Source: Bacteroidales bacterium (lineage in GTDB: Bacteria > Bacteroidota > Bacteroidia > Bacteroidales > UBA932). From it: a stretch of 64,000 nucleotides of DNA. The DNA lies in contig JAFZIO010000042.1 in the NCBI GenBank assembly GCA_017554335.1, forward strand, positions 1 to 64,000, read 5' to 3'. The translations under genes were made by a program, and so were the position numbers. The notes beneath the pieces were generated by a model that saw only the letters and a program-made list of their open reading frames with translations, was not told the origin of the DNA and made no database searches. Position 1 is the first letter of the stretch; each line of letters starts with the position of its first letter. This document shows, piece after piece, positions 1-64,000 of this stretch.

Positions 1-1641
1 CTTGGATAGATATTCAATCTTGTTGCCGCAGAGGCTGCCGTATGTACGGGCAGTAAGGTCCCAAGTCTCCCCGCTGGTACGGTATGTAAGCGTCAGGGCA
101 TCGGATACGACCGTACGCAGGTCCGGGTTGCCGTGGCTCCGGCTATAAGGCGATTCCTCAAAGATATAGGGATTGAGATAATCCACACTCGGACGGCCGA
201 GGCGACGTGTGTAGGACAATGACAACGAGTTCTTGGAATCTATCTGCCAGGCGGCATTCAGATAAGGCACCACGTTGAAATTGCTGTTGTCGAAGGTAAT
301 ATCCCCGGATGAACTCTTGGAGACGCCCCGGTTCAGGGTATATTCCAGGCGTGCTCCGGCCTTCAGCGTGAGTTTTGCGAACTTGTAGCCATAGCTGGCG
401 TAGGCTGCAAAGATGTGCTGCTTGTAGTCCAGGTCGTTGACGTTGGAATTGTCGATGTTCCACTGCTTCGCCGCGTAGTCCCACAGTTCATCCTGGGAAT
501 CAGCCACGTGGGAGCGCAGCGTGTACTTGGTACCGGCTTCAATCTGATGCTTCTTTAGTAAGGTGGCAAAAAAATCAATCTGGCCGATCTGCTGGATGGT
601 GTGCTCGGTATTGAAGGAATGGCGGTGGTAATCCGTGCAGTTCAGGACCGGCTCTACGATGATATGGTTATCCGTGCTGTTGGGATTGCCGTCAATAGAA
701 TAGCTGAAGGTAAGGATTCCTCCATCGTCCCGGAAGGTCTTCTGGTAAGCCAGCTCACCGGAGAAAGTGTTGTAGCGGTCGGTACGGACCGTAGGCTCCT
801 GCATCTCGATGGTCTTGACACGGCCGGTATTCCAGAATGTCTCTGTGATGTCATACTCCCCAAGCATCTTTTGGGAATTGGCCCAGCCGGAGAGGGTGAT
901 GAGGTTCAATGAATCTGGTTCGTAGCTTGCCTCCAGGGAGAATGCGCCGGCAGAGTAGATATTGTCGCTTGTAAAGTCCAAGCGCTGGTAGCGGTGGTCA
1001 TCGCTGGTGTAATTCTCAATGTCAGTCAGGCCGTGTATCAGTGGATTCGGGAAATACGTCCCGCTGGCATTGGCGCTGAAGGTGAACTTGCCAAGCTGGG
1101 CATTGATATATCCGTTCCCTCCTGCTGACCCCAATGTGCCGCCTTGTGCGCTCAGGGAACCGCTGTAACCGGATTTCAGTCGCTTGGCCATAACGATATT
1201 GATGATGCCGCCGATGCCTTCCGCATCGTACTTGACGGGCGGATTGGTAATGACCTGGATCTCCTTGATGGAGGAGGCCGGAATAGTCTTGATAAGTTGG
1301 TCGAAGTTCCGGGCCAGCATCCCCGTAGGCCTTCCGTTCACGAGGACCTTGTAATCCGTAGAGCCGTTCAGCAGTACCTTATCCTCGCCGTTGATGCTGA
1401 GCATCGGTACGTTCCTGAGAATATCGATAAGATTGCCGCCTTCCGCCATTGGGTCTGCCTGCACGTTATAGGTAAGTTTGTCGGCGTCGGTTTTAATCAG
1501 TTCCTGCCGTGCCACAACGGTGGCTTCTTTGAGTTTCTGTACGGTACTCAGGGAATCCGGCTGGGCAGTTTCCGGTTCCTGCGCCCTGGCGGCGAAGCCT
1601 ATGAACAGAGCAGCAGTAAGAATGATTGTCTTTGCATTCAT
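1..1641 (-). CDS. TonB-dependent outer-membrane receptor, C-terminus cut by window edge
   Basis: An open frame of 547 codons runs from ATG at 1641 to base 1 without a stop, so the C-terminal barrel strands lie outside the window. The first ~20 residues (MNAKTIILTAALFIGFAARA) form a signal peptide. A plug domain follows (about residues 45-150, with NVPMLSINGEDKVLLNG and TNPPVKYDAEGIGGIINIVM), then many aromatic alternating segments typical of the outer-membrane beta-barrel family-3 type common in Bacteroidetes. There is no carboxypeptidase-like N-terminal extension. It probably imports a substrate across the outer membrane with TonB, but no partner in the window shows which one. Confidence 0.85.
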   Translation of the reverse strand, partial: MNAKTIILTAALFIGFAARAQEPETAQPDSLSTVQKLKEATVVARQELIKTDADKLTYNVQADPMAEGGNLIDILRNVPMLSINGEDKVLLNGSTDYKVLVNGRPTGMLARNFDQLIKTIPASSIKEIQVITNPPVKYDAEGIGGIINIVMAKRLKSGYSGSLSAQGGTLGSAGGNGYINAQLGKFTFSANASGTYFPNPLIHGLTDIENYTSDDHRYQRLDFTSDNIYSAGAFSLEASYEPDSLNLITLSGWANSQKMLGEYDITETFWNTGRVKTIEMQEPTVRTDRYNTFSGELAYQKTFRDDGGILTFSYSIDGNPNSTDNHIIVEPVLNCTDYHRHSFNTEHTIQQIGQIDFFATLLKKHQIEAGTKYTLRSHVADSQDELWDYAAKQWNIDNSNVNDLDYKQHIFAAYASYGYKFAKLTLKAGARLEYTLNRGVSKSSSGDITFDNSNFNVVPYLNAAWQIDSKNSLSLSYTRRLGRPSVDYLNPYIFEESPYSRSHGNPDLRTVVSDALTLTYRTSGETWDLTARTYGSLCGNKIEYLSK

Positions 1642-1666
1642 TGCTTTTCATTGAGCTTTGCTAACG

Positions 1667-1674
1667 CAAAATTA
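1667..1674 (-). promoter_or_regulatory. Candidate -7 box for the outer-membrane receptor gene
   Basis: On the minus strand this reads TAATTTTG, matching the Bacteroidetes TAnnTTTG box. It would place transcription start near 1662, about 20 nt before the ATG. Two further matches lie upstream at 1708-1715 (TATTTTTG) and 1769-1776 (TACCTTTG), so the active one is uncertain. Confidence 0.4.
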
Positions 1675-1821
1675 CCCGGGAAAAGTTTTACAAGGTACGA
1701 TACATAGCAAAAATATCAGGCCGAATATGTAGTTCTCGAAATTGCGCATGGGTTATCGTATGCAGACGCAAAGGTAGCGATTATTCCCGTTCTCGTCAAT
1801 CACATCCGCCCCCTTCAATTC

Positions 1822-1940
1822 CATTTTTGGCCCGCGACGTGACTCTGGAGCCCCACTGAATCACGTCGCAAGCGTATTTCACCACTTTTCACCCCAAAAC
1901 CGCCTGCGACGTGACCAAACGGGCTGCAGCAGTCACTTCA
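1822..1940 (+). repeat. Two-hairpin REP/BIME-like repeat, copy A
   Basis: This ~118-bp element is a diverged copy of the repeats at 43383-43500 (inverted) and 47422-47542. Hairpin 1 has perfect arms GCGACGTGA and TCACGTCGC around a spacer containing CTCTGGAG. Hairpin 2 uses GACGTGAC and GTCACTTC with one mismatch. Conserved blocks are CATTTTTGGCC, GACGTGACTCTGGAG, CCCAAAACC and CAGTCACTTC. It lies downstream of the YjdI/GNAT gene and its last block contains that gene's stop codon. The rest of the 1642-1932 spacer holds only promoter-like sequence for the receptor gene. Confidence 0.75.
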
Positions 1941-2445
1941 GCTGTAAATCTTCCTCACAGATACCGGCCATAAGCTTCTTGGCGTAGGAACAAACCGGCA
2001 GAACCTTGACACCCTTGGCGTGGGCGGCCTCAATCACTTTTAGGACAAGCTTCCGGGCAATGCCCTTGCCCTCATAAGCCTTACGGACGCCGGTATGCAT
2101 AATGGTCCATCTATCACCCGAGTCTTCAAATTCGCATTCGCCGATGAGTTCTCCGCGATCGTATGCTACGGCCCGGTCCAGTTCTTCCTCAAAGACTACC
2201 GAAATGGGATTCAGCAGTTCATACTGCAGGGCCTTGGACGGGCAGCGGTCGATGATATCGGCAATCTCTGTGGCGGGCGCCTGGGACAGGTCAATCCAGG
2301 GACGGCGCTGGGGGTTGAACACGTTGAAGTTGCCACGGGCGCATTCGCCAGCGTGCTGGCAAATACGGGGTTTCCAGAACACCTGGATATCCTCGTTCTC
2401 GTAGGTCTTATAGCCTTGAGCTTCGAGTTCTTCTTTCTTGGTCAT
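1933..2445 (-). CDS. YjdI-type (4Fe-4S) domain fused to GNAT acetyltransferase
   Basis: Of 170 residues, the first ~75 carry a single divergent Fe-S module: CQHAGEC followed by DRCPSKAL, as in YjdI/Fer4_19 proteins. The C-terminal ~90 residues look like the small YjdJ-type acyl-CoA N-acetyltransferases, with VRKAYEGKGIARKLV as the likely CoA loop and LPVCSYAKK after it. In other bacteria the two halves can be separate adjacent genes, so this is a natural fusion. The ATG at 2445 (MTKKEELE) is preferred over one at 2466, which would lie inside the promoter box. Substrates are unknown. The stop codon lies in repeat copy A. Confidence 0.75.
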   Translation of the reverse strand: MTKKEELEAQGYKTYENEDIQVFWKPRICQHAGECARGNFNVFNPQRRPWIDLSQAPATEIADIIDRCPSKALQYELLNPISVVFEEELDRAVAYDRGELIGECEFEDSGDRWTIMHTGVRKAYEGKGIARKLVLKVIEAAHAKGVKVLPVCSYAKKLMAGICEEDLQLK

Positions 2446-2465
2446 GATATATGTGTAATGTATCA

Positions 2466-2473
2466 CAAAAATA
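2466..2473 (-). promoter_or_regulatory. -7 box for the YjdI/GNAT gene
   Basis: Reads TATTTTTG on the minus strand, a full TAnnTTTG match. It predicts a start of transcription near 2461 and supports translation from the ATG at 2445. Confidence 0.55.
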
Positions 2474-2507
2474 GCATAATAATTGCGATTTAATGCCAGG
2501 CTTTATT

Positions 2508-2515
2508 TACTTTTG
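2508..2515 (+). promoter_or_regulatory. -7 box four bases before an ATG (SGNH hydrolase)
   Basis: TACTTTTG matches TAnnTTTG. Transcription would begin at about 2520, which is the A of the ATG, so the mRNA is predicted to be leaderless or nearly so. Confidence 0.55.
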
Positions 2516-2519
2516 CATT

Positions 2520-3101
2520 ATGGTTAAGATAGCATGCATAGGAGACAGCATTACCTGGGGCTTTACGATTCTGAAGCGTCATAAGGACAGTTATCCGGCG
2601 GTGCTTCAGCAATTGCTGGGAAGCGGATTCAAAGTGCGGAACTTCGGCGTCAACAATGCGTGCGCCAACTTTGGCGGTGACCTGCCTTACGGACGCCTGA
2701 GGCCTTTCCGCCTGGCCCTGTCGTTCAATCCGGACATAGTGATAATTATGCTTGGAACCAACGACACCAAGCGTTTTAACTTCGAACGCGGGCACTTCCT
2801 AAGCGGTTACGAGTCTATCGTGGACAGCTTCGTCTCTGCTGAGAATAAACCGACGGTTTACCTTATGACTCCCCCGCCCGTCTTCAGCAGCATCGGCCTG
2901 GATGCCTTCACCCTGAACAACGACATTCTGAACAAAGATATTATCCCTGGTATTCGCAGTACCGCTACGGAAAAGGGCTTAAAACTAATTGACATCAACT
3001 CCGTCATCCAAAGCAAAGAACTCACTAACGACGGGGTGCACCCCAGCAAAGACGGCGCCAGGCTCATAGCAGAAACGGTGTACGCTGCTATAAGCAATTG
3101 A
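2520..3101 (+). CDS. SGNH/GDSL-family esterase or lipase
   Basis: This is a 193-residue single-domain SGNH hydrolase without a signal peptide, so it is probably cytoplasmic. Block I is GDSIT near residue 9 (catalytic Ser), block III is LGTNDTK (Asn of the oxyanion hole), and block V is DGVHPSKDG near the C-terminus (Asp and His of the catalytic set). Length and block order fit lysophospholipase-L1/acyl-esterase proteins. The start at 2520 is chosen over an in-frame ATG at 2493 because the latter lies upstream of the promoter box. The gene stands alone, and its substrate cannot be deduced. Confidence 0.85.
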   Translation: MVKIACIGDSITWGFTILKRHKDSYPAVLQQLLGSGFKVRNFGVNNACANFGGDLPYGRLRPFRLALSFNPDIVIIMLGTNDTKRFNFERGHFLSGYESIVDSFVSAENKPTVYLMTPPPVFSSIGLDAFTLNNDILNKDIIPGIRSTATEKGLKLIDINSVIQSKELTNDGVHPSKDGARLIAETVYAAISN

Positions 3102-3104
3102 TAT

Positions 3105-3683
3105 TCAGTCGTGATAGTCGCTGTCTTTTGACTCGAATTTCACGGTCTCAGGTACCATGTATCTGCCAATCAGTGTAGGATAGGCTTCAACGGCATCGCG
3201 GAAGGTGAGGCCGGCGTTCTCCCGCAGCCAGCTTTGGAATTCGACCTTGAAACGGAATGAGGGCCCCAGATACTGCTCGAAGAAAGCACGCAGGTCCTGA
3301 GAGCAAACGATGTTGGGGGAGATGGCCTCATCCAAAGAGACGGGCACCTGGCGGTTGACCGCACTTCTTTTGGCCTTTGACTTGCCGGACATAAGTTCCG
3401 GTACCGTTGCGCGAACGATATCTTCCAGATAGTCCCGGTCGTCTACATTCGTGATATAGAAATGGTCCCGGGCGCTGGGATACGGCGGCCGAAGCACCAC
3501 TTCGTCCAGAACAGCCTCGCCTGCATCAGTCTGTTTAATGAATAGGTTGTTGTCGCAAATCAGACCGAACAAAACTCCGTCGCAGTAGATACAATAGTCC
3601 CCCATCATCTTCTTCACGGCAATTTCACCGGCGCCGGAGCACTGGTCCACAATAAATTGAACAAAATCCGAGCTACAAGCCAT
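3105..3683 (-). CDS. TfoX N-terminal-like protein with DUF6434-like C-terminus
   Basis: This 192-residue protein starts with a TfoX_N-like domain (about 1-105; VKKMMGDYCIYCDGVLFGLI). Its C-terminal half (about 115-190; DEAISPNIVCSQDLRAFFEQ and FRDAVEAY) resembles the small DUF6434 domain. In Gammaproteobacteria TfoX/Sxy regulates competence; in Bacteroidetes the fold is widespread with no proven role. The ATG at 3683 is preferred over the frame's first start at 3746 because it overlaps the upstream gene by only 11 bp. It is the last gene of a five-gene operon. Confidence 0.75.
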   Translation of the reverse strand: MACSSDFVQFIVDQCSGAGEIAVKKMMGDYCIYCDGVLFGLICDNNLFIKQTDAGEAVLDEVVLRPPYPSARDHFYITNVDDRDYLEDIVRATVPELMSGKSKAKRSAVNRQVPVSLDEAISPNIVCSQDLRAFFEQYLGPSFRFKVEFQSWLRENAGLTFRDAVEAYPTLIGRYMVPETVKFESKDSDYHD

Positions 3684-5424
3684 AATAATTATTTGTTTTC
3701 TGATAAGCGAGCCGTTCGTCGCCTGAGGCGAGATATATGATGCCACAGTACTTGAAACCGTATTTCAGGATATTGTGCTGCATGATGAGATTGTCCCTAT
3801 GGGTATCTATTCGTATGTTCCTGTCGTGGGCGAAACACCAGTCCATGATGGCATTAAATACACCGTGCACCTCAGGATAGCTGCCGATACGATGAACTAC
3901 ATGATACGGAAGTGTGTTTTCCAGCCACTTGCCTTCATAGATTGTCGCGTACGTAGGTTCAGGAGATGGGATATAAGCGAAGTATCCTACTACCCTCTCC
4001 TTTTGCATGACCACGAATCCATAGCCGCTGTCTATATCATTACAGATAACGTCCTTAGAAGGATAGCCATTCACCCACTGACCGAGGTTGCCTGATTCCC
4101 GCATTATGCCTTTGGCCGCTTCCAGAACCGCCATTATTGCATCCGTATCTTCTGTATTTGCTGCCCTGACGCTAAGGAAGTTCAGTCTCAGAACCCTGAT
4201 CGGAGTGTCTTTTCCTTGTTCCAGGTCTACTACCGTCTCTCCGGTGGGAATAAAACCGCACTTCTCCATCACGCGGCCAGATGCCGGATTGTCTATGAAG
4301 TGGCCGCTGATGAGCGACTTGATGCCGGTGGTTTCGCGGATGTGGTCAAGCATCAGCCGGAGCGCCTCTGTGCAGATGCCACGGTTCCAGTAGGGCCGGC
4401 CCACCCAGTAGCCGATAAGGGGCTCCCCTTCCCGCGCAGGCAGGTTGCATTGGCACGACGGGCCATAACCCATAGCGCCGACAGGCTCACCCGTTTCCTT
4501 CAGCACGATGGCCCAGGTGTTAGTGGCGTCGTTGAATACGGTACGGATTATCTCCAGACTCTCCTCCACGCTTTTGTGCGGCGGCCAGCCGGCACGGGGT
4601 CCGACCTCAGGGTCAGAAGCGTATTTGAACAGCGCCGGAGCATCACTCTCCCGCCAGGAGCGCAACATTATTCTGTCTGTTTCCATCAGATTAGACAGCA
4701 ACTTGATTCTCCGGGCAATCTCTTCCGGGTGGTCTACAAGGAGCTGTCCATGATTCATGCCTGGGAACACCTCCACATGGGCTTCCGGGCACAACTTGAG
4801 CAGATGATCCACCTGCGGCTTGGCTACGAAAGCCTCTTTTGTGCCGTACCAGAAATGGATATCTGCCCCGTGGATGGACTCCAGCTTATTGGTGTAGACG
4901 TCCTTGTATCCGTCCCGTACGGCTTTGCCTTTGCCGTATGGCCATACCTTCTTGCATTCATCCAGCAGTACGTCGAAGTAATGCGAATGGAACACCCACC
5001 TCCAGAAGCCTGTCCAGTGGTAGCAGGTCCACACATTGAGGCTCTGGTAGTATCGCAGCGGGTCAACGCTCCATTTGGAAAGCGGCAGCAGAGGCGCTGC
5101 GTCCATGATGGCGTGATCGATGACGATCTCATTCCGTTCCAGAATCCTGGACAATATCTTACCGCCCAGTGACAGGCCGTACGCAACGTCCAGGTGGCCG
5201 TTCAGGTTCTTCTGAACATACCCTATGGCCTGTGCAGCCTGGTCGTCGACGGAGGTGAAGACTGACTCCTGTCCTATCAGGAAACCGTCAATGCCAACCG
5301 CAACCATGTAGTACTGATCCTTCAAGAGTTCAATCAGCGGCAGGAATATCTCATAGGATACCCCCAGCCCCGGAATCAGCAGCAAGGACTGATTCTCCTT
5401 ATTTCCGTAGGTGTTGAATGTCAT
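3673..5424 (-). CDS. Three-domain fusion: alpha/beta hydrolase - GNAT - GNAT
   Basis: The frame is continuous for 583 residues. Residues 1-245 form an alpha/beta hydrolase: oxyanion region LLLIPGLG, nucleophile elbow GLSLG (Ser85), and a late His225 in PGMNHGQ. Residues 247-417 form a RimJ/RimL-type acetyltransferase (METDRIMLRSW; YWVGRPYWNRGICTEAL as CoA-binding loop; NPASGRVMEKCGF). Residues 419-583 form a second, diverged GNAT (DTDAIMAVLEAAKGIM; IRIDTHRDN; HNILKYGFKYCG). No signal peptide is present, so it is cytoplasmic. The middle domain begins with a natural Met247, as if separate genes had merged. Small-molecule acylation and deacylation is plausible but unproven. Confidence 0.8.
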   Translation of the reverse strand: MTFNTYGNKENQSLLLIPGLGVSYEIFLPLIELLKDQYYMVAVGIDGFLIGQESVFTSVDDQAAQAIGYVQKNLNGHLDVAYGLSLGGKILSRILERNEIVIDHAIMDAAPLLPLSKWSVDPLRYYQSLNVWTCYHWTGFWRWVFHSHYFDVLLDECKKVWPYGKGKAVRDGYKDVYTNKLESIHGADIHFWYGTKEAFVAKPQVDHLLKLCPEAHVEVFPGMNHGQLLVDHPEEIARRIKLLSNLMETDRIMLRSWRESDAPALFKYASDPEVGPRAGWPPHKSVEESLEIIRTVFNDATNTWAIVLKETGEPVGAMGYGPSCQCNLPAREGEPLIGYWVGRPYWNRGICTEALRLMLDHIRETTGIKSLISGHFIDNPASGRVMEKCGFIPTGETVVDLEQGKDTPIRVLRLNFLSVRAANTEDTDAIMAVLEAAKGIMRESGNLGQWVNGYPSKDVICNDIDSGYGFVVMQKERVVGYFAYIPSPEPTYATIYEGKWLENTLPYHVVHRIGSYPEVHGVFNAIMDWCFAHDRNIRIDTHRDNLIMQHNILKYGFKYCGIIYLASGDERLAYQKTNNYYGL

Positions 5425-5425
5425 A

Positions 5426-6001
5426 TTATTTCAATCTTCCAAAATCATCCCAGCCGGGAAGCATTTTGCCGTCGTGGCAGTACTGAACAAACTTACAAAG
5501 GGCATTTTGAGCTTCTTCTTCACGGCCAGACCGCCTATAACCCTGAATGAAGTCCACACGGATGCGACGGTAGGTCTCAGGGAATGAGTTGTAATTGGCC
5601 CAGGCTGTTCTATCGGCCTTGATGGCCTCCAGCACCCAATCTTCAAAGACGAACAGGGACGGCTCCAGATCTGGAGCTACTGCCAATCCTGCCGGCGTCA
5701 TCTCCCCTGTTTGAACCAGTCTGCGGCAACGGATCAGATTGCGTTCGCACCAGTTGCTCCGCTTGCGGCGCGGCGTGAAATGTTGGATTGGCTTTCCATC
5801 GTCAATCTTTTTCTGGGTACTGTCTATCCAGCCGAAACACAGGGCCACCTCCACGGCATCCACATACCGCACCACGCCGGGACAGTCTTCCGCGGCCCGG
5901 TTAATGCGCAACCAGAAATCACTCACTTTGTCGTGATTCTCCTGATACCACCGGTACAACTCATCGCGGCTGTGTATGTCCAGCAGGTTGTTTACCTCCA
6001 T
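5426..6001 (-). CDS. YdeI/OmpD-associated family protein
   Basis: This 191-residue soluble protein has the family's hallmark block YVDAVEVALCFGWIDS around residues 45-60, then TPRRKRSNWCERN and the MTPAGLAVA motif. YdeI-type proteins have been linked to peptide-antibiotic and bacteriocin tolerance in some bacteria, but the biochemical role is not established. It lies one base from each neighbour in the minus-strand operon, so it is almost certainly co-transcribed with the hydrolase-GNAT fusion and the upstream lipoprotein. Confidence 0.8.
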   Translation of the reverse strand: MEVNNLLDIHSRDELYRWYQENHDKVSDFWLRINRAAEDCPGVVRYVDAVEVALCFGWIDSTQKKIDDGKPIQHFTPRRKRSNWCERNLIRCRRLVQTGEMTPAGLAVAPDLEPSLFVFEDWVLEAIKADRTAWANYNSFPETYRRIRVDFIQGYRRSGREEEAQNALCKFVQYCHDGKMLPGWDDFGRLK

Positions 6002-6002
6002 A

Positions 6003-6668
6003 TCAATGTCTCATAAAAAGATTGTCCACAGTAACATCAACCAGACACTCTGCCTGAGACATTTTCTGAGGGTTCGTTCCGGGCAGGCCCTGAGGGACTT
6101 CCATACCCAGTTGCCCGAAGAGCCATTCCCAGTAAGGCGGCATAGTTCCGTCCGGAGCTTTGAAGTTCATGGGCTCGCTTTCAAAAACAGGCACCCCGGC
6201 GGCATCCAGATAGCTTCTCTGCACCAGTTCCGAGCAATAGAGGTCTTCATTGTCAGGAAGGAACCGGACATCATAGGCACGGCCGCAGAAAGACTTCGCC
6301 TTCTCAACGGCGGCATCGGCATCTACACCTTTCACGCGCTTGACGATGAACTCCGGGTAGCTTCCGTCAGGCAAGGTGAAATCTCTCAGGAATGTATCCA
6401 GCGGATGACGGTCGACACCATGCGCAATGGTGGCATCGATAATCCAGACGCTGTCTTCCTTAACCTCAGCTATGGCCACGTGAATCAGATTCAACACTCC
6501 ATCTTCACCTGTGGCCGAGGCAATCGCCTCATCGACAGAACCCGTTTCCGCATCATAACCTAAAGGAAGGCCCACAAAAACGAGGTCTCCATTCTGAAGA
6601 CGATCTTGATAACGACTACAACTGACAGCCAGATAAACTAAGAAGAAAAACAGGAATATTCGCTTCAT
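6003..6668 (-). CDS. Lipoprotein cysteine hydrolase, permuted papain (YiiX/C92-like) fold
   Basis: This 221-residue protein begins MKRIFLFFFLVYLAVSCSRY, a lipoprotein signal with Cys at residue 17. The body looks like the permuted NlpC/P60 (YiiX/YebB) group. NGDLVFVGLP opens the domain, HVAIAEV supplies the likely catalytic His, and LYCSELVQRSY supplies the late catalytic Cys typical of the permuted order. It probably cleaves amide or ester bonds in the envelope. The ATG at 6668 is chosen because the longer frame has an unlikely charged N-terminus. It overlaps the upstream gene by 4 bp (ATGA). Confidence 0.8.
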   Translation of the reverse strand: MKRIFLFFFLVYLAVSCSRYQDRLQNGDLVFVGLPLGYDAETGSVDEAIASATGEDGVLNLIHVAIAEVKEDSVWIIDATIAHGVDRHPLDTFLRDFTLPDGSYPEFIVKRVKGVDADAAVEKAKSFCGRAYDVRFLPDNEDLYCSELVQRSYLDAAGVPVFESEPMNFKAPDGTMPPYWEWLFGQLGMEVPQGLPGTNPQKMSQAECLVDVTVDNLFMRH

Positions 6669-6976
6669 ATCACTTCCAAATAAAAACTGAACGGGCGGAA
6701 GCCGTCGTTGCAGCTGATCATGGCGCTCATGGGATTCTTCATCCAGCCATCGAAGAAGTTGCCCTCTCCACGGGCCAGAGATTCTGCGAATTCCCGCATG
6801 GAAGACCAGGCCGAAGGGCACAATCCTTCGGGGCATTTGCCATCTACTGAGATCCATTGCTGGCCTTCACGCACATCGCAAGTGTGCTCGATCGGGTTTT
6901 CGTATTTGTCCATCAAATCGCGGTAGATGGTCTGCCGGACGGCTGTGATACGTATAATTACAGGAGAACGATTCAT
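6665..6976 (-). CDS. TIGR04076 family small protein
   Basis: This 103-residue protein has the pattern remembered for TIGR04076: an N-terminal strand (VIIRITAVRQTIYRDLM), the central block CPEGLCPSAW, and CNDGFRPFSFYLE at the end. The family has no assigned function. It is the first gene of the five-gene minus-strand operon, 10 bp from a TATATTTG promoter box and next to three 21-bp-spaced repeats. The stop overlaps the next start by 4 bp, indicating coupled translation. Confidence 0.7.
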   Translation of the reverse strand: MNRSPVIIRITAVRQTIYRDLMDKYENPIEHTCDVREGQQWISVDGKCPEGLCPSAWSSMREFAESLARGEGNFFDGWMKNPMSAMISCNDGFRPFSFYLEVI

Positions 6977-6986
6977 AACTAAGATT

Positions 6987-6994
6987 CAAATATA
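6987..6994 (-). promoter_or_regulatory. -7 box for the five-gene operon
   Basis: Minus strand reads TATATTTG, a full match to TAnnTTTG. Predicted transcription start is near 6982, only about 6 nt before the ATG at 6976. Confidence 0.6.
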
Positions 6995-6998
6995 AGCA

Positions 6999-7049
6999 TT
7001 TCGCCACTAATTCCACCTCTTTCGCCACATATAGCTTATATTTCGCCAC
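6999..7049. promoter_or_regulatory. Three TTTCGCCAC direct repeats at exact 21-bp period
   Basis: Identical 9-mers TTTCGCCAC lie at 6999-7007, 7020-7028 and 7041-7049, each start 21 bp after the last, which is two DNA turns. The array fills most of the spacer between the divergent operon (start 6976) and SDR gene (start 7092). Copies are centred about 21, 42 and 63 bp upstream of the operon start site and about 89, 68 and 47 bp upstream of the SDR start site. The 9-bp site with a 12-bp spacer resembles binding sites of LytTR response regulators, but the protein is unknown. Confidence 0.65.
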
Positions 7050-7078
7050 ATTTCAGACCAACGTAGTAACGGCAGGTC

Positions 7079-7086
7079 TATCTTTG
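7079..7086 (+). promoter_or_regulatory. -7 box for the SDR gene
   Basis: TATCTTTG matches TAnnTTTG and ends five bases before the ATG at 7092. The message is therefore predicted to be leaderless or nearly leaderless. Confidence 0.55.
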
Positions 7087-7091
7087 CGGCC

Positions 7092-7925
7092 ATGAAACTT
7101 CAAGCCAACACCGTGCTGATTACCGGGGCATGCTCCGGAATCGGCAAAATCATGGCAAGGCGCTGCCTCGAAAAGGGCGCCAGCCAGGTAATCATCTGGG
7201 ACATCAACGAACAGGCGATAGCGGCTACGGTCGCAGAACTCTCCGCCCTGGGCAAAGTATTCGGATTCCGCGCAGACATATCAGATCCTGCTTCGGTTGA
7301 AGCTGCATACCAGGCGACCAAAGCCGCCGCCGGAGAGGTCGACATACTCATCAACAACGCCGGCATTATCACCAACAACCTCCCCTTTGCCGAACAGACC
7401 GACAAAGATATCAGCAGGACAATTGACATCAATACCAAGGGCGCGATGTTCGTAGCGCTGCGATACCTGAAAGATATGAAGGCGCGCGGACGCGGGCATA
7501 TATGCAACGTTACTTCTTCCGCCGGCATGCTGGCCCTGCCGAAGATGGCGCTTTACACCGCCTCCAAATGGGCTTCCATAGGCTGGTCCGAGTCGGTACG
7601 CATAGAGCTTACGCGCGAGAAAAGCCCCGTAAAGATTACTACGATTGCCCCATACTTCATCAATACCGGTATGTTCAACGGCATACGTTCCTTCTTTAAA
7701 ATACAGGAACCCGAGGTAGTCGCCAAGAAAACTCTCCGTGCCATAGAAATAGACAAATGGTATAAAGGCATCCCCTTCTCCGAGCACTTCATACGCCTGA
7801 TGCAGGGTATATTCCCGCAGCGCATCTTCGACTTCATTTTCGGTGATGTCTGCGGCCTCTATACCGTAATGGACCATTTCACAGGACGCCAGGAGCACCA
7901 CGAGACCACTCATACAACAAGATAA
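7092..7925 (+). CDS. Short-chain dehydrogenase/reductase
   Basis: This 277-residue classical SDR has a Rossmann cofactor motif TGACSGIG near residue 11 and NNAG near residue 90. The catalytic set is Ser (NVTSSAG), Tyr and Lys (YTASK). The acidic residue after beta-2 (IIWDINE) suggests NAD(H) rather than NADP(H). The C-terminal part is longer than in the shortest SDRs and resembles the retinol-dehydrogenase-like SDR16C branch, so a hydrophobic or lipid-like substrate is possible. It is monocistronic and diverges from the five-gene operon across the repeat array. Confidence 0.85.
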   Translation: MKLQANTVLITGACSGIGKIMARRCLEKGASQVIIWDINEQAIAATVAELSALGKVFGFRADISDPASVEAAYQATKAAAGEVDILINNAGIITNNLPFAEQTDKDISRTIDINTKGAMFVALRYLKDMKARGRGHICNVTSSAGMLALPKMALYTASKWASIGWSESVRIELTREKSPVKITTIAPYFINTGMFNGIRSFFKIQEPEVVAKKTLRAIEIDKWYKGIPFSEHFIRLMQGIFPQRIFDFIFGDVCGLYTVMDHFTGRQEHHETTHTTR

Positions 7926-7949
7926 GTCATATATTATTAGATTATTTAT

Positions 7950-7957
7950 TATATTTG
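7950..7957 (+). promoter_or_regulatory. -7 box for the HdeD-like gene
   Basis: TATATTTG is a full TAnnTTTG match. It places transcription start near 7962 and rules against the in-frame upstream ATG at 7955, supporting the start at 7991. Confidence 0.55.
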
Positions 7958-7990
7958 CGCATAAACCATATAATATTCAATCTAAATCAA

Positions 7991-8542
7991 ATGAAAACCA
8001 GTACTAAAGTTTGGCTCGTGATTGCAGGTCTCCTGCTCATCGCCCTCGGTGTTTATTGCATCTGCAAGCCCGCCGCAACTCTGTTCTCAGCCGCATGGCT
8101 CATCGGCATTCTCGTTCTGTCTGCCGGTATCTCAAAGTTGATCTTCACCTTCAGAACCCAGGCTTTCCTGCCCAATAGTGCCACCAGGGTGCTGTCTGCC
8201 ATTTTTGAGGTCATTCTCGGTATCTTCTTCCTGGCCAACAGTCTCTTCGTGGCAGTTTCCCTGCCCGTCGTATTTGCATTATGGGTACTTGTCGAAAGTG
8301 TGATCGTCGCCATTAACAGTTTCGACTACAAGCGCGTCGGATTCCCCGGATGGTGGGGCCTCCTCCTTCTTGGAGTCTGCGGTATCGTCATGGCTGTCCT
8401 CGGTCTCAGGAACCCTGATGTTACCGCCAAAACCATGGCACTTATGATCGGCATCGGCATCATTGCCGTTGGCGTTGCCAACATCTGCGCCGTAGCCGGT
8501 GTGAACAAATTTGAGAATTATCTGAAGCAGCCCGTCGAGTAA
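7991..8542 (+). CDS. HdeD/DUF308 family membrane protein
   Basis: This 183-residue integral membrane protein has about six hydrophobic helices, roughly at residues 8-28, 33-53, 70-88, 92-112, 125-145 and 150-172. They include GIYCICKPAATL-like and LIGILVLSAGISKLIF segments. The pattern of paired helices ending in short basic loops fits the HdeD family. In E. coli HdeD contributes to acid resistance at high cell density; the molecular function is unknown. The start at 7991 (MKTSTKVWLV) follows an A-rich leader without Shine-Dalgarno. Confidence 0.8.
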   Translation: MKTSTKVWLVIAGLLLIALGVYCICKPAATLFSAAWLIGILVLSAGISKLIFTFRTQAFLPNSATRVLSAIFEVILGIFFLANSLFVAVSLPVVFALWVLVESVIVAINSFDYKRVGFPGWWGLLLLGVCGIVMAVLGLRNPDVTAKTMALMIGIGIIAVGVANICAVAGVNKFENYLKQPVE

Positions 8543-8571
8543 TCAAGGCTCAATCATTTACAGATAAAGAC

Positions 8572-8608
8572 AACAGAGGCTGGCTAAAATGATTAGCCAG
8601 CCTCTGTT
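8572..8608 (+). terminator. Intrinsic terminator after the HdeD-like gene
   Basis: A perfect 16-bp stem (8572-8587 with 8593-8608) with loop AATGA is followed by a short T run. It lies between the convergent HdeD-like and lipoprotein genes. The opposite strand lacks a strong T tract. Confidence 0.85.
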
Positions 8609-9088
8609 TTAATTCCATGCCGGAACCAGCGGCGGAACTGTTTCCCCTTCTTCATCCAGTCGGATTTCTTCCCCGGAAGAGAGAATATATATTGCGTACT
8701 GGTGATTGGCCTTGCCGAAACTGACTGCGGCGTCAATCGCATCTTCAGGAAATACACGCACGCTGTCAAAATAATACAGGCCGTCTTCCGAATTGAGCCA
8801 GCCGCCCACATATCCCTCATGAGCCATGGCATGGCTGATTACGAAGTCCAGGCCGTCGCGTCCGTGGCTGTCCTGGGTAGCCTCATAAGATACAGCTATG
8901 CCTGAAGAAGGTTCCGTCCATGTTCTGATATCCAGGGTAAAACCATCCGGGTGGCTCTGGCTGAAAGTCCAGAGACTGTCCGCCAGTGCGGCATCGGCTT
9001 GAGTTGAAGTTTGATTCCGGGACCCGCATGAACAAATTATCAGGCAGGAAAAAGTCAACAATAAACTCAGCGAAGATTTAAGGCTCAT
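8609..9088 (-). CDS. Lipoprotein with a GFT...VGGW...YFD...IYIL domain
   Basis: This 159-residue protein has a lipoprotein signal (MSLKSSLSLLLTFSCLIICS followed by Cys-Gly-Ser). The mature part has ordered blocks GFTLDIRT, GIAVSYEATQDSHG, VGGWLNSEDGLYYFDSVRVF and ANHQYAIYILSSGEEI. From memory these resemble a small domain found inside large phage or conjugative polyvalent proteins, here isolated and lipid-anchored. No function is known to me. It starts 10 bp after the RNase H gene and ends at the terminator, so it closes the transporter operon. Confidence 0.65.
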   Translation of the reverse strand: MSLKSSLSLLLTFSCLIICSCGSRNQTSTQADAALADSLWTFSQSHPDGFTLDIRTWTEPSSGIAVSYEATQDSHGRDGLDFVISHAMAHEGYVGGWLNSEDGLYYFDSVRVFPEDAIDAAVSFGKANHQYAIYILSSGEEIRLDEEGETVPPLVPAWN

Positions 9089-9098
9089 AAGATTAATA

Positions 9099-9518
9099 CT
9101 ATTGAAGTGCCTGATCAAGGGTCTCTGTGCAAAGGCTGTCGCACAGTTCGTTCCAGTCGTGGCCAATATGGCTCCTGACCCACTCGAACTCAACATGGAT
9201 CTTCTTCAGGCGAACAAGCTGCTTGTATGAGACGAGCAGGTCCATGTCCGGTTTGTTTTTCCTCTTGGGTATCTTGCCCAGATTCAGGGTAGCATACAGA
9301 TTATCCGTAACAATACGCACCTTGCTGTTGTCCGGGAGCTCTTCCAGTGCAGCCAGTATGGCCTTTACTTCCGCCCTCTGGCTGGTCTCCCTCTTCACAA
9401 GGAAAGAGCCCTGCTTAAGCAGGGTTTTGCCGTCCGCTTTAAGGATAACGTAGGCTCCTGCACCAACACTTTTGCTGAGCATGTAGCCTCCATCGGTATA
9501 AACGATGTATTCCTTCAT
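9099..9518 (-). CDS. RNase H-fold ribonuclease (RNase HI-like)
   Basis: This 139-residue protein has the RNase H acidic set: Asp in YTDGG near residue 9, Glu in SQRAEVKAILAAL, Asp in IVTDNLYA, and a C-terminal Asp in ELCDSLCTE after WVRSHIGHDWNE. It probably degrades RNA in RNA-DNA hybrids in the cytoplasm. It is shorter and more diverged than E. coli RNase HI and lacks the N-terminal hybrid-binding domain. It sits 7 bp after the ABC ATPase gene with no obvious functional link to transport. Confidence 0.75.
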   Translation of the reverse strand: MKEYIVYTDGGYMLSKSVGAGAYVILKADGKTLLKQGSFLVKRETSQRAEVKAILAALEELPDNSKVRIVTDNLYATLNLGKIPKRKNKPDMDLLVSYKQLVRLKKIHVEFEWVRSHIGHDWNELCDSLCTETLDQALQ

Positions 9519-9524
9519 GCGGTT

Positions 9525-10610
9525 CTAAAGCACGACCTTGATTCTGTAGCCAAGTTTGGTTGGCTCCTCAATCACTTCCCTGCTCATACCCCTGACCATT
9601 GTCATGGCTAATTCGTCGATATCCTTATTCAGAAGTGGCGACTGATGCAAATCCTTTATCATGAATGCAACCGCCACGTCTCCTGTCATTTCCGTATAAC
9701 TTAGCACAATGTGCAAAGGTCTGTAAGATTGGAGCACAACCTGGGTCATCTCTTCTGTAACATGGATAATCTTGTCCCGCTTGTCGGAGAAGCCATATTT
9801 TGTGCTGAACGCAGACATCTGGCTGTTCATGTCAAAGAAATCGAAGTCATCGTTGGTAACGTCGAAACTGAGTTTCATGATTCCCTGGACAAAGGCTTTG
9901 GTTGCACTGTGAACAGGATTGCCGAAAATCTGCTGCGGGCTGCCCTCTTCATATATAACGCCCTGGTTCATGAAGAAAATGCGGTTGCTTACATCCCGGG
10001 CGAATTTCATCTTGTGCGTGACAATGAGCATAGTCATCTTCTCAGCTGCCAGCTGGCGCATAACGCTCAGAACCTCAGCCACCATACTGGGATCCAGGGC
10101 GGATGTGGGCTCGTCGAAGAGAATCACCTCCGGTTTCATGGCCAGGCAACGGGCTATTTCCACGCGCTGCTGCTGGCCTCCGGAGAGACTGCCCGGCATG
10201 GAATCGGCCTTTTCTGCCATTCCGACCTTACGCAACATGGACATTGCCTCTTTGGTTGCGTCCTCATCGCTCATTCCAAGCAGCTTGACAGGGGCAAACT
10301 TTACGTTCTCCAGCACGCTCATATGAGGGAAAAGGTTGAATTGCTGGAACACCATTCCTACCTTTCGGCGCAACTGGTCAAGCGGATATCCCTTTGCGGT
10401 GATATCCTCACCCTTGTACAATATCCTGCCGCCGGAAGGTATCTCCAGCATATTCAGGGAACGGAGGAAAGTACTCTTGCCGGTTCCTGAAGGGCCGATG
10501 ATACTGATAACGTCGCCCTTGTTGATCTCGCAGTTCACATCTTTCAGAACGGTGGTCAGTTTACCGTCCTTCTCGATGTACTTTTTATTCAGATGCTCGA
10601 CTGTAATCAT
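9525..10610 (-). CDS. Polar amino-acid ABC transporter ATPase with C-terminal extension
   Basis: This 361-residue protein is a GlnQ-type ATPase over residues 1-240: Walker A GPSGTGKST, Q-loop VFQQFNLFPHMSVLEN, signature LSGGQQQRVEIAR, Walker B VILFDEPTSALD, and H-loop VTHKM. Typical GlnQ proteins end near residue 245. Here ~115 further residues follow (VQGIMKLSFDVTNDDFDFF to the end) that could form a regulatory domain. The ATG at 10610 (MITVEHLNKKY) avoids the 20-bp overlap of the longer start at 10637. It pairs with the upstream binding-protein/permease fusion. Confidence 0.85.
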   Translation of the reverse strand: MITVEHLNKKYIEKDGKLTTVLKDVNCEINKGDVISIIGPSGTGKSTFLRSLNMLEIPSGGRILYKGEDITAKGYPLDQLRRKVGMVFQQFNLFPHMSVLENVKFAPVKLLGMSDEDATKEAMSMLRKVGMAEKADSMPGSLSGGQQQRVEIARCLAMKPEVILFDEPTSALDPSMVAEVLSVMRQLAAEKMTMLIVTHKMKFARDVSNRIFFMNQGVIYEEGSPQQIFGNPVHSATKAFVQGIMKLSFDVTNDDFDFFDMNSQMSAFSTKYGFSDKRDKIIHVTEEMTQVVLQSYRPLHIVLSYTEMTGDVAVAFMIKDLHQSPLLNKDIDELAMTMVRGMSREVIEEPTKLGYRIKVVL

Positions 10611-10617
10611 AGGATCT

Positions 10618-12078
10618 TCAGGATTTTTTGAGTGCAAGGTCCAGGATTTTACCTATGGCCCAGGCAAGTATCAAATAGACGACGGAAATTAGCAACAAAG
10701 GCACAAAGGCATCGAATGTGCGGCTGCGTATCAAATCGCTTGCCTTGGTAAGGTCAAGCACACCGATATAACCTACAATTGAAGTATTCTTCAACAGTCC
10801 TATACACGCACCCTTGAACGATGAGAGTCCTTTTTGAATCGCTTGGGGCAGGACTATATTGGTAAAGGTCCCGATCTTTGTAAACCCAAGCGCCAGACCG
10901 GCTTCTGTCTGTCCCTTTGGAATGGCATCGATGGATGAGCTGAAAATGCCGCTTGCAGAAGAGGTAAAATTCAGGGAGAAGGCCACTACTGCCACAAACA
11001 GGGCGTTGATGCTGCTGCCGGAGAACACTACGTAAAACATGAAAAGCAGCAACACAAGCATGGGCAGTCCATGCATCAGCAGGGCATAAACAGACACAAA
11101 ATCCTTCATCCATTTCTTGCGGCTTCTGGACATGGCGCAGAGGAGTATACCCAACAAAGAGCCGAACAGGACGGACAGCATGGTAAGATCGAGCGTCTTC
11201 TGCAAGCCGCGGATAATGTAGCTCCAGCGTTTATCCAGAAACAGGTTTTGATAAAAGCTGTCACCTATACGGCTGAAAAAAGCCATGTGATGGGTCTCGG
11301 ATTCACGGTCGATTACATAGAAGGCCGGGTGCTTGATTTCATACGGCTCAGAGAAATCTATGTTTCTTTTCCTTTCTTCCGTAACCGTTATGCTGCCCAT
11401 CATGATATCCAGGTTTCCTGTCTGCAGGCCGAAAATAAGTGACGGAACATCGAAATGGGTGATGATGACAGGGCGTTTCAGCGAGGCGGCAAAACGTTTG
11501 ACCAGTTCCACTTCAAATCCGACCCAGACGCCATTGGCAACATATGAGTTGGGCTCGCGCATGGATGCAGTTCCTATACGCAAAAATTCACCTTCGGTAT
11601 ATGTTTCTATTTCAGGAATGGTCTCAAACGGAACGCCCTCCGGATTCGCCCAAAACTTCCTGATACGTTCAACGGAACCGTCCCTGTTCAATGAGTCCAG
11701 GAACAAATTGAACTGGTCCCTGAGTTCACTCCCCTTCTGGAAAGCGAAAGCCGTAGGCAGTTCCATGCCGCCACGGAATGCAATCTTCAATTTCTGGCGC
11801 TTCAGTTCCGGTTCCGTGAATGTGTCGTCATCATCAACGTAAACATCAACCATTCCACGGTCCAGGGCCTCCAGACAATCAGCGGTGCTCTTAAAAAGGA
11901 CTTTCTTAATGTCCGGACGCTTGGAAAGCTCTATATCGTATAGGGTACCGGAAACAGAAGTGACACTAAGGCCCGACAGATCGGCCTCACTTTGGGGCTC
12001 ATGCCAATCTTTGTCCCCGCCTTTGCAGGAGCAAAGTGCAAGAACGAGAAAGATAATAACAGGTCTGAAAAAACGCAC
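10618..12078 (-). CDS. Fused solute-binding lipoprotein and ABC permease (polar amino-acid type)
   Basis: In this 486-residue protein a lipoprotein-like signal with LCSCKGG is followed by binding-protein sequence. First comes an N-terminal partial family-3 lobe (about 30-145; FKSTADCLEALDRGMVDVYV). A second unit follows (about 160-270; EFLRIGTASMREPNSYV, VGFEVELVKRFAASL, ITVTEERKRNIDFSEPY). Residues 285-486 are an amino-acid permease with about five helices and the ATPase-contact loop EAGLALGFTKIGTFTNIVLP. Joining receptor and channel in one chain is known for some glutamine transporters. The first binding unit seems incomplete. Confidence 0.85.
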   Translation of the reverse strand: MRFFRPVIIFLVLALCSCKGGDKDWHEPQSEADLSGLSVTSVSGTLYDIELSKRPDIKKVLFKSTADCLEALDRGMVDVYVDDDDTFTEPELKRQKLKIAFRGGMELPTAFAFQKGSELRDQFNLFLDSLNRDGSVERIRKFWANPEGVPFETIPEIETYTEGEFLRIGTASMREPNSYVANGVWVGFEVELVKRFAASLKRPVIITHFDVPSLIFGLQTGNLDIMMGSITVTEERKRNIDFSEPYEIKHPAFYVIDRESETHHMAFFSRIGDSFYQNLFLDKRWSYIIRGLQKTLDLTMLSVLFGSLLGILLCAMSRSRKKWMKDFVSVYALLMHGLPMLVLLLFMFYVVFSGSSINALFVAVVAFSLNFTSSASGIFSSSIDAIPKGQTEAGLALGFTKIGTFTNIVLPQAIQKGLSSFKGACIGLLKNTSIVGYIGVLDLTKASDLIRSRTFDAFVPLLLISVVYLILAWAIGKILDLALKKS

Positions 12079-12084
12079 GTCTTA

Positions 12085-12522
12085 CTAGATTTCTCCTCCC
12101 TCATCTCCGGACACCACGAACGGAATCTGAGATTGGACTCCATGGGTGTCTACTGAAAGGATTTCATAAACTACGTAGCGCTGCATTCCTCGCCAGGGCA
12201 GCATTCCGTTGTACTCTTTATACTTAAGTTCTACGAATTTGCCGCTGCAGCGCATCAGAGAATCGGCTACCGCCTTGTCTACCACTGAAAAATTGAACTC
12301 GTTGGACTGGATACCGTTGCCTTGTCTGGAACCACGGAATCCGGTCTGGATGAGCCGGCCCTCATAAGTCTTCCATACCCATCCCTTGTAAACTATCTGA
12401 TTGAGCTCGCCGGCCTTGACGCCTTCGCCAAGCACAAAGTAAAACTTGAAATAACCAAAAAGAAGCCCGGCTAAAAGCAGGACCACGACGATGATGGTAA
12501 TCACCTTGGAAGATGTCTTCAT
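12085..12522 (-). CDS. Conserved single-helix membrane protein
   Basis: This 145-residue protein has one N-terminal transmembrane helix (about 7-29, IIVVVLLLAGLLFGYF) and a ~115-residue domain expected outside the cytoplasm. That domain includes GVKAGELNQIV, YEGRLIQTGF and FVELKYKEYNGMLPWRG. I remember close Bacteroidetes homologues mislabelled as 6-phosphogluconate dehydrogenase; no dehydrogenase motif is present. It is the first gene of the operon that continues into the amino-acid ABC transporter, 6 bp away, so a transport-related accessory role is possible. Confidence 0.65.
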   Translation of the reverse strand: MKTSSKVITIIVVVLLLAGLLFGYFKFYFVLGEGVKAGELNQIVYKGWVWKTYEGRLIQTGFRGSRQGNGIQSNEFNFSVVDKAVADSLMRCSGKFVELKYKEYNGMLPWRGMQRYVVYEILSVDTHGVQSQIPFVVSGDEGGEI

Positions 12523-12543
12523 AAAACGAGCGTGTTAGTCTTA

Positions 12544-12551
12544 CAAATATA
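12544..12551 (-). promoter_or_regulatory. -7 box for the transporter operon
   Basis: Minus strand reads TATATTTG. It faces away from a plus-strand box at 12564-12571, with exactly 12 bp between the two. Confidence 0.55.
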
Positions 12552-12563
12552 ATTAAATTATCT

Positions 12564-12571
12564 TAAATTTG
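12564..12571 (+). promoter_or_regulatory. -7 box for the SGNH-MBOAT operon
   Basis: TAAATTTG lies nine bases before the ATG at 12581. It is the mirror partner of the minus-strand box at 12544-12551. Confidence 0.55.
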
Positions 12572-12580
12572 TCACTTGTT

Positions 12581-13972
12581 ATGTCCGGACGCAGAATATT
12601 ATTATTCATATTGTCAGTTTACGCTATCCTGGCCGTTATTTGTCTGCTGTTCCCCGCAGACGGAGTGGCTATCGCAGGCACTACGCTCAACTTCCCTACT
12701 ATCAGTGAAGTACGCGAATCTCTCGCACCCGCGAAAGCTGAGCCCGGTCCGTCTCCGGAAGAATTGCTGGAGCAGCGCATGCAGGCCATACGCCAGGCGG
12801 AACAGCAAAAGTTCGAAACTTATTTCAAGGAGAATCCCGCCCGCCTGTATTTCCCCGGCGACGATGCAAGCCTCTTCGACCCGTTCTTCGCCTCTCTAGA
12901 CAACGCCCGCAGCAAGCAGATGCGTATACTTCACTACGGCGACTCGCAGATAGAGGAAGACCGCATCACCGGCACGCTCAGAAAGGGCCTGCAGGAACGT
13001 TTCGGAGGCGGCGGCCCCGGCATTTTGCCGTTCGGCAACCCATATTACACCCTGAACTTCTCCCAGACCAGCACTGCCAAGCTCCATAAGACAATGATCT
13101 TCAGCGACGGGGCACGCCGGAGCGACTCCCGCTACGGCGTCATGGGCCAGTGTGCGCGCATGGACACCAGCGTCTTCACAACCGTCAGCCACTCAAAGAG
13201 CAATACCGGCCCTGCCAGGAGCTTCCGCCGCCTGACGCTGCTGGCCGGCAATATAAGCGGCAGCGTCAACCTTAAATGCGAGGGCCGCAGTTTCAAGCTC
13301 GACCCCGTCAAGAACGCCTCCGGGGTAGGCCGTATCGTGGTCGACCTGCCCGACAGCAGCACCCGCGTACGCTTCAGCACCTGGGGGTCCGCAGACGTCT
13401 ACGGATTCCAGCTGGACGACACTTTGGGCGTATGCGTGGACAACATCCCCATGCGCAGCTGCTCCGGAACCATTTTTACCCGCATGAACGCCGCCCAGCT
13501 TAAGGAGTACGCAGAAAACGACAACGTACGGCTTATCATACTTCAGTTCGGCGGGAACTCCATGCCCTACTGCAAGACCGGAAAGTCCATTTCCGAATAC
13601 AAGGAAACCATAGAAAAGCAGATACGCCACCTCCACACGGTTGCGCCCGACGCCTCGATAATCTTCATCGGCCCCTCCGACATGTCCACCAACATCAGAG
13701 GGAAGATGCAGACCTACCCCCACCTGCCCATGATGGTCGACTCGCTGAAAGCGGCAGCCAACAACGCCGGGGCGGCATACTGGGATATGTACGGAGCCAT
13801 GGGAGGCGACGGCTCCATGGTCGAATGGGTGAAGGCGCGCCCCCAGCTGGCCGGAAGCGATTACGTACACTTCACGCCCCTGGGCGCCGAAGCGGTCGGA
13901 AAGATGCTCTTCGAGACCATAATGCTCTATTACGACTGGTACCGCCTGCGCAAATACGGCCCTGCCAAATGA
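12581..13972 (+). CDS. SGNH hydrolase-like envelope protein
   Basis: This 463-residue protein has an N-terminal signal-anchor helix (MSGRRILLFILSVYAILAVI) and then a coiled, Glu/Gln-rich stretch (about 45-85). The SGNH domain starts at HYGDSQIEEDR near residue 118. Later blocks are LIILQFGGNSM (block III), IIFIGPSDMS and DYVHFTPLGAEAVG (block V). An inserted beta-rich segment (about 210-290) separates blocks I and III. With the following SGNH and MBOAT genes it suggests O-acylation or deacylation of an envelope polymer. The ATG at 12581 fits the promoter better than a TTG at 12569. Confidence 0.8.
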   Translation: MSGRRILLFILSVYAILAVICLLFPADGVAIAGTTLNFPTISEVRESLAPAKAEPGPSPEELLEQRMQAIRQAEQQKFETYFKENPARLYFPGDDASLFDPFFASLDNARSKQMRILHYGDSQIEEDRITGTLRKGLQERFGGGGPGILPFGNPYYTLNFSQTSTAKLHKTMIFSDGARRSDSRYGVMGQCARMDTSVFTTVSHSKSNTGPARSFRRLTLLAGNISGSVNLKCEGRSFKLDPVKNASGVGRIVVDLPDSSTRVRFSTWGSADVYGFQLDDTLGVCVDNIPMRSCSGTIFTRMNAAQLKEYAENDNVRLIILQFGGNSMPYCKTGKSISEYKETIEKQIRHLHTVAPDASIIFIGPSDMSTNIRGKMQTYPHLPMMVDSLKAAANNAGAAYWDMYGAMGGDGSMVEWVKARPQLAGSDYVHFTPLGAEAVGKMLFETIMLYYDWYRLRKYGPAK

Positions 13973-15162
13973 GACGCATCCTGCTGATACTCACCGGCGT
14001 ACTTTGTTGCGTCATCCTCTCCGGCCAGGATCTCCCCTCCTGCGCCCGCCCGGACAGTTCCTTCCTGAGACATCCCGGATCGACCTGGCGGACCGAGGCA
14101 TTCCGGGCCAAGCTGAAAGCATGTTCCGAAGCCCCCGACAGCTGCGTAACCATCTGGCACATAGGCGGCTCGCACGTGCAGGCAGGTTGGTTCTCCTCAC
14201 GCGTGAGGCATAATTTCGACTCGTTGGGGTGCTATCCTTCCGCAGGCCGGGGATACATCTTCCCCTATCCCCTGGCCCACACTAATTACGACCGTTCCTA
14301 CAACGTAAGCGGAGAGGGTGAATGGATAGGCAGCCGCAGTTCCTACCCCAACAAGAAGATGCCCTACAGGCCATCCTGGGGCATCACCGGCATTGCTGCA
14401 TATACCGCCGACACCACCGCATTCTTCGGTCTGGGCACGCCGGAGCCCTTCATGCGTCTGCATATAATGGGCGATGCATCCGAGAACGTGACGCCGCTGG
14501 TCGTATGCGGCACGGACACCCTGAAGTGCGTTCCGGACACCTTGCTGCACGGTTTCATGGTCGAATTCCCGGAGCCTGTCGACTCTTTGCAGCTGCTGCC
14601 CATGCTGAAGGACGGCGAGCATTTCACCGTGACGGGGCTGCTGCCGGAAGTGCCCGCCAGCTCTGGTGTACGGTACGTTTCTACCGGCGTTAACGGAGCC
14701 CGCACGACCACCTGGACAGAGCGCTGTCCGGAATTCGAACGTGAACTCTCGCTGGTTCATCCGGACCTGGTCATCCTTGGACTCGGAATAAACGACGCCG
14801 CCAGTTCTCCCAAGAATTTCAAACCGGACAAGTTCAAGGCGAACTATCGCAAGCTGCTGGACGTTATACTCAAAGAGAATCCGGATTGCGCACTAGTTTT
14901 CATAACGAACAACGACAGCTGGCGCTACTCAGGCAGGCGCCGCATGGTTCACAACGAAAATGGCAAGACAGTTCAGAAACTTATGTTCGAGCTGGCCGGA
15001 GAATACGACGGCGCCGTCTGGGACCTTTATGAAATAATGGGAGGCAGCGGAAGTGCCGGAGCATGGCGCGATGCCGGACTCATGAAAAATGACAGGCTGC
15101 ATTTCACCAAAGAGGGCTACTGGCTGCTCGGAGACATGTTATACAAGGCTTTGACAGACTGA
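13969..15162 (+). CDS. Second SGNH hydrolase-like exported protein
   Basis: This 397-residue protein has a cleavable signal peptide (MRRILLILTGVLCCVILSG, then QDLPSC). Block I is diverged (WHIGGSHVQAGW, with Ser in GGSH in place of GDS), block III is VILGLGINDAASS, and block V is DRLHFTKEGYWLLGD. Such diverged SGNH partners of MBOAT proteins often act as the periplasmic acyl-transfer component. It overlaps the first SGNH gene by 4 bp (ATGA) and precedes the MBOAT gene by 6 bp, so all three should be made together. Confidence 0.8.
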   Translation: MRRILLILTGVLCCVILSGQDLPSCARPDSSFLRHPGSTWRTEAFRAKLKACSEAPDSCVTIWHIGGSHVQAGWFSSRVRHNFDSLGCYPSAGRGYIFPYPLAHTNYDRSYNVSGEGEWIGSRSSYPNKKMPYRPSWGITGIAAYTADTTAFFGLGTPEPFMRLHIMGDASENVTPLVVCGTDTLKCVPDTLLHGFMVEFPEPVDSLQLLPMLKDGEHFTVTGLLPEVPASSGVRYVSTGVNGARTTTWTERCPEFERELSLVHPDLVILGLGINDAASSPKNFKPDKFKANYRKLLDVILKENPDCALVFITNNDSWRYSGRRRMVHNENGKTVQKLMFELAGEYDGAVWDLYEIMGGSGSAGAWRDAGLMKNDRLHFTKEGYWLLGDMLYKALTD

Positions 15163-15168
15163 CGGAAT

Positions 15169-17064
15169 ATGGGACAGTTCTTCACATACGACCCTTCGTC
15201 GCCGCTGATCTTCACCCAGTTCTATTTCTGGGCGTTCTTCGGGGTGGTGTACGCCATATTCGCGCTTATAGGCAAGAAGCGGCACATGCGCAATGTGTTC
15301 CTGTTCTTCGCCAGCCTGTTCTTCTATTATAAGACCAGCGGACTGTCTATCCTGATTCTGCTCTTCGTAATATGCTCGGACTTCTTCATAGCCCGGCGAA
15401 TGGTGAAGCACGAACCCGGCAACTGGAAACGCAAGGCTCTGCTGATATTAAGCGTCTGCATAGACCTGGGCCTGCTGTGCTACTTCAAATACGCCTACTT
15501 CTTTGCCGATGTCTGGCAGCAGCTGACCGGCATGGAAGTGAAGGTTACGGACGTATTCGCGGTGCTTGGCAACATGATTACCGGAAGCGAACGCTTCGAC
15601 GTGGACCGTATTGTTCTCCCGGTCGGCATATCGTTCTTCATTTTCCAGATAATCAGCTACAGCGTAGATGTATACAGGGGCGACGTAAAACCCGTCGGCA
15701 ACATTCTTGACTTCGGATTCTACGTGAGTTTCTTCCCGCAGCTGGTGGCGGGTCCCATAGTGCGGGCATCTGAGTTCATCCCGCAATTGTACAAGGATTT
15801 CTCATTGAGCCGCAGGCAGTTCGGAATCGCAGTTTTCTGGATCCTCAACGGCCTTGCAAAGAAGATCATTCTCAGCGATTACATAGCCGTGAACTTCATA
15901 GACAGGGTATTCGACAATCCCCTGCTGTTCACCGGTTTTGAGAATTTCGCCGCCCTGTTCGCCTACTCCCTTCAGGTTTACGCCGACTTCTCCGGATACA
16001 CCGACATAGCCATAGGAGTTGCTATGCTCATGGGCTTCTACCTGCCTACCAACTTCAACTCGCCGTACAAAGCTCCCAACCCGCAGGACTTCTGGCGCCG
16101 CTGGCACATGTCGCTCAGCCGCTGGCTTAAGGCCTACCTCTACATCCCCCTGGGAGGCAACCGCAGGGCGTCTTTCGGCACCTACTTCTGGATCATTTTG
16201 TTTGCCATCATCGCCCTTATCCTGTCGGGTAGCTGGGTGGTTTCGGTGCTGCTGGTGGCCTTCGGCGCGGCGATGCTGCTTCTGGCACGCTTCCGCGAGA
16301 GCAGCCGCAAGAAACTCTTCTCCAACATCAACCGTTTCATCACCATGCTCTTCGGAGGCATGTGGCACGGAGCCAGCTGGAACTTCATAATCTGGGGCGG
16401 ATTGAACGGCATCGGCATGATAATCTACATCCTGTGGAAGGACATGAAATGGGGCGTACGACTGCTGCTGACAGGCCTGTGCGCCATTGGACTTGCCACC
16501 GTTTGCCGCTGGGCGCCCGCTCCCGTCTGGAATATCCTTGCCGTATGGATGGCGGTGGTCTTCGCCGGCACGCTGGTGCGCTTCCTTTATCACCTCTGGC
16601 GACCGGACGCGGTGGGTGCTCCTTCCGCAGGAATGGACAGCGTACGCAAGCCTTACCGCGGAAGGGACGCACGGACGGCGTGGCTCGGCACCGTATGGGC
16701 TGTGGCCCAGACGTTTACCTTCATTACCTTCACCCGCCTGTTCTTCCGCAGCGGATCCAACCTGGACCCGGCTACAGCCAACCAGGTGGCGTGGCAGACC
16801 GCCCGCAACATGGTGGCTCAGATCGGCTCGGCATGGGACCTTTCAGTGGTTCCCGATATAGCTGCAGCTTATTGGAAGGTGTTCGCCCTGGTGATTGCCG
16901 GCATTGCCATTCATCTGCTTCCGGCTCGTCTGAAGCGCCGTTACCGGCTTGGCTTCGCTTCCCTGCCGCTGCCCGTCATGGCACTGGCGGCGGCCGTCGT
17001 GGTATTCCTTTTGTATCAGTTTGTCACGGCAGACACTCAACCGTTCATTTATTTTCAATTTTAA
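15169..17064 (+). CDS. MBOAT-family membrane O-acyltransferase
   Basis: This 631-residue polytopic protein (about 12 helices) resembles AlgI/DltB. Conserved blocks are PQLVAGPIVRASEF, YADFSGYTDIAIG, FWRRWHMSLSRWLKAYLYIP and GGMWHGASWNFIIWG, the last holding the invariant His. It should pass acyl groups from a cytoplasmic donor across the inner membrane to partner SGNH proteins, which attach them to a glycan or other envelope polymer. About 130 residues after the core (from residue ~470) include extra helices, longer than typical AlgI. The acceptor polymer is not indicated here. Confidence 0.9.
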   Translation: MGQFFTYDPSSPLIFTQFYFWAFFGVVYAIFALIGKKRHMRNVFLFFASLFFYYKTSGLSILILLFVICSDFFIARRMVKHEPGNWKRKALLILSVCIDLGLLCYFKYAYFFADVWQQLTGMEVKVTDVFAVLGNMITGSERFDVDRIVLPVGISFFIFQIISYSVDVYRGDVKPVGNILDFGFYVSFFPQLVAGPIVRASEFIPQLYKDFSLSRRQFGIAVFWILNGLAKKIILSDYIAVNFIDRVFDNPLLFTGFENFAALFAYSLQVYADFSGYTDIAIGVAMLMGFYLPTNFNSPYKAPNPQDFWRRWHMSLSRWLKAYLYIPLGGNRRASFGTYFWIILFAIIALILSGSWVVSVLLVAFGAAMLLLARFRESSRKKLFSNINRFITMLFGGMWHGASWNFIIWGGLNGIGMIIYILWKDMKWGVRLLLTGLCAIGLATVCRWAPAPVWNILAVWMAVVFAGTLVRFLYHLWRPDAVGAPSAGMDSVRKPYRGRDARTAWLGTVWAVAQTFTFITFTRLFFRSGSNLDPATANQVAWQTARNMVAQIGSAWDLSVVPDIAAAYWKVFALVIAGIAIHLLPARLKRRYRLGFASLPLPVMALAAAVVVFLLYQFVTADTQPFIYFQF

Positions 17065-17073
17065 TACTGCACT

Positions 17074-17412
17074 ATGAAAAAGATCCTTATCATCGTTGCC
17101 GCCCTTATTTTTGGATGCTTCTGCGCCAAGGCTCAGACCGTTTATTCCTGCAAATATAAAAGCGACGCCAAAGTCAAGGTCTACGTAACAAAATACAAGA
17201 GCGATGCAGACCTGGTCGTCTACCGTTGCAAATACAAATCAGACGCTCAGGGCAACAAGGGGCTCTGGTACTTCACCGATTACAAGTCGGATGCGAAGAA
17301 GACCATCTACTTCGTCGATTATAAATCAGATGCCGATATAGTAATCTACTTTACCGACTACAAGTCCGACGCCGGCTGGAAGAACAAGAGCAAGGAGCAC
17401 AAGATGTACTAG
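17074..17412 (+). CDS. Exported YKSDA-repeat protein (DUF6150/septoil-knot-like)
   Basis: This 112-residue protein has a signal peptide (MKKILIIVAALIFGCFCAKA) and then six repeats of about 13-17 residues, each built as K/D-Y-K-S-D-A plus a short hydrophobic strand: CKYKSDA, TKYKSDA, CKYKSDA, TDYKSDA, VDYKSDA, TDYKSDA. From memory this matches the DUF6150 family, predicted to form a knotted seven-strand fold. Codons differ between repeats, so they are old and kept by selection rather than a recent DNA expansion. It is the last gene of the SGNH-MBOAT operon, 9 bp after MBOAT. Function is unknown. Confidence 0.75.
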   Translation: MKKILIIVAALIFGCFCAKAQTVYSCKYKSDAKVKVYVTKYKSDADLVVYRCKYKSDAQGNKGLWYFTDYKSDAKKTIYFVDYKSDADIVIYFTDYKSDAGWKNKSKEHKMY

Positions 17413-18983
17413 TCCCCGCCGTTCAGGGATGCCATTCTCAGCAGCGTACTGACGGAACTGAAGGAGCAGTTGATCCAGAAGGTGCGGTTGCGGTCCTTGC
17501 CGGTTTCGCGCCATTCGAAGGTCGTAGGAATCTTGCCGTTGACGGCATTCTGCTGGATAGTGATATTGTCTATCAGCGCCTTTGCCTTGGCAAGGGCAAG
17601 TTTGTCGCCGGTGGCCTCATATAAATCCAGCCAGGCATTGGCTACATTGCAGGAGCTGTTGTCTACAGGCATCTCATAATGGTACTGTTCATGTACGCAG
17701 GGGGCATTCTTCTTGGGGAACCCGTCCTGCGTAACATCATGATACGCCCAGTGCACGAACTGGTCTTCGCTAAGGCGTATAAGGTCGATGGCGTTCTGCA
17801 AGTCTTTGGGGCTCATTTCCGGCTTCTTGAGCAAATATGAAGCATACGGCGCCGCGGTACAGTTGGTGAGGTTCTGATAGGGTTCCAGCCCCTTCACGTT
17901 GACGTCTTCGAACTGGCCGGTCATGTCGAAGCGCTCGACAGCGACTTCGTCCATCCAGCGCTCCCCTTTCTCACGGGCAGGAGCGAATTCGTTCAGCCCG
18001 TAGCTTTCCAGGCGGCGGAAATACCGGAGCAACGGGTGCAGCATGGCACAGACTTCATTAACTGGCTCGCCGGTCAGGAAGTCGACTTTGATGGGAAGGG
18101 AACCGTCTTCCCGCTGCAGATTGACGTACGTGCGGCCTATACCAGCGGCACGGTCGAAGTACTCCTGTTCGCCGGTGGCGTCGTACAGGTCAAGAAAGGC
18201 CTGACCGGCAGCAGCGGCTTCGAGCGTCATGGTCTTTCCCTGGTTCCATTCGCGCCTGGAGGCCTCCTTATCAAGGTAATACGTCGGGGGGAAGTATGCA
18301 AGAGGTGCATCCTCCGGCCGGCTCATACGGATAAGGAAACCGGCGGCGCTTCGGGCGACGGCAAGAGCATTCTCCCGCCTTTCCGGTAACTCCCTGGCTA
18401 TCAGGCACTCGTTGCGGATGGTGGCACCAATTATCTTGCAGGGGTAGGTATTGTGAGAGTATGCCATGTCCGGCACGTCGCTGCCTATCCAGTGCTGCAC
18501 TTCGGGCATCAGGTGAACATAAAGGGCGCCTTTGATTGCCGCTTCCCGGTAATCGCGCACAGCGTCGCGGTAAGGCCCTTCGAACGGATAATCCCTGAGG
18601 AAGCTGCGGGTATAGACCGTCTCATACTCGTCGCAGATGAGCTTCGCCTCTACTACCAGAGTGATGGGGCCGGGAGGAATGCTGTTCCAGACCGGCGCAA
18701 GGCTGACGTTGGGACGCTTTGATTCGAAACTCCAGCTGCCGGTGTCGCTGCTCACGGTGAAGCGGTACGATAAGGCGTCCGACGGATCCGGAACATCGAA
18801 TGCCGGTGCATACATGAACTTTTTGGCGAATTTGTTCCAGCAGGGGTTGCGGCCTTCGGAGGCCGGACGTACCGGTATCAGGTACTCTTTTGCCGCCTGG
18901 CGGTTCAGCTTTTCGTATTCATCGGAGCATGCGCAGGCAATGACCAGCAATACAATGGCGGGAAGCAGTTTCTTGGCTATCAT
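17409..18983 (-). CDS. Six-hairpin (alpha/alpha toroid) lipoprotein
   Basis: This 524-residue protein starts MIAKKLLPAIVLLVIACACS, a lipoprotein signal. After a beta-rich N-terminal region (about 30-160) come repeated helical hairpins with motifs seen in six-hairpin glycosidase-like toroids: GQAFLDLYDATGEQEYFDRA, MLHPLLRYFRRL, ANAWLDLYEATGDKLALAKA and GKIPTTFEW. It may act on a surface carbohydrate, but no family-defining catalytic residue was identified. A longer frame to 19271 is not used because the signal peptide begins at 18983. It ends on the same CTAG as the convergent YKSDA gene. Confidence 0.7.
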   Translation of the reverse strand: MIAKKLLPAIVLLVIACACSDEYEKLNRQAAKEYLIPVRPASEGRNPCWNKFAKKFMYAPAFDVPDPSDALSYRFTVSSDTGSWSFESKRPNVSLAPVWNSIPPGPITLVVEAKLICDEYETVYTRSFLRDYPFEGPYRDAVRDYREAAIKGALYVHLMPEVQHWIGSDVPDMAYSHNTYPCKIIGATIRNECLIARELPERRENALAVARSAAGFLIRMSRPEDAPLAYFPPTYYLDKEASRREWNQGKTMTLEAAAAGQAFLDLYDATGEQEYFDRAAGIGRTYVNLQREDGSLPIKVDFLTGEPVNEVCAMLHPLLRYFRRLESYGLNEFAPAREKGERWMDEVAVERFDMTGQFEDVNVKGLEPYQNLTNCTAAPYASYLLKKPEMSPKDLQNAIDLIRLSEDQFVHWAYHDVTQDGFPKKNAPCVHEQYHYEMPVDNSSCNVANAWLDLYEATGDKLALAKAKALIDNITIQQNAVNGKIPTTFEWRETGKDRNRTFWINCSFSSVSTLLRMASLNGGD

Positions 18984-19002
18984 CTGTGAAAAAGTTATAT
19001 CA

Positions 19003-19010
19003 CAAATGTA
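19003..19010 (-). promoter_or_regulatory. -7 box for the six-hairpin lipoprotein
   Basis: Minus strand reads TACATTTG; predicted start of transcription is near 18998. It is mirrored by the plus-strand box at 19023-19030 with a 12-bp gap. Confidence 0.5.
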
Positions 19011-19022
19011 GTTTATTTTGAC

Positions 19023-19030
19023 TATTTTTG
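19023..19030 (+). promoter_or_regulatory. -7 box for the BtuG/BtuB-like pair
   Basis: TATTTTTG matches TAnnTTTG. Transcription would start near 19035, 16 nt before the ATG at 19051. That leaves no room for a cobalamin riboswitch in the leader. Confidence 0.5.
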
Positions 19031-19050
19031 CAATGATAATACGTTTGACA

Positions 19051-20283
19051 ATGAAGAAAGCGACATTACTTTTGCTTTGCAGCACGTTGCTTTTGTGCGC
19101 GTGCGAAAAATCCCCGATCTGGGATATCTTTTCAAAGGACTCCAGCCTTGAGGGTACACAGGTGGATGTAAAGGATTTCAAGACCGATGTGTCCAAGCTT
19201 TTCGTACTCAACGAGGGCGGAATGGGTTCAAACAACGCATCTCTTGACTTCATACGCTTCTCCAACGGCAATTACGTTACCGGCGCATTCAAGAAGATGA
19301 ACCCGGACATCGCTGCAGGCCTTGGAGACGTGGGTAACGATATAGTTGTTATCGGCAACGAAGTCTGGATAGTGGTGAACAACTCCGGCCTTGTGGAAGT
19401 GATTTCCGTGACCGACGAGACAGAGATAGCCGCCATTGCCGTACCGACTCCCCGTAACATAGCTTTCGACGACAATTATGCATACGTCACCTCCTGGGCA
19501 GGCGCCTACGTCACGTACGACAGCAACTACATGGTGTCCGATTCCAAGAACCCCAAAGGACAGGTATATCGCATAGACCTCAAGACTAAGAAGGTGGAGG
19601 GTTCCGTCGAGGTCGGCTATCAGCCGGAAGGAATCGCATGCTACGGCGGCAAGCTATATGTAGCCAACTCCGGCGGCATTTCCAGCTCGCTCCCACCGGC
19701 CTATTCATACGACAATACCCTCAGCATAATTGATGCTTCATCATTCAAAGTGGTCGGGAATGTAGAAATAGCACCCAATCTGCATAAGGTCTATTCAGAC
19801 GGCAAGGGCGTGATTTACGTAACCAGCATGGGCGACTTTTATATGAACCATACCGGACTCTTTTATATCTATGCCGCCAATCCTTCAGAGGTTCACAAGG
19901 CCGGCAAGAATCAACAGAAACCGGGAGACTTGCAGGTAAGCATCTCCTGCCTCAATGGCGACACCGTCTACTGCGCCGGCACAAGGGACGAGTTCGACTG
20001 GACTACCTCTCACACCTATTATGTATGGTCGTTCAGCATTGTTGACCAGAGCACGGACAGGGGCAAGATAGTATTGTATCCCCGCGAACTGACCGGCACG
20101 CCTTACGGGCTTGCTGTGATTGACCATACCAACGAGGTTGGCGGTCACTATGTTTTCGTTGGTGATGCCGGCGACTATTTCAATCCTGGCACCGTAACAT
20201 GCTATGAGCTGGATTTCGGCAATGCCGACAAGCTCTGGTCCGTTACCGCCGGCGTCTGCCCCGGGCACTTCGCAGTGTGGTAG
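19051..20283 (+). CDS. YncE/DUF5074-type beta-propeller surface lipoprotein (BtuG-like)
   Basis: This 410-residue protein has a lipoprotein signal (MKKATLLLLCSTLLLCACEK). The mature chain has propeller blades with repeats such as LFVLNEGGMGSNNASLDFI, GNEVWIVVNNSGLVEVI, RNIAFDDNYAYVTSW, YQPEGIACYGGKLYVANSGG and PYGLAVIDHT. In Bacteroides, BtuG is a propeller lipoprotein that binds corrinoids and caps BtuB. The gene order here, propeller followed immediately by a TonB receptor, is the same. The stop overlaps the next start by 7 bp. The ligand is inferred; other TonB loci also use YncE-like propellers. Confidence 0.75.
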   Translation: MKKATLLLLCSTLLLCACEKSPIWDIFSKDSSLEGTQVDVKDFKTDVSKLFVLNEGGMGSNNASLDFIRFSNGNYVTGAFKKMNPDIAAGLGDVGNDIVVIGNEVWIVVNNSGLVEVISVTDETEIAAIAVPTPRNIAFDDNYAYVTSWAGAYVTYDSNYMVSDSKNPKGQVYRIDLKTKKVEGSVEVGYQPEGIACYGGKLYVANSGGISSSLPPAYSYDNTLSIIDASSFKVVGNVEIAPNLHKVYSDGKGVIYVTSMGDFYMNHTGLFYIYAANPSEVHKAGKNQQKPGDLQVSISCLNGDTVYCAGTRDEFDWTTSHTYYVWSFSIVDQSTDRGKIVLYPRELTGTPYGLAVIDHTNEVGGHYVFVGDAGDYFNPGTVTCYELDFGNADKLWSVTAGVCPGHFAVW

Positions 20284-22220
20284 CGCTGTTATTCATATTA
20301 TTGACATCCTATCCAGTCGCCGCGCAGCAGATCGACACTCTGACGGCGTCGGCGGTGTATTCCGTCAAGCAGCGGCCGGTGGTGAAGCCGGCAGAAGAGG
20401 TACGGCTGCAAGACGCCGTTGCCGCACCGATGCAAGTGGCAGACGTGCTGCGCCGCTTCACCGGCGTGCAAGTGAAAGACTACGGCGGCGTTGGCGGCCT
20501 CAAAACTGTCAACGTACGCAGCCTCGGCAGCGAGCATGTGGGTGTCTTCCTGGACGGCATACAGGTAGACAATGCCCAGAACATGCAGGTCGACCTCGGC
20601 CGATTCTCAACCGGCGGAATAAACACCGTATCGTTGTATAACGGCCAGAAAACCAGCCGCCTGCAGACGGCGAAGGAGTATGCCTGCGGAGCGTCGGTAC
20701 ACCTCGATTCCGAGCGCCCGCTGTTGCAGAAGAAGTTTGGCGGCCGGGCCCGCTTCAGGGGCGGTTCTTTCGGCACCGTCAACCCGTCAGTCCAGTGGGA
20801 CCAGTTGCTTGGACCGGTGACGCTGCGGGCATCGGCGGAATTCCTGACCAGCAACGGCCGATACAAGTTTCCCTGTTTCGACACCACCCTTGTGCGGGAA
20901 AACGGCGACATCAGGAGCCTGCGGCTGGAGACGCAGCTCTTCGGTGCGGCCCCAGGAGGTTCCTGGCAGTTAAGACTTTACAGCTACGGCTCCGAACGCG
21001 GCTTCCCGGGCCCCGTCATACGTCGCGCCCTCGGATTCCCATTCAGCGCCGAACGTCAAGCCGATCAGAACCTCTTCGCGCAGGGTGGATGGGAGCAGGA
21101 ATGGACGGAGAGGTATTCTACCGCAGTCCGCATTAAATACGCCAACGATTATATGCATTACGACAGCCATCCGGAGAAGAATCCCATGGCCATGCCGTAT
21201 GACGTCCATTATCGGCAGCAGTCGGGCTATATGTCTCTGGCTCAATCGTATGTGCTTAGTGACCCGTGGTCGATGGATCTTAGCACAGACATTCAGCGAA
21301 ACACTCTGGACTCAGATGTGGGGCAGTTTGTAATGCCGCGCCGGACGGTCTTCACCGGCGCCCTCGCTACGCGGGTGGTATGGGACAGGTTCCGTGCGGC
21401 AGCGCATCTGGTGTATATGGGGGCATGGGACAGCTACGGCAATCCTAATGCCGGCGGCTGGTCACGGGAGGACGGATTCCGGGATGCATGGATGCCATCC
21501 GTGAGCCTTTATTATGCCCCGTGGGACTGGCTGGAGATTGACAGCTATGTGAAGCGCAGTTACCGTCTGCCCTCGTTCAACGACCTGTATTATACACAGA
21601 TGGGCAATTCAAACTTGTCTCCGGAATCTGCGTTCCAGGCCGGGGCAGACCTTTGGATAAGAGGGAGCAAGTCTCATTGGTCCTGGGATTTACGGCTTTC
21701 ACCCTACTATAACAAAGTTAGCGACAAGATAGTCGCCATCCCCACTTCTTCCCAATTCCGCTGGACTATGCTTAACATAGGCATTGTGGACGTTACGGGC
21801 GTGGATATAAAGACGGACGTATCGTATTCCGGAAAAGATTGGAAAGCCGATCTCCTGCTGCGCTACTCTTTCCAGCAGGCCCTTGATCACAGCACGCCGG
21901 ACAGCCAGACCTGGGGAAACCAGATTCCTTACATCCCTCTGCATAGCGGAAGCGTTGACTTTGTGGTTAACTGGCAGAGATGGGCTCTTGCATGGGATAC
22001 GTCAGTTACCGGTGAGCGCTGGTCCCGTTCCGCAAATACCCAGGACTACCGTATAGCTCCCTGGAGCATCAGCGACATTAATCTGTCCTACCGCTTCGGG
22101 CGGCCGGACATCTCACTCAGCCTCAGCTGCAACAACATCTTCGACCAGCCCTACCAGATTGTCCAGGGCTACCCCATGCCCGGCCGCTCCTTCATGGCCG
22201 GAGTGGAATACCGGTTCTGA
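20277..22220 (+). CDS. TonB-dependent receptor (BtuB-like), partner of the propeller lipoprotein
   Basis: This 647-residue protein begins at GTG 20277 with a signal peptide (VALLFILLTSYPVAAQQ). The plug (about 40-150) contains VADVLRRFTGVQVKDYGGVG, VNVRSLGSEHVGVFLDGIQV and an SLYNGQ block. The rest is a 22-strand-type barrel ending in a terminal Phe (AGVEYRF), as expected for outer-membrane insertion. It lacks an N-terminal carboxypeptidase-like domain, so it is BtuB-sized rather than SusC-sized. Overlap with the propeller gene indicates coupled translation and a shared uptake task. Cobalamin or another corrinoid is the leading guess. Confidence 0.8.
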   Translation: MVALLFILLTSYPVAAQQIDTLTASAVYSVKQRPVVKPAEEVRLQDAVAAPMQVADVLRRFTGVQVKDYGGVGGLKTVNVRSLGSEHVGVFLDGIQVDNAQNMQVDLGRFSTGGINTVSLYNGQKTSRLQTAKEYACGASVHLDSERPLLQKKFGGRARFRGGSFGTVNPSVQWDQLLGPVTLRASAEFLTSNGRYKFPCFDTTLVRENGDIRSLRLETQLFGAAPGGSWQLRLYSYGSERGFPGPVIRRALGFPFSAERQADQNLFAQGGWEQEWTERYSTAVRIKYANDYMHYDSHPEKNPMAMPYDVHYRQQSGYMSLAQSYVLSDPWSMDLSTDIQRNTLDSDVGQFVMPRRTVFTGALATRVVWDRFRAAAHLVYMGAWDSYGNPNAGGWSREDGFRDAWMPSVSLYYAPWDWLEIDSYVKRSYRLPSFNDLYYTQMGNSNLSPESAFQAGADLWIRGSKSHWSWDLRLSPYYNKVSDKIVAIPTSSQFRWTMLNIGIVDVTGVDIKTDVSYSGKDWKADLLLRYSFQQALDHSTPDSQTWGNQIPYIPLHSGSVDFVVNWQRWALAWDTSVTGERWSRSANTQDYRIAPWSISDINLSYRFGRPDISLSLSCNNIFDQPYQIVQGYPMPGRSFMAGVEYRF

Positions 22221-22276
22221 TCTACTCATGGCAGCCGTAAAACTGTATTTGCTGCCTATCAACTATTTATCTGATC

Positions 22277-22308
22277 CAAGTGGGGGAAATCACCCCTACT
22301 TGTTTTTT
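22277..22308 (+). terminator. Intrinsic terminator after the receptor gene
   Basis: A 10-bp stem (22277-22286 with 22293-22302, one G-U pair) is followed by six T. It closes the BtuG/BtuB-like operon. Confidence 0.8.
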
Positions 22309-22314
22309 AGAACT

Positions 22315-22371
22315 TACTGATAATCAGTCACATAGCAAATCTCCATGGTGTAAATATGCACCATGGAGATT
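22315..22371. repeat. Palindromes in the 22.2-22.5 kb spacer
   Basis: ACTGAT-A-ATCAGT near 22315 is followed by a perfect 13-bp inverted repeat, 22338-22350 with 22359-22371, each arm holding CCATGG and the loop 8 nt long. There is no T tract, so it is not a standard terminator. It could be an operator or RNA hairpin. The remainder up to the tRNA promoter at 22500 is A+T-rich with nothing else recognisable. Confidence 0.5.
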
Positions 22372-22499
22372 CAGTAATAGTTGATTAACAGCAGGTTACG
22401 TTTTACACGAGATTTGGAAAAGCTGCGGTAGAATCCGGTTGGGCAAGCAAAAAACTTAAAATAATTATTAAATAATTTTGAATATTTCGGAAAACATCC

Positions 22500-22507
22500 T
22501 ATATTTG
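22500..22507 (+). promoter_or_regulatory. -7 box for the tRNA operon
   Basis: TATATTTG lies 20 bases before the first tRNA. Confidence 0.6.
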
Positions 22508-22527
22508 CAATCCCAAATACGGAGGAT

Positions 22528-22600
22528 GACTCGTTAGCTCAGTTGGTAGAGCATCACACTTTTAATGTGGGGGTCTCGGGTTCGAGCCCCGAACGGGTCA
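22528..22600 (+). tRNA. tRNA-Lys (anticodon TTT)
   Basis: A 73-nt cloverleaf: acceptor arms GACTCGT and ACGGGTC, D-arm GCTCAGTTGGTAGAGC, anticodon loop CTTTTAA, T-arm GGTTCGAGCCCC. CCA is not encoded. It is the first of three tandem tRNAs. Confidence 0.95.
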
Positions 22601-22619
22601 CGAAAATTGAAATTTAATT

Positions 22620-22692
22620 GCTTCCTTAGCTCAGTTGGTAGAGCACCTGACTCTTAATCAGGGTGTCTAGGGTTCGAGCCCCTAAGGGAGCA
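22620..22692 (+). tRNA. tRNA-Lys (anticodon CTT)
   Basis: Acceptor arms GCTTCCT and AGGGAGC pair with one G-U. The anticodon stem CCTGA/TCAGG encloses loop CTCTTAA. Together with the preceding gene it gives both lysine isoacceptors from one transcript. CCA is not encoded. Confidence 0.95.
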
Positions 22693-22701
22693 CTTTTTTT
22701 T

Positions 22702-22776
22702 GAGGGCATAGCTCAGTTGGTTTAGAGCGCTTGCTTGACAGGCAAGAGGTCGACAGTTCAAATCTGTCTGTTCTCA
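22702..22776 (+). tRNA. tRNA-Val (anticodon GAC)
   Basis: A 75-nt cloverleaf with acceptor arms GAGGGCA and TGTTCTC (two G-U pairs), anticodon stem CTTGC/GCAAG, loop TTGACAG, and T-arm around GTTCAAATC. It is last in the tRNA operon and immediately precedes a terminator. Confidence 0.95.
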
Positions 22777-22778
22777 CA

Positions 22779-22812
22779 CGAAAAATGCAACGCGACTGCG
22801 TTGCATTTTTCG
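22779..22812 (+). terminator. Terminator of the tRNA operon
   Basis: A perfect 15-bp stem (22779-22793 with 22798-22812) has loop GACT and ends in T-rich sequence on both strands. It may also serve the convergent ManC-type gene. Confidence 0.8.
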
Positions 22813-22841
22813 TAGGTACTCATTCAATCTATAACAATCAT

Positions 22842-23708
22842 TTAAAGATTTTTTCGCGGGTCACGGCCGGTAATCTTTTCAATTGCCTCGAAACTGCCGA
22901 GATCGCTCCATGCCCAGTCGGCGGCAAGAGCATAAACATCAGAGGATTTCTCCATAACGGCATAGTCAATACTGATCTTGTCGCACTGCGGGAACAACTC
23001 CGCCAGGGCTGCATTCTCCCCTTCTCCGTACAAGCTAGGAGACAGCCGGTCCATTATTCCGCAAATCTGGGGAGCGTGAGCGCGAAGTTCCTTCTCGATG
23101 GTCTTCACGTTCCACACGAAGATGCCTGCGTTCCACCAGTATCCGCCTTCCGCCAGATATCCCTGCGCTACCTCAAGTGACGGCTTCTCCTTAAACTCGG
23201 CAACCTTCACCACTTTCCCAACCTCGGCAGGGGCATGGATGTATCCGTATCCCGTATGAGGAGAATCGGGTGTGATGCCGATGCATACGATGGCACCGTT
23301 GCCGGCCGTAAAACCGAGCGCCGTGCGCATTGTTGCCGCAAAAGCCTCAACATCCGGCACATATGCATCGGCCGGCGTAATGACGATGTTTGCATCGGGA
23401 TACTTCTCCTTTATCTTCCAGCAGGCGTAGGCAATACACGGGGCCGTATTCCGGGCCACCGGTTCTGCAAGTATCTGCTCGTCAGGTATCTCAGGAATCT
23501 GTTCGTGAATGAAATGGGTATATGCTACGGAAGTGACCACCCAGAAGCGTATATCTCCGCCAAGGGCCAGGAATCGCTCATAAGTCAGGCGAATCAAAGT
23601 TTTACCGCAACCGAGGAGGTCTATGAACTGTTTGGGATGATCCGGAGTGCTCAAGGGGTACAGGCGGCTGCCAACTCCCCCGGCCATAATTACTACGTGA
23701 TTAGTCAT
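22842..23708 (-). CDS. manC: Mannose-1-phosphate guanylyltransferase-type nucleotidyltransferase
   Basis: This 288-residue protein starts with the nucleotidyltransferase signature MAGGVGSRLYPLSTPDHPKQF. Also present are EPVARNTAPCIAYA, ITPADAYV (metal-binding Asp region), EFKEKP, WNAGIFVW and the closing WSDLGSFEA. These fit GDP-mannose pyrophosphorylase, which makes GDP-mannose from GTP and mannose-1-phosphate for glycan synthesis. It is the single-domain form without the phosphomannose isomerase half. The ATG at 23708 is four bases from the promoter box; an upstream frame extension to 23765 lies beyond the promoter. Confidence 0.85.
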   Translation of the reverse strand: MTNHVVIMAGGVGSRLYPLSTPDHPKQFIDLLGCGKTLIRLTYERFLALGGDIRFWVVTSVAYTHFIHEQIPEIPDEQILAEPVARNTAPCIAYACWKIKEKYPDANIVITPADAYVPDVEAFAATMRTALGFTAGNGAIVCIGITPDSPHTGYGYIHAPAEVGKVVKVAEFKEKPSLEVAQGYLAEGGYWWNAGIFVWNVKTIEKELRAHAPQICGIMDRLSPSLYGEGENAALAELFPQCDKISIDYAVMEKSSDVYALAADWAWSDLGSFEAIEKITGRDPRKNL

Positions 23709-23712
23709 GATG

Positions 23713-23720
23713 CAAAAATA
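23713..23720 (-). promoter_or_regulatory. -7 box for the ManC-type gene
   Basis: Minus strand TATTTTTG lies four bases before the ATG, predicting a leaderless transcript. It mirrors the box at 23733-23740 with a 12-bp gap. Confidence 0.55.
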
Positions 23721-23732
23721 ACAATTTTTGCT

Positions 23733-23740
23733 TATTTTTG
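23733..23740 (+). promoter_or_regulatory. -7 box for the small barrel protein gene
   Basis: TATTTTTG predicts a start near 23745, leaving a ~38-nt leader that contains the strong Shine-Dalgarno at 23773. Confidence 0.5.
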
Positions 23741-23772
23741 TGTCCACACATATAACACAAATCAATACGACT

Positions 23773-23780
23773 GGAGGTGA
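23773..23780 (+). promoter_or_regulatory. Strong Shine-Dalgarno sequence (unusual here)
   Basis: GGAGGTGA lies two bases before ATG 23783 and decides this start. Most genes in the window have A-rich leaders with no such site. The close spacing may allow the GTG at 23777 as an alternative. Confidence 0.55.
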
Positions 23781-23782
23781 TT

Positions 23783-24343
23783 ATGAAAAAACTGTTATTT
23801 ACTCTCAGCCTCGCGCTGATTCTTATGCCATCAATGGCCAGGGAACACAAGGACTTCAAGTATGACGATTTTGAAAGCCTGGATAAAGGCTTCTGGTTTG
23901 CTCTTCAGGCAAGCGGCTCCCCTGCATTCTGCGGCAACTCATCACAAGCCTTTTACGGGCAGGTGGACTTTATCACCGGGTACAGAGTCAGCGAATTCTT
24001 CAAGTTCGGAATCGGATTTTCACCCAGAATGGTTTTCACCTACTCCAAATACAGCATGGGCTTCCCTCCGGGCTGGTTAAGCAAGGACCTGGACATTCTG
24101 GCATATCTTGACCTGCGCGGTAACTTTGCCTCCCAAAGGACCAGAAAGGCCGTTCCGTACTGGAATATTGACCTTGGCTACAAACCCCTCTACGGCGCTT
24201 TTGCCTCTCCTACTCTCGGCTATCGCTTCGGCGGTCCCCGAAAGAATTTCCTGGTTGGTGTCACTTATACCTATCAGCATATTTTTGGAGAATTGAACCT
24301 TCCTGTACATTCCGCAGGACTGAAATTAGGCTTCGAGTTCTAA
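23783..24343 (+). CDS. Small outer-membrane beta-barrel-like protein
   Basis: This 186-residue protein has a signal peptide (MKKLLFTLSLALILMPSMA) and then alternating aromatic and small residues with no helical segments: YGQVDFITGYRVSEFFKFGI, ILAYLDLRGNFAS, YWNIDLGYKPLYGAF. It ends in Phe (LKLGFEF), typical of outer-membrane barrels. Size suggests about eight strands. I do not recognise a named family. It is monocistronic with its own terminator. Confidence 0.65.
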   Translation: MKKLLFTLSLALILMPSMAREHKDFKYDDFESLDKGFWFALQASGSPAFCGNSSQAFYGQVDFITGYRVSEFFKFGIGFSPRMVFTYSKYSMGFPPGWLSKDLDILAYLDLRGNFASQRTRKAVPYWNIDLGYKPLYGAFASPTLGYRFGGPRKNFLVGVTYTYQHIFGELNLPVHSAGLKLGFEF

Positions 24344-24367
24344 GCCGGTTTACAATTCTTTCGAAAT

Positions 24368-24402
24368 AAAAATCAGCAAAAATCATTTTGCTGATTTTTT
24401 TA
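24368..24402 (+). terminator. Terminator after the barrel protein gene
   Basis: A 14-bp A+T-rich stem (24368-24381 with 24386-24399) has loop ATCA and runs into T-rich sequence. Confidence 0.8.
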
Positions 24403-24453
24403 TTGTAATCAAACCTATTTGCATATATTCGCCCACAACAAATACTATAAACT

Positions 24454-25515
24454 ATGAAAAAGGTCTTTCTTCTTATTTTGGCCGCGGCAGCGCTGGCGGC
24501 ATCATGCGAAGACTTCATGCAAGGCTTCGGACGACAAGGTGAACTTCAGATACGTTTTTCTGAAACCACTCTTCCGGGGACCAAGGCTTCTGCCCTCCCC
24601 GACACCAACGAATTTATAATCAGCATTACGGATTCCAAGGGGAAATCCATTTATGAAGGGGATTACGGGTCGATGAAGGATAAACTCACCCTGGACGAAG
24701 GCAACTACACAATAGTTGCCAAATCCTGCGAATTCAGCACGCCGCAATTTGACCTGCCGCAATACGGGGACACACAAGTGGCGGCGGTAAAGTCTGGCAA
24801 AACCACCGTCGTCACATTATCCTGCAGCCAGATAAACGCAGGAGTGAGGCTTCAGATTTCTTCCGACTTCCTGGTCTCTTACCCGAATTCTGTCCTTATC
24901 CTTAAAGCATCCAGCGGCAAACTTACATACGGCTATTCGGAAAAGCGTATCGCTTTTTTCCAGCCCGGAACCGTCAGCCTTGTCCTAGCCGACAACACCG
25001 ACGAGCAGACACTGTTCTCACGTATCCTTGAGGCCCAGCAAATACTGACCCTGAACATAGGTACCGGCAACCAGTCCGGATCAAAAAGCGGCGTCACAGT
25101 ACAACTGGACACTACGCGCAACTGGCTGACGGACAACTATACTATAGGCGGAGACAACGGTGGCGGAAAAGATGTAACTGACGCATACAGCGTAAGCGAA
25201 GCAAAAAAGCACACAAGCCAGGAGGATGTCTGGGTGTACGGATACATAGTAGGCGGAGACCTTACCAGCAAGAACTGTTCTTTCAAAGGCCCCTTCTCGT
25301 CCCGAACGAACTTCGTAATAGCAGCAAAGTCTTCCTGCACAGACAAGAATTCCTGCCTCTCCGTACAACTGGCCAAGGGAAATATAAGGGACAAACTGAA
25401 CCTGGTGGACAATCCGGAACACCTGGGGAAGCAGATTTTCCTTAAAGGTGATATAGTGGAATCCTATTACGGCATCCCCGGCATTCAGAACATTTCAGAG
25501 TACAGATTCAAATAA
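24454..25515 (+). CDS. Lipoprotein with DUF4493-like and DUF6359-like (OB-fold) domains
   Basis: This 353-residue protein starts with a lipoprotein signal (MKKVFLLILAAAALAASC). Residues ~30-230 resemble DUF4493: LQIRFSETTL, EFIISITDSKGKSIYEGDYG and LTLDEGNYTIVAKS. After a Gly-rich linker (~230-240), residues ~242-353 resemble DUF6359: AYSVSEAKKHTSQEDVWVYG followed by YIVGG and GKQIFLKGDIVESYYGIPGI. Such proteins are thought to be cell-surface or adhesin-like. No catalytic motif is seen. It has a separate terminator-like hairpin. Confidence 0.75.
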   Translation: MKKVFLLILAAAALAASCEDFMQGFGRQGELQIRFSETTLPGTKASALPDTNEFIISITDSKGKSIYEGDYGSMKDKLTLDEGNYTIVAKSCEFSTPQFDLPQYGDTQVAAVKSGKTTVVTLSCSQINAGVRLQISSDFLVSYPNSVLILKASSGKLTYGYSEKRIAFFQPGTVSLVLADNTDEQTLFSRILEAQQILTLNIGTGNQSGSKSGVTVQLDTTRNWLTDNYTIGGDNGGGKDVTDAYSVSEAKKHTSQEDVWVYGYIVGGDLTSKNCSFKGPFSSRTNFVIAAKSSCTDKNSCLSVQLAKGNIRDKLNLVDNPEHLGKQIFLKGDIVESYYGIPGIQNISEYRFK

Positions 25516-25523
25516 AAATTCAC

Positions 25524-25551
25524 AGGGCACTTGCATCACTGCGAGTGCCCT
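25524..25551 (+). terminator. Terminator-like hairpin after the DUF4493 lipoprotein
   Basis: Arms AGGGCACT and AGTGCCCT plus an inner GC pair enclose a short loop. Only a weak T-containing tail follows, so termination may be partial. The rest of the spacer to 25658 is A+T-rich leader for the M16 gene, with a near-match promoter box TAACTTTC at 25631-25638. Confidence 0.5.
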
Positions 25552-25658
25552 GCTACTTAACCTAAACTTAAACTATGAAAAACTTCGCTGCTAATATATG
25601 AATTTTTTTTATCACAACAATTATTTTTCGTAACTTTCGCAAAATATTTAGTAGTGTT

Positions 25659-28541
25659 ATGAAAAAAATCCTTTTCGCCGCGCTCGCGGCAATCCTTTTG
25701 GTAACATCTTGCAACAAGTATGAGACCGTTAAGAACGACCCCCTCAACACCAAGATTTACACCATGAAAAACGGCATGAAGGTATTCATGTCCGTAAACA
25801 AAGAACAGCCCCGGATCCAGACTTACATCGCAGTCAAGGTGGGCAGCAAGAACGACCCTTCCGAGACCACCGGCCTTGCCCACTATTTTGAGCACCTGAT
25901 GTTCAAGGGCACCGAGCACTTCGGAACCATCGACTACGAGGCCGAAAAGCCCATGCTGGATGAGATTGAGCAGCTCTTCGAGGTTTACCGCAAGACGAGC
26001 GACCCGAAGGAGCGCGAAGCCATCTATCACAGGATAGACTCCGTCAGCTACGAAGCATCCAAGCTCGCCATCCCCAATGAGTACGACAAGCTCATGTCCA
26101 TGATCGGCGCAGACGGCACCAACGCTTTCACCAGCAGCGACGAAACAGTCTATGTTGAAGACATTCCTTCCAACCAGATTGACAACTGGGCCCGCATCCA
26201 GGCAGACCGCTTCCGCTATGGCGTTATCCGCGGTTTCCATACCGAGCTCGAAACTATCTACGAAGAGAAGAACATGTCCCTCACCCAGGACAGCCGCAAG
26301 GTCTGGGAAGCTATCGACCAGGCTCTGTTCCCTCACCACCCCTATGGAAAGCAGACCACCCTCGGCAGCCAGGAGCATCTCAAGAACCCTTCCATCACCA
26401 ATGTAAAGAAGTACCACGACACCTATTATGTACCTAATAACATAGCTGTCTGCGTATCCGGCGACTTCAAGCCCGACGAGATGGTAGCCGCCCTGGAGAA
26501 GTACTTCGGCGACTGGGAGCCCAATCCCGATATCCCCGCCCTCGAGTTCGAGCCTGAAGAGCCCATCACCGAGCCCATCGTAAAGGACATCTACGGCCTT
26601 GAGGCAGAGAATGTTGCCATGGCATGGAGGCTTCCCGGTGCTTACGACCTCAAGAACAGCGCTATAGCCGAAATTGCAGGTTCCATCCTCTACAACGGTC
26701 AGGCCGGCCTTATCGACCTGGATGTAATCCAGCAGCAGAAGGCCCTCGCAATGTACGGCGGTTTCAGCACCCAGCCCGATTACTGCCAGTTCATCGTTAT
26801 GGCCTATCCGAAAGAGGGACAGAGCCTTGAAGAGCTCAGGGACATCGCCCTGGAAGAGGTGGCCAAGCTTGCCGCAGGAGACTTTGACGAGTCCCTCATC
26901 AGCGCTACCATCAACAACATCAAGCTCAGCAAGATGACCCAGTTGGAGAAAAACCGCTCCCGTGCCATGCAGTACGTCAACGCGTTCATCAACGGAGTTG
27001 ACTGGAAAGACGCAGCCAGCGAAATCGAGCGCTACGAAGCCGTCACCAAGGAAGACGTCGTAGCATGGGCATCCGAGAACCTCAAGGACAACAATTACGC
27101 CATCGTTTACAAGCGCCAGGGCGTCGACAACACCGTCCAAAAGATTGCCGCACCCAAGATTACCCCTATCGTCACCAACCGCGACGTACAGAGTGACTTC
27201 CTGCAGGAGATCAAGAATACCAGCGTCAAGCCCATCGAGCCTGTCTTCGTAAACTTCGACAAGGACATGTCCCGTTTCAGCCTCACGGAAGGCGTGGATG
27301 TTCTTTACAAGAAGAATGAGATCAACGACGTTTTCCAGCTTGACATCGTTTACAATACAGGCACAGAGAACGACCCCGCCCTCGGATTTGCATTCGATTA
27401 CCTTTCATATCTCGGCACTGCTGAAAAGAGCGCAGAAGACATCGCTGCCAAGATGTACGAACTAGCATGCTCCTTCAGCGGCAGTGCAAAAGACAACCAG
27501 ACCACAGTCAGCATCAGCGGTCTTAGCGAGAACATGGCCGAGGCGCTGGCAATAGTGCGCGACCTTGCTGAGAACGCAGTCGGCAACGAAGAGGTCCTTG
27601 CAAACCTCAAGTCCGACGAGATTGCCGGACGTCTGGTCAGCAAGCGCAACCAGAGCTCCTGCTTCAACGCTCTCATCAATTATATTTCTTCCGGTCCCGA
27701 GTATATCAAGAAGACCAGGCTGAGCAATGAGGCCGTCGCAGCCCTCACATCCGACGAACTGCTCCAGAAAGTCAAGGACGTAATCGCCAACGGTTGCGAA
27801 ATCCTTTATTACGGTCCTATGAGCGAGGCTGAGGTAAAAGCCGCAGTTCCCTTCGAAGGCAGCTATGTACAGCTCCCCGAGGTCGAGTCCCAGCTGCTCC
27901 AGACTCCCGAGTCCAGCGTAGTGCTCGCCCAGTATGACGCAAAACAGCTCTACTACTTCCAGTACTCCAACCGCGGCGAGAAGTTCGATGCCGCCAGCGA
28001 GCCCGGAAGAGACCTCTATAACGAATACTTCGGAGGCGGAATGAACGCAGTGGTATTCCAGGAGATGCGTGAGGCCCGCGGCCTTGCATACAGTGCCCAG
28101 GCACGCCTGATAGCGCCCCGCTCGACCGACGACACCTTCTACTACATGGCATTCATCGCCACCCAGAACGACAAGATGCGCACCGCAATCGAGGCCTTCG
28201 ACGACATCATCAACAACATGCCCGAATCCGAGGCTGCATTCGCCGTAGCCAAGGACGCCCTCGACAGCCGTCTCCGCACCCAGCGCACCACCGGCGTATC
28301 GGTACTCAGAAGCTACTGCAGCTGCCGCCGCCTAGGCATCTCCGAGCCTCTCGACCGCGAGGTGTTCGAAGCCCTGCCCAACCTCACCCTGGAAGACGTC
28401 AAGGCCATCCAGGAGCAGTGGGTAAAGGGCCGCACCTACACCCACGCCATCCTCGGCGACATCAAGGATCTTGACGTCAACTACCTCAAGACCCTCGGTC
28501 CCGTGAAGGTCGTCTCCCTGGAAGACATCTTCGGATACTAG
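25659..28541 (+). CDS. M16-family zinc metallopeptidase lipoprotein
   Basis: This 960-residue protein has a lipoprotein signal (MKKILFAALAAILLVTSCNK). The inverted zinc motif is intact: His75-x-x-Glu78-His79 in HYFEHLMFKG, with the downstream Glu in TELETIYEEKNM. The second half is the non-catalytic M16 partner with the Arg/Tyr-type block MREARGLAYSAQARL, so both halves are in one chain, as in Bacteroidetes M16 proteins. It should degrade peptides at the periplasm or surface. C-ending codons dominate, suggesting strong expression. A double-sided terminator follows. Confidence 0.9.
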   Translation: MKKILFAALAAILLVTSCNKYETVKNDPLNTKIYTMKNGMKVFMSVNKEQPRIQTYIAVKVGSKNDPSETTGLAHYFEHLMFKGTEHFGTIDYEAEKPMLDEIEQLFEVYRKTSDPKEREAIYHRIDSVSYEASKLAIPNEYDKLMSMIGADGTNAFTSSDETVYVEDIPSNQIDNWARIQADRFRYGVIRGFHTELETIYEEKNMSLTQDSRKVWEAIDQALFPHHPYGKQTTLGSQEHLKNPSITNVKKYHDTYYVPNNIAVCVSGDFKPDEMVAALEKYFGDWEPNPDIPALEFEPEEPITEPIVKDIYGLEAENVAMAWRLPGAYDLKNSAIAEIAGSILYNGQAGLIDLDVIQQQKALAMYGGFSTQPDYCQFIVMAYPKEGQSLEELRDIALEEVAKLAAGDFDESLISATINNIKLSKMTQLEKNRSRAMQYVNAFINGVDWKDAASEIERYEAVTKEDVVAWASENLKDNNYAIVYKRQGVDNTVQKIAAPKITPIVTNRDVQSDFLQEIKNTSVKPIEPVFVNFDKDMSRFSLTEGVDVLYKKNEINDVFQLDIVYNTGTENDPALGFAFDYLSYLGTAEKSAEDIAAKMYELACSFSGSAKDNQTTVSISGLSENMAEALAIVRDLAENAVGNEEVLANLKSDEIAGRLVSKRNQSSCFNALINYISSGPEYIKKTRLSNEAVAALTSDELLQKVKDVIANGCEILYYGPMSEAEVKAAVPFEGSYVQLPEVESQLLQTPESSVVLAQYDAKQLYYFQYSNRGEKFDAASEPGRDLYNEYFGGGMNAVVFQEMREARGLAYSAQARLIAPRSTDDTFYYMAFIATQNDKMRTAIEAFDDIINNMPESEAAFAVAKDALDSRLRTQRTTGVSVLRSYCSCRRLGISEPLDREVFEALPNLTLEDVKAIQEQWVKGRTYTHAILGDIKDLDVNYLKTLGPVKVVSLEDIFGY

Positions 28542-28558
28542 ACTCTTTACTGGCATAC

Positions 28559-28594
28559 AAAAAAAGCAGCTGGCCGATGCCAGCTGCTTTTTTT
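28559..28594. terminator. Bidirectional terminator between M16 gene and tRNA-Arg
   Basis: Arms 28559-28574 and 28579-28594 form 16 perfect pairs around loop CGAT, with an A tract on one side and T tract on the other. It can end transcripts from both directions. Confidence 0.85.
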
Positions 28595-28595
28595 G

Positions 28596-28667
28596 TACGC
28601 CCTAGGCGAATCGAACGCCTATCGTAGGAACCGGAATCCTAAATTCTATCCATTAAACTAAGGGCGC
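28596..28667 (-). tRNA. tRNA-Arg (anticodon CCG)
   Basis: On the minus strand the acceptor arms are GCGCCCT and AGGGCGT (terminal G-U). The anticodon stem TAGGA/TCCTA encloses loop TTCCGGT, and the T-arm is around GTTCGATTC. CCA is not encoded. It is transcribed toward the shared terminator, 2 bp away. Confidence 0.93.
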
Positions 28668-28680
28668 GGTTTTGGGATTG

Positions 28681-28688
28681 CAAAAATA
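28681..28688 (-). promoter_or_regulatory. -7 box for tRNA-Arg
   Basis: Minus strand TATTTTTG predicts a start near 28676. It mirrors the fabD box at 28701-28708 with a 12-bp gap. Confidence 0.55.
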
Positions 28689-28700
28689 ATAAAAAATATA

Positions 28701-28708
28701 TAAATTTG
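28701..28708 (+). promoter_or_regulatory. -7 box for the fabD-nifJ operon
   Basis: TAAATTTG ends six bases before the fabD ATG at 28715, so the leader is nearly absent. Confidence 0.55.
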
Positions 28709-28714
28709 TAGCTG

Positions 28715-29602
28715 ATGAAAAACGCTTTTATATTTCCCGGACAAGGCTCGCAATTCTCAGGCATGGGCAAGGAACTGTATCAAAGCAGCCCCAAAGCCCG
28801 TGAAATGATGGAAAGGGCCAACGAAATACTGGGATTCCGCATAACCGACATAATGTTCGAAGGGTCCGACGAAGACCTGCGTGCAACGAGGGTGACCCAA
28901 CCGGCCATCTTCCTGCATTCGGTCGTCCTGGCCGGATGCAGCAAACTCGAAACACCGGACATGGTCGGCGGTCACTCGTTGGGCGAATTCAGTGCCCTCG
29001 TGGCCGCCGGTGCCGTTTCATTCGAGGACGGCCTCAAGCTGGTGGCAGCCCGTGCGGCCGCCATGCAGCGCTGCTGTGAGAAGGTCCCGGGAGCCATGGC
29101 CGCAGTAATCGCCCTGGACCAGGAAACCGTCGAGCGCGTCTGCGAAGAGACGCCCGGCATCGTCGTACCGGCAAACTACAACAGCGACGGACAGATAGTC
29201 ATCTCCGGCAGCAAGGAAGCGGTCTCCCTGGCATGCGACGGCATGAAAGCGGCAGGCGCCAAGCGTGCCCTCCCCCTCCCCGTCGGCGGAGCATTCCACT
29301 CCCCCCTCATGGAGCCGGCGCGCGAAGAGCTTGCAGCCGCCATCGAAGCGACGGCCTTCAGCGCTCCCGTCTGCCCCATCTACCAGAACGTCACCGCCGC
29401 TCCGGAGAGCGACCCCGCACGCATAAAGGACAACCTCCTGCTGCAGCTCACCTCCCCCGTCCGCTGGACCCAGAGCGTAAAGGCCATGCTGGCCGACGGA
29501 GCCACGGCGTTCACGGAGATAGGCCCGGGCAGCGTACTCCAGGGCCTCGTAAAGCGCATTGCGGGCGCACGCGAAGACATTACAATACAAGGAATTCAAT
29601 AA
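28715..29602 (+). CDS. fabD: Malonyl-CoA:ACP transacylase
   Basis: This 295-residue enzyme moves malonyl groups from CoA to acyl-carrier protein at the start of fatty-acid elongation. Diagnostic blocks are FIFPGQGSQFSGMGKELY at the N-terminus, the nucleophile GHSLGEFSAL near residue 90, PANYNSDGQIVISG, and the catalytic His in VGGAFHSPLMEPA. The C-terminal EIGPGSVLQGLVKRI is also typical. It is cytoplasmic. NifJ follows after 14 bp, so malonyl loading and acetyl-CoA production are probably co-expressed. Confidence 0.95.
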   Translation: MKNAFIFPGQGSQFSGMGKELYQSSPKAREMMERANEILGFRITDIMFEGSDEDLRATRVTQPAIFLHSVVLAGCSKLETPDMVGGHSLGEFSALVAAGAVSFEDGLKLVAARAAAMQRCCEKVPGAMAAVIALDQETVERVCEETPGIVVPANYNSDGQIVISGSKEAVSLACDGMKAAGAKRALPLPVGGAFHSPLMEPAREELAAAIEATAFSAPVCPIYQNVTAAPESDPARIKDNLLLQLTSPVRWTQSVKAMLADGATAFTEIGPGSVLQGLVKRIAGAREDITIQGIQ

Positions 29603-29616
29603 CCACAATAAAAGAT

Positions 29617-33138
<3,522 letters not shown>

Positions 33139-33168
33139 GGAGTTTCCCAACAGGTATCAATAAGAAAC

Positions 33169-33205
33169 GGAGGCCGGCAAGAGATTACCGGTCTCCTTCT
33201 TTTTG
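33169..33205 (+). terminator. Terminator of the fabD-nifJ operon
   Basis: A 9-bp stem (33169-33177 with 33188-33196, one G-U) is followed by TTCTTTTTG. Its 3' arm overlaps the last codons of the convergent regulator gene. Confidence 0.75.
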
Positions 33206-34300
33206 CAGCTGCCTGCGTACGTTATAATAAGACTGGCGGGAACCGAAGCCGGATGCAATGGCTACTTCTTCCACGGAGGCCTCGGGATACTCCAGCTTGA
33301 ATTGTGCGGCATGAGCCATACGGCAGCGGTTGATGTACATGAAGAAGCCGCCAAGACGTTCGCTCATCACCTGGGACACATATGTGCGGTTGACGCCGCA
33401 GCTGCGGGACAAGGTGGCCAGGGTCAAGTGGCTGTCCAGATAGGCCTTTTCCTCCTCGACGCAGCGCCTTATGGTCTTGACAAGATCGTCCTTGAATGTG
33501 TTGCTTTCTTCCTCAACTGCAGGAGGACAGGGTTGTTCAACAGCCTCACACACCGTTTCCGGAACCGCTTCGAACTGACGCACGTCCTTGGCCCTGTGGG
33601 GAGAAAGGGCGCCTATGATGAAGGCGACGTTGATTATGGAAAGGATGAGCATTCCGACTGCCAGGATCTCAAGGGATCCCATATAAACTATAAACCAGCT
33701 GACTGCTACATGGGTAAACGGTATCCAGATTACCTGCATGGCATAATGGGTCGGAAAGTCTTCCGGATTGGAGTAGTTCGCTACCGCAACACGACGCAAG
33801 GCCCGGACCAGCATGGTAACTGCCATGGCAAAGCAAAACAGAAAAACAATTGCCAGGGAGCCGCCGACTGAAAAATAAAATTTGCAGAAACTGCCTTCCA
33901 GCTGTGTTCCTGGAATAAGCGTAAATGCGCAGCCGGAGCCGATCATGGCCGCAAAGGGAATAGACAGGGCGTAAAGCGGACGCTTCCACCAGTTTACCTT
34001 CAGAACCTTGCCGAAATAAGAGAACAGTATCATTGAACTGAAGTAAAAAGATGACAGCATGAGCATCATCCGTACATGCAGAATGGCGTCCGTTTCCTTG
34101 GGCATGAATACCGAAGGGATCAGCACTATACTCGTCAGGAAACTGTATACGACCACTTTCCAGGCTGGGAAATAATAGTCCATGTGGCGCGAATAAGGCT
34201 CACACTTATGTCCCCAGCGCACAGCGGCTATTGCGAGGCTCACAGCAATGAAGACTGCAAGCGATGAACTGTAGCAAAGTTCTCTGAAAGTATAAAACAT
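33185..34300 (-). CDS. Membrane-bound AraC-type transcription regulator
   Basis: This 371-residue protein has about seven hydrophobic helices in residues 1-235 (for example FIAVSLAIAAVRW, VVVYSFLTSIVLIPSVF, LAVGMLILSIINVAFIIGAL). An acidic linker follows, then a C-terminal AraC/XylS DNA-binding domain (about 270-365; LATLSRSCGVNRTYVSQVM and EVAIASGFGSRQSYYNVRR). It probably senses an envelope or membrane signal and controls genes directly. ATG 34300 is chosen; a GTG at 34309 is possible. The minus-strand box GAACTTTG at 34309-34316 is a near match to the promoter consensus. No target is evident. Confidence 0.8.
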   Translation of the reverse strand: MFYTFRELCYSSSLAVFIAVSLAIAAVRWGHKCEPYSRHMDYYFPAWKVVVYSFLTSIVLIPSVFMPKETDAILHVRMMLMLSSFYFSSMILFSYFGKVLKVNWWKRPLYALSIPFAAMIGSGCAFTLIPGTQLEGSFCKFYFSVGGSLAIVFLFCFAMAVTMLVRALRRVAVANYSNPEDFPTHYAMQVIWIPFTHVAVSWFIVYMGSLEILAVGMLILSIINVAFIIGALSPHRAKDVRQFEAVPETVCEAVEQPCPPAVEEESNTFKDDLVKTIRRCVEEEKAYLDSHLTLATLSRSCGVNRTYVSQVMSERLGGFFMYINRCRMAHAAQFKLEYPEASVEEVAIASGFGSRQSYYNVRRQLQKEGDR

Positions 34301-34467
34301 AGCGGGCACAAAGTTCGCACTTTATACCCGCAATTCAAAATAAAGTTTTTCAGAGTACTTTACTGTCACTTTCTACATGGACAAATATCGTCAGCTTTTT
34401 CCTATTCGAGGTAAAAACGGGTAAAAATCGTTGTCAAATAAGGTAAAATTGTTTTAATTTGTAAACC

Positions 34468-34935
34468 ATGCTGCAGAAAACCAACGCCGCCAGGCTTCTG
34501 GATGCCGCCGGCATCCCCTACTCCCTTGTCGAGTATTCCGTCGACGAGGAGCACCTGGAAGCGTCCCATGTGGCGGAACAGCTGGGAGAAGACCTCGACT
34601 GCGTCTTCAAGACTCTTGTGCTGAGAGGCGACAAGACCGGACCTTTCGTATGCGTGATTCCCGGCTCTCTGGAAGTGGACCTGAAGCTGGCCGCAAAGAT
34701 TTCCGGCAACAAAAACTGCGAAATGCTTCATGTGAAGGAACTCCTGCCACTTACCGGTTACATACGCGGAGGATGCTCCCCAATCGGTATGAAAAAGCAG
34801 TTTCCCACGTTCATACACGAAAGCGCGCTCATGTATGATAAAATTTTTGTGAGCGCAGGAGTGCGCGGGCTTCAAATTTGCATACATCCAAAAGACTTGA
34901 TTAATTTTACAGAATCAAAAATCTATCCGATATGA
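34468..34935 (+). CDS. ybaK: YbaK/EbsC-family Cys-tRNA(Pro) deacylase
   Basis: This 155-residue protein is a single YbaK/ProX editing domain. It carries the conserved VFKTLVLRGD (catalytic Lys), CVIPGSLEVDLKLAAKISG, GYIRGGCSPIGMKK and GLQICIHPKDL. In other bacteria YbaK hydrolyses cysteine mischarged onto tRNA-Pro. Length and motif order fit well, so the assignment is firm even without a neighbour in translation. The next gene overlaps its stop by 4 bp. Confidence 0.9.
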   Translation: MLQKTNAARLLDAAGIPYSLVEYSVDEEHLEASHVAEQLGEDLDCVFKTLVLRGDKTGPFVCVIPGSLEVDLKLAAKISGNKNCEMLHVKELLPLTGYIRGGCSPIGMKKQFPTFIHESALMYDKIFVSAGVRGLQICIHPKDLINFTESKIYPI

Positions 34936-35699
34936 AAAAGTTCATCTTAATTTCAGTATTGCTCTGTGCCGCTTCATTTATAGCCGGAGCTGACGATATC
35001 ATTACCAAACTTAACGGTGAGCAGATCAAGGCAAAGGTCCTTGAAGTCTCCGACAACAGCGTGAAATTCAAACGCTTGGACAACCCTAACGGTCCTGTAT
35101 ACGTGCTGGCTTTCTCCGAGATTCAGGCAATCCAATATGAGAACGGAGTTGTAGAAACTTACAACGAGCCCGCCCCGGAAGAACAGCATTACGTCAGGGA
35201 ATCCTACGATGTCCGTTACAGGGACATTGCCTCCGTATACAACCCAAGTGCATACAACGAGCAGTTCGACGATCCTTACAACCCTGCAGTTTCCGGCATA
35301 GCTTCATTCTTCATTCCCGGTCTCGGGCAGTGTATAGACGGCGAGTGGGGCCGCGGAGCAGGTATCTTTGCAGCCAACCTGGGATTAGGAGTCCTGGAAG
35401 CAACTGAACTTTCAATCATGCTTCACTCCGCCGTCCAGGGTTCGTCTTACTACAAGCAGTACAATCAGACATCCTTGTCGTCAAATGCTGCGATGGGGGC
35501 CTCCCTCTGTGCGCTCATTATCACATCTTCCGCCCATCTGGTTCTCAATATCTGGAACATCTGCGACGCAGTAAACATTGCCAAGGTCAAGAATATGTAT
35601 TATCAGGACCTGCATGTTGCGCCCCAGCTTTCTTTCACGCCTTCTGTCAGCTCCGGTCTGCAGCCCACAGCCGGCCTAAGCCTTACTCTCAGCTTCTAA
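34932..35699 (+). CDS. Exported protein of unknown function
   Basis: This 255-residue protein has a signal peptide (MKKFILISVLLCAASFIAGA). The mature N-terminal part (ITKLNGEQIKAKVLEVSDNS, VKFKRLDNPNGPVYVL, IQAIQYENG) resembles the small beta domain that precedes many Bacteroidetes membrane proteins. After a Tyr-rich linker come hydrophobic stretches ASFFIPGLGQCIDGEWGRGA and MGASLCALIITSSAHLVLNI, a pattern like TM2/DUF5683-type proteins. I do not recognise a defined function. It is translationally coupled to ybaK and 6 bp upstream of the next gene. Confidence 0.6.
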   Translation: MKKFILISVLLCAASFIAGADDIITKLNGEQIKAKVLEVSDNSVKFKRLDNPNGPVYVLAFSEIQAIQYENGVVETYNEPAPEEQHYVRESYDVRYRDIASVYNPSAYNEQFDDPYNPAVSGIASFFIPGLGQCIDGEWGRGAGIFAANLGLGVLEATELSIMLHSAVQGSSYYKQYNQTSLSSNAAMGASLCALIITSSAHLVLNIWNICDAVNIAKVKNMYYQDLHVAPQLSFTPSVSSGLQPTAGLSLTLSF

Positions 35700-35705
35700 G
35701 TCATC

Positions 35706-36938
35706 ATGGCCCGGCGCTTCAGACTGCTTATACCGATTCTCCTGCTGACCGGAGCCGTGGCCTTCGGTCAGAACGACACGCTCCGCTTCAGCGTGCGGGG
35801 CGTCGTACGTGACGCAGAAAGCGGGCGCCCGCTGCCGGCAGTCGGCGTCTCCATTCCGGGCTCGCAGATTGCCGTCATAACAAACGCCGACGGCACCTTC
35901 GTCATTAAGTCGCCGGAGCAGCCGAAGCAACTGGCCTTCTCTCTGCTGGGATACCGCAACCTCAGGCAAAGCGTCCCGGAGTCCCCGTCCAAGGTGATGA
36001 GCGTGCGCATGAACAGAAGCAGCTTTACCCTTGACGCAGCCACGGTCGTTACCGGAGACCCCAGGGCGATAATGCTGATGGCCATACAGAAGATCAACGA
36101 CAACGCCCCCGAAAAGCCCGAGCTGTTCGACTGTTTCTTCCGCGAAACAGTACAGAAGCGACAGCGTTACATCTATGTATCTGAGGCGGTTACGCGTGTA
36201 TACAAGTCTCCTGTAAAGGATCTGTTCATCCCGGACAGGGCTGCGGTAGTGAAAAGCCGCCTGCTTACAAGCCCCCGTGCATCCGACACCCTGGGTGTCA
36301 AAGTACAGGGCGGACCCACGATGCCGGTGGACCTGGACCTTGTAAAGATGCGCCGTCTCGTAATAGACTCTCAGGAGCTGCAGGACTACCGCCTGGAGAT
36401 GATGCTTCCGGAGATGATAGACGACCGCATGCAATTCGTAATAAAGGTATCCCCTGCCGTCCAGGGAAACTTCGCTCTTCACAACGGCTTAGTATATATC
36501 GACAGGGAGACCCTGGCATTCACGCGCATAGACCTGTCTCTCGATATGTCCGATCCCAGGAAGGCCACCAGGGCCATGCTGGTACGCGAGCCCAGGGGCC
36601 TGCATTTCCGTCCCAAGGAAATGAGCCTGCTGCTCAACTATACGACCGACGGAGGCAAGACGCGCCTGAGCTACCTGAGAACCAGGTTCCGCTTCAACTG
36701 CGACTGGCGCAAGAAGCTGATAGCCACCGACTATACCGCCGTAGCGGAGATGGTCGTAACCAACCGGCACGAAGGCGGGCGCGAGCTGCAGATTCCACGT
36801 GAAGAAGCGTTCAAGAGCAGCGAGTCCCTGGCCGACAAGACCAGTTTCTACATCGACCCGGACTTCTGGGCCGACTACAATATAATCGAGCCCAGCGTCA
36901 GCCTAGAGCATGCCATTGGCAGGCTGAAGAAGGATTGA
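35706..36938 (+). CDS. Carboxypeptidase-like regulatory-domain exported protein
   Basis: This 410-residue protein has a signal peptide (MARRFRLLIPILLLTGAVAF). The first mature domain (about 25-110) is the CarboxypepD_reg-like beta-sandwich: FSVRGVVRDAESGRPLPAVG, TNADGTFVIKS and LAFSLLGYRN. The remaining ~300 residues (MLMAIQKINDNAPEKPELFD, FFRETVQKRQRYIYVSEAV, VYIDRETLAFTRIDLSLD) match the architecture of Bacteroidetes proteins with this domain and a beta-rich tail. No catalytic residues are seen; an outer-membrane-associated role is likely. Its 3' end overlaps the convergent GH2 gene by 36 bp. Confidence 0.7.
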   Translation: MARRFRLLIPILLLTGAVAFGQNDTLRFSVRGVVRDAESGRPLPAVGVSIPGSQIAVITNADGTFVIKSPEQPKQLAFSLLGYRNLRQSVPESPSKVMSVRMNRSSFTLDAATVVTGDPRAIMLMAIQKINDNAPEKPELFDCFFRETVQKRQRYIYVSEAVTRVYKSPVKDLFIPDRAAVVKSRLLTSPRASDTLGVKVQGGPTMPVDLDLVKMRRLVIDSQELQDYRLEMMLPEMIDDRMQFVIKVSPAVQGNFALHNGLVYIDRETLAFTRIDLSLDMSDPRKATRAMLVREPRGLHFRPKEMSLLLNYTTDGGKTRLSYLRTRFRFNCDWRKKLIATDYTAVAEMVVTNRHEGGRELQIPREEAFKSSESLADKTSFYIDPDFWADYNIIEPSVSLEHAIGRLKKD

Positions 36939-39449
36939 CGGCTCTTTGCAGGCGGCAGGGTCCATAGAAACCGACAGCATCTTTGTCTCCCCCGGCATCA
37001 GATGGAAATAGTTGTCCGAATAATGTACGGGCAGCACCAGGGTGCCGTTTGAATCCGTCACCTTCACGCGTATCATAAGCGCCGGAACGACTCCGGCATT
37101 GCTGATCCGCACCTCGTAGCAACCGGGAGCGTTCTCCACTTGCAGGGACTCTAGAGATGCCTCCGGCATGCCGCGCAAGGCCTTCAGATTGCCCTCTTCG
37201 CGCCCCATCACATATGTATTCTCCGACAGCAGCACGCCGTCGGACGACATCAGTCGCAGCCTCAGGTAATAGACATCTGAGATATCGGACGGAACGGCCA
37301 CATGGAAACAAGGCAGAGTCTCGTCTTCACCGACGCTGACCGTCAACTGACGTTCCCAGGCAATGCTGCCGTCCATGTTCCGCAGTTCGGCGGCGGCCAC
37401 CATATTCTCATGACGGCCTGCATGATAGTTGGCCACCTCCACGTCACCCTTCCATCGGTTATACAGAATATGCAACGGCTCGCAGGCCTTTTTGCATCCG
37501 AAGAATGCGGCCGTGGGTTCGAAGTACCAGTCGTAAGTCTGCCATACCATCGACGGCCAGCAAGGATGGCTCATCCAAAGCAGCAGCCCCTGGCTGTATT
37601 CGCTGCGTCCTTCGAACATAGCACGATAGCCCTCGTAATTAACCCACTGCGCATATTCGCAGAATTGTCTGGCGTCCTTAGGTTCCCCGAAGGCCTTGAC
37701 TATCTTGCCGTTGAATGTCTCCGTCGCCTGTGCCGAAGGCTGCACGCCGCCGAGGGTGTAATCGTGCATCGCATACATAAAGTTGGGATGCTCAAGGCTG
37801 CTGTAAGGCTCCACATGCTCCTCCCCGAACGTGCGCACAAGGTTTTCGTAATTCATAACAGCCGGCATGCCTCGCTCGCTATGCATCTCGTCGTGCCCGT
37901 ATAGATGGAAATAATCGCTGTACGGCCGCACGTTATAGGGGCCGCCGCCGTTGAATCCGTCGGCTGCGGAATGCGGATGGTAATATAGTCCAGGATGCAG
38001 CTCCTCAACCGAGCTCCTGAGGCAGGTATCTATAATCTCCGGCGGATAGCCTTCGTTGCGGCCCACATAAAGGGCTATGCTGGGATGATTACGTATGCGC
38101 CTGAGATGCCTGCGTGCTGTCTCGTTGAACATCTCCGGATCTTCCGGGTCGGGGCCGTCCCATGGATTCGCCAGCCAGAAATCCTGCCACACCATAATGC
38201 CGTACTTGTCGCAGGCGTCGTAGAAAGCGCGGTGAGCCGTCATGCCCACCCAGTTGCGTATCATGGTGAAGTTCATCTCGGCATGATATCCTACGGCAAT
38301 GTCGTACTCCCGCGCCCCGTACTGCAGCATGAGCTCAGGGTATCCCCAGTTGCCGCCAAAACCTATGAAACGCCTGCCGTTGACATACATCTGGAGCCGC
38401 TTGTTCTTCACCTTGTCGGGATATCCTCCCGGAATAATATCCTTGGTTACAGGCACATGGTCTTCAAGCTTATAACTCATCTGCCGTACGCCGGAGCGGA
38501 ACTCGCGGCGGTCGGAAAGCTTGCCGCCGGCAGTTACGAATTCGAATTGTACATCATACAGATTCTGATCTCCGTAGCCGTTCGGCCACCATAGGGAGGG
38601 GTTCTCGAAGAGCAGGGAATCGAAACGTTCGGTCCTGTCTTCACCGGCATCCAGCACCAGCTCCCGACTGAAAGTGACGGGACCGAAGCATCCGCTCAAG
38701 GTACCCTTCACAGGGCGGGACGAGCGGTTGGAGAGGCCCACCTCGGCAAACACGTACGCGCGGGTGGTATCCGGCAGCGGCAGTTCCGTACGCACGAAGG
38801 GATCCTCAAGGGTAACCGTACCTGTGCCATACAGCCACACATCGTCGTAGATTCCCATATTGCGGCCCGGCAGCACGGGTATCCAGTCCCAGCCTATCGT
38901 CGGGTGCATGGTGGGGTTGTCGGCTCCGAGTATGCCGCCGTTGAGTCCCGTAGAGTATACCGTACGCTCCTTGGCATGGCCGTAGTTATTGTTATGTATT
39001 ATCTTGACTTCCAGCTTGTTCCGCCCGTCATTAAGTATGCCGGTCACATCATAGTCCGCCGTCCTGAACGCACCGTCTATGCGCCCGACGTAGACTCCGT
39101 TCAGCGTGACCTCCGCCTTCCAGTTGACGCCTTCGAAATGCAGGAACTGACGGGGGCAGTCGATACGGCTCCTGAAATCGCAACTGTACAGGAAGTCCCT
39201 GCAGAAAAGGGAATCCGGTATGCTGAGCACATTGTCACCGAAGTGGGGGTCGGGCATGAGTCCGGCTGCCACATAACTGCCGAGCACCGTGCCGGGCACC
39301 TGAGCCGGGATAGTAGAGCCGAGGGTATCTGTCTGAATGGTCCAACCGGCACCGGAGAGCATCTGAACGTCGCCTGCAGGCCTGAGCGCGGGTTGCGAAC
39401 AGGCACCCAACAGCATCAGGGCCAGAGCGGCCAATACTTTATGATTCAT
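36903..39449 (-). CDS. Glycoside hydrolase family 2-type lipoprotein (beta-mannosidase-like)
   Basis: This 848-residue protein has a lipoprotein signal (MNHKVLAALALMLLGACSQP). Domains in order are a sugar-binding jelly roll (about 30-205; FHFEGVNWKAEVTLNGVYVG-like), an immunoglobulin-like domain (~215-320), and a TIM barrel (~330-690). In the barrel IALYVGRNEGYPP carries the acid/base Glu near residue 466, and SERGMPAVMNYE may carry the nucleophile. A C-terminal beta domain follows. The layout fits exo-beta-mannosidase or exo-glucosaminidase-like GH2 enzymes; the sugar is uncertain. It lies 12 bp after the M28 gene. Confidence 0.85.
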   Translation of the reverse strand: MNHKVLAALALMLLGACSQPALRPAGDVQMLSGAGWTIQTDTLGSTIPAQVPGTVLGSYVAAGLMPDPHFGDNVLSIPDSLFCRDFLYSCDFRSRIDCPRQFLHFEGVNWKAEVTLNGVYVGRIDGAFRTADYDVTGILNDGRNKLEVKIIHNNNYGHAKERTVYSTGLNGGILGADNPTMHPTIGWDWIPVLPGRNMGIYDDVWLYGTGTVTLEDPFVRTELPLPDTTRAYVFAEVGLSNRSSRPVKGTLSGCFGPVTFSRELVLDAGEDRTERFDSLLFENPSLWWPNGYGDQNLYDVQFEFVTAGGKLSDRREFRSGVRQMSYKLEDHVPVTKDIIPGGYPDKVKNKRLQMYVNGRRFIGFGGNWGYPELMLQYGAREYDIAVGYHAEMNFTMIRNWVGMTAHRAFYDACDKYGIMVWQDFWLANPWDGPDPEDPEMFNETARRHLRRIRNHPSIALYVGRNEGYPPEIIDTCLRSSVEELHPGLYYHPHSAADGFNGGGPYNVRPYSDYFHLYGHDEMHSERGMPAVMNYENLVRTFGEEHVEPYSSLEHPNFMYAMHDYTLGGVQPSAQATETFNGKIVKAFGEPKDARQFCEYAQWVNYEGYRAMFEGRSEYSQGLLLWMSHPCWPSMVWQTYDWYFEPTAAFFGCKKACEPLHILYNRWKGDVEVANYHAGRHENMVAAAELRNMDGSIAWERQLTVSVGEDETLPCFHVAVPSDISDVYYLRLRLMSSDGVLLSENTYVMGREEGNLKALRGMPEASLESLQVENAPGCYEVRISNAGVVPALMIRVKVTDSNGTLVLPVHYSDNYFHLMPGETKMLSVSMDPAACKEPSILLQPANGML

Positions 39450-39460
39450 TATATGGTGAT

Positions 39461-40309
39461 TTATCGGGCTTGAAGCCAGTTTCGTATAAGTTCGGCGCGC
39501 TTGCCGAGTATCTCGAAGTCTATACCGTCGGCGTCATCCGTCAGCTTGTTGGTATTCATGGTGATGCCGGAGGTAAACATCACTGCGGGCACCTTCTTGC
39601 GAAGGAAGGGCGCCTGGTCGGAAATCCTGGTGTAGAAATACTCAGTGAAGCTCTTGCTCTTGTAGTAATCGTAATAGAGCCTCAGGCCTATGCCTTCGTT
39701 CGCCTTTTCCAGTGCCTTCTCGTGCGTCTTGCCGCCCAGGGCGATGAGGAAGTCGGGACGATACTTGTTGGGCGGCGCCAGTACGGAACCTATGGTGTCC
39801 AGGTTGACCACCATCGACAGGTTCCACCTGCAATCGGACGCCAGTGTTTCCGCTCCGGCAAGCCCTTCGGAATGAGCGTCCAGCGCCACGAATACGAAGT
39901 TCCGCCCGCTGTCCTTCAGGGCCTCCGCAAGATACAGCAGTACGGCCACTCCGGAGGCGTTGCTGTCGGCTCCGGGGTACACCCTGCCGCCTATGAAACC
40001 TATGCCGTCGTAATGGGCGCAGACAAGCGTGTACTGCCTGGAACGGGCGTCTCCCCTGCTGACGGCTATTATGTTGCGGCCCACTCCTTTATCGGTCCGG
40101 AAGAACTGGATCTGCGGTTCCAGGCCTATCTGACGGAAGCGCCTCAGCAGGTAGGCGGACGCCTCCACGCTGCCGCGGGACGCATGTCCCCGCCCCTCCA
40201 TGAGGGAGTCGGCAAGACAGAGTACGTCGTCCCGGATGCCGGCCTGCGCTGGTACGCCGGACGCCAGCAGGACGGCTGCCAGAAGAAGAATTTTGCAGAT
40301 ACGCTTCAA
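39461..40309 (-). CDS. M28-family exported aminopeptidase-like protein
   Basis: This 282-residue protein has a signal peptide (LKRICKILLLAAVLLASGVP). The zinc-ligand order of M28 is recognisable: CAHYDG (His and Asp) and PGADSNASGVAVLL (bridging Asp). The usual Glu-Glu-x-Gly region reads ALDAHSEGLAG, so the catalytic pair is altered. No ATG precedes the signal peptide after the promoter, so TTG 40309 is the most likely start. Activity should be treated as uncertain. It probably shares a transcript with the downstream GH2 gene. Confidence 0.75.
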   Translation of the reverse strand: MKRICKILLLAAVLLASGVPAQAGIRDDVLCLADSLMEGRGHASRGSVEASAYLLRRFRQIGLEPQIQFFRTDKGVGRNIIAVSRGDARSRQYTLVCAHYDGIGFIGGRVYPGADSNASGVAVLLYLAEALKDSGRNFVFVALDAHSEGLAGAETLASDCRWNLSMVVNLDTIGSVLAPPNKYRPDFLIALGGKTHEKALEKANEGIGLRLYYDYYKSKSFTEYFYTRISDQAPFLRKKVPAVMFTSGITMNTNKLTDDADGIDFEILGKRAELIRNWLQAR

Positions 40310-40327
40310 AACGGCACGATAAATGTT

Positions 40328-40335
40328 TATCTTTG
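40328..40335 (+). promoter_or_regulatory. -7 box for the TPR gene
   Basis: TATCTTTG lies eight bases before the GTG at 40344 and directly abuts the opposing box at 40336-40343. Confidence 0.5.
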
Positions 40336-40343
40336 CAAATGTA
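40336..40343 (-). promoter_or_regulatory. -7 box for the M28-GH2 operon
   Basis: Minus strand reads TACATTTG. It shares the central TTTGCAAA palindrome with the plus-strand box, so the two start sites would lie inside each other's promoter. Confidence 0.5.
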
Positions 40344-42386
40344 GTGAAAAAGTTTCTCCTTTCCATATCGATACTGCTCGCCGCAGCGCTTTCTTCGCAT
40401 GCCCAATACGACAAGGATGTGTTCAGCATGCGGGGCCGCATTGCCCTGCAGGACGGCAAGTATGCCCAGGCCATCGAGCACTTCAACATACTCGCCCGAC
40501 TGGACAGTACCGATTACTGGTGCTTCTTCTACCGCGGCATAGCCAAGTACAACCTGGGCGACATCCGCGGCGCTCAGAAGGATTTCAATACTTCCGTTCG
40601 GCTTAACCCCGTGTTTACCAACGGATACCATTACCGTGCCATTACAGAAAGCCGCAACGGGGAGTACGAGAAGGCTTTCGACGACTTCGACAAGGCCATC
40701 AGCCTGCGGCCCGGGTTCACAGGCCTTTACTACAGCCGGGGCGTGACCAATTTCCTGGCTCAGAGGTTCCCCGAGGCTGTGGAGGACTTCGACCGCTACA
40801 TCCGCAAGGAGCCCAAGGATCCGTCGGCCTACCTGAACAGGGGCGCCTCCTACCTTTTCCTGGGCGACACGCTGAAAGCCATGAACGACTACAACAAGGC
40901 CATCAAGCTAGACCGCTTCGAGCCGGAGTGCTACATACGCCGCGGGCGTGTGCTGGCGGCGCAGGAGAAGTATCTGGAGGCCGTAAGCGACATGACCCAC
41001 GCCGTGGAGCTGGACAGCACCAACACCTTCGCCTACTTCAACAGGGCCCTGATGTACTACGAGCTGCACGACTACAACTCAGCGATGCGCGACCTTAACC
41101 GTGTGCTCAAGGACGAGCCCGGCAACGCCCTCACCTTATACAACCGTTCGCTTATTTATGCGCAGGTGGGCGATTACGAGAGTGCACTGGACGACATGGA
41201 CAGGGTGCTGAACATCAACCCCCGCAACGTGCTTGCGTACTTCAACCGCGCGGCGTTCTTCATGGAAATGGGCCGCTGGCGCGACGCCCTGGCCGATTAC
41301 GACAGGGCCATCGAGCTCTATCCGGACTTCGCGAAGGCCTACCTGAACCGCTCCTACGTGGAGAACATGTTAGGCATGACCAAGGAGTCCAAGGCCGATT
41401 ACAAGACGGCGCAGCGCAAGGTCGGCGAGTACCGCTACAAGAATTCCTCCGGCGAAGCGTCGTTTGCCGACACCACCAAGAAATACAACGCCCTGCTGGC
41501 CCTGGATGCCGATTTCGCCAAAAAAGACTTCGACAACGAACTGCTACAGCACCGCGACATAGACATACGCCTGCGTCCGCTATACAAGTTCCAGCTGGCC
41601 GCCGAGCGCGAGCAGCGCAACCTCGCCCTCAGCACCCGTTTCGAGCACGCCCTGCTGGACCGTTTCGTAGACTCCGTGCCTGTGCCCGTGCTTGTCAGCA
41701 ACAGCGACAGCCTGGTGACGCTGAAGCTGGTGCGCTCGCTCAGCTCCGTGCTGGCAGGAGACGGCAGTTCCGGTGCCGGAAAGGTACAACTGACGCCTTC
41801 GGAGACCTTCTTCATCAAGGGCATCTACGACGTTCAGCAGAAGAACTACCAGGCCGCCCTGGGATGGTTCGACAAGGCCGTCCAGGCAGCGGACAGCGAC
41901 GCCGAAAAAGACCGTTACAGCCGCTTCTACAAGGCATTCTACCTTATGAACCGCGGCGTCCTGCGGGCAGAAATGATAGACTTCATTGCCTCTCTGGAAG
42001 GCAATGTGCAGACGCTGGCCATGGATGACAAGGGTGCCACACGCGCCAGGGTATCCGACCGCGTGGCACGCAGCTACGACTATTCCGAGGCCATTGAAGA
42101 CATGCAGGCCGCCACCGAGCTTGTGCCTGATATACCGTATCTGTATTTCAACCTCGGCAACCTCTACTGCCTGAGCGGGGAGATGGTAAATTCAATAGAC
42201 AGTTACACTCAGGCGCTGCGGCTCTACCCTTCCATGGGAGACGCATACTTTAACCGCGGTCTCGTGCTTATATACCTGAAAGACAAGGAAAAGGGCTGCA
42301 TCGACCTGTCGCGTGCCGGAGAACTTGGCGTGCGTGACGCCTACAGCGTGATAGACAAGTATTGTACGAACGATGAGCAGCGTTAA
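40344..42386 (+). CDS. Exported tetratricopeptide-repeat protein
   Basis: This 680-residue protein starts at GTG 40344 with a signal peptide (KKFLLSISILLAAALSSHAQ); an ATG at 40323 would lie within the promoter. Residues ~25-345 contain about nine tandem TPRs, for example GKYAQAIEHFNILARLDST, EYEKAFDDFDKAISLRPG and GRWRDALADYDRAIELYPDF. A less regular middle region (~350-560) follows, then two or three more TPRs (YQAALGWFDKAVQAA; SIDSYTQALRLYPSMGD). It is likely a periplasmic scaffold for protein-protein contacts. It overlaps the MBL gene by 14 bp. Confidence 0.85.
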   Translation: MKKFLLSISILLAAALSSHAQYDKDVFSMRGRIALQDGKYAQAIEHFNILARLDSTDYWCFFYRGIAKYNLGDIRGAQKDFNTSVRLNPVFTNGYHYRAITESRNGEYEKAFDDFDKAISLRPGFTGLYYSRGVTNFLAQRFPEAVEDFDRYIRKEPKDPSAYLNRGASYLFLGDTLKAMNDYNKAIKLDRFEPECYIRRGRVLAAQEKYLEAVSDMTHAVELDSTNTFAYFNRALMYYELHDYNSAMRDLNRVLKDEPGNALTLYNRSLIYAQVGDYESALDDMDRVLNINPRNVLAYFNRAAFFMEMGRWRDALADYDRAIELYPDFAKAYLNRSYVENMLGMTKESKADYKTAQRKVGEYRYKNSSGEASFADTTKKYNALLALDADFAKKDFDNELLQHRDIDIRLRPLYKFQLAAEREQRNLALSTRFEHALLDRFVDSVPVPVLVSNSDSLVTLKLVRSLSSVLAGDGSSGAGKVQLTPSETFFIKGIYDVQQKNYQAALGWFDKAVQAADSDAEKDRYSRFYKAFYLMNRGVLRAEMIDFIASLEGNVQTLAMDDKGATRARVSDRVARSYDYSEAIEDMQAATELVPDIPYLYFNLGNLYCLSGEMVNSIDSYTQALRLYPSMGDAYFNRGLVLIYLKDKEKGCIDLSRAGELGVRDAYSVIDKYCTNDEQR

Positions 42387-43179
42387 GTTCAAGTCTTTCT
42401 CTTCCGGCAGCTGCGGCAACTGCTATTTCCTGGGACTTTTCAACGATGAAAGCCGGCGTTGCGAGGCGGGCGTCGTAATCGATGCCGGCGTGAGCCCCCG
42501 GCGGCTGAAGAAGGAGCTGCAGCACGACGGCCTCTGCTTCGACGATTTCAGCGCCGTGCTGGTCACCCACGACCATATGGACCACATACGCTCCCTGGGT
42601 TCGTTCTGCAAGCACGTCGGCAAGCCGGTCTGGGCCACGGAAGGCCTGCACCGGGCGCTTTCCAGGCACACTATGACCCGCTTCCAGATTACCGACTACC
42701 GCATGGAGCTCCGCGAAGGCGCCTGGAACGACGTAGTGCCGGGACGCATACGTGCACGCTATTTCGTCGTCCCCCACGACGCCACCGAAACCGTCGGTTA
42801 CGCCATACTGCTGGACGACTACAAGTTTGTGATCATGACCGACATAGGCAGCATGACCGAGGAGGCCCTCCGCTGGGCGAGGCAGGCCGACACCGTGGTC
42901 ATCGAAAGCAACTACGACCCTGAGATGCTGCGCAACGGCCCCTATCCCCTGGATCTGCAGGCCCGCATACGCAGCGGCCACGGGCACCTGTCCAACCCCG
43001 AGTGCGCCGAGGCAATCGAGGCCTTCCGCCACGACGGCCTGCGCCACATCTTCCTGTGCCACCTCAGCGAGCACAACAACACCCCAGAGCTTGCCTACTC
43101 CGAGAGCCTCAGCGCCGCCGCCGGCATCCCCCTGGCCCCACTTCCCCGCATGACCGCCTCGCCGCTGTACAATTTGTAG
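42373..43179 (+). CDS. Metallo-beta-lactamase-fold hydrolase (YycJ/VicX-like)
   Basis: This 268-residue cytoplasmic protein opens with KFKSFSSGSCGNCYFLG, characteristic of the YycJ/WalJ branch. The metal motif is THDHMDH (His66, Asp70, His71), followed by FVVPHDATETVGYAI, VIMTDIGS (bridging Asp), IESNYD and HLSEHNNTPE. Relatives behave as DNA exonuclease or phosphodiesterase-type enzymes. The start at 42373 lies inside the end of the TPR gene. Downstream is the structured element D1. Confidence 0.85.
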   Translation: MSSVKFKSFSSGSCGNCYFLGLFNDESRRCEAGVVIDAGVSPRRLKKELQHDGLCFDDFSAVLVTHDHMDHIRSLGSFCKHVGKPVWATEGLHRALSRHTMTRFQITDYRMELREGAWNDVVPGRIRARYFVVPHDATETVGYAILLDDYKFVIMTDIGSMTEEALRWARQADTVVIESNYDPEMLRNGPYPLDLQARIRSGHGHLSNPECAEAIEAFRHDGLRHIFLCHLSEHNNTPELAYSESLSAAAGIPLAPLPRMTASPLYNL

Positions 43180-43209
43180 CGTTTAACCTATAGCTTTTCC
43201 CCTCATCGG

Positions 43210-43352
43210 CGCTGCGAAGCGGGACAGTGGGACTGATGCGGCAACCCGTGGCCGCCCGTGGCCACGTGAACGGGAGGGGCCCAGCCGGAGGCTGGGAGGG
43301 ATGAGCGAAGCGAAGGTTCTGCCGCGTCAGCCCCACTGCAAGCGGAGCAGCG
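43210..43352 (+). repeat. Long stem-loop element D1 (candidate structured RNA)
   Basis: This 143-nt G+C-rich element has three nested pairings. The outer clamp is CGCTGC with GCAGCG. The main stem is 43225-43242 with 43321-43338 (16 of 18 Watson-Crick, one G-U). Inner hairpins are 43247-43253 with 43260-43266 and 43280-43286 with 43290-43296. Conserved single-stranded blocks shared with D2 are GGAGGGGCCCA, GGGAGGGATGAGCG and CGAAGGT. It sits in the convergent gap after the MBL gene and contains no open frame of note. Confidence 0.65.
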
Positions 43353-43382
43353 GCGGCGTTGAGCGTTGTGGCTGTTGCGAAG

Positions 43383-43500
43383 TGACTGTGGCACCCCATT
43401 TCGTCACGTCACTGAGGGTTTTGGGCTAAGAACGGCTAAAAACAGCTTGTGACGTGATTGTGAAGACCTCCAGAGTCACGTCGCTGGCCAAAAATGAGAT
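43383..43500 (-). repeat. Two-hairpin REP/BIME-like repeat, copy B
   Basis: On the minus strand it is almost identical to copy C (47422-47542). It has a GACGTGACTCTGGAGGTCTT block, arms around ATCACGTCAC, a GTTTTTAGCCGTTCTTAGCC linker, and a second hairpin ending in CAGTCACTTC. It lies 18 bp from the stop of the transposase-like gene and points out of it. The left flank continues through a shared ~30-bp sequence into D1. Confidence 0.85.
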
Positions 43501-43518
43501 AAAAGAAAGAGTCTATCA

Positions 43519-44493
43519 TCATTTTATGCAGAGGCAGCGGCGCAACTGGTCTTCAGTTACAATCTTTTCGGAGAACAGACTGTCACATTTTCGGTATTGA
43601 ACGCTCTTGCATTCTTTCCAAATAGCATTGCCTAAGTCTGACCGTTTGCGTTCAGGAAGCTGATAGATTGACGATTCACTGCACCCTTTGAAATACTGTG
43701 AAGGCAGGATGATGTCGTCAACAATATGACATAACTCAATATCAGTCATACGGTTTTTATTAATGCGGCCTTGTTCTGAGATAAAGGCTTTAGAAGGATC
43801 AAATGCAGGAACACCTCGTTCAATCAGTTCCAGTGTAATAGCTGGCAGATTGTTTTCTTTCTGTTGATCTGCAATATCTTTTCCATCAGAGATACGGTTC
43901 ATTTGAAAGAGGAAATTGCGTGGAGAGACATAAACACTTTCCACATATGCTGTATCTTCAATGTCTTCCCTGAGTAAAAGGCCATTACTCGCCATACGAT
44001 ACTTCGTTGGAAGCTTAGTGTTAAACGGCAAATAGTTGTGCCGTTTATAGTCTTCGATCAAGACTGGAGCCTGGTCACGTCCAAGGTCTTTGCGGAAGTA
44101 GGAATTTACTGAACTGTGAGGATAACCGAAAGCAGTTGTCGACAATCCATGATGCAGTCCCTGTTTTATTACATAATTCAGCATTGACTGCGTATGGTAA
44201 AGCCCTTCGACATTTAATATGAAGCCCTCCTTCTCTCCAAGCGACCCTTTGCGACCGTACTTTGCATTAAAGTAACGTGTATAGGAATAGCGATGCCGCT
44301 TTGCCAACTCATGTGGATTGCCGGTCCGGGCAGCTTCGTGATGATGGGTAGAAAGGAAGCCGTCTGCAAGCAATGTTGAATCCGTTTCCAATGCTGCCAA
44401 GGCTAAATAATTGAATCCGATAATCAGGTCGCTTTCGTTCCTGAACATTACCTCTTCATGAGATGAGAGGCATAAATGGTAAGTCTCTTTCAT
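43519..44493 (-). CDS. REP-associated tyrosine transposase-like (RAYT, Y1/HUH) protein
   Basis: In this 324-residue protein residues ~1-135 follow the RAYT/IS200-type Y1 domain: N-terminal YHLCLSS and VMFRNESD, then metal motif HHH at 50-52 (the HUH site), RYFNAKYGRKGSLGEKEGF, and catalytic helix Y107-V-I-K-Q111 as Tyr-x3-Gln. GYPHSSVNSYF follows, matching the YPWSS block. Residues ~140-324 are a long C-terminal part with a helix-turn-helix-like end (MTDIELCHIVDDIILPSQYF). The enzyme would cut single-stranded DNA at palindromes. ATG 44493 is chosen because the first ATG at 44556 is upstream of the promoter. Sequence around it is more A+T-rich than neighbours. Confidence 0.75.
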   Translation of the reverse strand: MKETYHLCLSSHEEVMFRNESDLIIGFNYLALAALETDSTLLADGFLSTHHHEAARTGNPHELAKRHRYSYTRYFNAKYGRKGSLGEKEGFILNVEGLYHTQSMLNYVIKQGLHHGLSTTAFGYPHSSVNSYFRKDLGRDQAPVLIEDYKRHNYLPFNTKLPTKYRMASNGLLLREDIEDTAYVESVYVSPRNFLFQMNRISDGKDIADQQKENNLPAITLELIERGVPAFDPSKAFISEQGRINKNRMTDIELCHIVDDIILPSQYFKGCSESSIYQLPERKRSDLGNAIWKECKSVQYRKCDSLFSEKIVTEDQLRRCLCIK

Positions 44494-44534
44494 AGTCTGT
44501 TCCGGTTTATAATAGCACTTTGTGCTTCTTTTTT

Positions 44535-44542
44535 CAAAGATA
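44535..44542 (-). promoter_or_regulatory. -7 box for the RAYT-like gene
   Basis: Minus strand reads TATCTTTG; predicted start near 44530 gives a ~37-nt leader. Confidence 0.5.
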
Positions 44543-44612
44543 GCAAAAACAACCATGATTCGAGACGTATTATCGGAATTATTGCGTTTTTATTATAGAA
44601 TACAATAATTAC

Positions 44613-44620
44613 TATATTTG
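44613..44620 (+). promoter_or_regulatory. -7 box for the ECF sigma operon
   Basis: TATATTTG predicts a start near 44625, 16 nt before the GTG start codon. Confidence 0.55.
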
Positions 44621-44640
44621 ATGAGGCAAGGATAAAGGGA

Positions 44641-45201
44641 GTGTATAGACAACTTAACGAGGAGGAACTGGCCAGATACTGCTCGGAGAGAGACATAATG
44701 GCAGAGGAGGAGCTGTATAGACGATATGCAGCAAAGGTGAATACAATCTGTTGCCGATACACAGACAATGCAGAGGACGCTGAAGATTTGATGCATGAAG
44801 CGATCATCAAGGCGCTGGACAAGATATCCACATACTCTTATAAAGGAAAAGGATCTTTGTCCGTTTGGATTTCCAGAATTGCCATTAATTTGGCCGTAGA
44901 TCAAATCCGCAGAAAGAGATTGCGAATGGTACCGCTGGAGTTCTGGACTCATGATACTGTAGCGGAGCCGACTGAGGATGAAATGGAGTCTATATCGGAA
45001 GATATGCTCTTGGACTTTATAACCAGGCTGCCGGAATTAAGAAGGACCGTCTTCAACCTTTATTGCATTGACGGATACTCTCATAAGCAAATTGCTGAGA
45101 TGCTAGGGATAAGTGAAAAAGGCTCGGCCGGAGTGCTGGCGAAAGCTAGAAAGCAAATTAAAGAAGAAATCCGGCATTATCTGAAAGAACGGGACAAATG
45201 A
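44641..45201 (+). CDS. ECF-type RNA polymerase sigma factor
   Basis: This 186-residue protein has a sigma-70 region 2 (about 15-85; AEDLMHEAIIKALDKISTY, WISRIAINLAVDQIRRKR) and region 4 (about 125-180; LPELRRTVFNLYCIDGYSHK, IAEMLGISEKGSAGVLAKAR). There is no ATG in a suitable place. GTG 44641 gives the conserved N-terminal part, with AAGGGA just before it. The next gene overlaps by 4 bp and encodes a membrane protein with the layout of an anti-sigma factor. Confidence 0.9.
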   Translation: MYRQLNEEELARYCSERDIMAEEELYRRYAAKVNTICCRYTDNAEDAEDLMHEAIIKALDKISTYSYKGKGSLSVWISRIAINLAVDQIRRKRLRMVPLEFWTHDTVAEPTEDEMESISEDMLLDFITRLPELRRTVFNLYCIDGYSHKQIAEMLGISEKGSAGVLAKARKQIKEEIRHYLKERDK

Positions 45202-46355
45202 GGAACTGGGAAGACATACTGAAGAATAAACTGGAGAGGTATGAAAAACCTCTTCAGGAAGGAAGCCTTGCCCGTTTCCAGGCTCGCAGAAATGCTGAAT
45301 CCATCACTCAGAGTTCCAGACGCACTTCAATCCTTTGGGTGGCCGGAGCCGCTGTAGCTGCTATTCTTGCCGCTGTTCTGCTGTTCCGCCAGCCTGTCAG
45401 GTCTGATTTGGGCATACAGATTGACCAGCAGCCTGAGCAAACTGTGGCCTCACTTTCGGATTCAGTCGATACGTATATAACCGGGCAGGAGTCCGCAATG
45501 TTTGCACAAGTAGAAAATGCCAAGAACGATAAGGGAAACTATGATTATCAGCACGATAACCATATAACTACGGAAGATAAGTATACGCCTGAATGCGACA
45601 GGACAGTTGAAGAGTTAGAGAATATTGCCTCGGATACTGTAGCCGAATCCACCACCGAGGTTGCGGCGGAAACTGTTGAAATAGCGGCCGGAACCAACAA
45701 TGAGACTGATGGGATGGCTCCGTCTCCAATTGTCCCTGACATCCCTTATCGTGAACCACTTAATCTGGAAGTCTCGTACGCTGCCGCTGGTGTTGCGGCT
45801 GACGGGGCGGCGGCAGCGCTGGTGGAAGCTGGATTGTTTGCTTTGATTCATAGGGATTATTGCCCTCGAGATAATGGAAGAAGCTATGACCATCATTATC
45901 TGCCATTGAGAACCGGTCTTTCGTTGAGGTTCCCATTATTAAATAACCTGAACATTACAAGCGGTATTAACTACTCATTGTATTTATCCCAATTTCATAA
46001 TGCTTATGATCCCACCAAGTATACGCAGATAGTTCACTACTTAGGCGTTCCTGTGCGCCTGGATGGAACTCTGGCACAAAACCGATGGTTTGACGTCTAC
46101 GTAGGAGGTGGCTTTGAAGCGGACTTTTATATTCATGGTAGAGAGATAGAGGAAGAATGGGGGCCTTACGGCGGTTTGGAGTTGTCATTAATTACCGTGG
46201 GAGGTATTCAGTATAACTTGACAAAAAATCTGGGAGTATATATTGAGCCGGAATTGAACTGGATTGTCTCACGAGTTCATGGACCGTATACATTCCGCAA
46301 GTACCCCCTAAGTCTTTCGGTTTCAACCGGAATAAGGATTAGTTTTAACAGATAA
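45198..46355 (+). CDS. Anti-sigma-like membrane protein fused to an outer-membrane-type barrel
   Basis: This 385-residue protein has a cytoplasmic head of ~42 residues (MRNWEDILKNKLERYEKPLQ), one transmembrane helix (43-63), and a long acidic Thr/Glu-rich linker (~65-190). A short Ala-rich segment precedes a C-terminal ~160-residue beta-barrel-like domain (YLPLRTGLSLRFPLLNNLNI; GGIQYNLTKNLGVYIEPELN; LSVSTGIRISF). The head plausibly binds the upstream sigma factor. Barrel-like domains usually lie in the outer membrane, so one chain may span both membranes. Confidence 0.7.
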   Translation: MRNWEDILKNKLERYEKPLQEGSLARFQARRNAESITQSSRRTSILWVAGAAVAAILAAVLLFRQPVRSDLGIQIDQQPEQTVASLSDSVDTYITGQESAMFAQVENAKNDKGNYDYQHDNHITTEDKYTPECDRTVEELENIASDTVAESTTEVAAETVEIAAGTNNETDGMAPSPIVPDIPYREPLNLEVSYAAAGVAADGAAAALVEAGLFALIHRDYCPRDNGRSYDHHYLPLRTGLSLRFPLLNNLNITSGINYSLYLSQFHNAYDPTKYTQIVHYLGVPVRLDGTLAQNRWFDVYVGGGFEADFYIHGREIEEEWGPYGGLELSLITVGGIQYNLTKNLGVYIEPELNWIVSRVHGPYTFRKYPLSLSVSTGIRISFNR

Positions 46356-46359
46356 TAAC

Positions 46360-46367
46360 TATCTTTG
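46360..46367 (+). promoter_or_regulatory. -7 box for the small OMP gene
   Basis: TATCTTTG lies seven bases before ATG 46375, so the OMP gene can be transcribed separately from the sigma operon. Confidence 0.5.
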
Positions 46368-46374
46368 TATTATT

Positions 46375-46914
46375 ATGAACCATAAGCTTTTAATAACAGC
46401 CTTCATTATTCTGGCGTCTGCTTCTCTATCAGCGCAGAATAAATTTGAAATTGGAGTCAATTATTCACCCCGACAGAACTTAATGAGTGTCGATGACGGT
46501 CCAAATATGTTATACAAATTTGGAGCTTATGGGGAGTATCGTTGGGATTTAAGCAAGCACTTCGTGGCTGGAGCAAGGCTTGACGCCAAAGTTGGACCTC
46601 TTAGCCCTTACCTGATTAATGACGATGCTATCGCCATTTCAGGAGATCTTTTGGCTGTAATTGATTTTAATCTTTTCCCTGGCAAGACTGTCAATCCGTA
46701 TATCGGATTTGGGCTTGGTCCGGGATTCGGCATGGATAATAATACCTTCGACCATCTGTTTGGCGGGACATTCCTGGTCTACGCAGATGCGAGGCTAGGA
46801 ATTGAGCTTTTCCGTCATCTCCGGCTTTCAGTCGATTACAGCCTGCCATATTGGCGCGGCAGTTTTCCTGCAATATTCACTACTCTTAACGCAAACATCG
46901 GCTGGGTCTTTTAG
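46375..46914 (+). CDS. Small outer-membrane beta-barrel protein
   Basis: This 179-residue protein has a signal peptide (MNHKLLITAFIILASASLSA). The mature chain has alternating strands (KFEIGVNYSPRQNLMS, FGAYGEYRWDLSKHFVAGAR, VNPYIGFGLGPGFGMD, LRLSVDYSLPYWRG) and ends in Phe (NANIGWVF). Size fits an eight-strand barrel of the OmpA/OprF-like type without a periplasmic domain. Its strand pattern is similar to the barrel part of the preceding fusion protein, so the two may be related or interact. It has its own promoter box. Confidence 0.7.
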   Translation: MNHKLLITAFIILASASLSAQNKFEIGVNYSPRQNLMSVDDGPNMLYKFGAYGEYRWDLSKHFVAGARLDAKVGPLSPYLINDDAIAISGDLLAVIDFNLFPGKTVNPYIGFGLGPGFGMDNNTFDHLFGGTFLVYADARLGIELFRHLRLSVDYSLPYWRGSFPAIFTTLNANIGWVF

Positions 46915-46942
46915 CTAGAGAAGAACATCTTTATTAATAGAT

Positions 46943-47413
46943 ATGAAGAAACTCGTACTCGTAGCAGTTTTACTTAGCTTATGTGCCTGTACTGTCGATA
47001 TAGACTGGTATTATTTCGGCTATGCTGAAATAAAGAACAATACCTCGCAGACCCTGACTATTTCCGTATCGGTAGATCCCGCTTCGCCGTATTACCTTCA
47101 TTACTATCTTCTGACTACCAGCCCGTTGGATGGAGTCGTCAAATCAAAAGATTGTTTCACTCAGTATTATTGGGAACCAGCTAGAGAATCTATTAAGGTT
47201 GGTGACGTTCCCACAATCGTCTCAATAACCATTGACGACGGCTCGGAGATTGTCTGCACATCAAGCTCGGAGGCCAGCTGGTCAAGACACTTTTTCGATT
47301 CATACACGACCCGCAATAAGGTAGAATGGGTCTATTTCCAGAAGCATGAGATTGTCATCGAAAACTACGCTATCGATGATGAGTTGATCTCCCTCTGGCG
47401 ACAAGATCACTGA
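46943..47413 (+). CDS. Small lipoprotein of unknown function
   Basis: This 156-residue protein starts MKKLVLVAVLLSLCACTVDI, a lipoprotein signal. The mature part is beta-rich (YFGYAEIKNNTSQTLTISVS; VPTIVSITIDDGSEIVCTSS; KVEWVYFQKHEIVIENYAI) with no recognised catalytic motif. It looks like the small immunoglobulin-like lipoproteins that accompany Bacteroidetes sigma operons. It ends 8 bp before repeat copy C and is the last gene of the A+T-richer block. Confidence 0.55.
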   Translation: MKKLVLVAVLLSLCACTVDIDWYYFGYAEIKNNTSQTLTISVSVDPASPYYLHYYLLTTSPLDGVVKSKDCFTQYYWEPARESIKVGDVPTIVSITIDDGSEIVCTSSSEASWSRHFFDSYTTRNKVEWVYFQKHEIVIENYAIDDELISLWRQDH

Positions 47414-47421
47414 CGATTTAT

Positions 47422-47542
47422 TCTCATTTTTGGCCAGTGACGTGACTCTGGAGGTCTTCAGAATCACGTCACAAGCTGTTTTTAGCCGTTCTTAGCCCAA
47501 AACCCTCAGCGAAGTGACGAAATGGGGTGCCACAGTCACTTC
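47422..47542 (+). repeat. Two-hairpin REP/BIME-like repeat, copy C
   Basis: Hairpin 1 spans 47437-47472: arms GTGACGTGA and TCACGTCAC plus a second 5-bp helix around a 6-nt loop. Hairpin 2 has arms GAAGTGAC and GTCACTTC around GAAATGGGGTGCCACA. It is inverted relative to copy B, so the two bound the block 43.5-47.4 kb. Similarity to copy B continues through ACAGCCACGACGCTCAACGC to about 47575. Confidence 0.85.
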
Positions 47543-47587
47543 ACTACAGCCACGACGCTCAACGCCGCCGCTACTGCGTTCGCTACA

Positions 47588-47733
47588 CAGGCATTTCAGT
47601 CCCGGGGCGCCTTCCCACTAACGCGGGCCCCTATCAGGGAGTCTGAGGGGAACGCCCCTCAGTCCCTTGGGGGTGCAGGGGGATAATAGCTGGCTGCGGC
47701 AGCAGCCAAAGGCCCCGGGACCAAAAACGCCTG
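47588..47733. repeat. Long stem-loop element E next to copy C
   Basis: The outer stem joins CAGGC with GCCTG and GTCCCGGGGC (47599-47608) with GCCCCGGGAC (47712-47721). Inside are two perfect hairpins: CTGAGGGG-AACG-CCCCTCAG and GGCTGC-GGCA-GCAGCC. It occupies the same place relative to copy C as D1 does relative to copy B, but its interior is unrelated to D1. Confidence 0.55.
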
Positions 47734-47756
47734 CTTCCGCTCACTCGTCGCAGCGG

Positions 47757-47906
47757 CGCTGCGAAGCGAGACAGTGCTCTGGGAGCGGCGACCCGTGTCC
47801 ACCCTCGGACACGTTAGAGGGAGGGGCCCACGAGCGTAGCGAAGTGGGAGGGATGAGCGCGTAGCGCGAAGGTCTGCCGCCCCAGAGCACTGCAAGCGAA
47901 GCAGCG
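47757..47906 (+). repeat. Long stem-loop element D2 (candidate structured RNA)
   Basis: This 150-nt homologue of D1 is in the same orientation. The clamp is CGCTGC with GCAGCG. The main stem is 47772-47789 with 47876-47892 (one bulged A). Hairpins are 47794-47800 with 47807-47813 and 47827-47831 with 47844-47848. Stem sequences differ from D1 but pairing is kept. It lies after the GDPD gene in a convergent gap. The remaining bases to 47985 show nothing recognisable. Confidence 0.65.
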
Positions 47907-47985
47907 ACGCTGAGGGGAGAGGCTACAAAGCGTGACAGCGGCGCGGAGCTATGGCAGCGGCAACAGGGACGCTGGCGGAAGAGAC

Positions 47986-49332
47986 TCAGTATCCCAGGCG
48001 CACGAGGGCGGCGACGGGATCGGGGACGGTGGCAGGGGCGGCGGGGTTCTCGGCGCCGGCGCGGAGGCCATGGTCAATCAGGTACTGGATGGTAAGGTCG
48101 GAACGGTTGGTGAAGAAACCGTCGGAACGGGCGGTCTGCTCCTCCATCTGATCGAGCGAGTCGAAGGAATACGGGTGGTTGAGCATGCCGGCCTCATGCA
48201 CGAGGTCTGCCTGCCAGGCATGGTTGAGCTCGGCGTAGTTGTTGGGGGCGCCGGAAATCGACGGACCGCTGATGTTGGCGCCGTTGGCCTTCGCCCACTG
48301 CAGAATGGCACGGAAGCCCTCTTCCGTTTCCAAATCACCTCCGGGAATGTCCTCCGGGCACGGGGGCCAGAGCAGGAAGCACATAGGCAGGCGCCCCTTG
48401 AAAATGGCGTTTGCCCTTACCAGGGAGGCAGTCGAGAAGGTCTGAAGGATGACCTTGCCGCGGGTCTTGCCCACCTGCACCATACCGTCCTTGTAGAACT
48501 CAGTCTCCGTCGGAGCCGAAGTGATGATGTTCCAGCCGCAGGCGTCCAGGATATCGTAAACACGCTGCTCCATATCCTCAGGATTCACCTCCGGCTCCTT
48601 AAACTCGATGTAGATGCCGGGACGGTGGCCGCTGTCGGCAGGATCGTCGACGTAAGCTCCGGCAAAGTCATAATCCAGGAACTCCATGTATTTGCCGTTC
48701 TCCTTGGCCTCGGCGCGGATCTGGGCAAGCGTCTTGCCTTCGCAGCAAGGTTTGATGCAATACGGCAGAACCCGGCGGCCGGCGGCGTCACGCTTCAGCA
48801 TTCGGCCCTCGGCATAAGCAATCTGGTCCTGCAGGGCGGAGACGTACTGGCTGCCGGCAAATGCAGGGCGTGCCTGATCCGGACGCGCCTGGTTGAACCA
48901 TGAACCGGCATCCAGAGTCAGCAGTTCTGCATAATAATAGGAAGAAGCATGATAGGGCTCAAATCCCTCCGCGTCACATTCCAGCTGCGCATCAGCATCT
49001 TCAGCGCTGAAACCGAGAGAGATATAGAAGTCGCGGCGGGTAGCGGGAACTCCGGGGCCGAAAACCTCTTCTATATCGGTAGTGCGGGTAAGATTCACGT
49101 CGTGATTGGCCAGTATGACTCCATCTTTGGTGCACTGGAGGTCGGACTCAAGATAGTCGGCACCCATTTCGCGGGCCCAGCGCCAGGCGCTTTCGGTCTC
49201 TTCAGGAGCCCAGTAGGTGGAGCCGCGGTGTGCCATAACCGCATGGGCGGGCACATAAGAATTGATATCGGGAGCCTGCGGAGCACAGGCAGCTACAAAA
49301 GCCAAAGCAGCTGTCAGAATGTAGTGTTTCAT
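47986..49332 (-). CDS. Glycerophosphodiester phosphodiesterase-family lipoprotein
   Basis: This 448-residue protein has a lipoprotein signal (MKHYILTAALAFVAACAPQA). The GDPD core begins VMAHRGSTYWAPEETESAW (first catalytic His, Arg, Glu), then ADYLESDLQCTKDGVILANH with the metal-binding Glu/Asp and second His. Later come YIEFKEPEVNP and the late VILQTFS block. It should cleave glycerophosphodiesters or similar phosphodiesters at the cell surface or periplasm. It is larger than E. coli GlpQ because of inserted segments (~115-225). It lies 18 bp after the amidase-like gene and is the end of the minus-strand run. Confidence 0.85.
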   Translation of the reverse strand: MKHYILTAALAFVAACAPQAPDINSYVPAHAVMAHRGSTYWAPEETESAWRWAREMGADYLESDLQCTKDGVILANHDVNLTRTTDIEEVFGPGVPATRRDFYISLGFSAEDADAQLECDAEGFEPYHASSYYYAELLTLDAGSWFNQARPDQARPAFAGSQYVSALQDQIAYAEGRMLKRDAAGRRVLPYCIKPCCEGKTLAQIRAEAKENGKYMEFLDYDFAGAYVDDPADSGHRPGIYIEFKEPEVNPEDMEQRVYDILDACGWNIITSAPTETEFYKDGMVQVGKTRGKVILQTFSTASLVRANAIFKGRLPMCFLLWPPCPEDIPGGDLETEEGFRAILQWAKANGANISGPSISGAPNNYAELNHAWQADLVHEAGMLNHPYSFDSLDQMEEQTARSDGFFTNRSDLTIQYLIDHGLRAGAENPAAPATVPDPVAALVRLGY

Positions 49333-49350
49333 ATGCGGTATAATAATAGC

Positions 49351-52254
49351 TTAATCCAAGAATTCCATGGCCTCTCGCATAAGGCGGTCGCGGTCGTAGG
49401 GGCGTTTGAGGCACTCGATCGGCACGCCGACGGAGACGGCCTTATACCCTCGCGCAACATATTTGACGGCAGCGGGAATGCCGGTAGAGCCGTAGCGCAG
49501 CCACACCGAAGCCCCTTCGTGCCCGGGAAGGATGCCGTCCTGGTTAGGCACTGAATAGCGCACCGGGTTGGGGCTGTCGTAGAAAGGCATATCGTCAATC
49601 AGGCCGGTATTTGTGCCGTGGGAGGAAGCCCAGCGGTATCCAAGAACGTCCTGAACAAACTCCCTGGCAACAGCCACAGTAAGCGAATCCTGAGTAAAAT
49701 CGTACACGGTATCCCAGACATCCGTCGCAATACGGGAGCCGGAAACAAGCATGGACTTTCCCCTCCGGCTCCAGGCGCGAAGCGCAGTCTGCATGCCCGA
49801 AGGGAAGATGCTGAAACGCTCCGGATACGCACCGCTGCCGCTCTTGGTCGTCACCTGGGCACCGCAAATCAGATCCAGGCAGCCGTAGCCGCCGGCCAGC
49901 GTAGTATCGGCACAGAAAGCCTCGGCGGACATTGAGCAGAAAGGCCTCCCCAGGCGCATCAGCGACGCACCGTGAAGCGAAGGATAGTCGAACGTATTAC
50001 CTGCCACCAGAGTGCCGGCATAATCGGTATATGAGCCGCCGAAGCCGGGGCCGTCGTCGCTGGTCCATGGCTTGGAGCGCCTGAATTCGTAATTCTCGCC
50101 TATATAGCAGATGTCTCGCACATACGGCATACCGGTATCCAGCCTCGAAACAAAGCCCGCATAACCCGGAGTATCTATCCAGGCAGGCGCAGCCACACGG
50201 TCGAAATTGTTCACCACCAGCACGGGGTCTCCCGTGACCCTCAGGGGCACACCGGCAGACAGCAGTTCGGACGGGAAGCTGCAGCCACCGTCGTTCCATG
50301 CCACCACCTTCCAGGTATACAGGTGCCCCGGCTCCACCGGCAGCACAACGTCGTTATCCATAACCGGCACGCCGTCATCGAAGGCCCCGTCGTCCATACG
50401 CGTATACAAGGTGTAGCCCTTGGCCGATGCAGTCGGCTCCAGCGGGTCCGCCGTCGGCTGCCAGCGCAAGCGGAAGGCGTCGGTGCCCACAAGTTCCGCC
50501 GAGAAGGCGTGGACCGGCAGCGGCTGCACCACGTAGTCGGTGCCGTAACGGACGGACAGATACTTCAGTATGCCCTTGTACACCGCCCTGCTGACGGTAA
50601 AGCGGAACGACGGATCCATGCCGTACTTCATGTCCGCAAAATTCTGGTGCGACAGCAGTTCCAGCAGCAGGGCAGGCACCTCGGTCGTACGCGATTCGCT
50701 GTAGGAACGGTCCCACAGCATGCGCCTCGACCACTTGGGTTCGAAGCCCGCCCGCAGGTCCTCCACCACCTGCGTCTGAACGAAGTCGGCATAGGTGCGG
50801 GAGGTGATGCGGTTGGTTCCGTCGGGGAAGACGTAACCGTCATCACCCTTGTAGGTATAGATTGCCAGAGTGCCCACGATGCTGTCGTTGGGTGTGGCAC
50901 CGGCGTCCGTATGGAAGGCGAGGGAGCAGTCGAACGGTATCCCCTTCTCCTCCATCATCATCTGCGTCCAGACGCCGCGGGTGGCGTAATCGTTGGTATA
51001 ATCGGTCTCCCACATGCGGAGGGTGCTGTCCGCTCCGGCCCATGGCATCCAGTACGACGAGCCCTCTGCGAACGCAGGCATGCCGGAGACGCTGCCGCCG
51101 CGGGCCACCTTGCCCATGCCGCCTCCGAAGCGTACGGCATCTGCGGTCACCACTTCTCCTGCCGCGCCCCTGTTCTCAAGTTCCACGAATCCGTCCTTCC
51201 CGGGAGCGAACTCGAAGGTGCCGAGGTATATCCATGTTCCGCCGCCCTTGCGCTGGTCCACCAGGAAGTCGGTCGTGCCGCCGAGATGATGCACGGTATA
51301 GTGGGCCTCGGGGCAGGAATTCGGCAGCGAAGCGTAGCTGACGTACACGGCATACTCCCCTCTCTCCGGGATGTCGGGCGTCCAGATGGCGGTGCTCGCA
51401 GGAGTCACGCTGCACGCGGCGGCGCGGACCGTTCCCATACGGAAGGGATTGTCGGTAATCTCGTATGCCTTCTTTTTGTCGGCGAAGCCGGGGACGGCCG
51501 CCTTGGACCAGCGTCCCTGCTCCTTGTAGAAACCGCGGAGGCGTATGCCCGCCTCGCCGTTCCTCTCGAAAGCGAAATCGTTATCACAAATCACCTCGTT
51601 GGTCTGGGTATCCCGTTCGCGCGGCGTCATGACGTACGCTCCGGCATTCTCCAGCATTGGGATGACTCCCTGAAGGACGTAGCTCTGCGTGTACATGTCC
51701 TCCACCGTAGTGTGAAGGGTGGCGCGCTGCCATTTCCATATGCCCTCCTTCTCGTTGTAATAGCGCCCGTGGCTCTGCCAGAGCACGATATGGCGGCCGT
51801 AGAGGCCTTTGGTGTAAGAACGTGCACCGCCGCGGCGTACGAAGGGACGGGAAGCCTTGGGAGTGATGCGTGAAGAGTAGGCCGGAGCCTTGCCGTTACG
51901 CGTCAGCCTGGGCGTCACCAGTTCTTCCAGACGGCAGCCCGACGCCCTGCAGGCACCGATGGAATACCCGCCGAGAATATCGGCAGCCTCCGTATTCAGC
52001 TCGGAAAGGAACCACAGCACATCTTCCTCATGCCAGGGATAATCCGCAAGGCTGCGGTTGAACGTGAGGACAAGGGCGTCGCTGCTGAGGTATACCATAT
52101 CCACGGAAACCAGCGAACGTACCTTGAAACGCCTGTTGCAACGCGCCGTGAGGCTGTCGCAGACTTCTTTGAACTGTTGGGGCTTCGGCACTCCCGCGGC
52201 TGCGTCCGGCAGCAGGGAGAGCATCAAAGCAAGGCTTAAAAACAGCTTACGCAT
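49351..52254 (-). CDS. N-acetylmuramoyl-alanine amidase-like exported protein with golvesin-like insert
   Basis: This 967-residue protein has a signal peptide (MRKLFLSLALMLSLLPDAAA). An amidase_3-like domain appears split: an N-terminal half near 150-215 (IVLWQSHGRYYNEKEG; VIPMLENAGAYVMTPRERDT) and a C-terminal half near 445-560 (LAFHTDAGATPNDSIVG; TTEVPALLLELLSHQNFADM). The intervening ~260-390 looks like a golvesin/carbohydrate-binding sandwich. A fibronectin-III-like unit (~605-690) and a long tail with a Rossmann-like flavour (~700-967) follow. Bacteroidetes homologues are often mislabelled xanthan lyase. Peptidoglycan amide cleavage is the likeliest role. Confidence 0.7.
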   Translation of the reverse strand: MRKLFLSLALMLSLLPDAAAGVPKPQQFKEVCDSLTARCNRRFKVRSLVSVDMVYLSSDALVLTFNRSLADYPWHEEDVLWFLSELNTEAADILGGYSIGACRASGCRLEELVTPRLTRNGKAPAYSSRITPKASRPFVRRGGARSYTKGLYGRHIVLWQSHGRYYNEKEGIWKWQRATLHTTVEDMYTQSYVLQGVIPMLENAGAYVMTPRERDTQTNEVICDNDFAFERNGEAGIRLRGFYKEQGRWSKAAVPGFADKKKAYEITDNPFRMGTVRAAACSVTPASTAIWTPDIPERGEYAVYVSYASLPNSCPEAHYTVHHLGGTTDFLVDQRKGGGTWIYLGTFEFAPGKDGFVELENRGAAGEVVTADAVRFGGGMGKVARGGSVSGMPAFAEGSSYWMPWAGADSTLRMWETDYTNDYATRGVWTQMMMEEKGIPFDCSLAFHTDAGATPNDSIVGTLAIYTYKGDDGYVFPDGTNRITSRTYADFVQTQVVEDLRAGFEPKWSRRMLWDRSYSESRTTEVPALLLELLSHQNFADMKYGMDPSFRFTVSRAVYKGILKYLSVRYGTDYVVQPLPVHAFSAELVGTDAFRLRWQPTADPLEPTASAKGYTLYTRMDDGAFDDGVPVMDNDVVLPVEPGHLYTWKVVAWNDGGCSFPSELLSAGVPLRVTGDPVLVVNNFDRVAAPAWIDTPGYAGFVSRLDTGMPYVRDICYIGENYEFRRSKPWTSDDGPGFGGSYTDYAGTLVAGNTFDYPSLHGASLMRLGRPFCSMSAEAFCADTTLAGGYGCLDLICGAQVTTKSGSGAYPERFSIFPSGMQTALRAWSRRGKSMLVSGSRIATDVWDTVYDFTQDSLTVAVAREFVQDVLGYRWASSHGTNTGLIDDMPFYDSPNPVRYSVPNQDGILPGHEGASVWLRYGSTGIPAAVKYVARGYKAVSVGVPIECLKRPYDRDRLMREAMEFLD

Positions 52255-52651
52255 CGGCCTTATGACGGGAAAAGAGTTGGATGAAAAAAGTAAGCATACA
52301 ACCGCATGCCAGGCCTATACGGTCTGCGCGGAAATCCATCAGATCCATCTCCCTGTATGGGAGCTTGCTCTGTACGAATTCCGTACCCCACGCTATCAGG
52401 CAGCCGACAGCAAAAATGGCGACCAGTACCAGTATGGTCTTGATCGCGCTGTTGCGTTTGAGCCGGAGGGACCAGTATGCAAGCACGGGGAAAGGCAAGA
52501 ACATCAGGAAATGCACCAGCTTGTCCATAGGTATCCCCAGGAATGTCTTCTGAACATCCGGCAGACTGTTGAAATTGGCGAAGCAGAGCAATGCCACCGC
52601 TCCCAGATACAACAGGGTTAATATGCGGAATATGGTAGTTCTTTTCATCAT
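52247..52651 (-). CDS. VanZ-like membrane protein
   Basis: This 134-residue protein has four hydrophobic helices (about 8-28, 42-62, 70-90, 103-125). It carries the VanZ-like blocks GIPMDKLVHFLMFLPFPVLA, the charged-helix segment AWGTEFVQSKLPYREMDLMD and RADRIGLACG. VanZ relatives give low-level teicoplanin resistance in some Firmicutes, but most family members have no tested role. It overlaps the amidase-like gene by 8 bp and the exporter gene by 4 bp, so it belongs to an envelope-focused operon. Confidence 0.8.
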   Translation of the reverse strand: MMKRTTIFRILTLLYLGAVALLCFANFNSLPDVQKTFLGIPMDKLVHFLMFLPFPVLAYWSLRLKRNSAIKTILVLVAIFAVGCLIAWGTEFVQSKLPYREMDLMDFRADRIGLACGCMLTFFIQLFSRHKADA

Positions 52652-54483
52652 AATGACTGCATGTCGTAAAGTTTCTTGTAATAGCCGCCCAGGGCCAGCA
52701 GTTCCTCATGCCTGCCGCGCTCGACTATGCGTCCTTCATCCAGGACAATAATCTCGTCTGCGCCCTTTATTGTACTGAGTCTGTGGGCAATAGCTATCGT
52801 GGTACGGGATGCCATAAGCTTGTCGAGGGCATCCTGTACGCTCCTTTCGGATTCGGTGTCGAGGGAGGCGGTAGCCTCGTCGAGGATAAGGATGGGCGGA
52901 TTCTTCAGGATTGCGCGCGCTATGCTTATGCGCTGACGCTGACCGCCGCTGAGCTTCACTCCCCTGTCGCCTATGTTGGTGTCGTACCCCTCCTCCTTCT
53001 CCATAATGAACTCATGGGCGTTGGCCACCTTTGCGGCAGCCTCTACGGACTCCTTGCCGGCTTGTTCCACGCCGAAGGCTATATTGTTGAATATGGAGTC
53101 GTTGAAGAGTATCGATTCCTGGTTCACGTTGCCCATGAGGCCGCGGAGATCACGGATGGAGACCTCCCTGATGTCTACGCCGTCGATAAAAACGCCGCCG
53201 GCGGTAACATCGTAGAAACGGGGTATGAGGTCCACCAGGGTGGATTTCCCGGATCCGGATGCACCCACGATGGCCACAGTCTTGCCCTTGGGCACGGTGA
53301 GGTCGATGTCGTGCAGCACTTCCCTCCCGTCTTCGTAATGAAAGCTTACGCCGCGGAATTCGATCTTGTCCTTGAATTCCTTCATGGGCTTGGGGGCCGG
53401 GGCTTCCATGATGGGGTTCGGAGCGCCGAGGATGGCGTCAATACGAGCCATGCTGGCAAGGCCCTTGGGGATGCCGTATGCAGCCTTGGAGAACTCCTTT
53501 ATGGGCTGGATAATGTTGTACAGCATCACCATGTAGAAGATGAAGGTCGGGGCGTCGATTACAGCCTTGTCGCCAAGGATAAGGGTGCCGCCGAACCACA
53601 GCACTATGGCAATCATCACAGTGCCCATGAATTCGCTTACCGGGTGGGCAAGCGCCTGACGGGTAGCCACACGGCTGTTCTTATCCTTCATGGCCCCAGT
53701 TACCGCCTCGAAGCGGCGGGACATTTTCTTCTCCGCAAGGAACGCCTTGATGATACGCAAGCCGCCCAGTGTCTCCTCCACCTGGCTCATGGTATCGCTC
53801 CAGAGCAGCTGGGCTTCGGAAGACTGGCGCCTCAGCTTGCGCCCTATGAATCCCATCAGCCATATCATCGCGGGGGCGAAAATCAGCACGAACACAGTCA
53901 GCTGCCATGAAATGGCTATAAGCGTCGCCACGTAGAAGATAATCAGAATGGGATTCTTGATGAGCATGTCCAGGGCGGCGGTGATGGAAGTCTCCACCTC
54001 CTGCACGTCGCCGCTCATACGGGCTATAATGTCCCCCTTGCGCTCCTGGCTGAAGTAGCCGAGCGGGAGGGCCAGAATCTTGTTGTACAGCTCCATGCGC
54101 AGGTCTTTCACTATACCCGTGCGTATGGGAACCATGACGGCCGTAGAGCCGAAGTAGCAGGCCGTCTTGATTGCCGTGAGCAAAGAAAGCGTAAGGCAGA
54201 GGAGGAGCAGCACGTTGCCGGCGCCCCATTTGTCCATCATGCCCGTCACGAACCAGTACAGGTTGTTCACCGCAATGTCCTTGAATCCCAAAGCCGCCGA
54301 ATCCCAGGGGATGAACTCATAGTGCATCTCGTTGATATTGAACAATATCTGCAGTATGGGTATAAGCAGCGAGAAGGAGAACACGTTGAACACGGCGGAC
54401 AGTATGTTCAGCAATACCGAACCGCCGAGGTATCCTTTGTACGGATTGACGTAACGCTTGACTATGCTCCAGAAATCCTTCAT
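52648..54483 (-). CDS. MsbA-like ABC exporter (fused permease and ATPase)
   Basis: In this 611-residue half-transporter residues 1-345 hold six transmembrane helices. Residues ~365-605 are the ATPase: Walker A VAIVGASGSGKST, Q-loop NVNQESILFNDSI, signature LSGGQRQRISIAR, Walker B ILILDEATASLD, and H-loop AHRLSTI. It would dimerise and export a lipid or hydrophobic compound. MsbA (lipid A flippase) is the closest well-known type, but many Bacteroidetes exporters look alike. It abuts the phosphate transporter with a 1-bp overlap. Confidence 0.85.
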   Translation of the reverse strand: MKDFWSIVKRYVNPYKGYLGGSVLLNILSAVFNVFSFSLLIPILQILFNINEMHYEFIPWDSAALGFKDIAVNNLYWFVTGMMDKWGAGNVLLLLCLTLSLLTAIKTACYFGSTAVMVPIRTGIVKDLRMELYNKILALPLGYFSQERKGDIIARMSGDVQEVETSITAALDMLIKNPILIIFYVATLIAISWQLTVFVLIFAPAMIWLMGFIGRKLRRQSSEAQLLWSDTMSQVEETLGGLRIIKAFLAEKKMSRRFEAVTGAMKDKNSRVATRQALAHPVSEFMGTVMIAIVLWFGGTLILGDKAVIDAPTFIFYMVMLYNIIQPIKEFSKAAYGIPKGLASMARIDAILGAPNPIMEAPAPKPMKEFKDKIEFRGVSFHYEDGREVLHDIDLTVPKGKTVAIVGASGSGKSTLVDLIPRFYDVTAGGVFIDGVDIREVSIRDLRGLMGNVNQESILFNDSIFNNIAFGVEQAGKESVEAAAKVANAHEFIMEKEEGYDTNIGDRGVKLSGGQRQRISIARAILKNPPILILDEATASLDTESERSVQDALDKLMASRTTIAIAHRLSTIKGADEIIVLDEGRIVERGRHEELLALGGYYKKLYDMQSL

Positions 54484-55559
54484 TACTTAACCAGAGGTAC
54501 GCCGAACCAGTGCACCATCATCAGGTAAATGGTGCCGCTGACCACTATAACGGCAGGGATGGTAAGAATCCAGGCCCAGACAATGTTCTTGGCAGTAATC
54601 CATTTGACCGTCTTCACGCCGCGGGTCAGGCCCGTACCGATAATGGAACCGGTGATGGTATGGGTAGTACTTACAGGGATACCGAGCACCGCGGTAAGGA
54701 TCAGGGTGATTGCTCCGGAGGCCTCGGCGCAGAATCCCTGGGTCGGGAAAAGCTTGGAGAGGCCCTCGCTGAGAGTACGTATTACGGACCAGCCGCCGGT
54801 AACGGTGCCCAGGGCGATGAGCCCGTAGCAGGTGAACTTCAGCCACATGGGCACATAGAAGCCAGTATAACCTGCCGCCTGCGCCGCTACGAGGCCGTTT
54901 CCGTAGAGGAACTGCATGACGGCATTGTCGGGATGCGATGCGAAAGCCGTAGCGAAAAGTATGGCTATGACGCCCATGGTCTTCTGTCCGTCATTTCCGC
55001 CGAAACCGAGCGAGAACGCAGCGCTGGAGACCAGCTGCATACGCCTGAAGGTCTTGTCTACCTTCTTCACGTTGGTATTGCGGAAAATCAGCATGATGAG
55101 GCAGTTGAGCGTAAAGCCCAGAACTATGCCGATGAGCGGGGAAATGAAGATGAAGGCCACGATCTTGAAGATGCCGCTGGTCACCAGGTACTGGCCGCCG
55201 TAGACGAACCATACGGGTCCGATAAGGCCGCCCACGAGGGCGTGTGACGCGGAAACCGGAAGGCCAAGCTTCGTGCACAGGAAAATATACAACACCGAGC
55301 CCAGCAAGGCCGCCAGAATCACATAAACGTCTATGCAACTCTCATCCACGATACCCTTGCCCATGGTAGCGGCCACGGTGGTATCGAAGATGAACATGGC
55401 GATGAAGATCCAGAACGCCGCCCAGAACACAGCCACCTTAGGCGGGAGCGCCTTGGTGGCGACCACGGAAGCGATGCAGTTTGCCGCATCGTTCATTCCG
55501 TTGGTGAAGCTGAATGCCAGCGCAATCAGGGCCGTTATCAGAACTATAGCGATTTCCAT
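54483..55559 (-). CDS. Inorganic phosphate transporter, PiT family
   Basis: This 358-residue protein has about ten transmembrane helices. It carries the two PiT signature regions: FTNGMNDAANCIASVVATKA near the N-terminus and FGGNDGQKTMGVIAIL in the middle. Also present are LPVSASHALVGGLIGPVW and PVSTTHTITGSIIGTGL in the two inverted repeats. It should import phosphate by cation or metal-phosphate symport. The downstream-oriented PhoU-like gene begins 2 bp away, the usual Pit accessory arrangement. Confidence 0.9.
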   Translation of the reverse strand: MEIAIVLITALIALAFSFTNGMNDAANCIASVVATKALPPKVAVFWAAFWIFIAMFIFDTTVAATMGKGIVDESCIDVYVILAALLGSVLYIFLCTKLGLPVSASHALVGGLIGPVWFVYGGQYLVTSGIFKIVAFIFISPLIGIVLGFTLNCLIMLIFRNTNVKKVDKTFRRMQLVSSAAFSLGFGGNDGQKTMGVIAILFATAFASHPDNAVMQFLYGNGLVAAQAAGYTGFYVPMWLKFTCYGLIALGTVTGGWSVIRTLSEGLSKLFPTQGFCAEASGAITLILTAVLGIPVSTTHTITGSIIGTGLTRGVKTVKWITAKNIVWAWILTIPAVIVVSGTIYLMMVHWFGVPLVK

Positions 55560-55560
55560 A

Positions 55561-56211
55561 TCAGCTGTTCTTGACTACGATGCTGCGTATCTTGCTGGAA
55601 ACGGCCTTGGCCACATCGGAGGTGTCCTCCAGGGCCTGGGCGATATTCTTTTTCTTGACGAGCTCGATAGGGTCTTTCTCGAACTCGAAGAGATTGGACA
55701 TATAGCTCTCGTAGATATCATCCACGATGTGTTCTATCTCCTTGATTTCGTCGCAGATCCTGTCTATCTCCTTGGCGTCCTTGCGGAGGGAGTCGAAGTG
55801 CTTTGTGGCCTCTACCATCAGATTGGCCGCCTTGCTGATGTATTCGGCTATCTCTATCAGTTTCTTGGAAGGGTCCTTGGGCTGGTAGATGGCTATCTTC
55901 TTGGAAGAATCGCGGATGGAATCCAGGAAGCCGTCCATGCCTTCTGCAAGGTCGTGGATGTCGTCGCGGTCGAACGGGGTGATGTAGGCGTTCATCAGCA
56001 CGTCGACAATCTGGTGGGTGATGTTGTCGCCCTCGGTCTCACGCTCCTTGATCCTGTGCGACAGCATCCTGCGCTCGTCAGGATCGGTTTCCTGCGTCTG
56101 CTGGAGCAGCAGGGTTGCCGCGGAACTGATATTCTCCGCAGACTGTACGAACAGGGGGAAGAAACTCTTTTCCTTCACCACGAAAAGCTGGAGTAAATGG
56201 TCGAAATTCAT
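55561..56211 (-). CDS. PhoU-like DUF47 protein (Pit accessory)
   Basis: This 216-residue all-helical cytoplasmic protein fits the DUF47/PhoU-like family. Conserved acidic helix blocks are ERETEGDNITHQIVDVLMNA, ITPFDRDDIHDLAEGMDGFL and DEIKEIEHIVDDIYESYMSN, with metal-binding Glu/Asp clusters. Partners of Pit transporters of this type modulate phosphate uptake. It lies 1 bp upstream of the pit gene on the same strand and is translated first. Confidence 0.9.
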   Translation of the reverse strand: MNFDHLLQLFVVKEKSFFPLFVQSAENISSAATLLLQQTQETDPDERRMLSHRIKERETEGDNITHQIVDVLMNAYITPFDRDDIHDLAEGMDGFLDSIRDSSKKIAIYQPKDPSKKLIEIAEYISKAANLMVEATKHFDSLRKDAKEIDRICDEIKEIEHIVDDIYESYMSNLFEFEKDPIELVKKKNIAQALEDTSDVAKAVSSKIRSIVVKNS

Positions 56212-56223
56212 ATCGTAGTCGTT

Positions 56224-57390
56224 TTAGTTAATATCTTCGCTGTATACTGCCGCCGGCAGGTCATGGAGGTTGTAGCGGGAGGCCATGCTCATGCCGTAAG
56301 CTCCGGCAGACTTAATGGTCAGCAGGTCGCCGCGGCGGGTCTTGGGGAGGGTAATGCCCTCGTCGAAGACGTCCGTAGACTCGCACGCCGTGCCCACGAT
56401 GGTGTAACGCTCGCGCTCGTCGGAACGGGAGCTGATGTTCTCGATATTATGGTAGGCGCCGTAGAGGGCGGGGCGGATGAGCTCCGTCATGCTGGCGTCC
56501 ACGATAACCAGCTTGCGGCCGGTCGCCGTCGTCTTGTTGAACAGCACGCTGGTGATGAGTTCGCCGCACTGGGCCACGAGGGCGCGTCCGAATTCGAAGT
56601 GTACGGGACGGCCGCCGGTCTTGAGGTGCGAATTTATGATGGCGAACACCGATGCGAAATTGGGGACCGGCTCGTTCTCCGGGAAGTCGTAGTTGATGCC
56701 GAGTCCGCCGCCCACGTCGATGAAACCGAACTCGAGCCCAAGCGAGCTGAGGTGGGCGACGATGCTGTTGACCTTCTCGCAGAGGTACTCGAAGACATGG
56801 AGCTCACGTATCTGGGAGCCGATGTGCAGGTGCATACCGGCCACCTTGACGTGCTTCAGGGCCTTTATGCCCTCGATATTTGCGATTACTTCCTCGTAGG
56901 AGATGCCGAACTTGCTGTCCGCCTGGCCGGTGTCGATGCACTTGTTGGTCTTGGGGTCGATGTCCGGGTTGATGCGGAGGCCGACGGCCTGCACCTTGCC
57001 GAGTTCGCCGGCTATACTGTCTATCAGCTCGAGCTCCTGAAGGGACTCGCAGTTGATGGCGAATATCCCCTGCTCAATGGCGTAACGTATCTCCTTGTCG
57101 CGCTTCCCCACTCCGGCGTAAACTATGCCCGACGGGTCGAATCCCGATTCGATGGCGCAACGCACCTCGTTTCCGGAGGCGCAGTCGACTCCTATACCGT
57201 AGCTGCGGATTATCTCCAGCACGCGCGGATCGAAGTTGGCCTTGATGGCATAATGTATTACGTATCCGTACTTGGAAGCGACGGACACGGCACTCTCCAG
57301 CGTCTGGCGCAGGAGGGAAAGGTCGTAAAGGTAGAACGGGGTCTCATATGCGCGGAGCTTGTCCGCAATCTGTCTGCTTAACATAACCAA
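56224..57390 (-). CDS. lysA: Diaminopimelate decarboxylase
   Basis: This 388-residue PLP enzyme converts meso-diaminopimelate to lysine and CO2. It shows the fold-III N-terminal barrel with the PLP lysine in YVIHYAIKANFDP, VDCASGNEVRCAIE, GLRINPDI, the GSQI motif in MHLHIGSQI, DVGGGLGINY, and the catalytic Cys in VGTACESTDVF. C-terminal EGAYG-like KSAGAYGMSMASRYN is typical. M3 at 57384 is an alternative start. The aminotransferase gene directly abuts it upstream. Confidence 0.92.
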   Translation of the reverse strand: MVMLSRQIADKLRAYETPFYLYDLSLLRQTLESAVSVASKYGYVIHYAIKANFDPRVLEIIRSYGIGVDCASGNEVRCAIESGFDPSGIVYAGVGKRDKEIRYAIEQGIFAINCESLQELELIDSIAGELGKVQAVGLRINPDIDPKTNKCIDTGQADSKFGISYEEVIANIEGIKALKHVKVAGMHLHIGSQIRELHVFEYLCEKVNSIVAHLSSLGLEFGFIDVGGGLGINYDFPENEPVPNFASVFAIINSHLKTGGRPVHFEFGRALVAQCGELITSVLFNKTTATGRKLVIVDASMTELIRPALYGAYHNIENISSRSDERERYTIVGTACESTDVFDEGITLPKTRRGDLLTIKSAGAYGMSMASRYNLHDLPAAVYSEDIN

Positions 57391-58590
57391 CTAACCGTTT
57401 AATCGTCCCGGATAGGTCTCCAGAGCCAGTCTGAGGCACTCCAGAGCCTTGCCGAGATCTTCTTTATTAAGTACATATGCAATTCGGACTTCCCGGCGCC
57501 CCTCACCGGGTTCGGTATAGAATCCGGATGCCGGGGCCATCATTACCGTAGCTCCGTCGTGCCTGAACTCCTGCAGGCACCAGATGCAGAACTTCTCCGC
57601 ATCGTCCACCGGCAGGCTTGCCACTGTGTAGAAAGCTCCGTTGGGCATGGGGCTGAACACTCCGGGGATGCGGTTGAGGCCTTCGATCAGGAAATTGCGC
57701 CGGTCCAGATACTCCTCGTAGACGCCCTGGAGGTAGCTCTTCTGCACTTCTATGCTGGCCTCGGCCACTATCTGGCCTATGAGCGGAGGGCTCAGGCGCG
57801 CCTGGCAGAACTTCATTACCGCATCACGGACCATCTTGTTCTTGGTACAGAGGCAGCCTATCCTTATGCCGCACTCGGAATAGCGCTTTGATACGGAATC
57901 TATCAGCACTACGTTCTCTTCTATTCCTTTCAGGTGGAACGCGCTGACATACGGCATGCCTGTGTAGATAAACTCCCTGTACACCTCGTCGCTGAAAAGG
58001 AAGAGATTGTGCTTCTTGACTATGTCCCTCAGCTGCTTCATCTCTGCACGGGTATAAAGATAACCGGTAGGATTGTTGGGGTTGCAGATTAGGATAGCCT
58101 TTGTGCGGGGAGTAATCTGTTCTTCGAAAGCCTCCACGGAAGGCAGCTTGAAGCCGTCTTTTATGGAAGTCTTGACGGACTTTATAACCGCCCCAACAGA
58201 AATGGCGAAAGCCATGTAGTTGGCGTAGAACGGATCGGTTACGATAATCTCGTCGCCGGGCCCCAGACATGCGAGGAAGGCAAAGAGCACAGCCTCTGAA
58301 CCACCTGTGGTAATGATTATCTCGTCAGGGCTCAGGTATATGCCGTACTCGGCATAGTAGCCCACCATCTTGGTCCGCAGGGACAGGTAACCGTCTGAAG
58401 GGCTGTACTCCAGTATCTTGCGGTCGATGTTTCTCAGGGCCTCCAGGGCGCATTCCGGAGTCTTGATGTCGGGCTGCCCTATGTTCAGGTGATATACGTG
58501 CACGCCGTTGCGTTTGGCCGCATCGGCATAGGGAGCCAGCCTGCGTATAGGCGAGCTCGGCATATTCAATGCTCTCTGACTGAGTTCCAT
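57391..58590 (-). CDS. Fold-type I PLP aminotransferase
   Basis: This 399-residue class I/II aminotransferase has HLNIGQPDIKTPECALEAL near the N-terminus, TTGGSEAVLFAFLACLGPGD, the Asn-Pro block ICNPNNPTGYLYT, SDEVYREF, and PLP-binding Lys in DSVSKRYSECGIRIGCL. The C-terminus has the Arg for the substrate carboxylate in REVRIAYV. Specificity is not certain. Its end touches the start of lysA, so lysine or diaminopimelate synthesis is a reasonable hypothesis, with general aspartate-type transamination as the alternative. Confidence 0.85.
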   Translation of the reverse strand: MELSQRALNMPSSPIRRLAPYADAAKRNGVHVYHLNIGQPDIKTPECALEALRNIDRKILEYSPSDGYLSLRTKMVGYYAEYGIYLSPDEIIITTGGSEAVLFAFLACLGPGDEIIVTDPFYANYMAFAISVGAVIKSVKTSIKDGFKLPSVEAFEEQITPRTKAILICNPNNPTGYLYTRAEMKQLRDIVKKHNLFLFSDEVYREFIYTGMPYVSAFHLKGIEENVVLIDSVSKRYSECGIRIGCLCTKNKMVRDAVMKFCQARLSPPLIGQIVAEASIEVQKSYLQGVYEEYLDRRNFLIEGLNRIPGVFSPMPNGAFYTVASLPVDDAEKFCIWCLQEFRHDGATVMMAPASGFYTEPGEGRREVRIAYVLNKEDLGKALECLRLALETYPGRLNG

Positions 58591-58593
58591 AGG

Positions 58594-60057
58594 CTATTTG
58601 AATGTATAACGTACTCCCAGAGTACAGGCAAATGCATTAGTAAGTACCTCTCCGGCGTCTGCATAGAGGCCGTATACCAGATCTATGTTGTGGTGTCCGC
58701 GAAGCTTGAACGGCACATAGCCGTTGAAGGCTGCGGAGAACTGACTGAGCGGCTGGTCCCAGGTATTCTTTTCCCACCACTGCCAGTCGGAACCCCAGGG
58801 AGTTGCCCCGGAAACCAACGGAGCATTGTAAGTGCCGCAGTTACAGCTGTAAGTAAGCATCAGGCGGTATGGAGCGAACTTGAATAGCTTTCCGGAAACG
58901 CCAAGGTGATAAGCGATGTAACGGTTATTGTATACCCTGTATACGCCGTCGTTATATAGTTTGGTATAGAACAACGGTCCGCATATAGCCCTTCCGAAAT
59001 GGGTCCAGCCGGACTTATACTCCCCGTTCGTGAAATAATTGTCACCGCCGAAGATATTGAAACCGGGATGCCAGGGAATAACGTTTCCGTCCGCATCGGT
59101 CTCCGCTTCGTGCTTTGCGCCGGATTGCCACATTGTATAGTGGAATTCCGCAAGCACGTCACTTACCCAGCGGTCCTTGTCCTTAAGGCTGAAATGCAGG
59201 GTATAGGCGCCGTCCGGCAGGTTGTTGAAACGCATTCCGGACTTGTCGCTGTAAGGTTTCTCGTACTGGAATGTGACATCGAAATCATCGTAACGCCAGC
59301 CCATACGCAACTCTTCAGCGCCGCCATGGTCGCCAAGGCAGTTGATCTGGTCGCTTATGGTGCCGTCGGATCCGGCGCTGCGGCCTGTACAAATGCGCAG
59401 GTAATTCTTGAAATTGATATCCATGGTCTGGCCTTTGGGACCTGTTCCTCCCCACAACGCATAATGGTCAAGGCCTATACGCACATAGAAATGGTTGCGG
59501 CTGTCGTAAGTCAAATAGGCCTGCAACCTGTGCACAAGGGCGTCCTTCATATAGCGGTCATCAATGGTCTTGTAGTCTCCCCATACGCCGCTTATCAAGA
59601 CGTGCTTTCCCGTGAAGGGAATGGCCCAGGGCTCCAGAACCAGCTTGTATCCGGGCATGGCCCTGGAGTTGTTGCTTTCGATAATATGCCCTTCGTTGAC
59701 GCTCAGCGAGCCCAGGTTCTTATCGGCCCCGAGGAACTCACGCTCACGGTGCATCATGCCAAGGTCGGCACGGAGCACGTTCCAGCGTGCACCTGCGTAG
59801 AGTTCGTCAACCATAGGGTGGAATGGCGAGCTCTCAGGGTTCAGGGGGTCGTTGGGCTGCCAGTTGGCCGCAAGGCTAACGCCGGCCTGCCACTGGAAGG
59901 TCTTGGTCTCGTCGAAAGTCTTGTAGGCCTGAATCACCGCAAGTGCTCCGTTGTTGTCGGGCATGATGCCGCCCTGGTTGGACACCGCCCAGAAAGGCAG
60001 GGTCCCTCCGGTAGACAGCGCCCCAAGGAGCATTGCGGATACGAAGAAATCGTTCAT
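58594..60057 (-). CDS. Wzi-like capsule-assembly outer-membrane protein
   Basis: This 487-residue protein has a short signal-like start (MNDFFVSAMLLGALSTGG). The large beta-barrel matches the Bacteroidetes Wzi-like family: STGGTLPFWAVSNQGGIM at the N-terminus, LGMMHREREFLGADKNLGSL, VLISGVWGDYKTIDDRYMKD, HNHFYVRIGLDHYALWGG-like text, and a terminal Lys-capped strand (CTLGVRYTFK). Wzi in E. coli helps anchor capsule at the surface. It starts on the last base of glnS's stop codon (TAATG). Confidence 0.75.
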   Translation of the reverse strand: MNDFFVSAMLLGALSTGGTLPFWAVSNQGGIMPDNNGALAVIQAYKTFDETKTFQWQAGVSLAANWQPNDPLNPESSPFHPMVDELYAGARWNVLRADLGMMHREREFLGADKNLGSLSVNEGHIIESNNSRAMPGYKLVLEPWAIPFTGKHVLISGVWGDYKTIDDRYMKDALVHRLQAYLTYDSRNHFYVRIGLDHYALWGGTGPKGQTMDINFKNYLRICTGRSAGSDGTISDQINCLGDHGGAEELRMGWRYDDFDVTFQYEKPYSDKSGMRFNNLPDGAYTLHFSLKDKDRWVSDVLAEFHYTMWQSGAKHEAETDADGNVIPWHPGFNIFGGDNYFTNGEYKSGWTHFGRAICGPLFYTKLYNDGVYRVYNNRYIAYHLGVSGKLFKFAPYRLMLTYSCNCGTYNAPLVSGATPWGSDWQWWEKNTWDQPLSQFSAAFNGYVPFKLRGHHNIDLVYGLYADAGEVLTNAFACTLGVRYTFK

Positions 60058-61709
60058 TATTCCGGTTTATATGAGTCTTTGAGGGTTGCGGTACGGTTGA
60101 AGACCGCCTTCTCCGGCGTGCTGTCGGCATCCTTGATATAATAGCCGGTACGCTCGAACTGCACGGCGATGCCGGAAGCGTCGTCCAACAGGGCGGGCTC
60201 GGCAAAACCTTCGGTCACCACCAGCGAGTCGGGATTCAGGAAGTCCTTGTAATCCTTGTCCTCGGGCACCTGGCTCATGTCGGCAAGGGTGAAGAGACGG
60301 TCGTAGTTGCGTATCTCCAGGGGCTTGGCGTGCTGAGTGCTCACCCAGTGTATGGTACCCTTCACGGAGCGCCACTCGCCGCCGCCGGGCTTCGTAGTAG
60401 GATCATAGCTGCACTTCAGCTCCACGACGTTGCCGTCGGCGTCCTTCACAACTTCCTCGCACTTGATGATGTAGGTGTACTTCAGTCGCACCTCGCCGTC
60501 CGGCTTGAGGCGGAAGAACTTCTTGGGGGCGTCCTCCATGAAGTCGGCGCGCTCGATGTAGAGCTCGCGGCTGAAGGGCACCTTGCGGGTCGCTCCCTCC
60601 GGTTCAGCGGGATTCAGCGGGCAGTCGAACCACTCCACCTGTCCCTCCGGGTAGTTGACGATGGTCACCTTCAGCGGATCCTGCACCACCATGTAGCGGT
60701 TGCTGCGGGCGTTGAGGTCCTGACGGACGCACCACTCGAGCAGCTGGATGTCCATCAGCTGGTCGCGCTTGCTCACGCCTATCTTGTCGCAGAAGAGCTT
60801 GAGGCCCTCAGGGGTGTAGCCGCGACGGCGTACGCCGCAGAGCGTAGGCATGCGGGGGTCGTCCCATCCGCTCACCAGCCCCTTCTGCACGAGCTCCAGC
60901 AGCTTACGCTTGCTCATGAGCGTGTAGGTCAGATTCAGGCGGGCGAACTCGTACTGGTGGCTCGGATAGATGCCGAGCGTCTCTATGAACCAGTCGTAGA
61001 GAGGACGGTGGACGTCGAACTCCAGCGTGCAGATGGAATGGGTGATGTGCTCAATGGAGTCGCACTGGCCGTGGGTGAAGTCGTACATCGGGTAGATGCA
61101 CCACTTGTCGCCAGTACGGTGATGGTGTGCATGCTTGATGCGGTAGAGAATGGGGTCGCGGAAGAACATGTTGGGGTGGGCCATGTCAATCTTGGCACGG
61201 AGCACCTTCTCGCCGTCGGCGTACTTGCCGTCGCGCATCTCGCGGAAGATGCGGAGGTTCTCCTCCACGCTGCGGTTGCGCCAGGGGCTCTCGGTTCCGG
61301 GGGTCTCCACAGTGCCGCGGCCCTTGGAAATCTCTTCCTGGGTTTGGTCGTCAACGTATGCGAGGCCCCTCTGTATCAGCTGCTCCGCCCACTCGTAAAG
61401 CTGGTCGAAGTAGTCTGATGCATAGAGCTCCTTTTCCCACTGGAAGCCGAGCCACTTTATGTCTTCCTTGATGGAATCCACGTATTCGGTATCTTCCTTG
61501 GTGGGGTTGGTGTCGTCGTAACGGAGGTTGGTCTTGCCGCCGTATTTCTGGGCCAGGCCGAAGTTGATGCAAAGGCTCTTGGCATGGCCGAGGTGCAGGT
61601 AACCGTTGGGCTCCGGCGGGAAGCGGGTAAGTATGCTGTCTACCTTTCCGCTTTTAAGGTCATTCTCGATAATCTCCTCGAGAAAGTTCAGTTTGCGTTC
61701 TTCTTCCAC
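60057..61709 (-). CDS. glnS: Glutamine--tRNA ligase
   Basis: This 550-residue class-I synthetase charges tRNA-Gln with glutamine. It has the HIGH-type motif HLGHAKSLCINFGLA, preceded by TRFPPEPNGYLHL, and later CIYPMYDFTHGQCDSIEHI, WFIETLGIYPSHQYEF, and LMSKRKL as the KMSKS equivalent. The C-terminal beta-barrel region with anticodon-binding sequence is complete, so length is typical. Its presence suggests direct Gln-tRNA formation. It overlaps the Wzi-like gene by 1 bp and the upstream metal-domain gene by 1 bp. Confidence 0.95.
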   Translation of the reverse strand: MEEERKLNFLEEIIENDLKSGKVDSILTRFPPEPNGYLHLGHAKSLCINFGLAQKYGGKTNLRYDDTNPTKEDTEYVDSIKEDIKWLGFQWEKELYASDYFDQLYEWAEQLIQRGLAYVDDQTQEEISKGRGTVETPGTESPWRNRSVEENLRIFREMRDGKYADGEKVLRAKIDMAHPNMFFRDPILYRIKHAHHHRTGDKWCIYPMYDFTHGQCDSIEHITHSICTLEFDVHRPLYDWFIETLGIYPSHQYEFARLNLTYTLMSKRKLLELVQKGLVSGWDDPRMPTLCGVRRRGYTPEGLKLFCDKIGVSKRDQLMDIQLLEWCVRQDLNARSNRYMVVQDPLKVTIVNYPEGQVEWFDCPLNPAEPEGATRKVPFSRELYIERADFMEDAPKKFFRLKPDGEVRLKYTYIIKCEEVVKDADGNVVELKCSYDPTTKPGGGEWRSVKGTIHWVSTQHAKPLEIRNYDRLFTLADMSQVPEDKDYKDFLNPDSLVVTEGFAEPALLDDASGIAVQFERTGYYIKDADSTPEKAVFNRTATLKDSYKPE

Positions 61710-61963
61710 TATTTGATCACTTTATATTCAATAACATCTGCGGAGTAGCCAAGCTTGTTGATAGCCTTTTTGAGTTTGAGGGTGTCGGTCTTGGCGGGAT
61801 TGAAAGTCACGGTGACGGTCTTGGAGGGCACGTCTACCTTGAGGTCCTTGACACCTTTCTCGAAGGCAATGTTTTCCTGGACCTTTTTGCCGCAGTTTGC
61901 ACAATGGATGCTTGTTGCGAAAACGACTTGCACGAGTGCAAGAATAATCATCAGATTTCTCAT
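61709..61963 (-). CDS. Exported heavy-metal-associated (HMA) domain protein
   Basis: This 84-residue protein has a short signal peptide (MRNLMIILALVQVVFA). The rest is one HMA ferredoxin-like domain with the metal site IHCANCGKKVQENI (Cys-x2-Cys) and strands DLKVDVPSKTVTVTF and GYSADVIEY. It should bind copper or another soft metal in the periplasm. The upstream gene encodes a TonB receptor with an unusual Cys-rich plug and ends 3 bp away, so the pair probably handles the same metal. ATG 61963 avoids overlap with that gene. Confidence 0.8.
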   Translation of the reverse strand: MRNLMIILALVQVVFATSIHCANCGKKVQENIAFEKGVKDLKVDVPSKTVTVTFNPAKTDTLKLKKAINKLGYSADVIEYKVIK

Positions 61964-61965
61964 AT

Positions 61966-64000
61966 CTATTCTGTTTTCCAAATTGTAACTCTAATTCCGG
62001 CGTACACCCGGACGCCCATCAGGGGGCCCCAGACGCAACTGGCATCGAAGCCGGTAAGCCAGGGATTCTCCCAGCCTATGATAGGATTGGGCTGGGTATA
62101 ATTGGTGAGGTTCTCCCCACCGAGGTAAATGTCAAAGCCCTTGAAACGCTTGGTAAGCTGGGCATAAAGCAGAGGGTAAGGCTTGGTCCAGCCGTCAGCA
62201 TACAAAGGGTCGAGCCCGCGCATGAAGTCCCGTACCCTGCATGGACCGCTGAGCGAAGCCGTGAAATCGAATATCCACTTGTTGAGGTTGGTAGCGTACT
62301 GCAAGTTCAGCACCGCCTTGTACCGGTCGGTCATCGGCTTGAAGTCGTCACTCTGGTTCTTCAACTTCTGACGAGCGTCGGTCAAACGGCCGGTAACTGT
62401 AACCGTAAAGCCGCGGAACGGCTCGGTGGCGAAGTCCAGCTGCAGATTGTTGGTATAAGAATACCCGCCCTGAACGGAACTCAGCGTGTAGAAGCTGATG
62501 TCGTGGTCCGTGTAATCCACCAGCATCTGCTCGTCGAAATGCGTCCCGAAATAATCCAGACTCAGATAGGTCTTCTTGCTGTCGTCGAACGGCAGGTACC
62601 AGGTGGCGTTGCCTCCATATGTCCAGGATTTCTCGAGTGGGAAATCCATATATTGCCCGACCAGTGATTTGGTGGTGGACAAAACGCCAATGTTGTCTAT
62701 CAGAGGGATGCTGGTACGTAATCCCCTGCCGCCGTTTGCGCGCAGCACAAGCTGCTCGAAGGGCACCCACTTCAGCGTGAGGCGCGGAGACAACTCAAAA
62801 CCGCGGTCGTAATACCAATCGCCCCTGAGGCTGGCTATGACCGAGAAGGTCTCGCCATAGTGATAAGTTAATTCTCCGAAGGCACCCAGGTCATTGCTCC
62901 ATGCATTCATCGTGGACTGGTTCATAGTGCCGGGAACAGTCCAGTGAAGGTCCATGTAGTACTTGTCGTAAGTGTCGCTGAGTCCGGCGGTAAAGTGCAA
63001 GTTCTCTCGGGACTGGTCCTGATAAAGCAGGTTTACGAAAGCCGAATTCTGGGTAGCCACGAAAGGATCCTCTCCATACTTGGCGTCAAGGTTGAGCCAT
63101 GTATAGTCGGTCACAATGGCGAAATTGCGGCTGTTGTCTTCGTTCAGGGGTATGCCCACTTTAACGTAGCCGTTCAGGTTCTTGTTCACTATGCCGGCAT
63201 TCCAAGGAAGTTCCGTGACAGAAGACACCTGCCCGCCGTTCTTCTTGTCATAGATGCCGCGCACGCCGAAGCGTACCTGCAGGCCGCTGGGATCGTAATA
63301 CAGCCAGCGATTAGCCAAGGCAACGTTGCCTCCGCGGGGGTCGTCCAGGAAGGTGTCGCCGTTGTGGTCCATGTCCATGAAGTTGCCGTCGGCATGAGCC
63401 AGGATAATGGTGCTCCACTTCTCCATTTCGTCCAGCTGAAGGGCGCTGGCGATGTTGAAGTCCGTCTTGGTATCGTTCATTATGGAAGCCTGCACGTATA
63501 GCGGAATCTCATCCGTAGGCTTGCGGTGCTCCAGGTTGATCTGGCCCGTCATGGACTCAACGCCGTTGATTACGGAGGTCACGCCCTTGGCCACCTGAAT
63601 GCTCTCCAGCCACTGCGAAGGCACCCAGTTGAGGCCCCAGGGGGCAGCGAGGCCGCGCATCACCGGGCGGTTCTCGTCCAGCATCTGCACGTAAATGCCG
63701 CTCTGCCCGAGCAGACGGATCTGGCGGGCTCCCGTAACCGCATCGCTATAGCCCACAGTCACGCTGGCCGAGTTCTCGAAACTCTCCGCCAGGTTGCAGC
63801 ACGCCATCTTGCAAAGGCCCGCCGCAGTAATAACCTCGGTCCTGATATCCTTTCCCTTTGACAGGAAGTTTGAATTACCGGTCGCAGTCGCTCCCGCCGC
63901 CGCCAGCGTATCCTTCCTCTCCCCATATATACCGGTCGTATCCGGCACCTGGGCCTTCAGGGGGATAGTTACCAGAAGAAGCAAGACCAGCGACGCAATG
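61966..64000 (-). CDS. TonB-dependent receptor with Cys-rich plug, N-terminus off the window
   Basis: The frame stays open to the window end; the visible start reads as a signal-peptide core (LVLLLLVTIPLKA). The plug (about 45-170) contains GLCKMACCNLAESFE and VTGARQIRLLGQSGIYVQML. The rest is a barrel of about 22 strands ending in IRVTIWKTE. Cysteines are rare in outer-membrane receptors, and the CxxxCC block here suggests a metal ligand. The HMA-domain gene lies directly downstream. Copper or another heavy metal is an inference. It lacks a carboxypeptidase-like domain in the visible part. Confidence 0.8.
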   Translation of the reverse strand, partial: IASLVLLLLVTIPLKAQVPDTTGIYGERKDTLAAAGATATGNSNFLSKGKDIRTEVITAAGLCKMACCNLAESFENSASVTVGYSDAVTGARQIRLLGQSGIYVQMLDENRPVMRGLAAPWGLNWVPSQWLESIQVAKGVTSVINGVESMTGQINLEHRKPTDEIPLYVQASIMNDTKTDFNIASALQLDEMEKWSTIILAHADGNFMDMDHNGDTFLDDPRGGNVALANRWLYYDPSGLQVRFGVRGIYDKKNGGQVSSVTELPWNAGIVNKNLNGYVKVGIPLNEDNSRNFAIVTDYTWLNLDAKYGEDPFVATQNSAFVNLLYQDQSRENLHFTAGLSDTYDKYYMDLHWTVPGTMNQSTMNAWSNDLGAFGELTYHYGETFSVIASLRGDWYYDRGFELSPRLTLKWVPFEQLVLRANGGRGLRTSIPLIDNIGVLSTTKSLVGQYMDFPLEKSWTYGGNATWYLPFDDSKKTYLSLDYFGTHFDEQMLVDYTDHDISFYTLSSVQGGYSYTNNLQLDFATEPFRGFTVTVTGRLTDARQKLKNQSDDFKPMTDRYKAVLNLQYATNLNKWIFDFTASLSGPCRVRDFMRGLDPLYADGWTKPYPLLYAQLTKRFKGFDIYLGGENLTNYTQPNPIIGWENPWLTGFDASCVWGPLMGVRVYAGIRVTIWKTE

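Follow-up and report, generated by a model that had tools for sequence, protein, structure and literature searches.

Pseudoknotted palindromic repeats between and within genes of gut Bacteroidales, with a possible link to Y1 transposases

Two elements, D1 and D2, in a 64,000-nucleotide stretch of DNA from a Bacteroidales bacterium (contig JAFZIO010000042.1, positions 1 to 64,000; "the window" in the following) raise the question of why nested helices should be shared while much of the stem sequence differs. A sequence-only reading had invoked selection on structure, keeping both RNA and extruded DNA as alternatives, and had found no named RNA family to match. The stems and kept blocks that it quoted were all present in the sequence. 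A repeat search of the window aligned 43204-43283 with 47751-47830 at 78% identity. Exact copies of the block GGGAGGGATGAGCG stand at 43294 and 47846; allowing up to two mismatches, the window contains three matches where 0.71 are expected, a number reached by 3 of 100 shuffles. The second kept block, GGGAGGGGCCCA, is also exact in D1 and D2, and its matches with up to two mismatches are not above chance in the window (6 versus 8.04 expected). Convergent ORFs flank both elements.

The inner unit of D1 (43225-43338, forward strand), delimited by fold, covariance model and arms, consists of a core between two arms. The left arm P1 (CAGTGGGACTGATGCGGCAACC, 43225-43246) pairs with the right arm P1' (GGTTCTGCCGCGTCAGCCCCACTG, 43315-43338), as seen from arm pairing and fold, and weaker complementarity reaches outward to about 43207-43356. 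Hairpin P2 (CGTGGCC/GGCCACG, 43247-43266), backed by covariation, carries in its loop the strand CCCGT (43255-43259), the pseudoknot partner of ACGGG (P3, 43270-43274), with pairing in both alignments described below. Hairpin P4 (CCCAGCC/GGCTGGG, 43280-43296) shows two-sided changes at 5 of 7 pairs in the 60-match alignment, and positions 43297-43314 hold the conserved AGGGATGA, hairpin P5 (GCG..GC) and GAA, as defined by the 26-copy alignment. D2 (inner unit 47772-47892, same strand) represents a second subtype, with helices CGTGTCC/GGACACG, pseudoknot CCCTC/GAGGG, P4 CCCAC/GTGGG and P5 GCGC GTA GCGC. Covariance model R1 scores D1 with 93.1 bits (43243-43317) and D2 with 82.7 bits (47790-47873). 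Folded as single-stranded RNA, the two inner units reach -63.3 kcal/mol (z -4.1) and -67.7 kcal/mol (z -5.65), respectively, values equalled by none of 200 shuffles; folded as DNA, D1 reaches -34 kcal/mol (z -4.1).

Covariation cannot be proved from D1 and D2 alone, and larger alignments were therefore used. Among 26 copies from the same genome, 96.1% of the cells were paired, with a covariation score of 0.342 versus 0.113 after shuffling. For 60 matches from other genomes, the values were 97.0% and 0.452 versus 0.147, with two-sided changes at 17 of 24 pairs. The H-type pseudoknot covaries as well, P3 being 99.3% paired in the foreign and 100% in the own copies. Selection on the fold, as proposed from D1 and D2, is thus borne out in the larger alignments. 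The core spans about 75-85 nt, with several hairpins and the pseudoknot inside the outer arms; P5 is missing from some relatives. Copies L034, L048 and L058 were left out of the alignment underlying the covariance model.

Rfam scans agree that no named RNA family matches the elements. At gathering thresholds, only tRNAs were found in the window. With E-values up to 10, D1 overlapped MIMT1_1 (14.1 bits, E 1.2, with the gathering threshold at 45) and, weakly, a snoRNA on the antisense strand; nothing matched at the element in seven further loci. The hammerhead ribozyme has the core CUGAUGA...GAAA, and the GATGA-hairpin-GAA arrangement of the elements was considered in this light; it was rejected, as GG replaces CU in 26 of 26 rows and relatives, L137 and L142 among them, have lost the block. 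Pistol ribozymes have a hairpin loop engaged in a pseudoknot, and this likeness was dropped as the Rfam scans contained nothing comparable.

D1 and D2 belong to a dispersed family of elements about 110-160 bp long, which was overlooked in the initial structural reading. That reading had likewise missed the pseudoknot, the variable fourth hairpin and the further copies of the genome, intragenic ones included. Searching with a 14-mer and at most one mismatch, we found 29 copies in the own genome and none for the reversed control; the covariance model matched at least 38 copies, the best 39 candidates having been scored. Of the 121 genomes of the genus, 104 contain copies (Candidatus Cryptobacteroides is among the named relatives), as do 11 of the 25 genera sampled in the taxonomic family. 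Copy numbers within the genus range from 0 to at least 38, both intergenic and intragenic copies exist, and occupied sites turn over between related species. D1 and D2 being members of a mobile-type repeat family that also occurs in frame in genes, a folded mobile intermediate fits better than a cis-regulatory RNA. On balance, and with somewhat more confidence than doubt, we regard them as REPIN- or RPE-like non-autonomous palindromic mobile repeats, the folded single strand of which would be recognized in trans by a Y1 transposase.

The arms bear on how the palindromes are formed and kept. Most copies carry their own self-complementary arms of 20-40 nt, and the best partner of a left arm was usually the right arm of the same copy (23/26, 48/57 and 25/28 copies). 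Arm sequences are mostly copy-specific, even though some subfamilies share similar arms, and complementarity declines past about 40-50 nt. Arms could also be maintained or extended by template switching (quasi-palindrome correction), with the core alone under selection and the arm fold unselected, an explanation that we consider a serious contender, though less likely than not. It would account for arms that are diverse across copies yet complementary, for the inversion of a block in aroB and of the core at the L050 site between the own genome and a relative (G027), and for outer arms without strand bias (none was seen beyond 20 nt). The same DNA-level mechanism has been proposed for the coding palindromes of hairworm mitochondria (PMC6649704). 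Symmetric correction would, however, not be expected to produce the excess of G.T over A.C mismatches in the inner arms, which amounts to 63 versus 23 within 25 nt and, once similar arms are clustered, to 43 versus 18 in the inner 20 nt (p 0.002). This excess indicates that one particular strand is the folded one. In these arm tests, 5 to 8 of 116 matches were excluded because of short flanks or as duplicates. In the core helices, a single column pair supplies 27 of 33 G.T cells (tallied without the partial rows L075:919 and L083:1610), so that the strand argument is drawn from the arm test only.

RAYTs are regarded as the probable agents of REP/REPIN spread, and a candidate mobilizer of this type adjoins D1. 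The ORF at 43522-44556 (reverse strand) has an HUH fold with an HxH pair and a conserved tyrosine, and its motif YVIKQGLHH fits the Y---Q--HH signature. Pfam and NCBIfam contained no family for this ORF, a PDB sequence search returned nothing relevant, and Y1_Tnp weakly matched 2 of 22 members of its family (best E 0.00064). The assignment was therefore decided by the fold search, with a match to 4er8. Among the 121 genomes, the median number of element copies was 12 with and 3 without a RAYT-like gene. With completeness and genome size accounted for, copy number was associated with the RAYT-like gene (t 4.7) and with PF01797 (t 3.2), in a regression that ignores phylogeny and uses copy counts from the best 39 candidates per genome. 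In genomes at least 90% complete, the RAYT effect was borderline (p 0.051), and G016 (98% complete), G058 and G089 have many copies and neither a RAYT-like nor a PF01797 match. Model matches were found at 4 of 29 RAYT loci (E up to 0.0007), all lying 3' of the gene at a distance of no more than about 330 nt; a fifth match (E 0.09) resembles another repeat. This proximity may in part stem from 3' intergenic sites being favored by both the elements and the other repeats.

An RNA intermediate would suit the covarying pseudoknot and the G.T-tolerant folding of one strand, as in a SINE-type retroelement whose pseudoknotted transcript is reverse-transcribed and inserted by a reverse transcriptase in trans. 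This scenario is improbable in our judgment, as RVT_1 was detected in just 37 of 121 genus genomes, was not found in the own genome (88% complete) and did not correlate in its presence with the number of copies (t -0.04). Tracking of Y1 transposases of RAYT type, not of reverse transcriptases, suggests mobilization as folded single-stranded DNA.

The location of the copies is relevant to a further alternative, namely a functional structured RNA (sRNA, UTR or 3'-end element) that became repeated, with the intragenic copies as by-products. The strong covariation, the position of D1 and D2 between convergent ORFs and a D1 counterpart at the same place in G027 (95% identical) would be in line with such a role. 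Still, we think it unlikely, given the range of copy numbers and the site turnover within the genus, and given the copies within coding sequences, most of them antisense to the gene. Of 36 own copies examined, 23 sit in an uninterrupted ORF and 18 are in frame within 17 genes recognized by Pfam or NCBIfam, among them AtpG, FolC, AroB, UvrA and PolA; identification via the open frame favors in-frame cases. The count of 18 leaves out L054, L058 and also L038, L048 and L055, which lie in long ORFs without a Pfam family match. In 14 of the 18, the element is antisense to the host gene, not far from the prediction based on the mean number of frames left open by the core (1.18 sense, 2.41 antisense). 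In the one clean pair of a filled and an empty site, this genome has about 52 codons inserted in frame in a signal peptide where a relative has none; a target-site duplication was not visible. That stable structured inserts in essential genes are removed from the mRNA like introns or bypassed in translation, and never translated, is very improbable: excision would not call for the frame kept open through the insert in the 18 copies (an open frame being, though, the recognition criterion), and their orientation is near the open-frame expectation.

For the mobile repeat that we favor, the following course can be envisaged. The top strand would become exposed as single strand, for example on the lagging-strand template, and could fold into the pseudoknotted hairpin. 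By analogy with REP/REPIN, a RAYT-type Y1 HUH transposase might then recognize this hairpin in trans and spread it; no transposition event was observed. Insertions in genes would survive solely if they leave length and frame open, and the inserted element would thereby amount to an extra translated loop. The arms would remain as inverted repeats, able to invert the core or to be rewritten by hairpin templating. More tentatively, the family may be a new class of mobile nucleic acid, strand-specific and pseudoknotted in its fold and with copy-specific arms, spread by Y1 enzymes and routinely adding loops to essential proteins in gut Bacteroidales.

Discussion of palindromic elements in frame dates back to 2000 and has chiefly concerned Rickettsia and Wolbachia, with the mobilizer unproven. 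Protein-coding palindromes being otherwise described mainly from these two, a family in gut Bacteroidales is of interest, and it is a large and apparently separate system. Literature searches, in a library largely without subscription journals and without preprints, turned up no account of comparable elements in Bacteroidales. RPEs and Wolbachia palindromes are described as multicopy elements of 100-150 bp, with several families per genome, located between genes and in frame in conserved protein genes, and with no proven mobilizer (PMC2229807, PMC10969869, PMC3767692). Compared by described features, they share with D1 and D2 the dispersed palindrome of about 100-150 bp and the in-frame location, and differ in phylum; the present family is GC-rich, with a covarying pseudoknotted core and arms that differ between most copies. 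A 2024 review considered a similar process conceivable in other prokaryotes (PMC10969869). Like REP/REPIN, the family consists of hairpin repeats that vary in copy number with Y1 transposase genes, but REP/REPIN are short (21-65 nt) simple hairpins, and our elements are much longer, pseudoknotted and found inside coding sequence. REP/REPIN hairpins have a conserved tetranucleotide guide (GTAG or GTGG type) 5' of their foot; inspection by eye showed none in the aligned core, an alignment that stops short of the outer foot, where the arms vary. The RAYT gene in the window is flanked by another repeat (43338-43504, 167 nt), which looks more like that gene's own REP than D1 does, and clade-specific repeats occur at other RAYT loci, too. 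Genes of Bacteroidetes subclass 2.6 are reported to be flanked by atypical secondary structures, and subclass 1.2, also from Bacteroidetes and defined by Y---Q--HH, is described as generally free of typical terminal structures (PMC6006769). The window ORF resembles the IS200/IS605 TnpA-like subclass 1.2 in its YVIKQGLHH motif, its extended C-terminal region and its low copy number; by contrast, structured repeats lay directly 3' of all six such genes inspected here. YPAL/RU-2 and other bacterial MITEs are likewise small, structured and non-autonomous, YPAL targets being in or near dyad symmetry (PMC2229807), but MITEs are mostly A+T-rich, and our family is not and has no family-wide terminal inverted repeat.

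The family has a defined fold and is linked statistically to an enzyme class that can be tested; the many related species pairs allow insertions, inversions and decay in essential genes to be followed. For annotation, odd protein loops in this genus may derive from repeats. If the proposed spread is correct, single-strand transposition would continually supply protein insertions in a widespread group of uncultured gut bacteria.

Two further observations concern the origin of the arms. The idea that core-less arms pre-exist as landing palindromes was abandoned, as seven places inspected in G027 were mostly other repeats; at one of them (L258), a copy was present that had diverged and carried arms of its own. 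The folC insertion is common to the own genome and G027, and the site is empty in G023; inverted target duplication looked likely as the source of the arms there, but the outer bases could be ancestral at both ends.

D1 (about 43210-43352) and D2 (about 47757-47906), the two copies of the element in the window, contain all the stems and kept blocks that a sequence-only reading had described for them. Their folds are much more stable than those of shuffled sequence (z -4.1 for D1 and -5.65 for D2), and neither had a match in an Rfam search; that reading had likewise been unable to assign a named RNA family. The two are members of a many-copy family. A DNA search of their own genome (2.35 Mb in 75 contigs, 88% complete) gave 46 matches (E up to 1), and the 14-mer GGGAGGGATGAGCG, with at most one mismatch, was found in 29 copies, versus none for the reversed control. 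The covariance model R1, built on 26 of these 29 copies (L034, L048 and L058 were excluded for inserts), identified 38 copies in the own genome among the best 39 candidates scored. Searches of wider scope, run with stricter filters that miss weak copies, covered the genus (matches in 104 of 121 genomes, E up to 0.001), the family (61 of 199 genomes, 11 of 25 genera, E up to 1e-6), the order (5 of 247 genomes, 3 of the 5 from other families, E up to 1e-5) and the phylum (1 of 296 genomes, namely the own genome, E up to 1e-5). Relatives identified by AtpG are metagenome-assembled genomes (MAGs) titled as rumen, horse or other gut Bacteroidales, including Candidatus Cryptobacteroides choladohippi and equifaecalis.

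From outside to inside, the element consists of the arm P1, the hairpin P2 (CGTGGCC/GGCCACG), P3, AGGGG, the hairpin P4, AGGGATGA, the small hairpin P5, GAA and the arm P1'. P3 is an H-type pseudoknot formed between the P2 loop and a strand three bases downstream, in variants such as CCCGT/ACGGG, CCCTC/GAGGG, CCCAT/ATGGG and CCCGC/GCGGG. Among 26 own copies, 96.1% of cells were paired, and P3 was paired in 100%. In other genomes, 60 matches (56 distinct rows) gave values of 97.0% and 99.3%. Their alignment had been guided by the nested helices and not by P3, which is absent from the model. In these 60 matches, both-sided changes were present at 17 of 24 pairs, and the covariation score was 0.452, versus 0.147 for shuffles and at most 0.074 for slid partners. 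Pairing has exceptions: 10 of the 26 own copies break the two innermost P4 pairs, and 24 of the 56 distinct rows break the third P2 pair. L048 and L058 have in common an additional hairpin segment, about 45 nt long, in the P4 loop and possibly form a subfamily. As GGGAGGGG and GGGAGGGA lie on either side of P4 in D1 (43275-43301), the sequence could also form a G-quadruplex there, in competition with the pseudoknot and P4.

Outside the last three pairs, arm sequence differs widely among copies, with related arms within some subfamilies (the D1-like group; L033, L042, L044 and L045). Nevertheless, the own right arm was the best partner of the left arm in 23/26, 48/57 and 25/28 copies of three sets. 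Measured against the 99th percentile of mismatched arms in 108 copies, complementarity was high over the first 25 nt (80 copies above this threshold), weaker at 25-50 nt (38 copies) and absent at 40-80 nt (2 copies). Transition mismatches within 25 nt were G.T in 63 and A.C in 23 cases; for the inner 20 nt, after collapsing similar arms to 70, the counts were 43 and 18, and beyond 20 nt there was no such bias in the arms. The excess of G.T over A.C therefore shows that the inner arm is selected for top-strand folding. The corresponding ratio in the core helices (33 versus 7) carries little independent weight, because one column pair supplies 27 of the 33 G.T. G.T is better tolerated than A.C in RNA and in single-stranded DNA alike, so that the excess alone cannot choose between the two.

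Among the 36 own copies that were examined, 23 are located within a stop-free spanning ORF and 13 between ORFs, although one of the 13 (L057) is, on closer look, in frame near a gene start. Spanning ORFs were scanned with Pfam (20) and in part also with NCBIfam (ten of these), and 17 of the 20 matched a family. The hosts are PrmC, Fmt, AroB (two copies), FolC, TrmB, TilS, AtpG, a SpoU rRNA methylase, ThiL, HemW, DnaX, a UvrD-type helicase, UvrA, UDP-glucose dehydrogenase, a THUMP-like protein, PolA and a penicillin-binding protein. In total, 18 copies in 17 genes are in frame (18/18). Out-of-frame splitting of a recognisable gene was not noticed among copies defined as genic by their open frame, a definition that makes disrupted genes harder to see. 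Four of the 18 copies are in sense and 14 in antisense orientation, a proportion not far off that of the open frames that the core offers on average (1.18 sense versus 2.41 antisense). In UvrA (L059), a second translated repeat adjoins the element; its peptide, CHPERSEGS, also occurs in repeats of other bacteria. In AtpG, one and the same loop is occupied by the element in three lineages (L045, L144, L168), and by repeat-like inserts of other kinds in additional species. Across 80 related MAGs (L143-L222), this loop, which precedes an SSNSS motif, is very variable in length, with differing repeat-like inserts, and AtpG ORFs range from 270 (truncated contig) to 404 residues.

The element works like Rickettsia palindromic elements (RPEs) and REPINs, the hairpin repeats linked with RAYT transposases, but is classed under neither. 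It was compared with RPEs by their described features, and is not classed as REP/REPIN because it does not match the simple REP hairpin and no REP-type guide was noticed by eye in its aligned core. Our literature searches found no published report of such a fold or of this breadth of coding insertion.

Mobility was assessed against the nearest relative found, G027, with flanks mostly 80-92% identical. When 34 distinct own copies were queried against 1.16 Mb of G027, 18 had a flank of at least 200 nt. A copy was also present at 12 of these 18 sites, and none was found nearby at the other six (thiL, atpG, L057, L015, L017, L024). For thiL and atpG, G027 has another insert at the site; L015, L017 and L024 have no contiguous flank pair there, so that presence or absence is not judgeable. 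The L057 site is a clean empty site, reading ATG AGA AAC TTG CTT in G027, with about 52 additional codons after ATG AGA, within a signal peptide, in the own genome; the empty form is presumably ancestral. The folC insertion is common to the own genome and G027, and in a further genome, G023, the site is empty. Core orientation was opposite at 5 of 11 sites occupied in both genomes (aroB taken once, D2 assessed by its right flank). At the L050 site the core, and in aroB the whole two-element block, is inverted between clearly homologous arms, whereas in prmC, fmt and dnaX the arms are too different to separate inversion from replacement. The aroB elements (L034/L056) are in tandem, and one copy has a nested insert in P2.

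The 4.1-kb block at 43319-47414, with the RAYT-like gene (43522-44556, minus strand), a sigma factor, outer membrane proteins and a lipoprotein-like ORF, is also inverted in G027, with the position of D1 unchanged. A 167-nt inverted repeat (43338-43504 and 47417-47583, 92% identity) belongs to a dispersed family with 17 matches in the own genome. It lies directly 3' of the RAYT-like gene and is probably the REPIN of this transposase itself, since other RAYT genes have paired palindromes of different sequence on their 3' side. A second structured repeat (47594-47730, ..GGGGAACGCCCC..TTGGGGGTGCAGGGGGATAAT) adjoins D2 and has 18 matches in the own genome. Similar sequence was seen inside a penicillin-binding protein gene (L022) and in P4 of the G027 folC copy.
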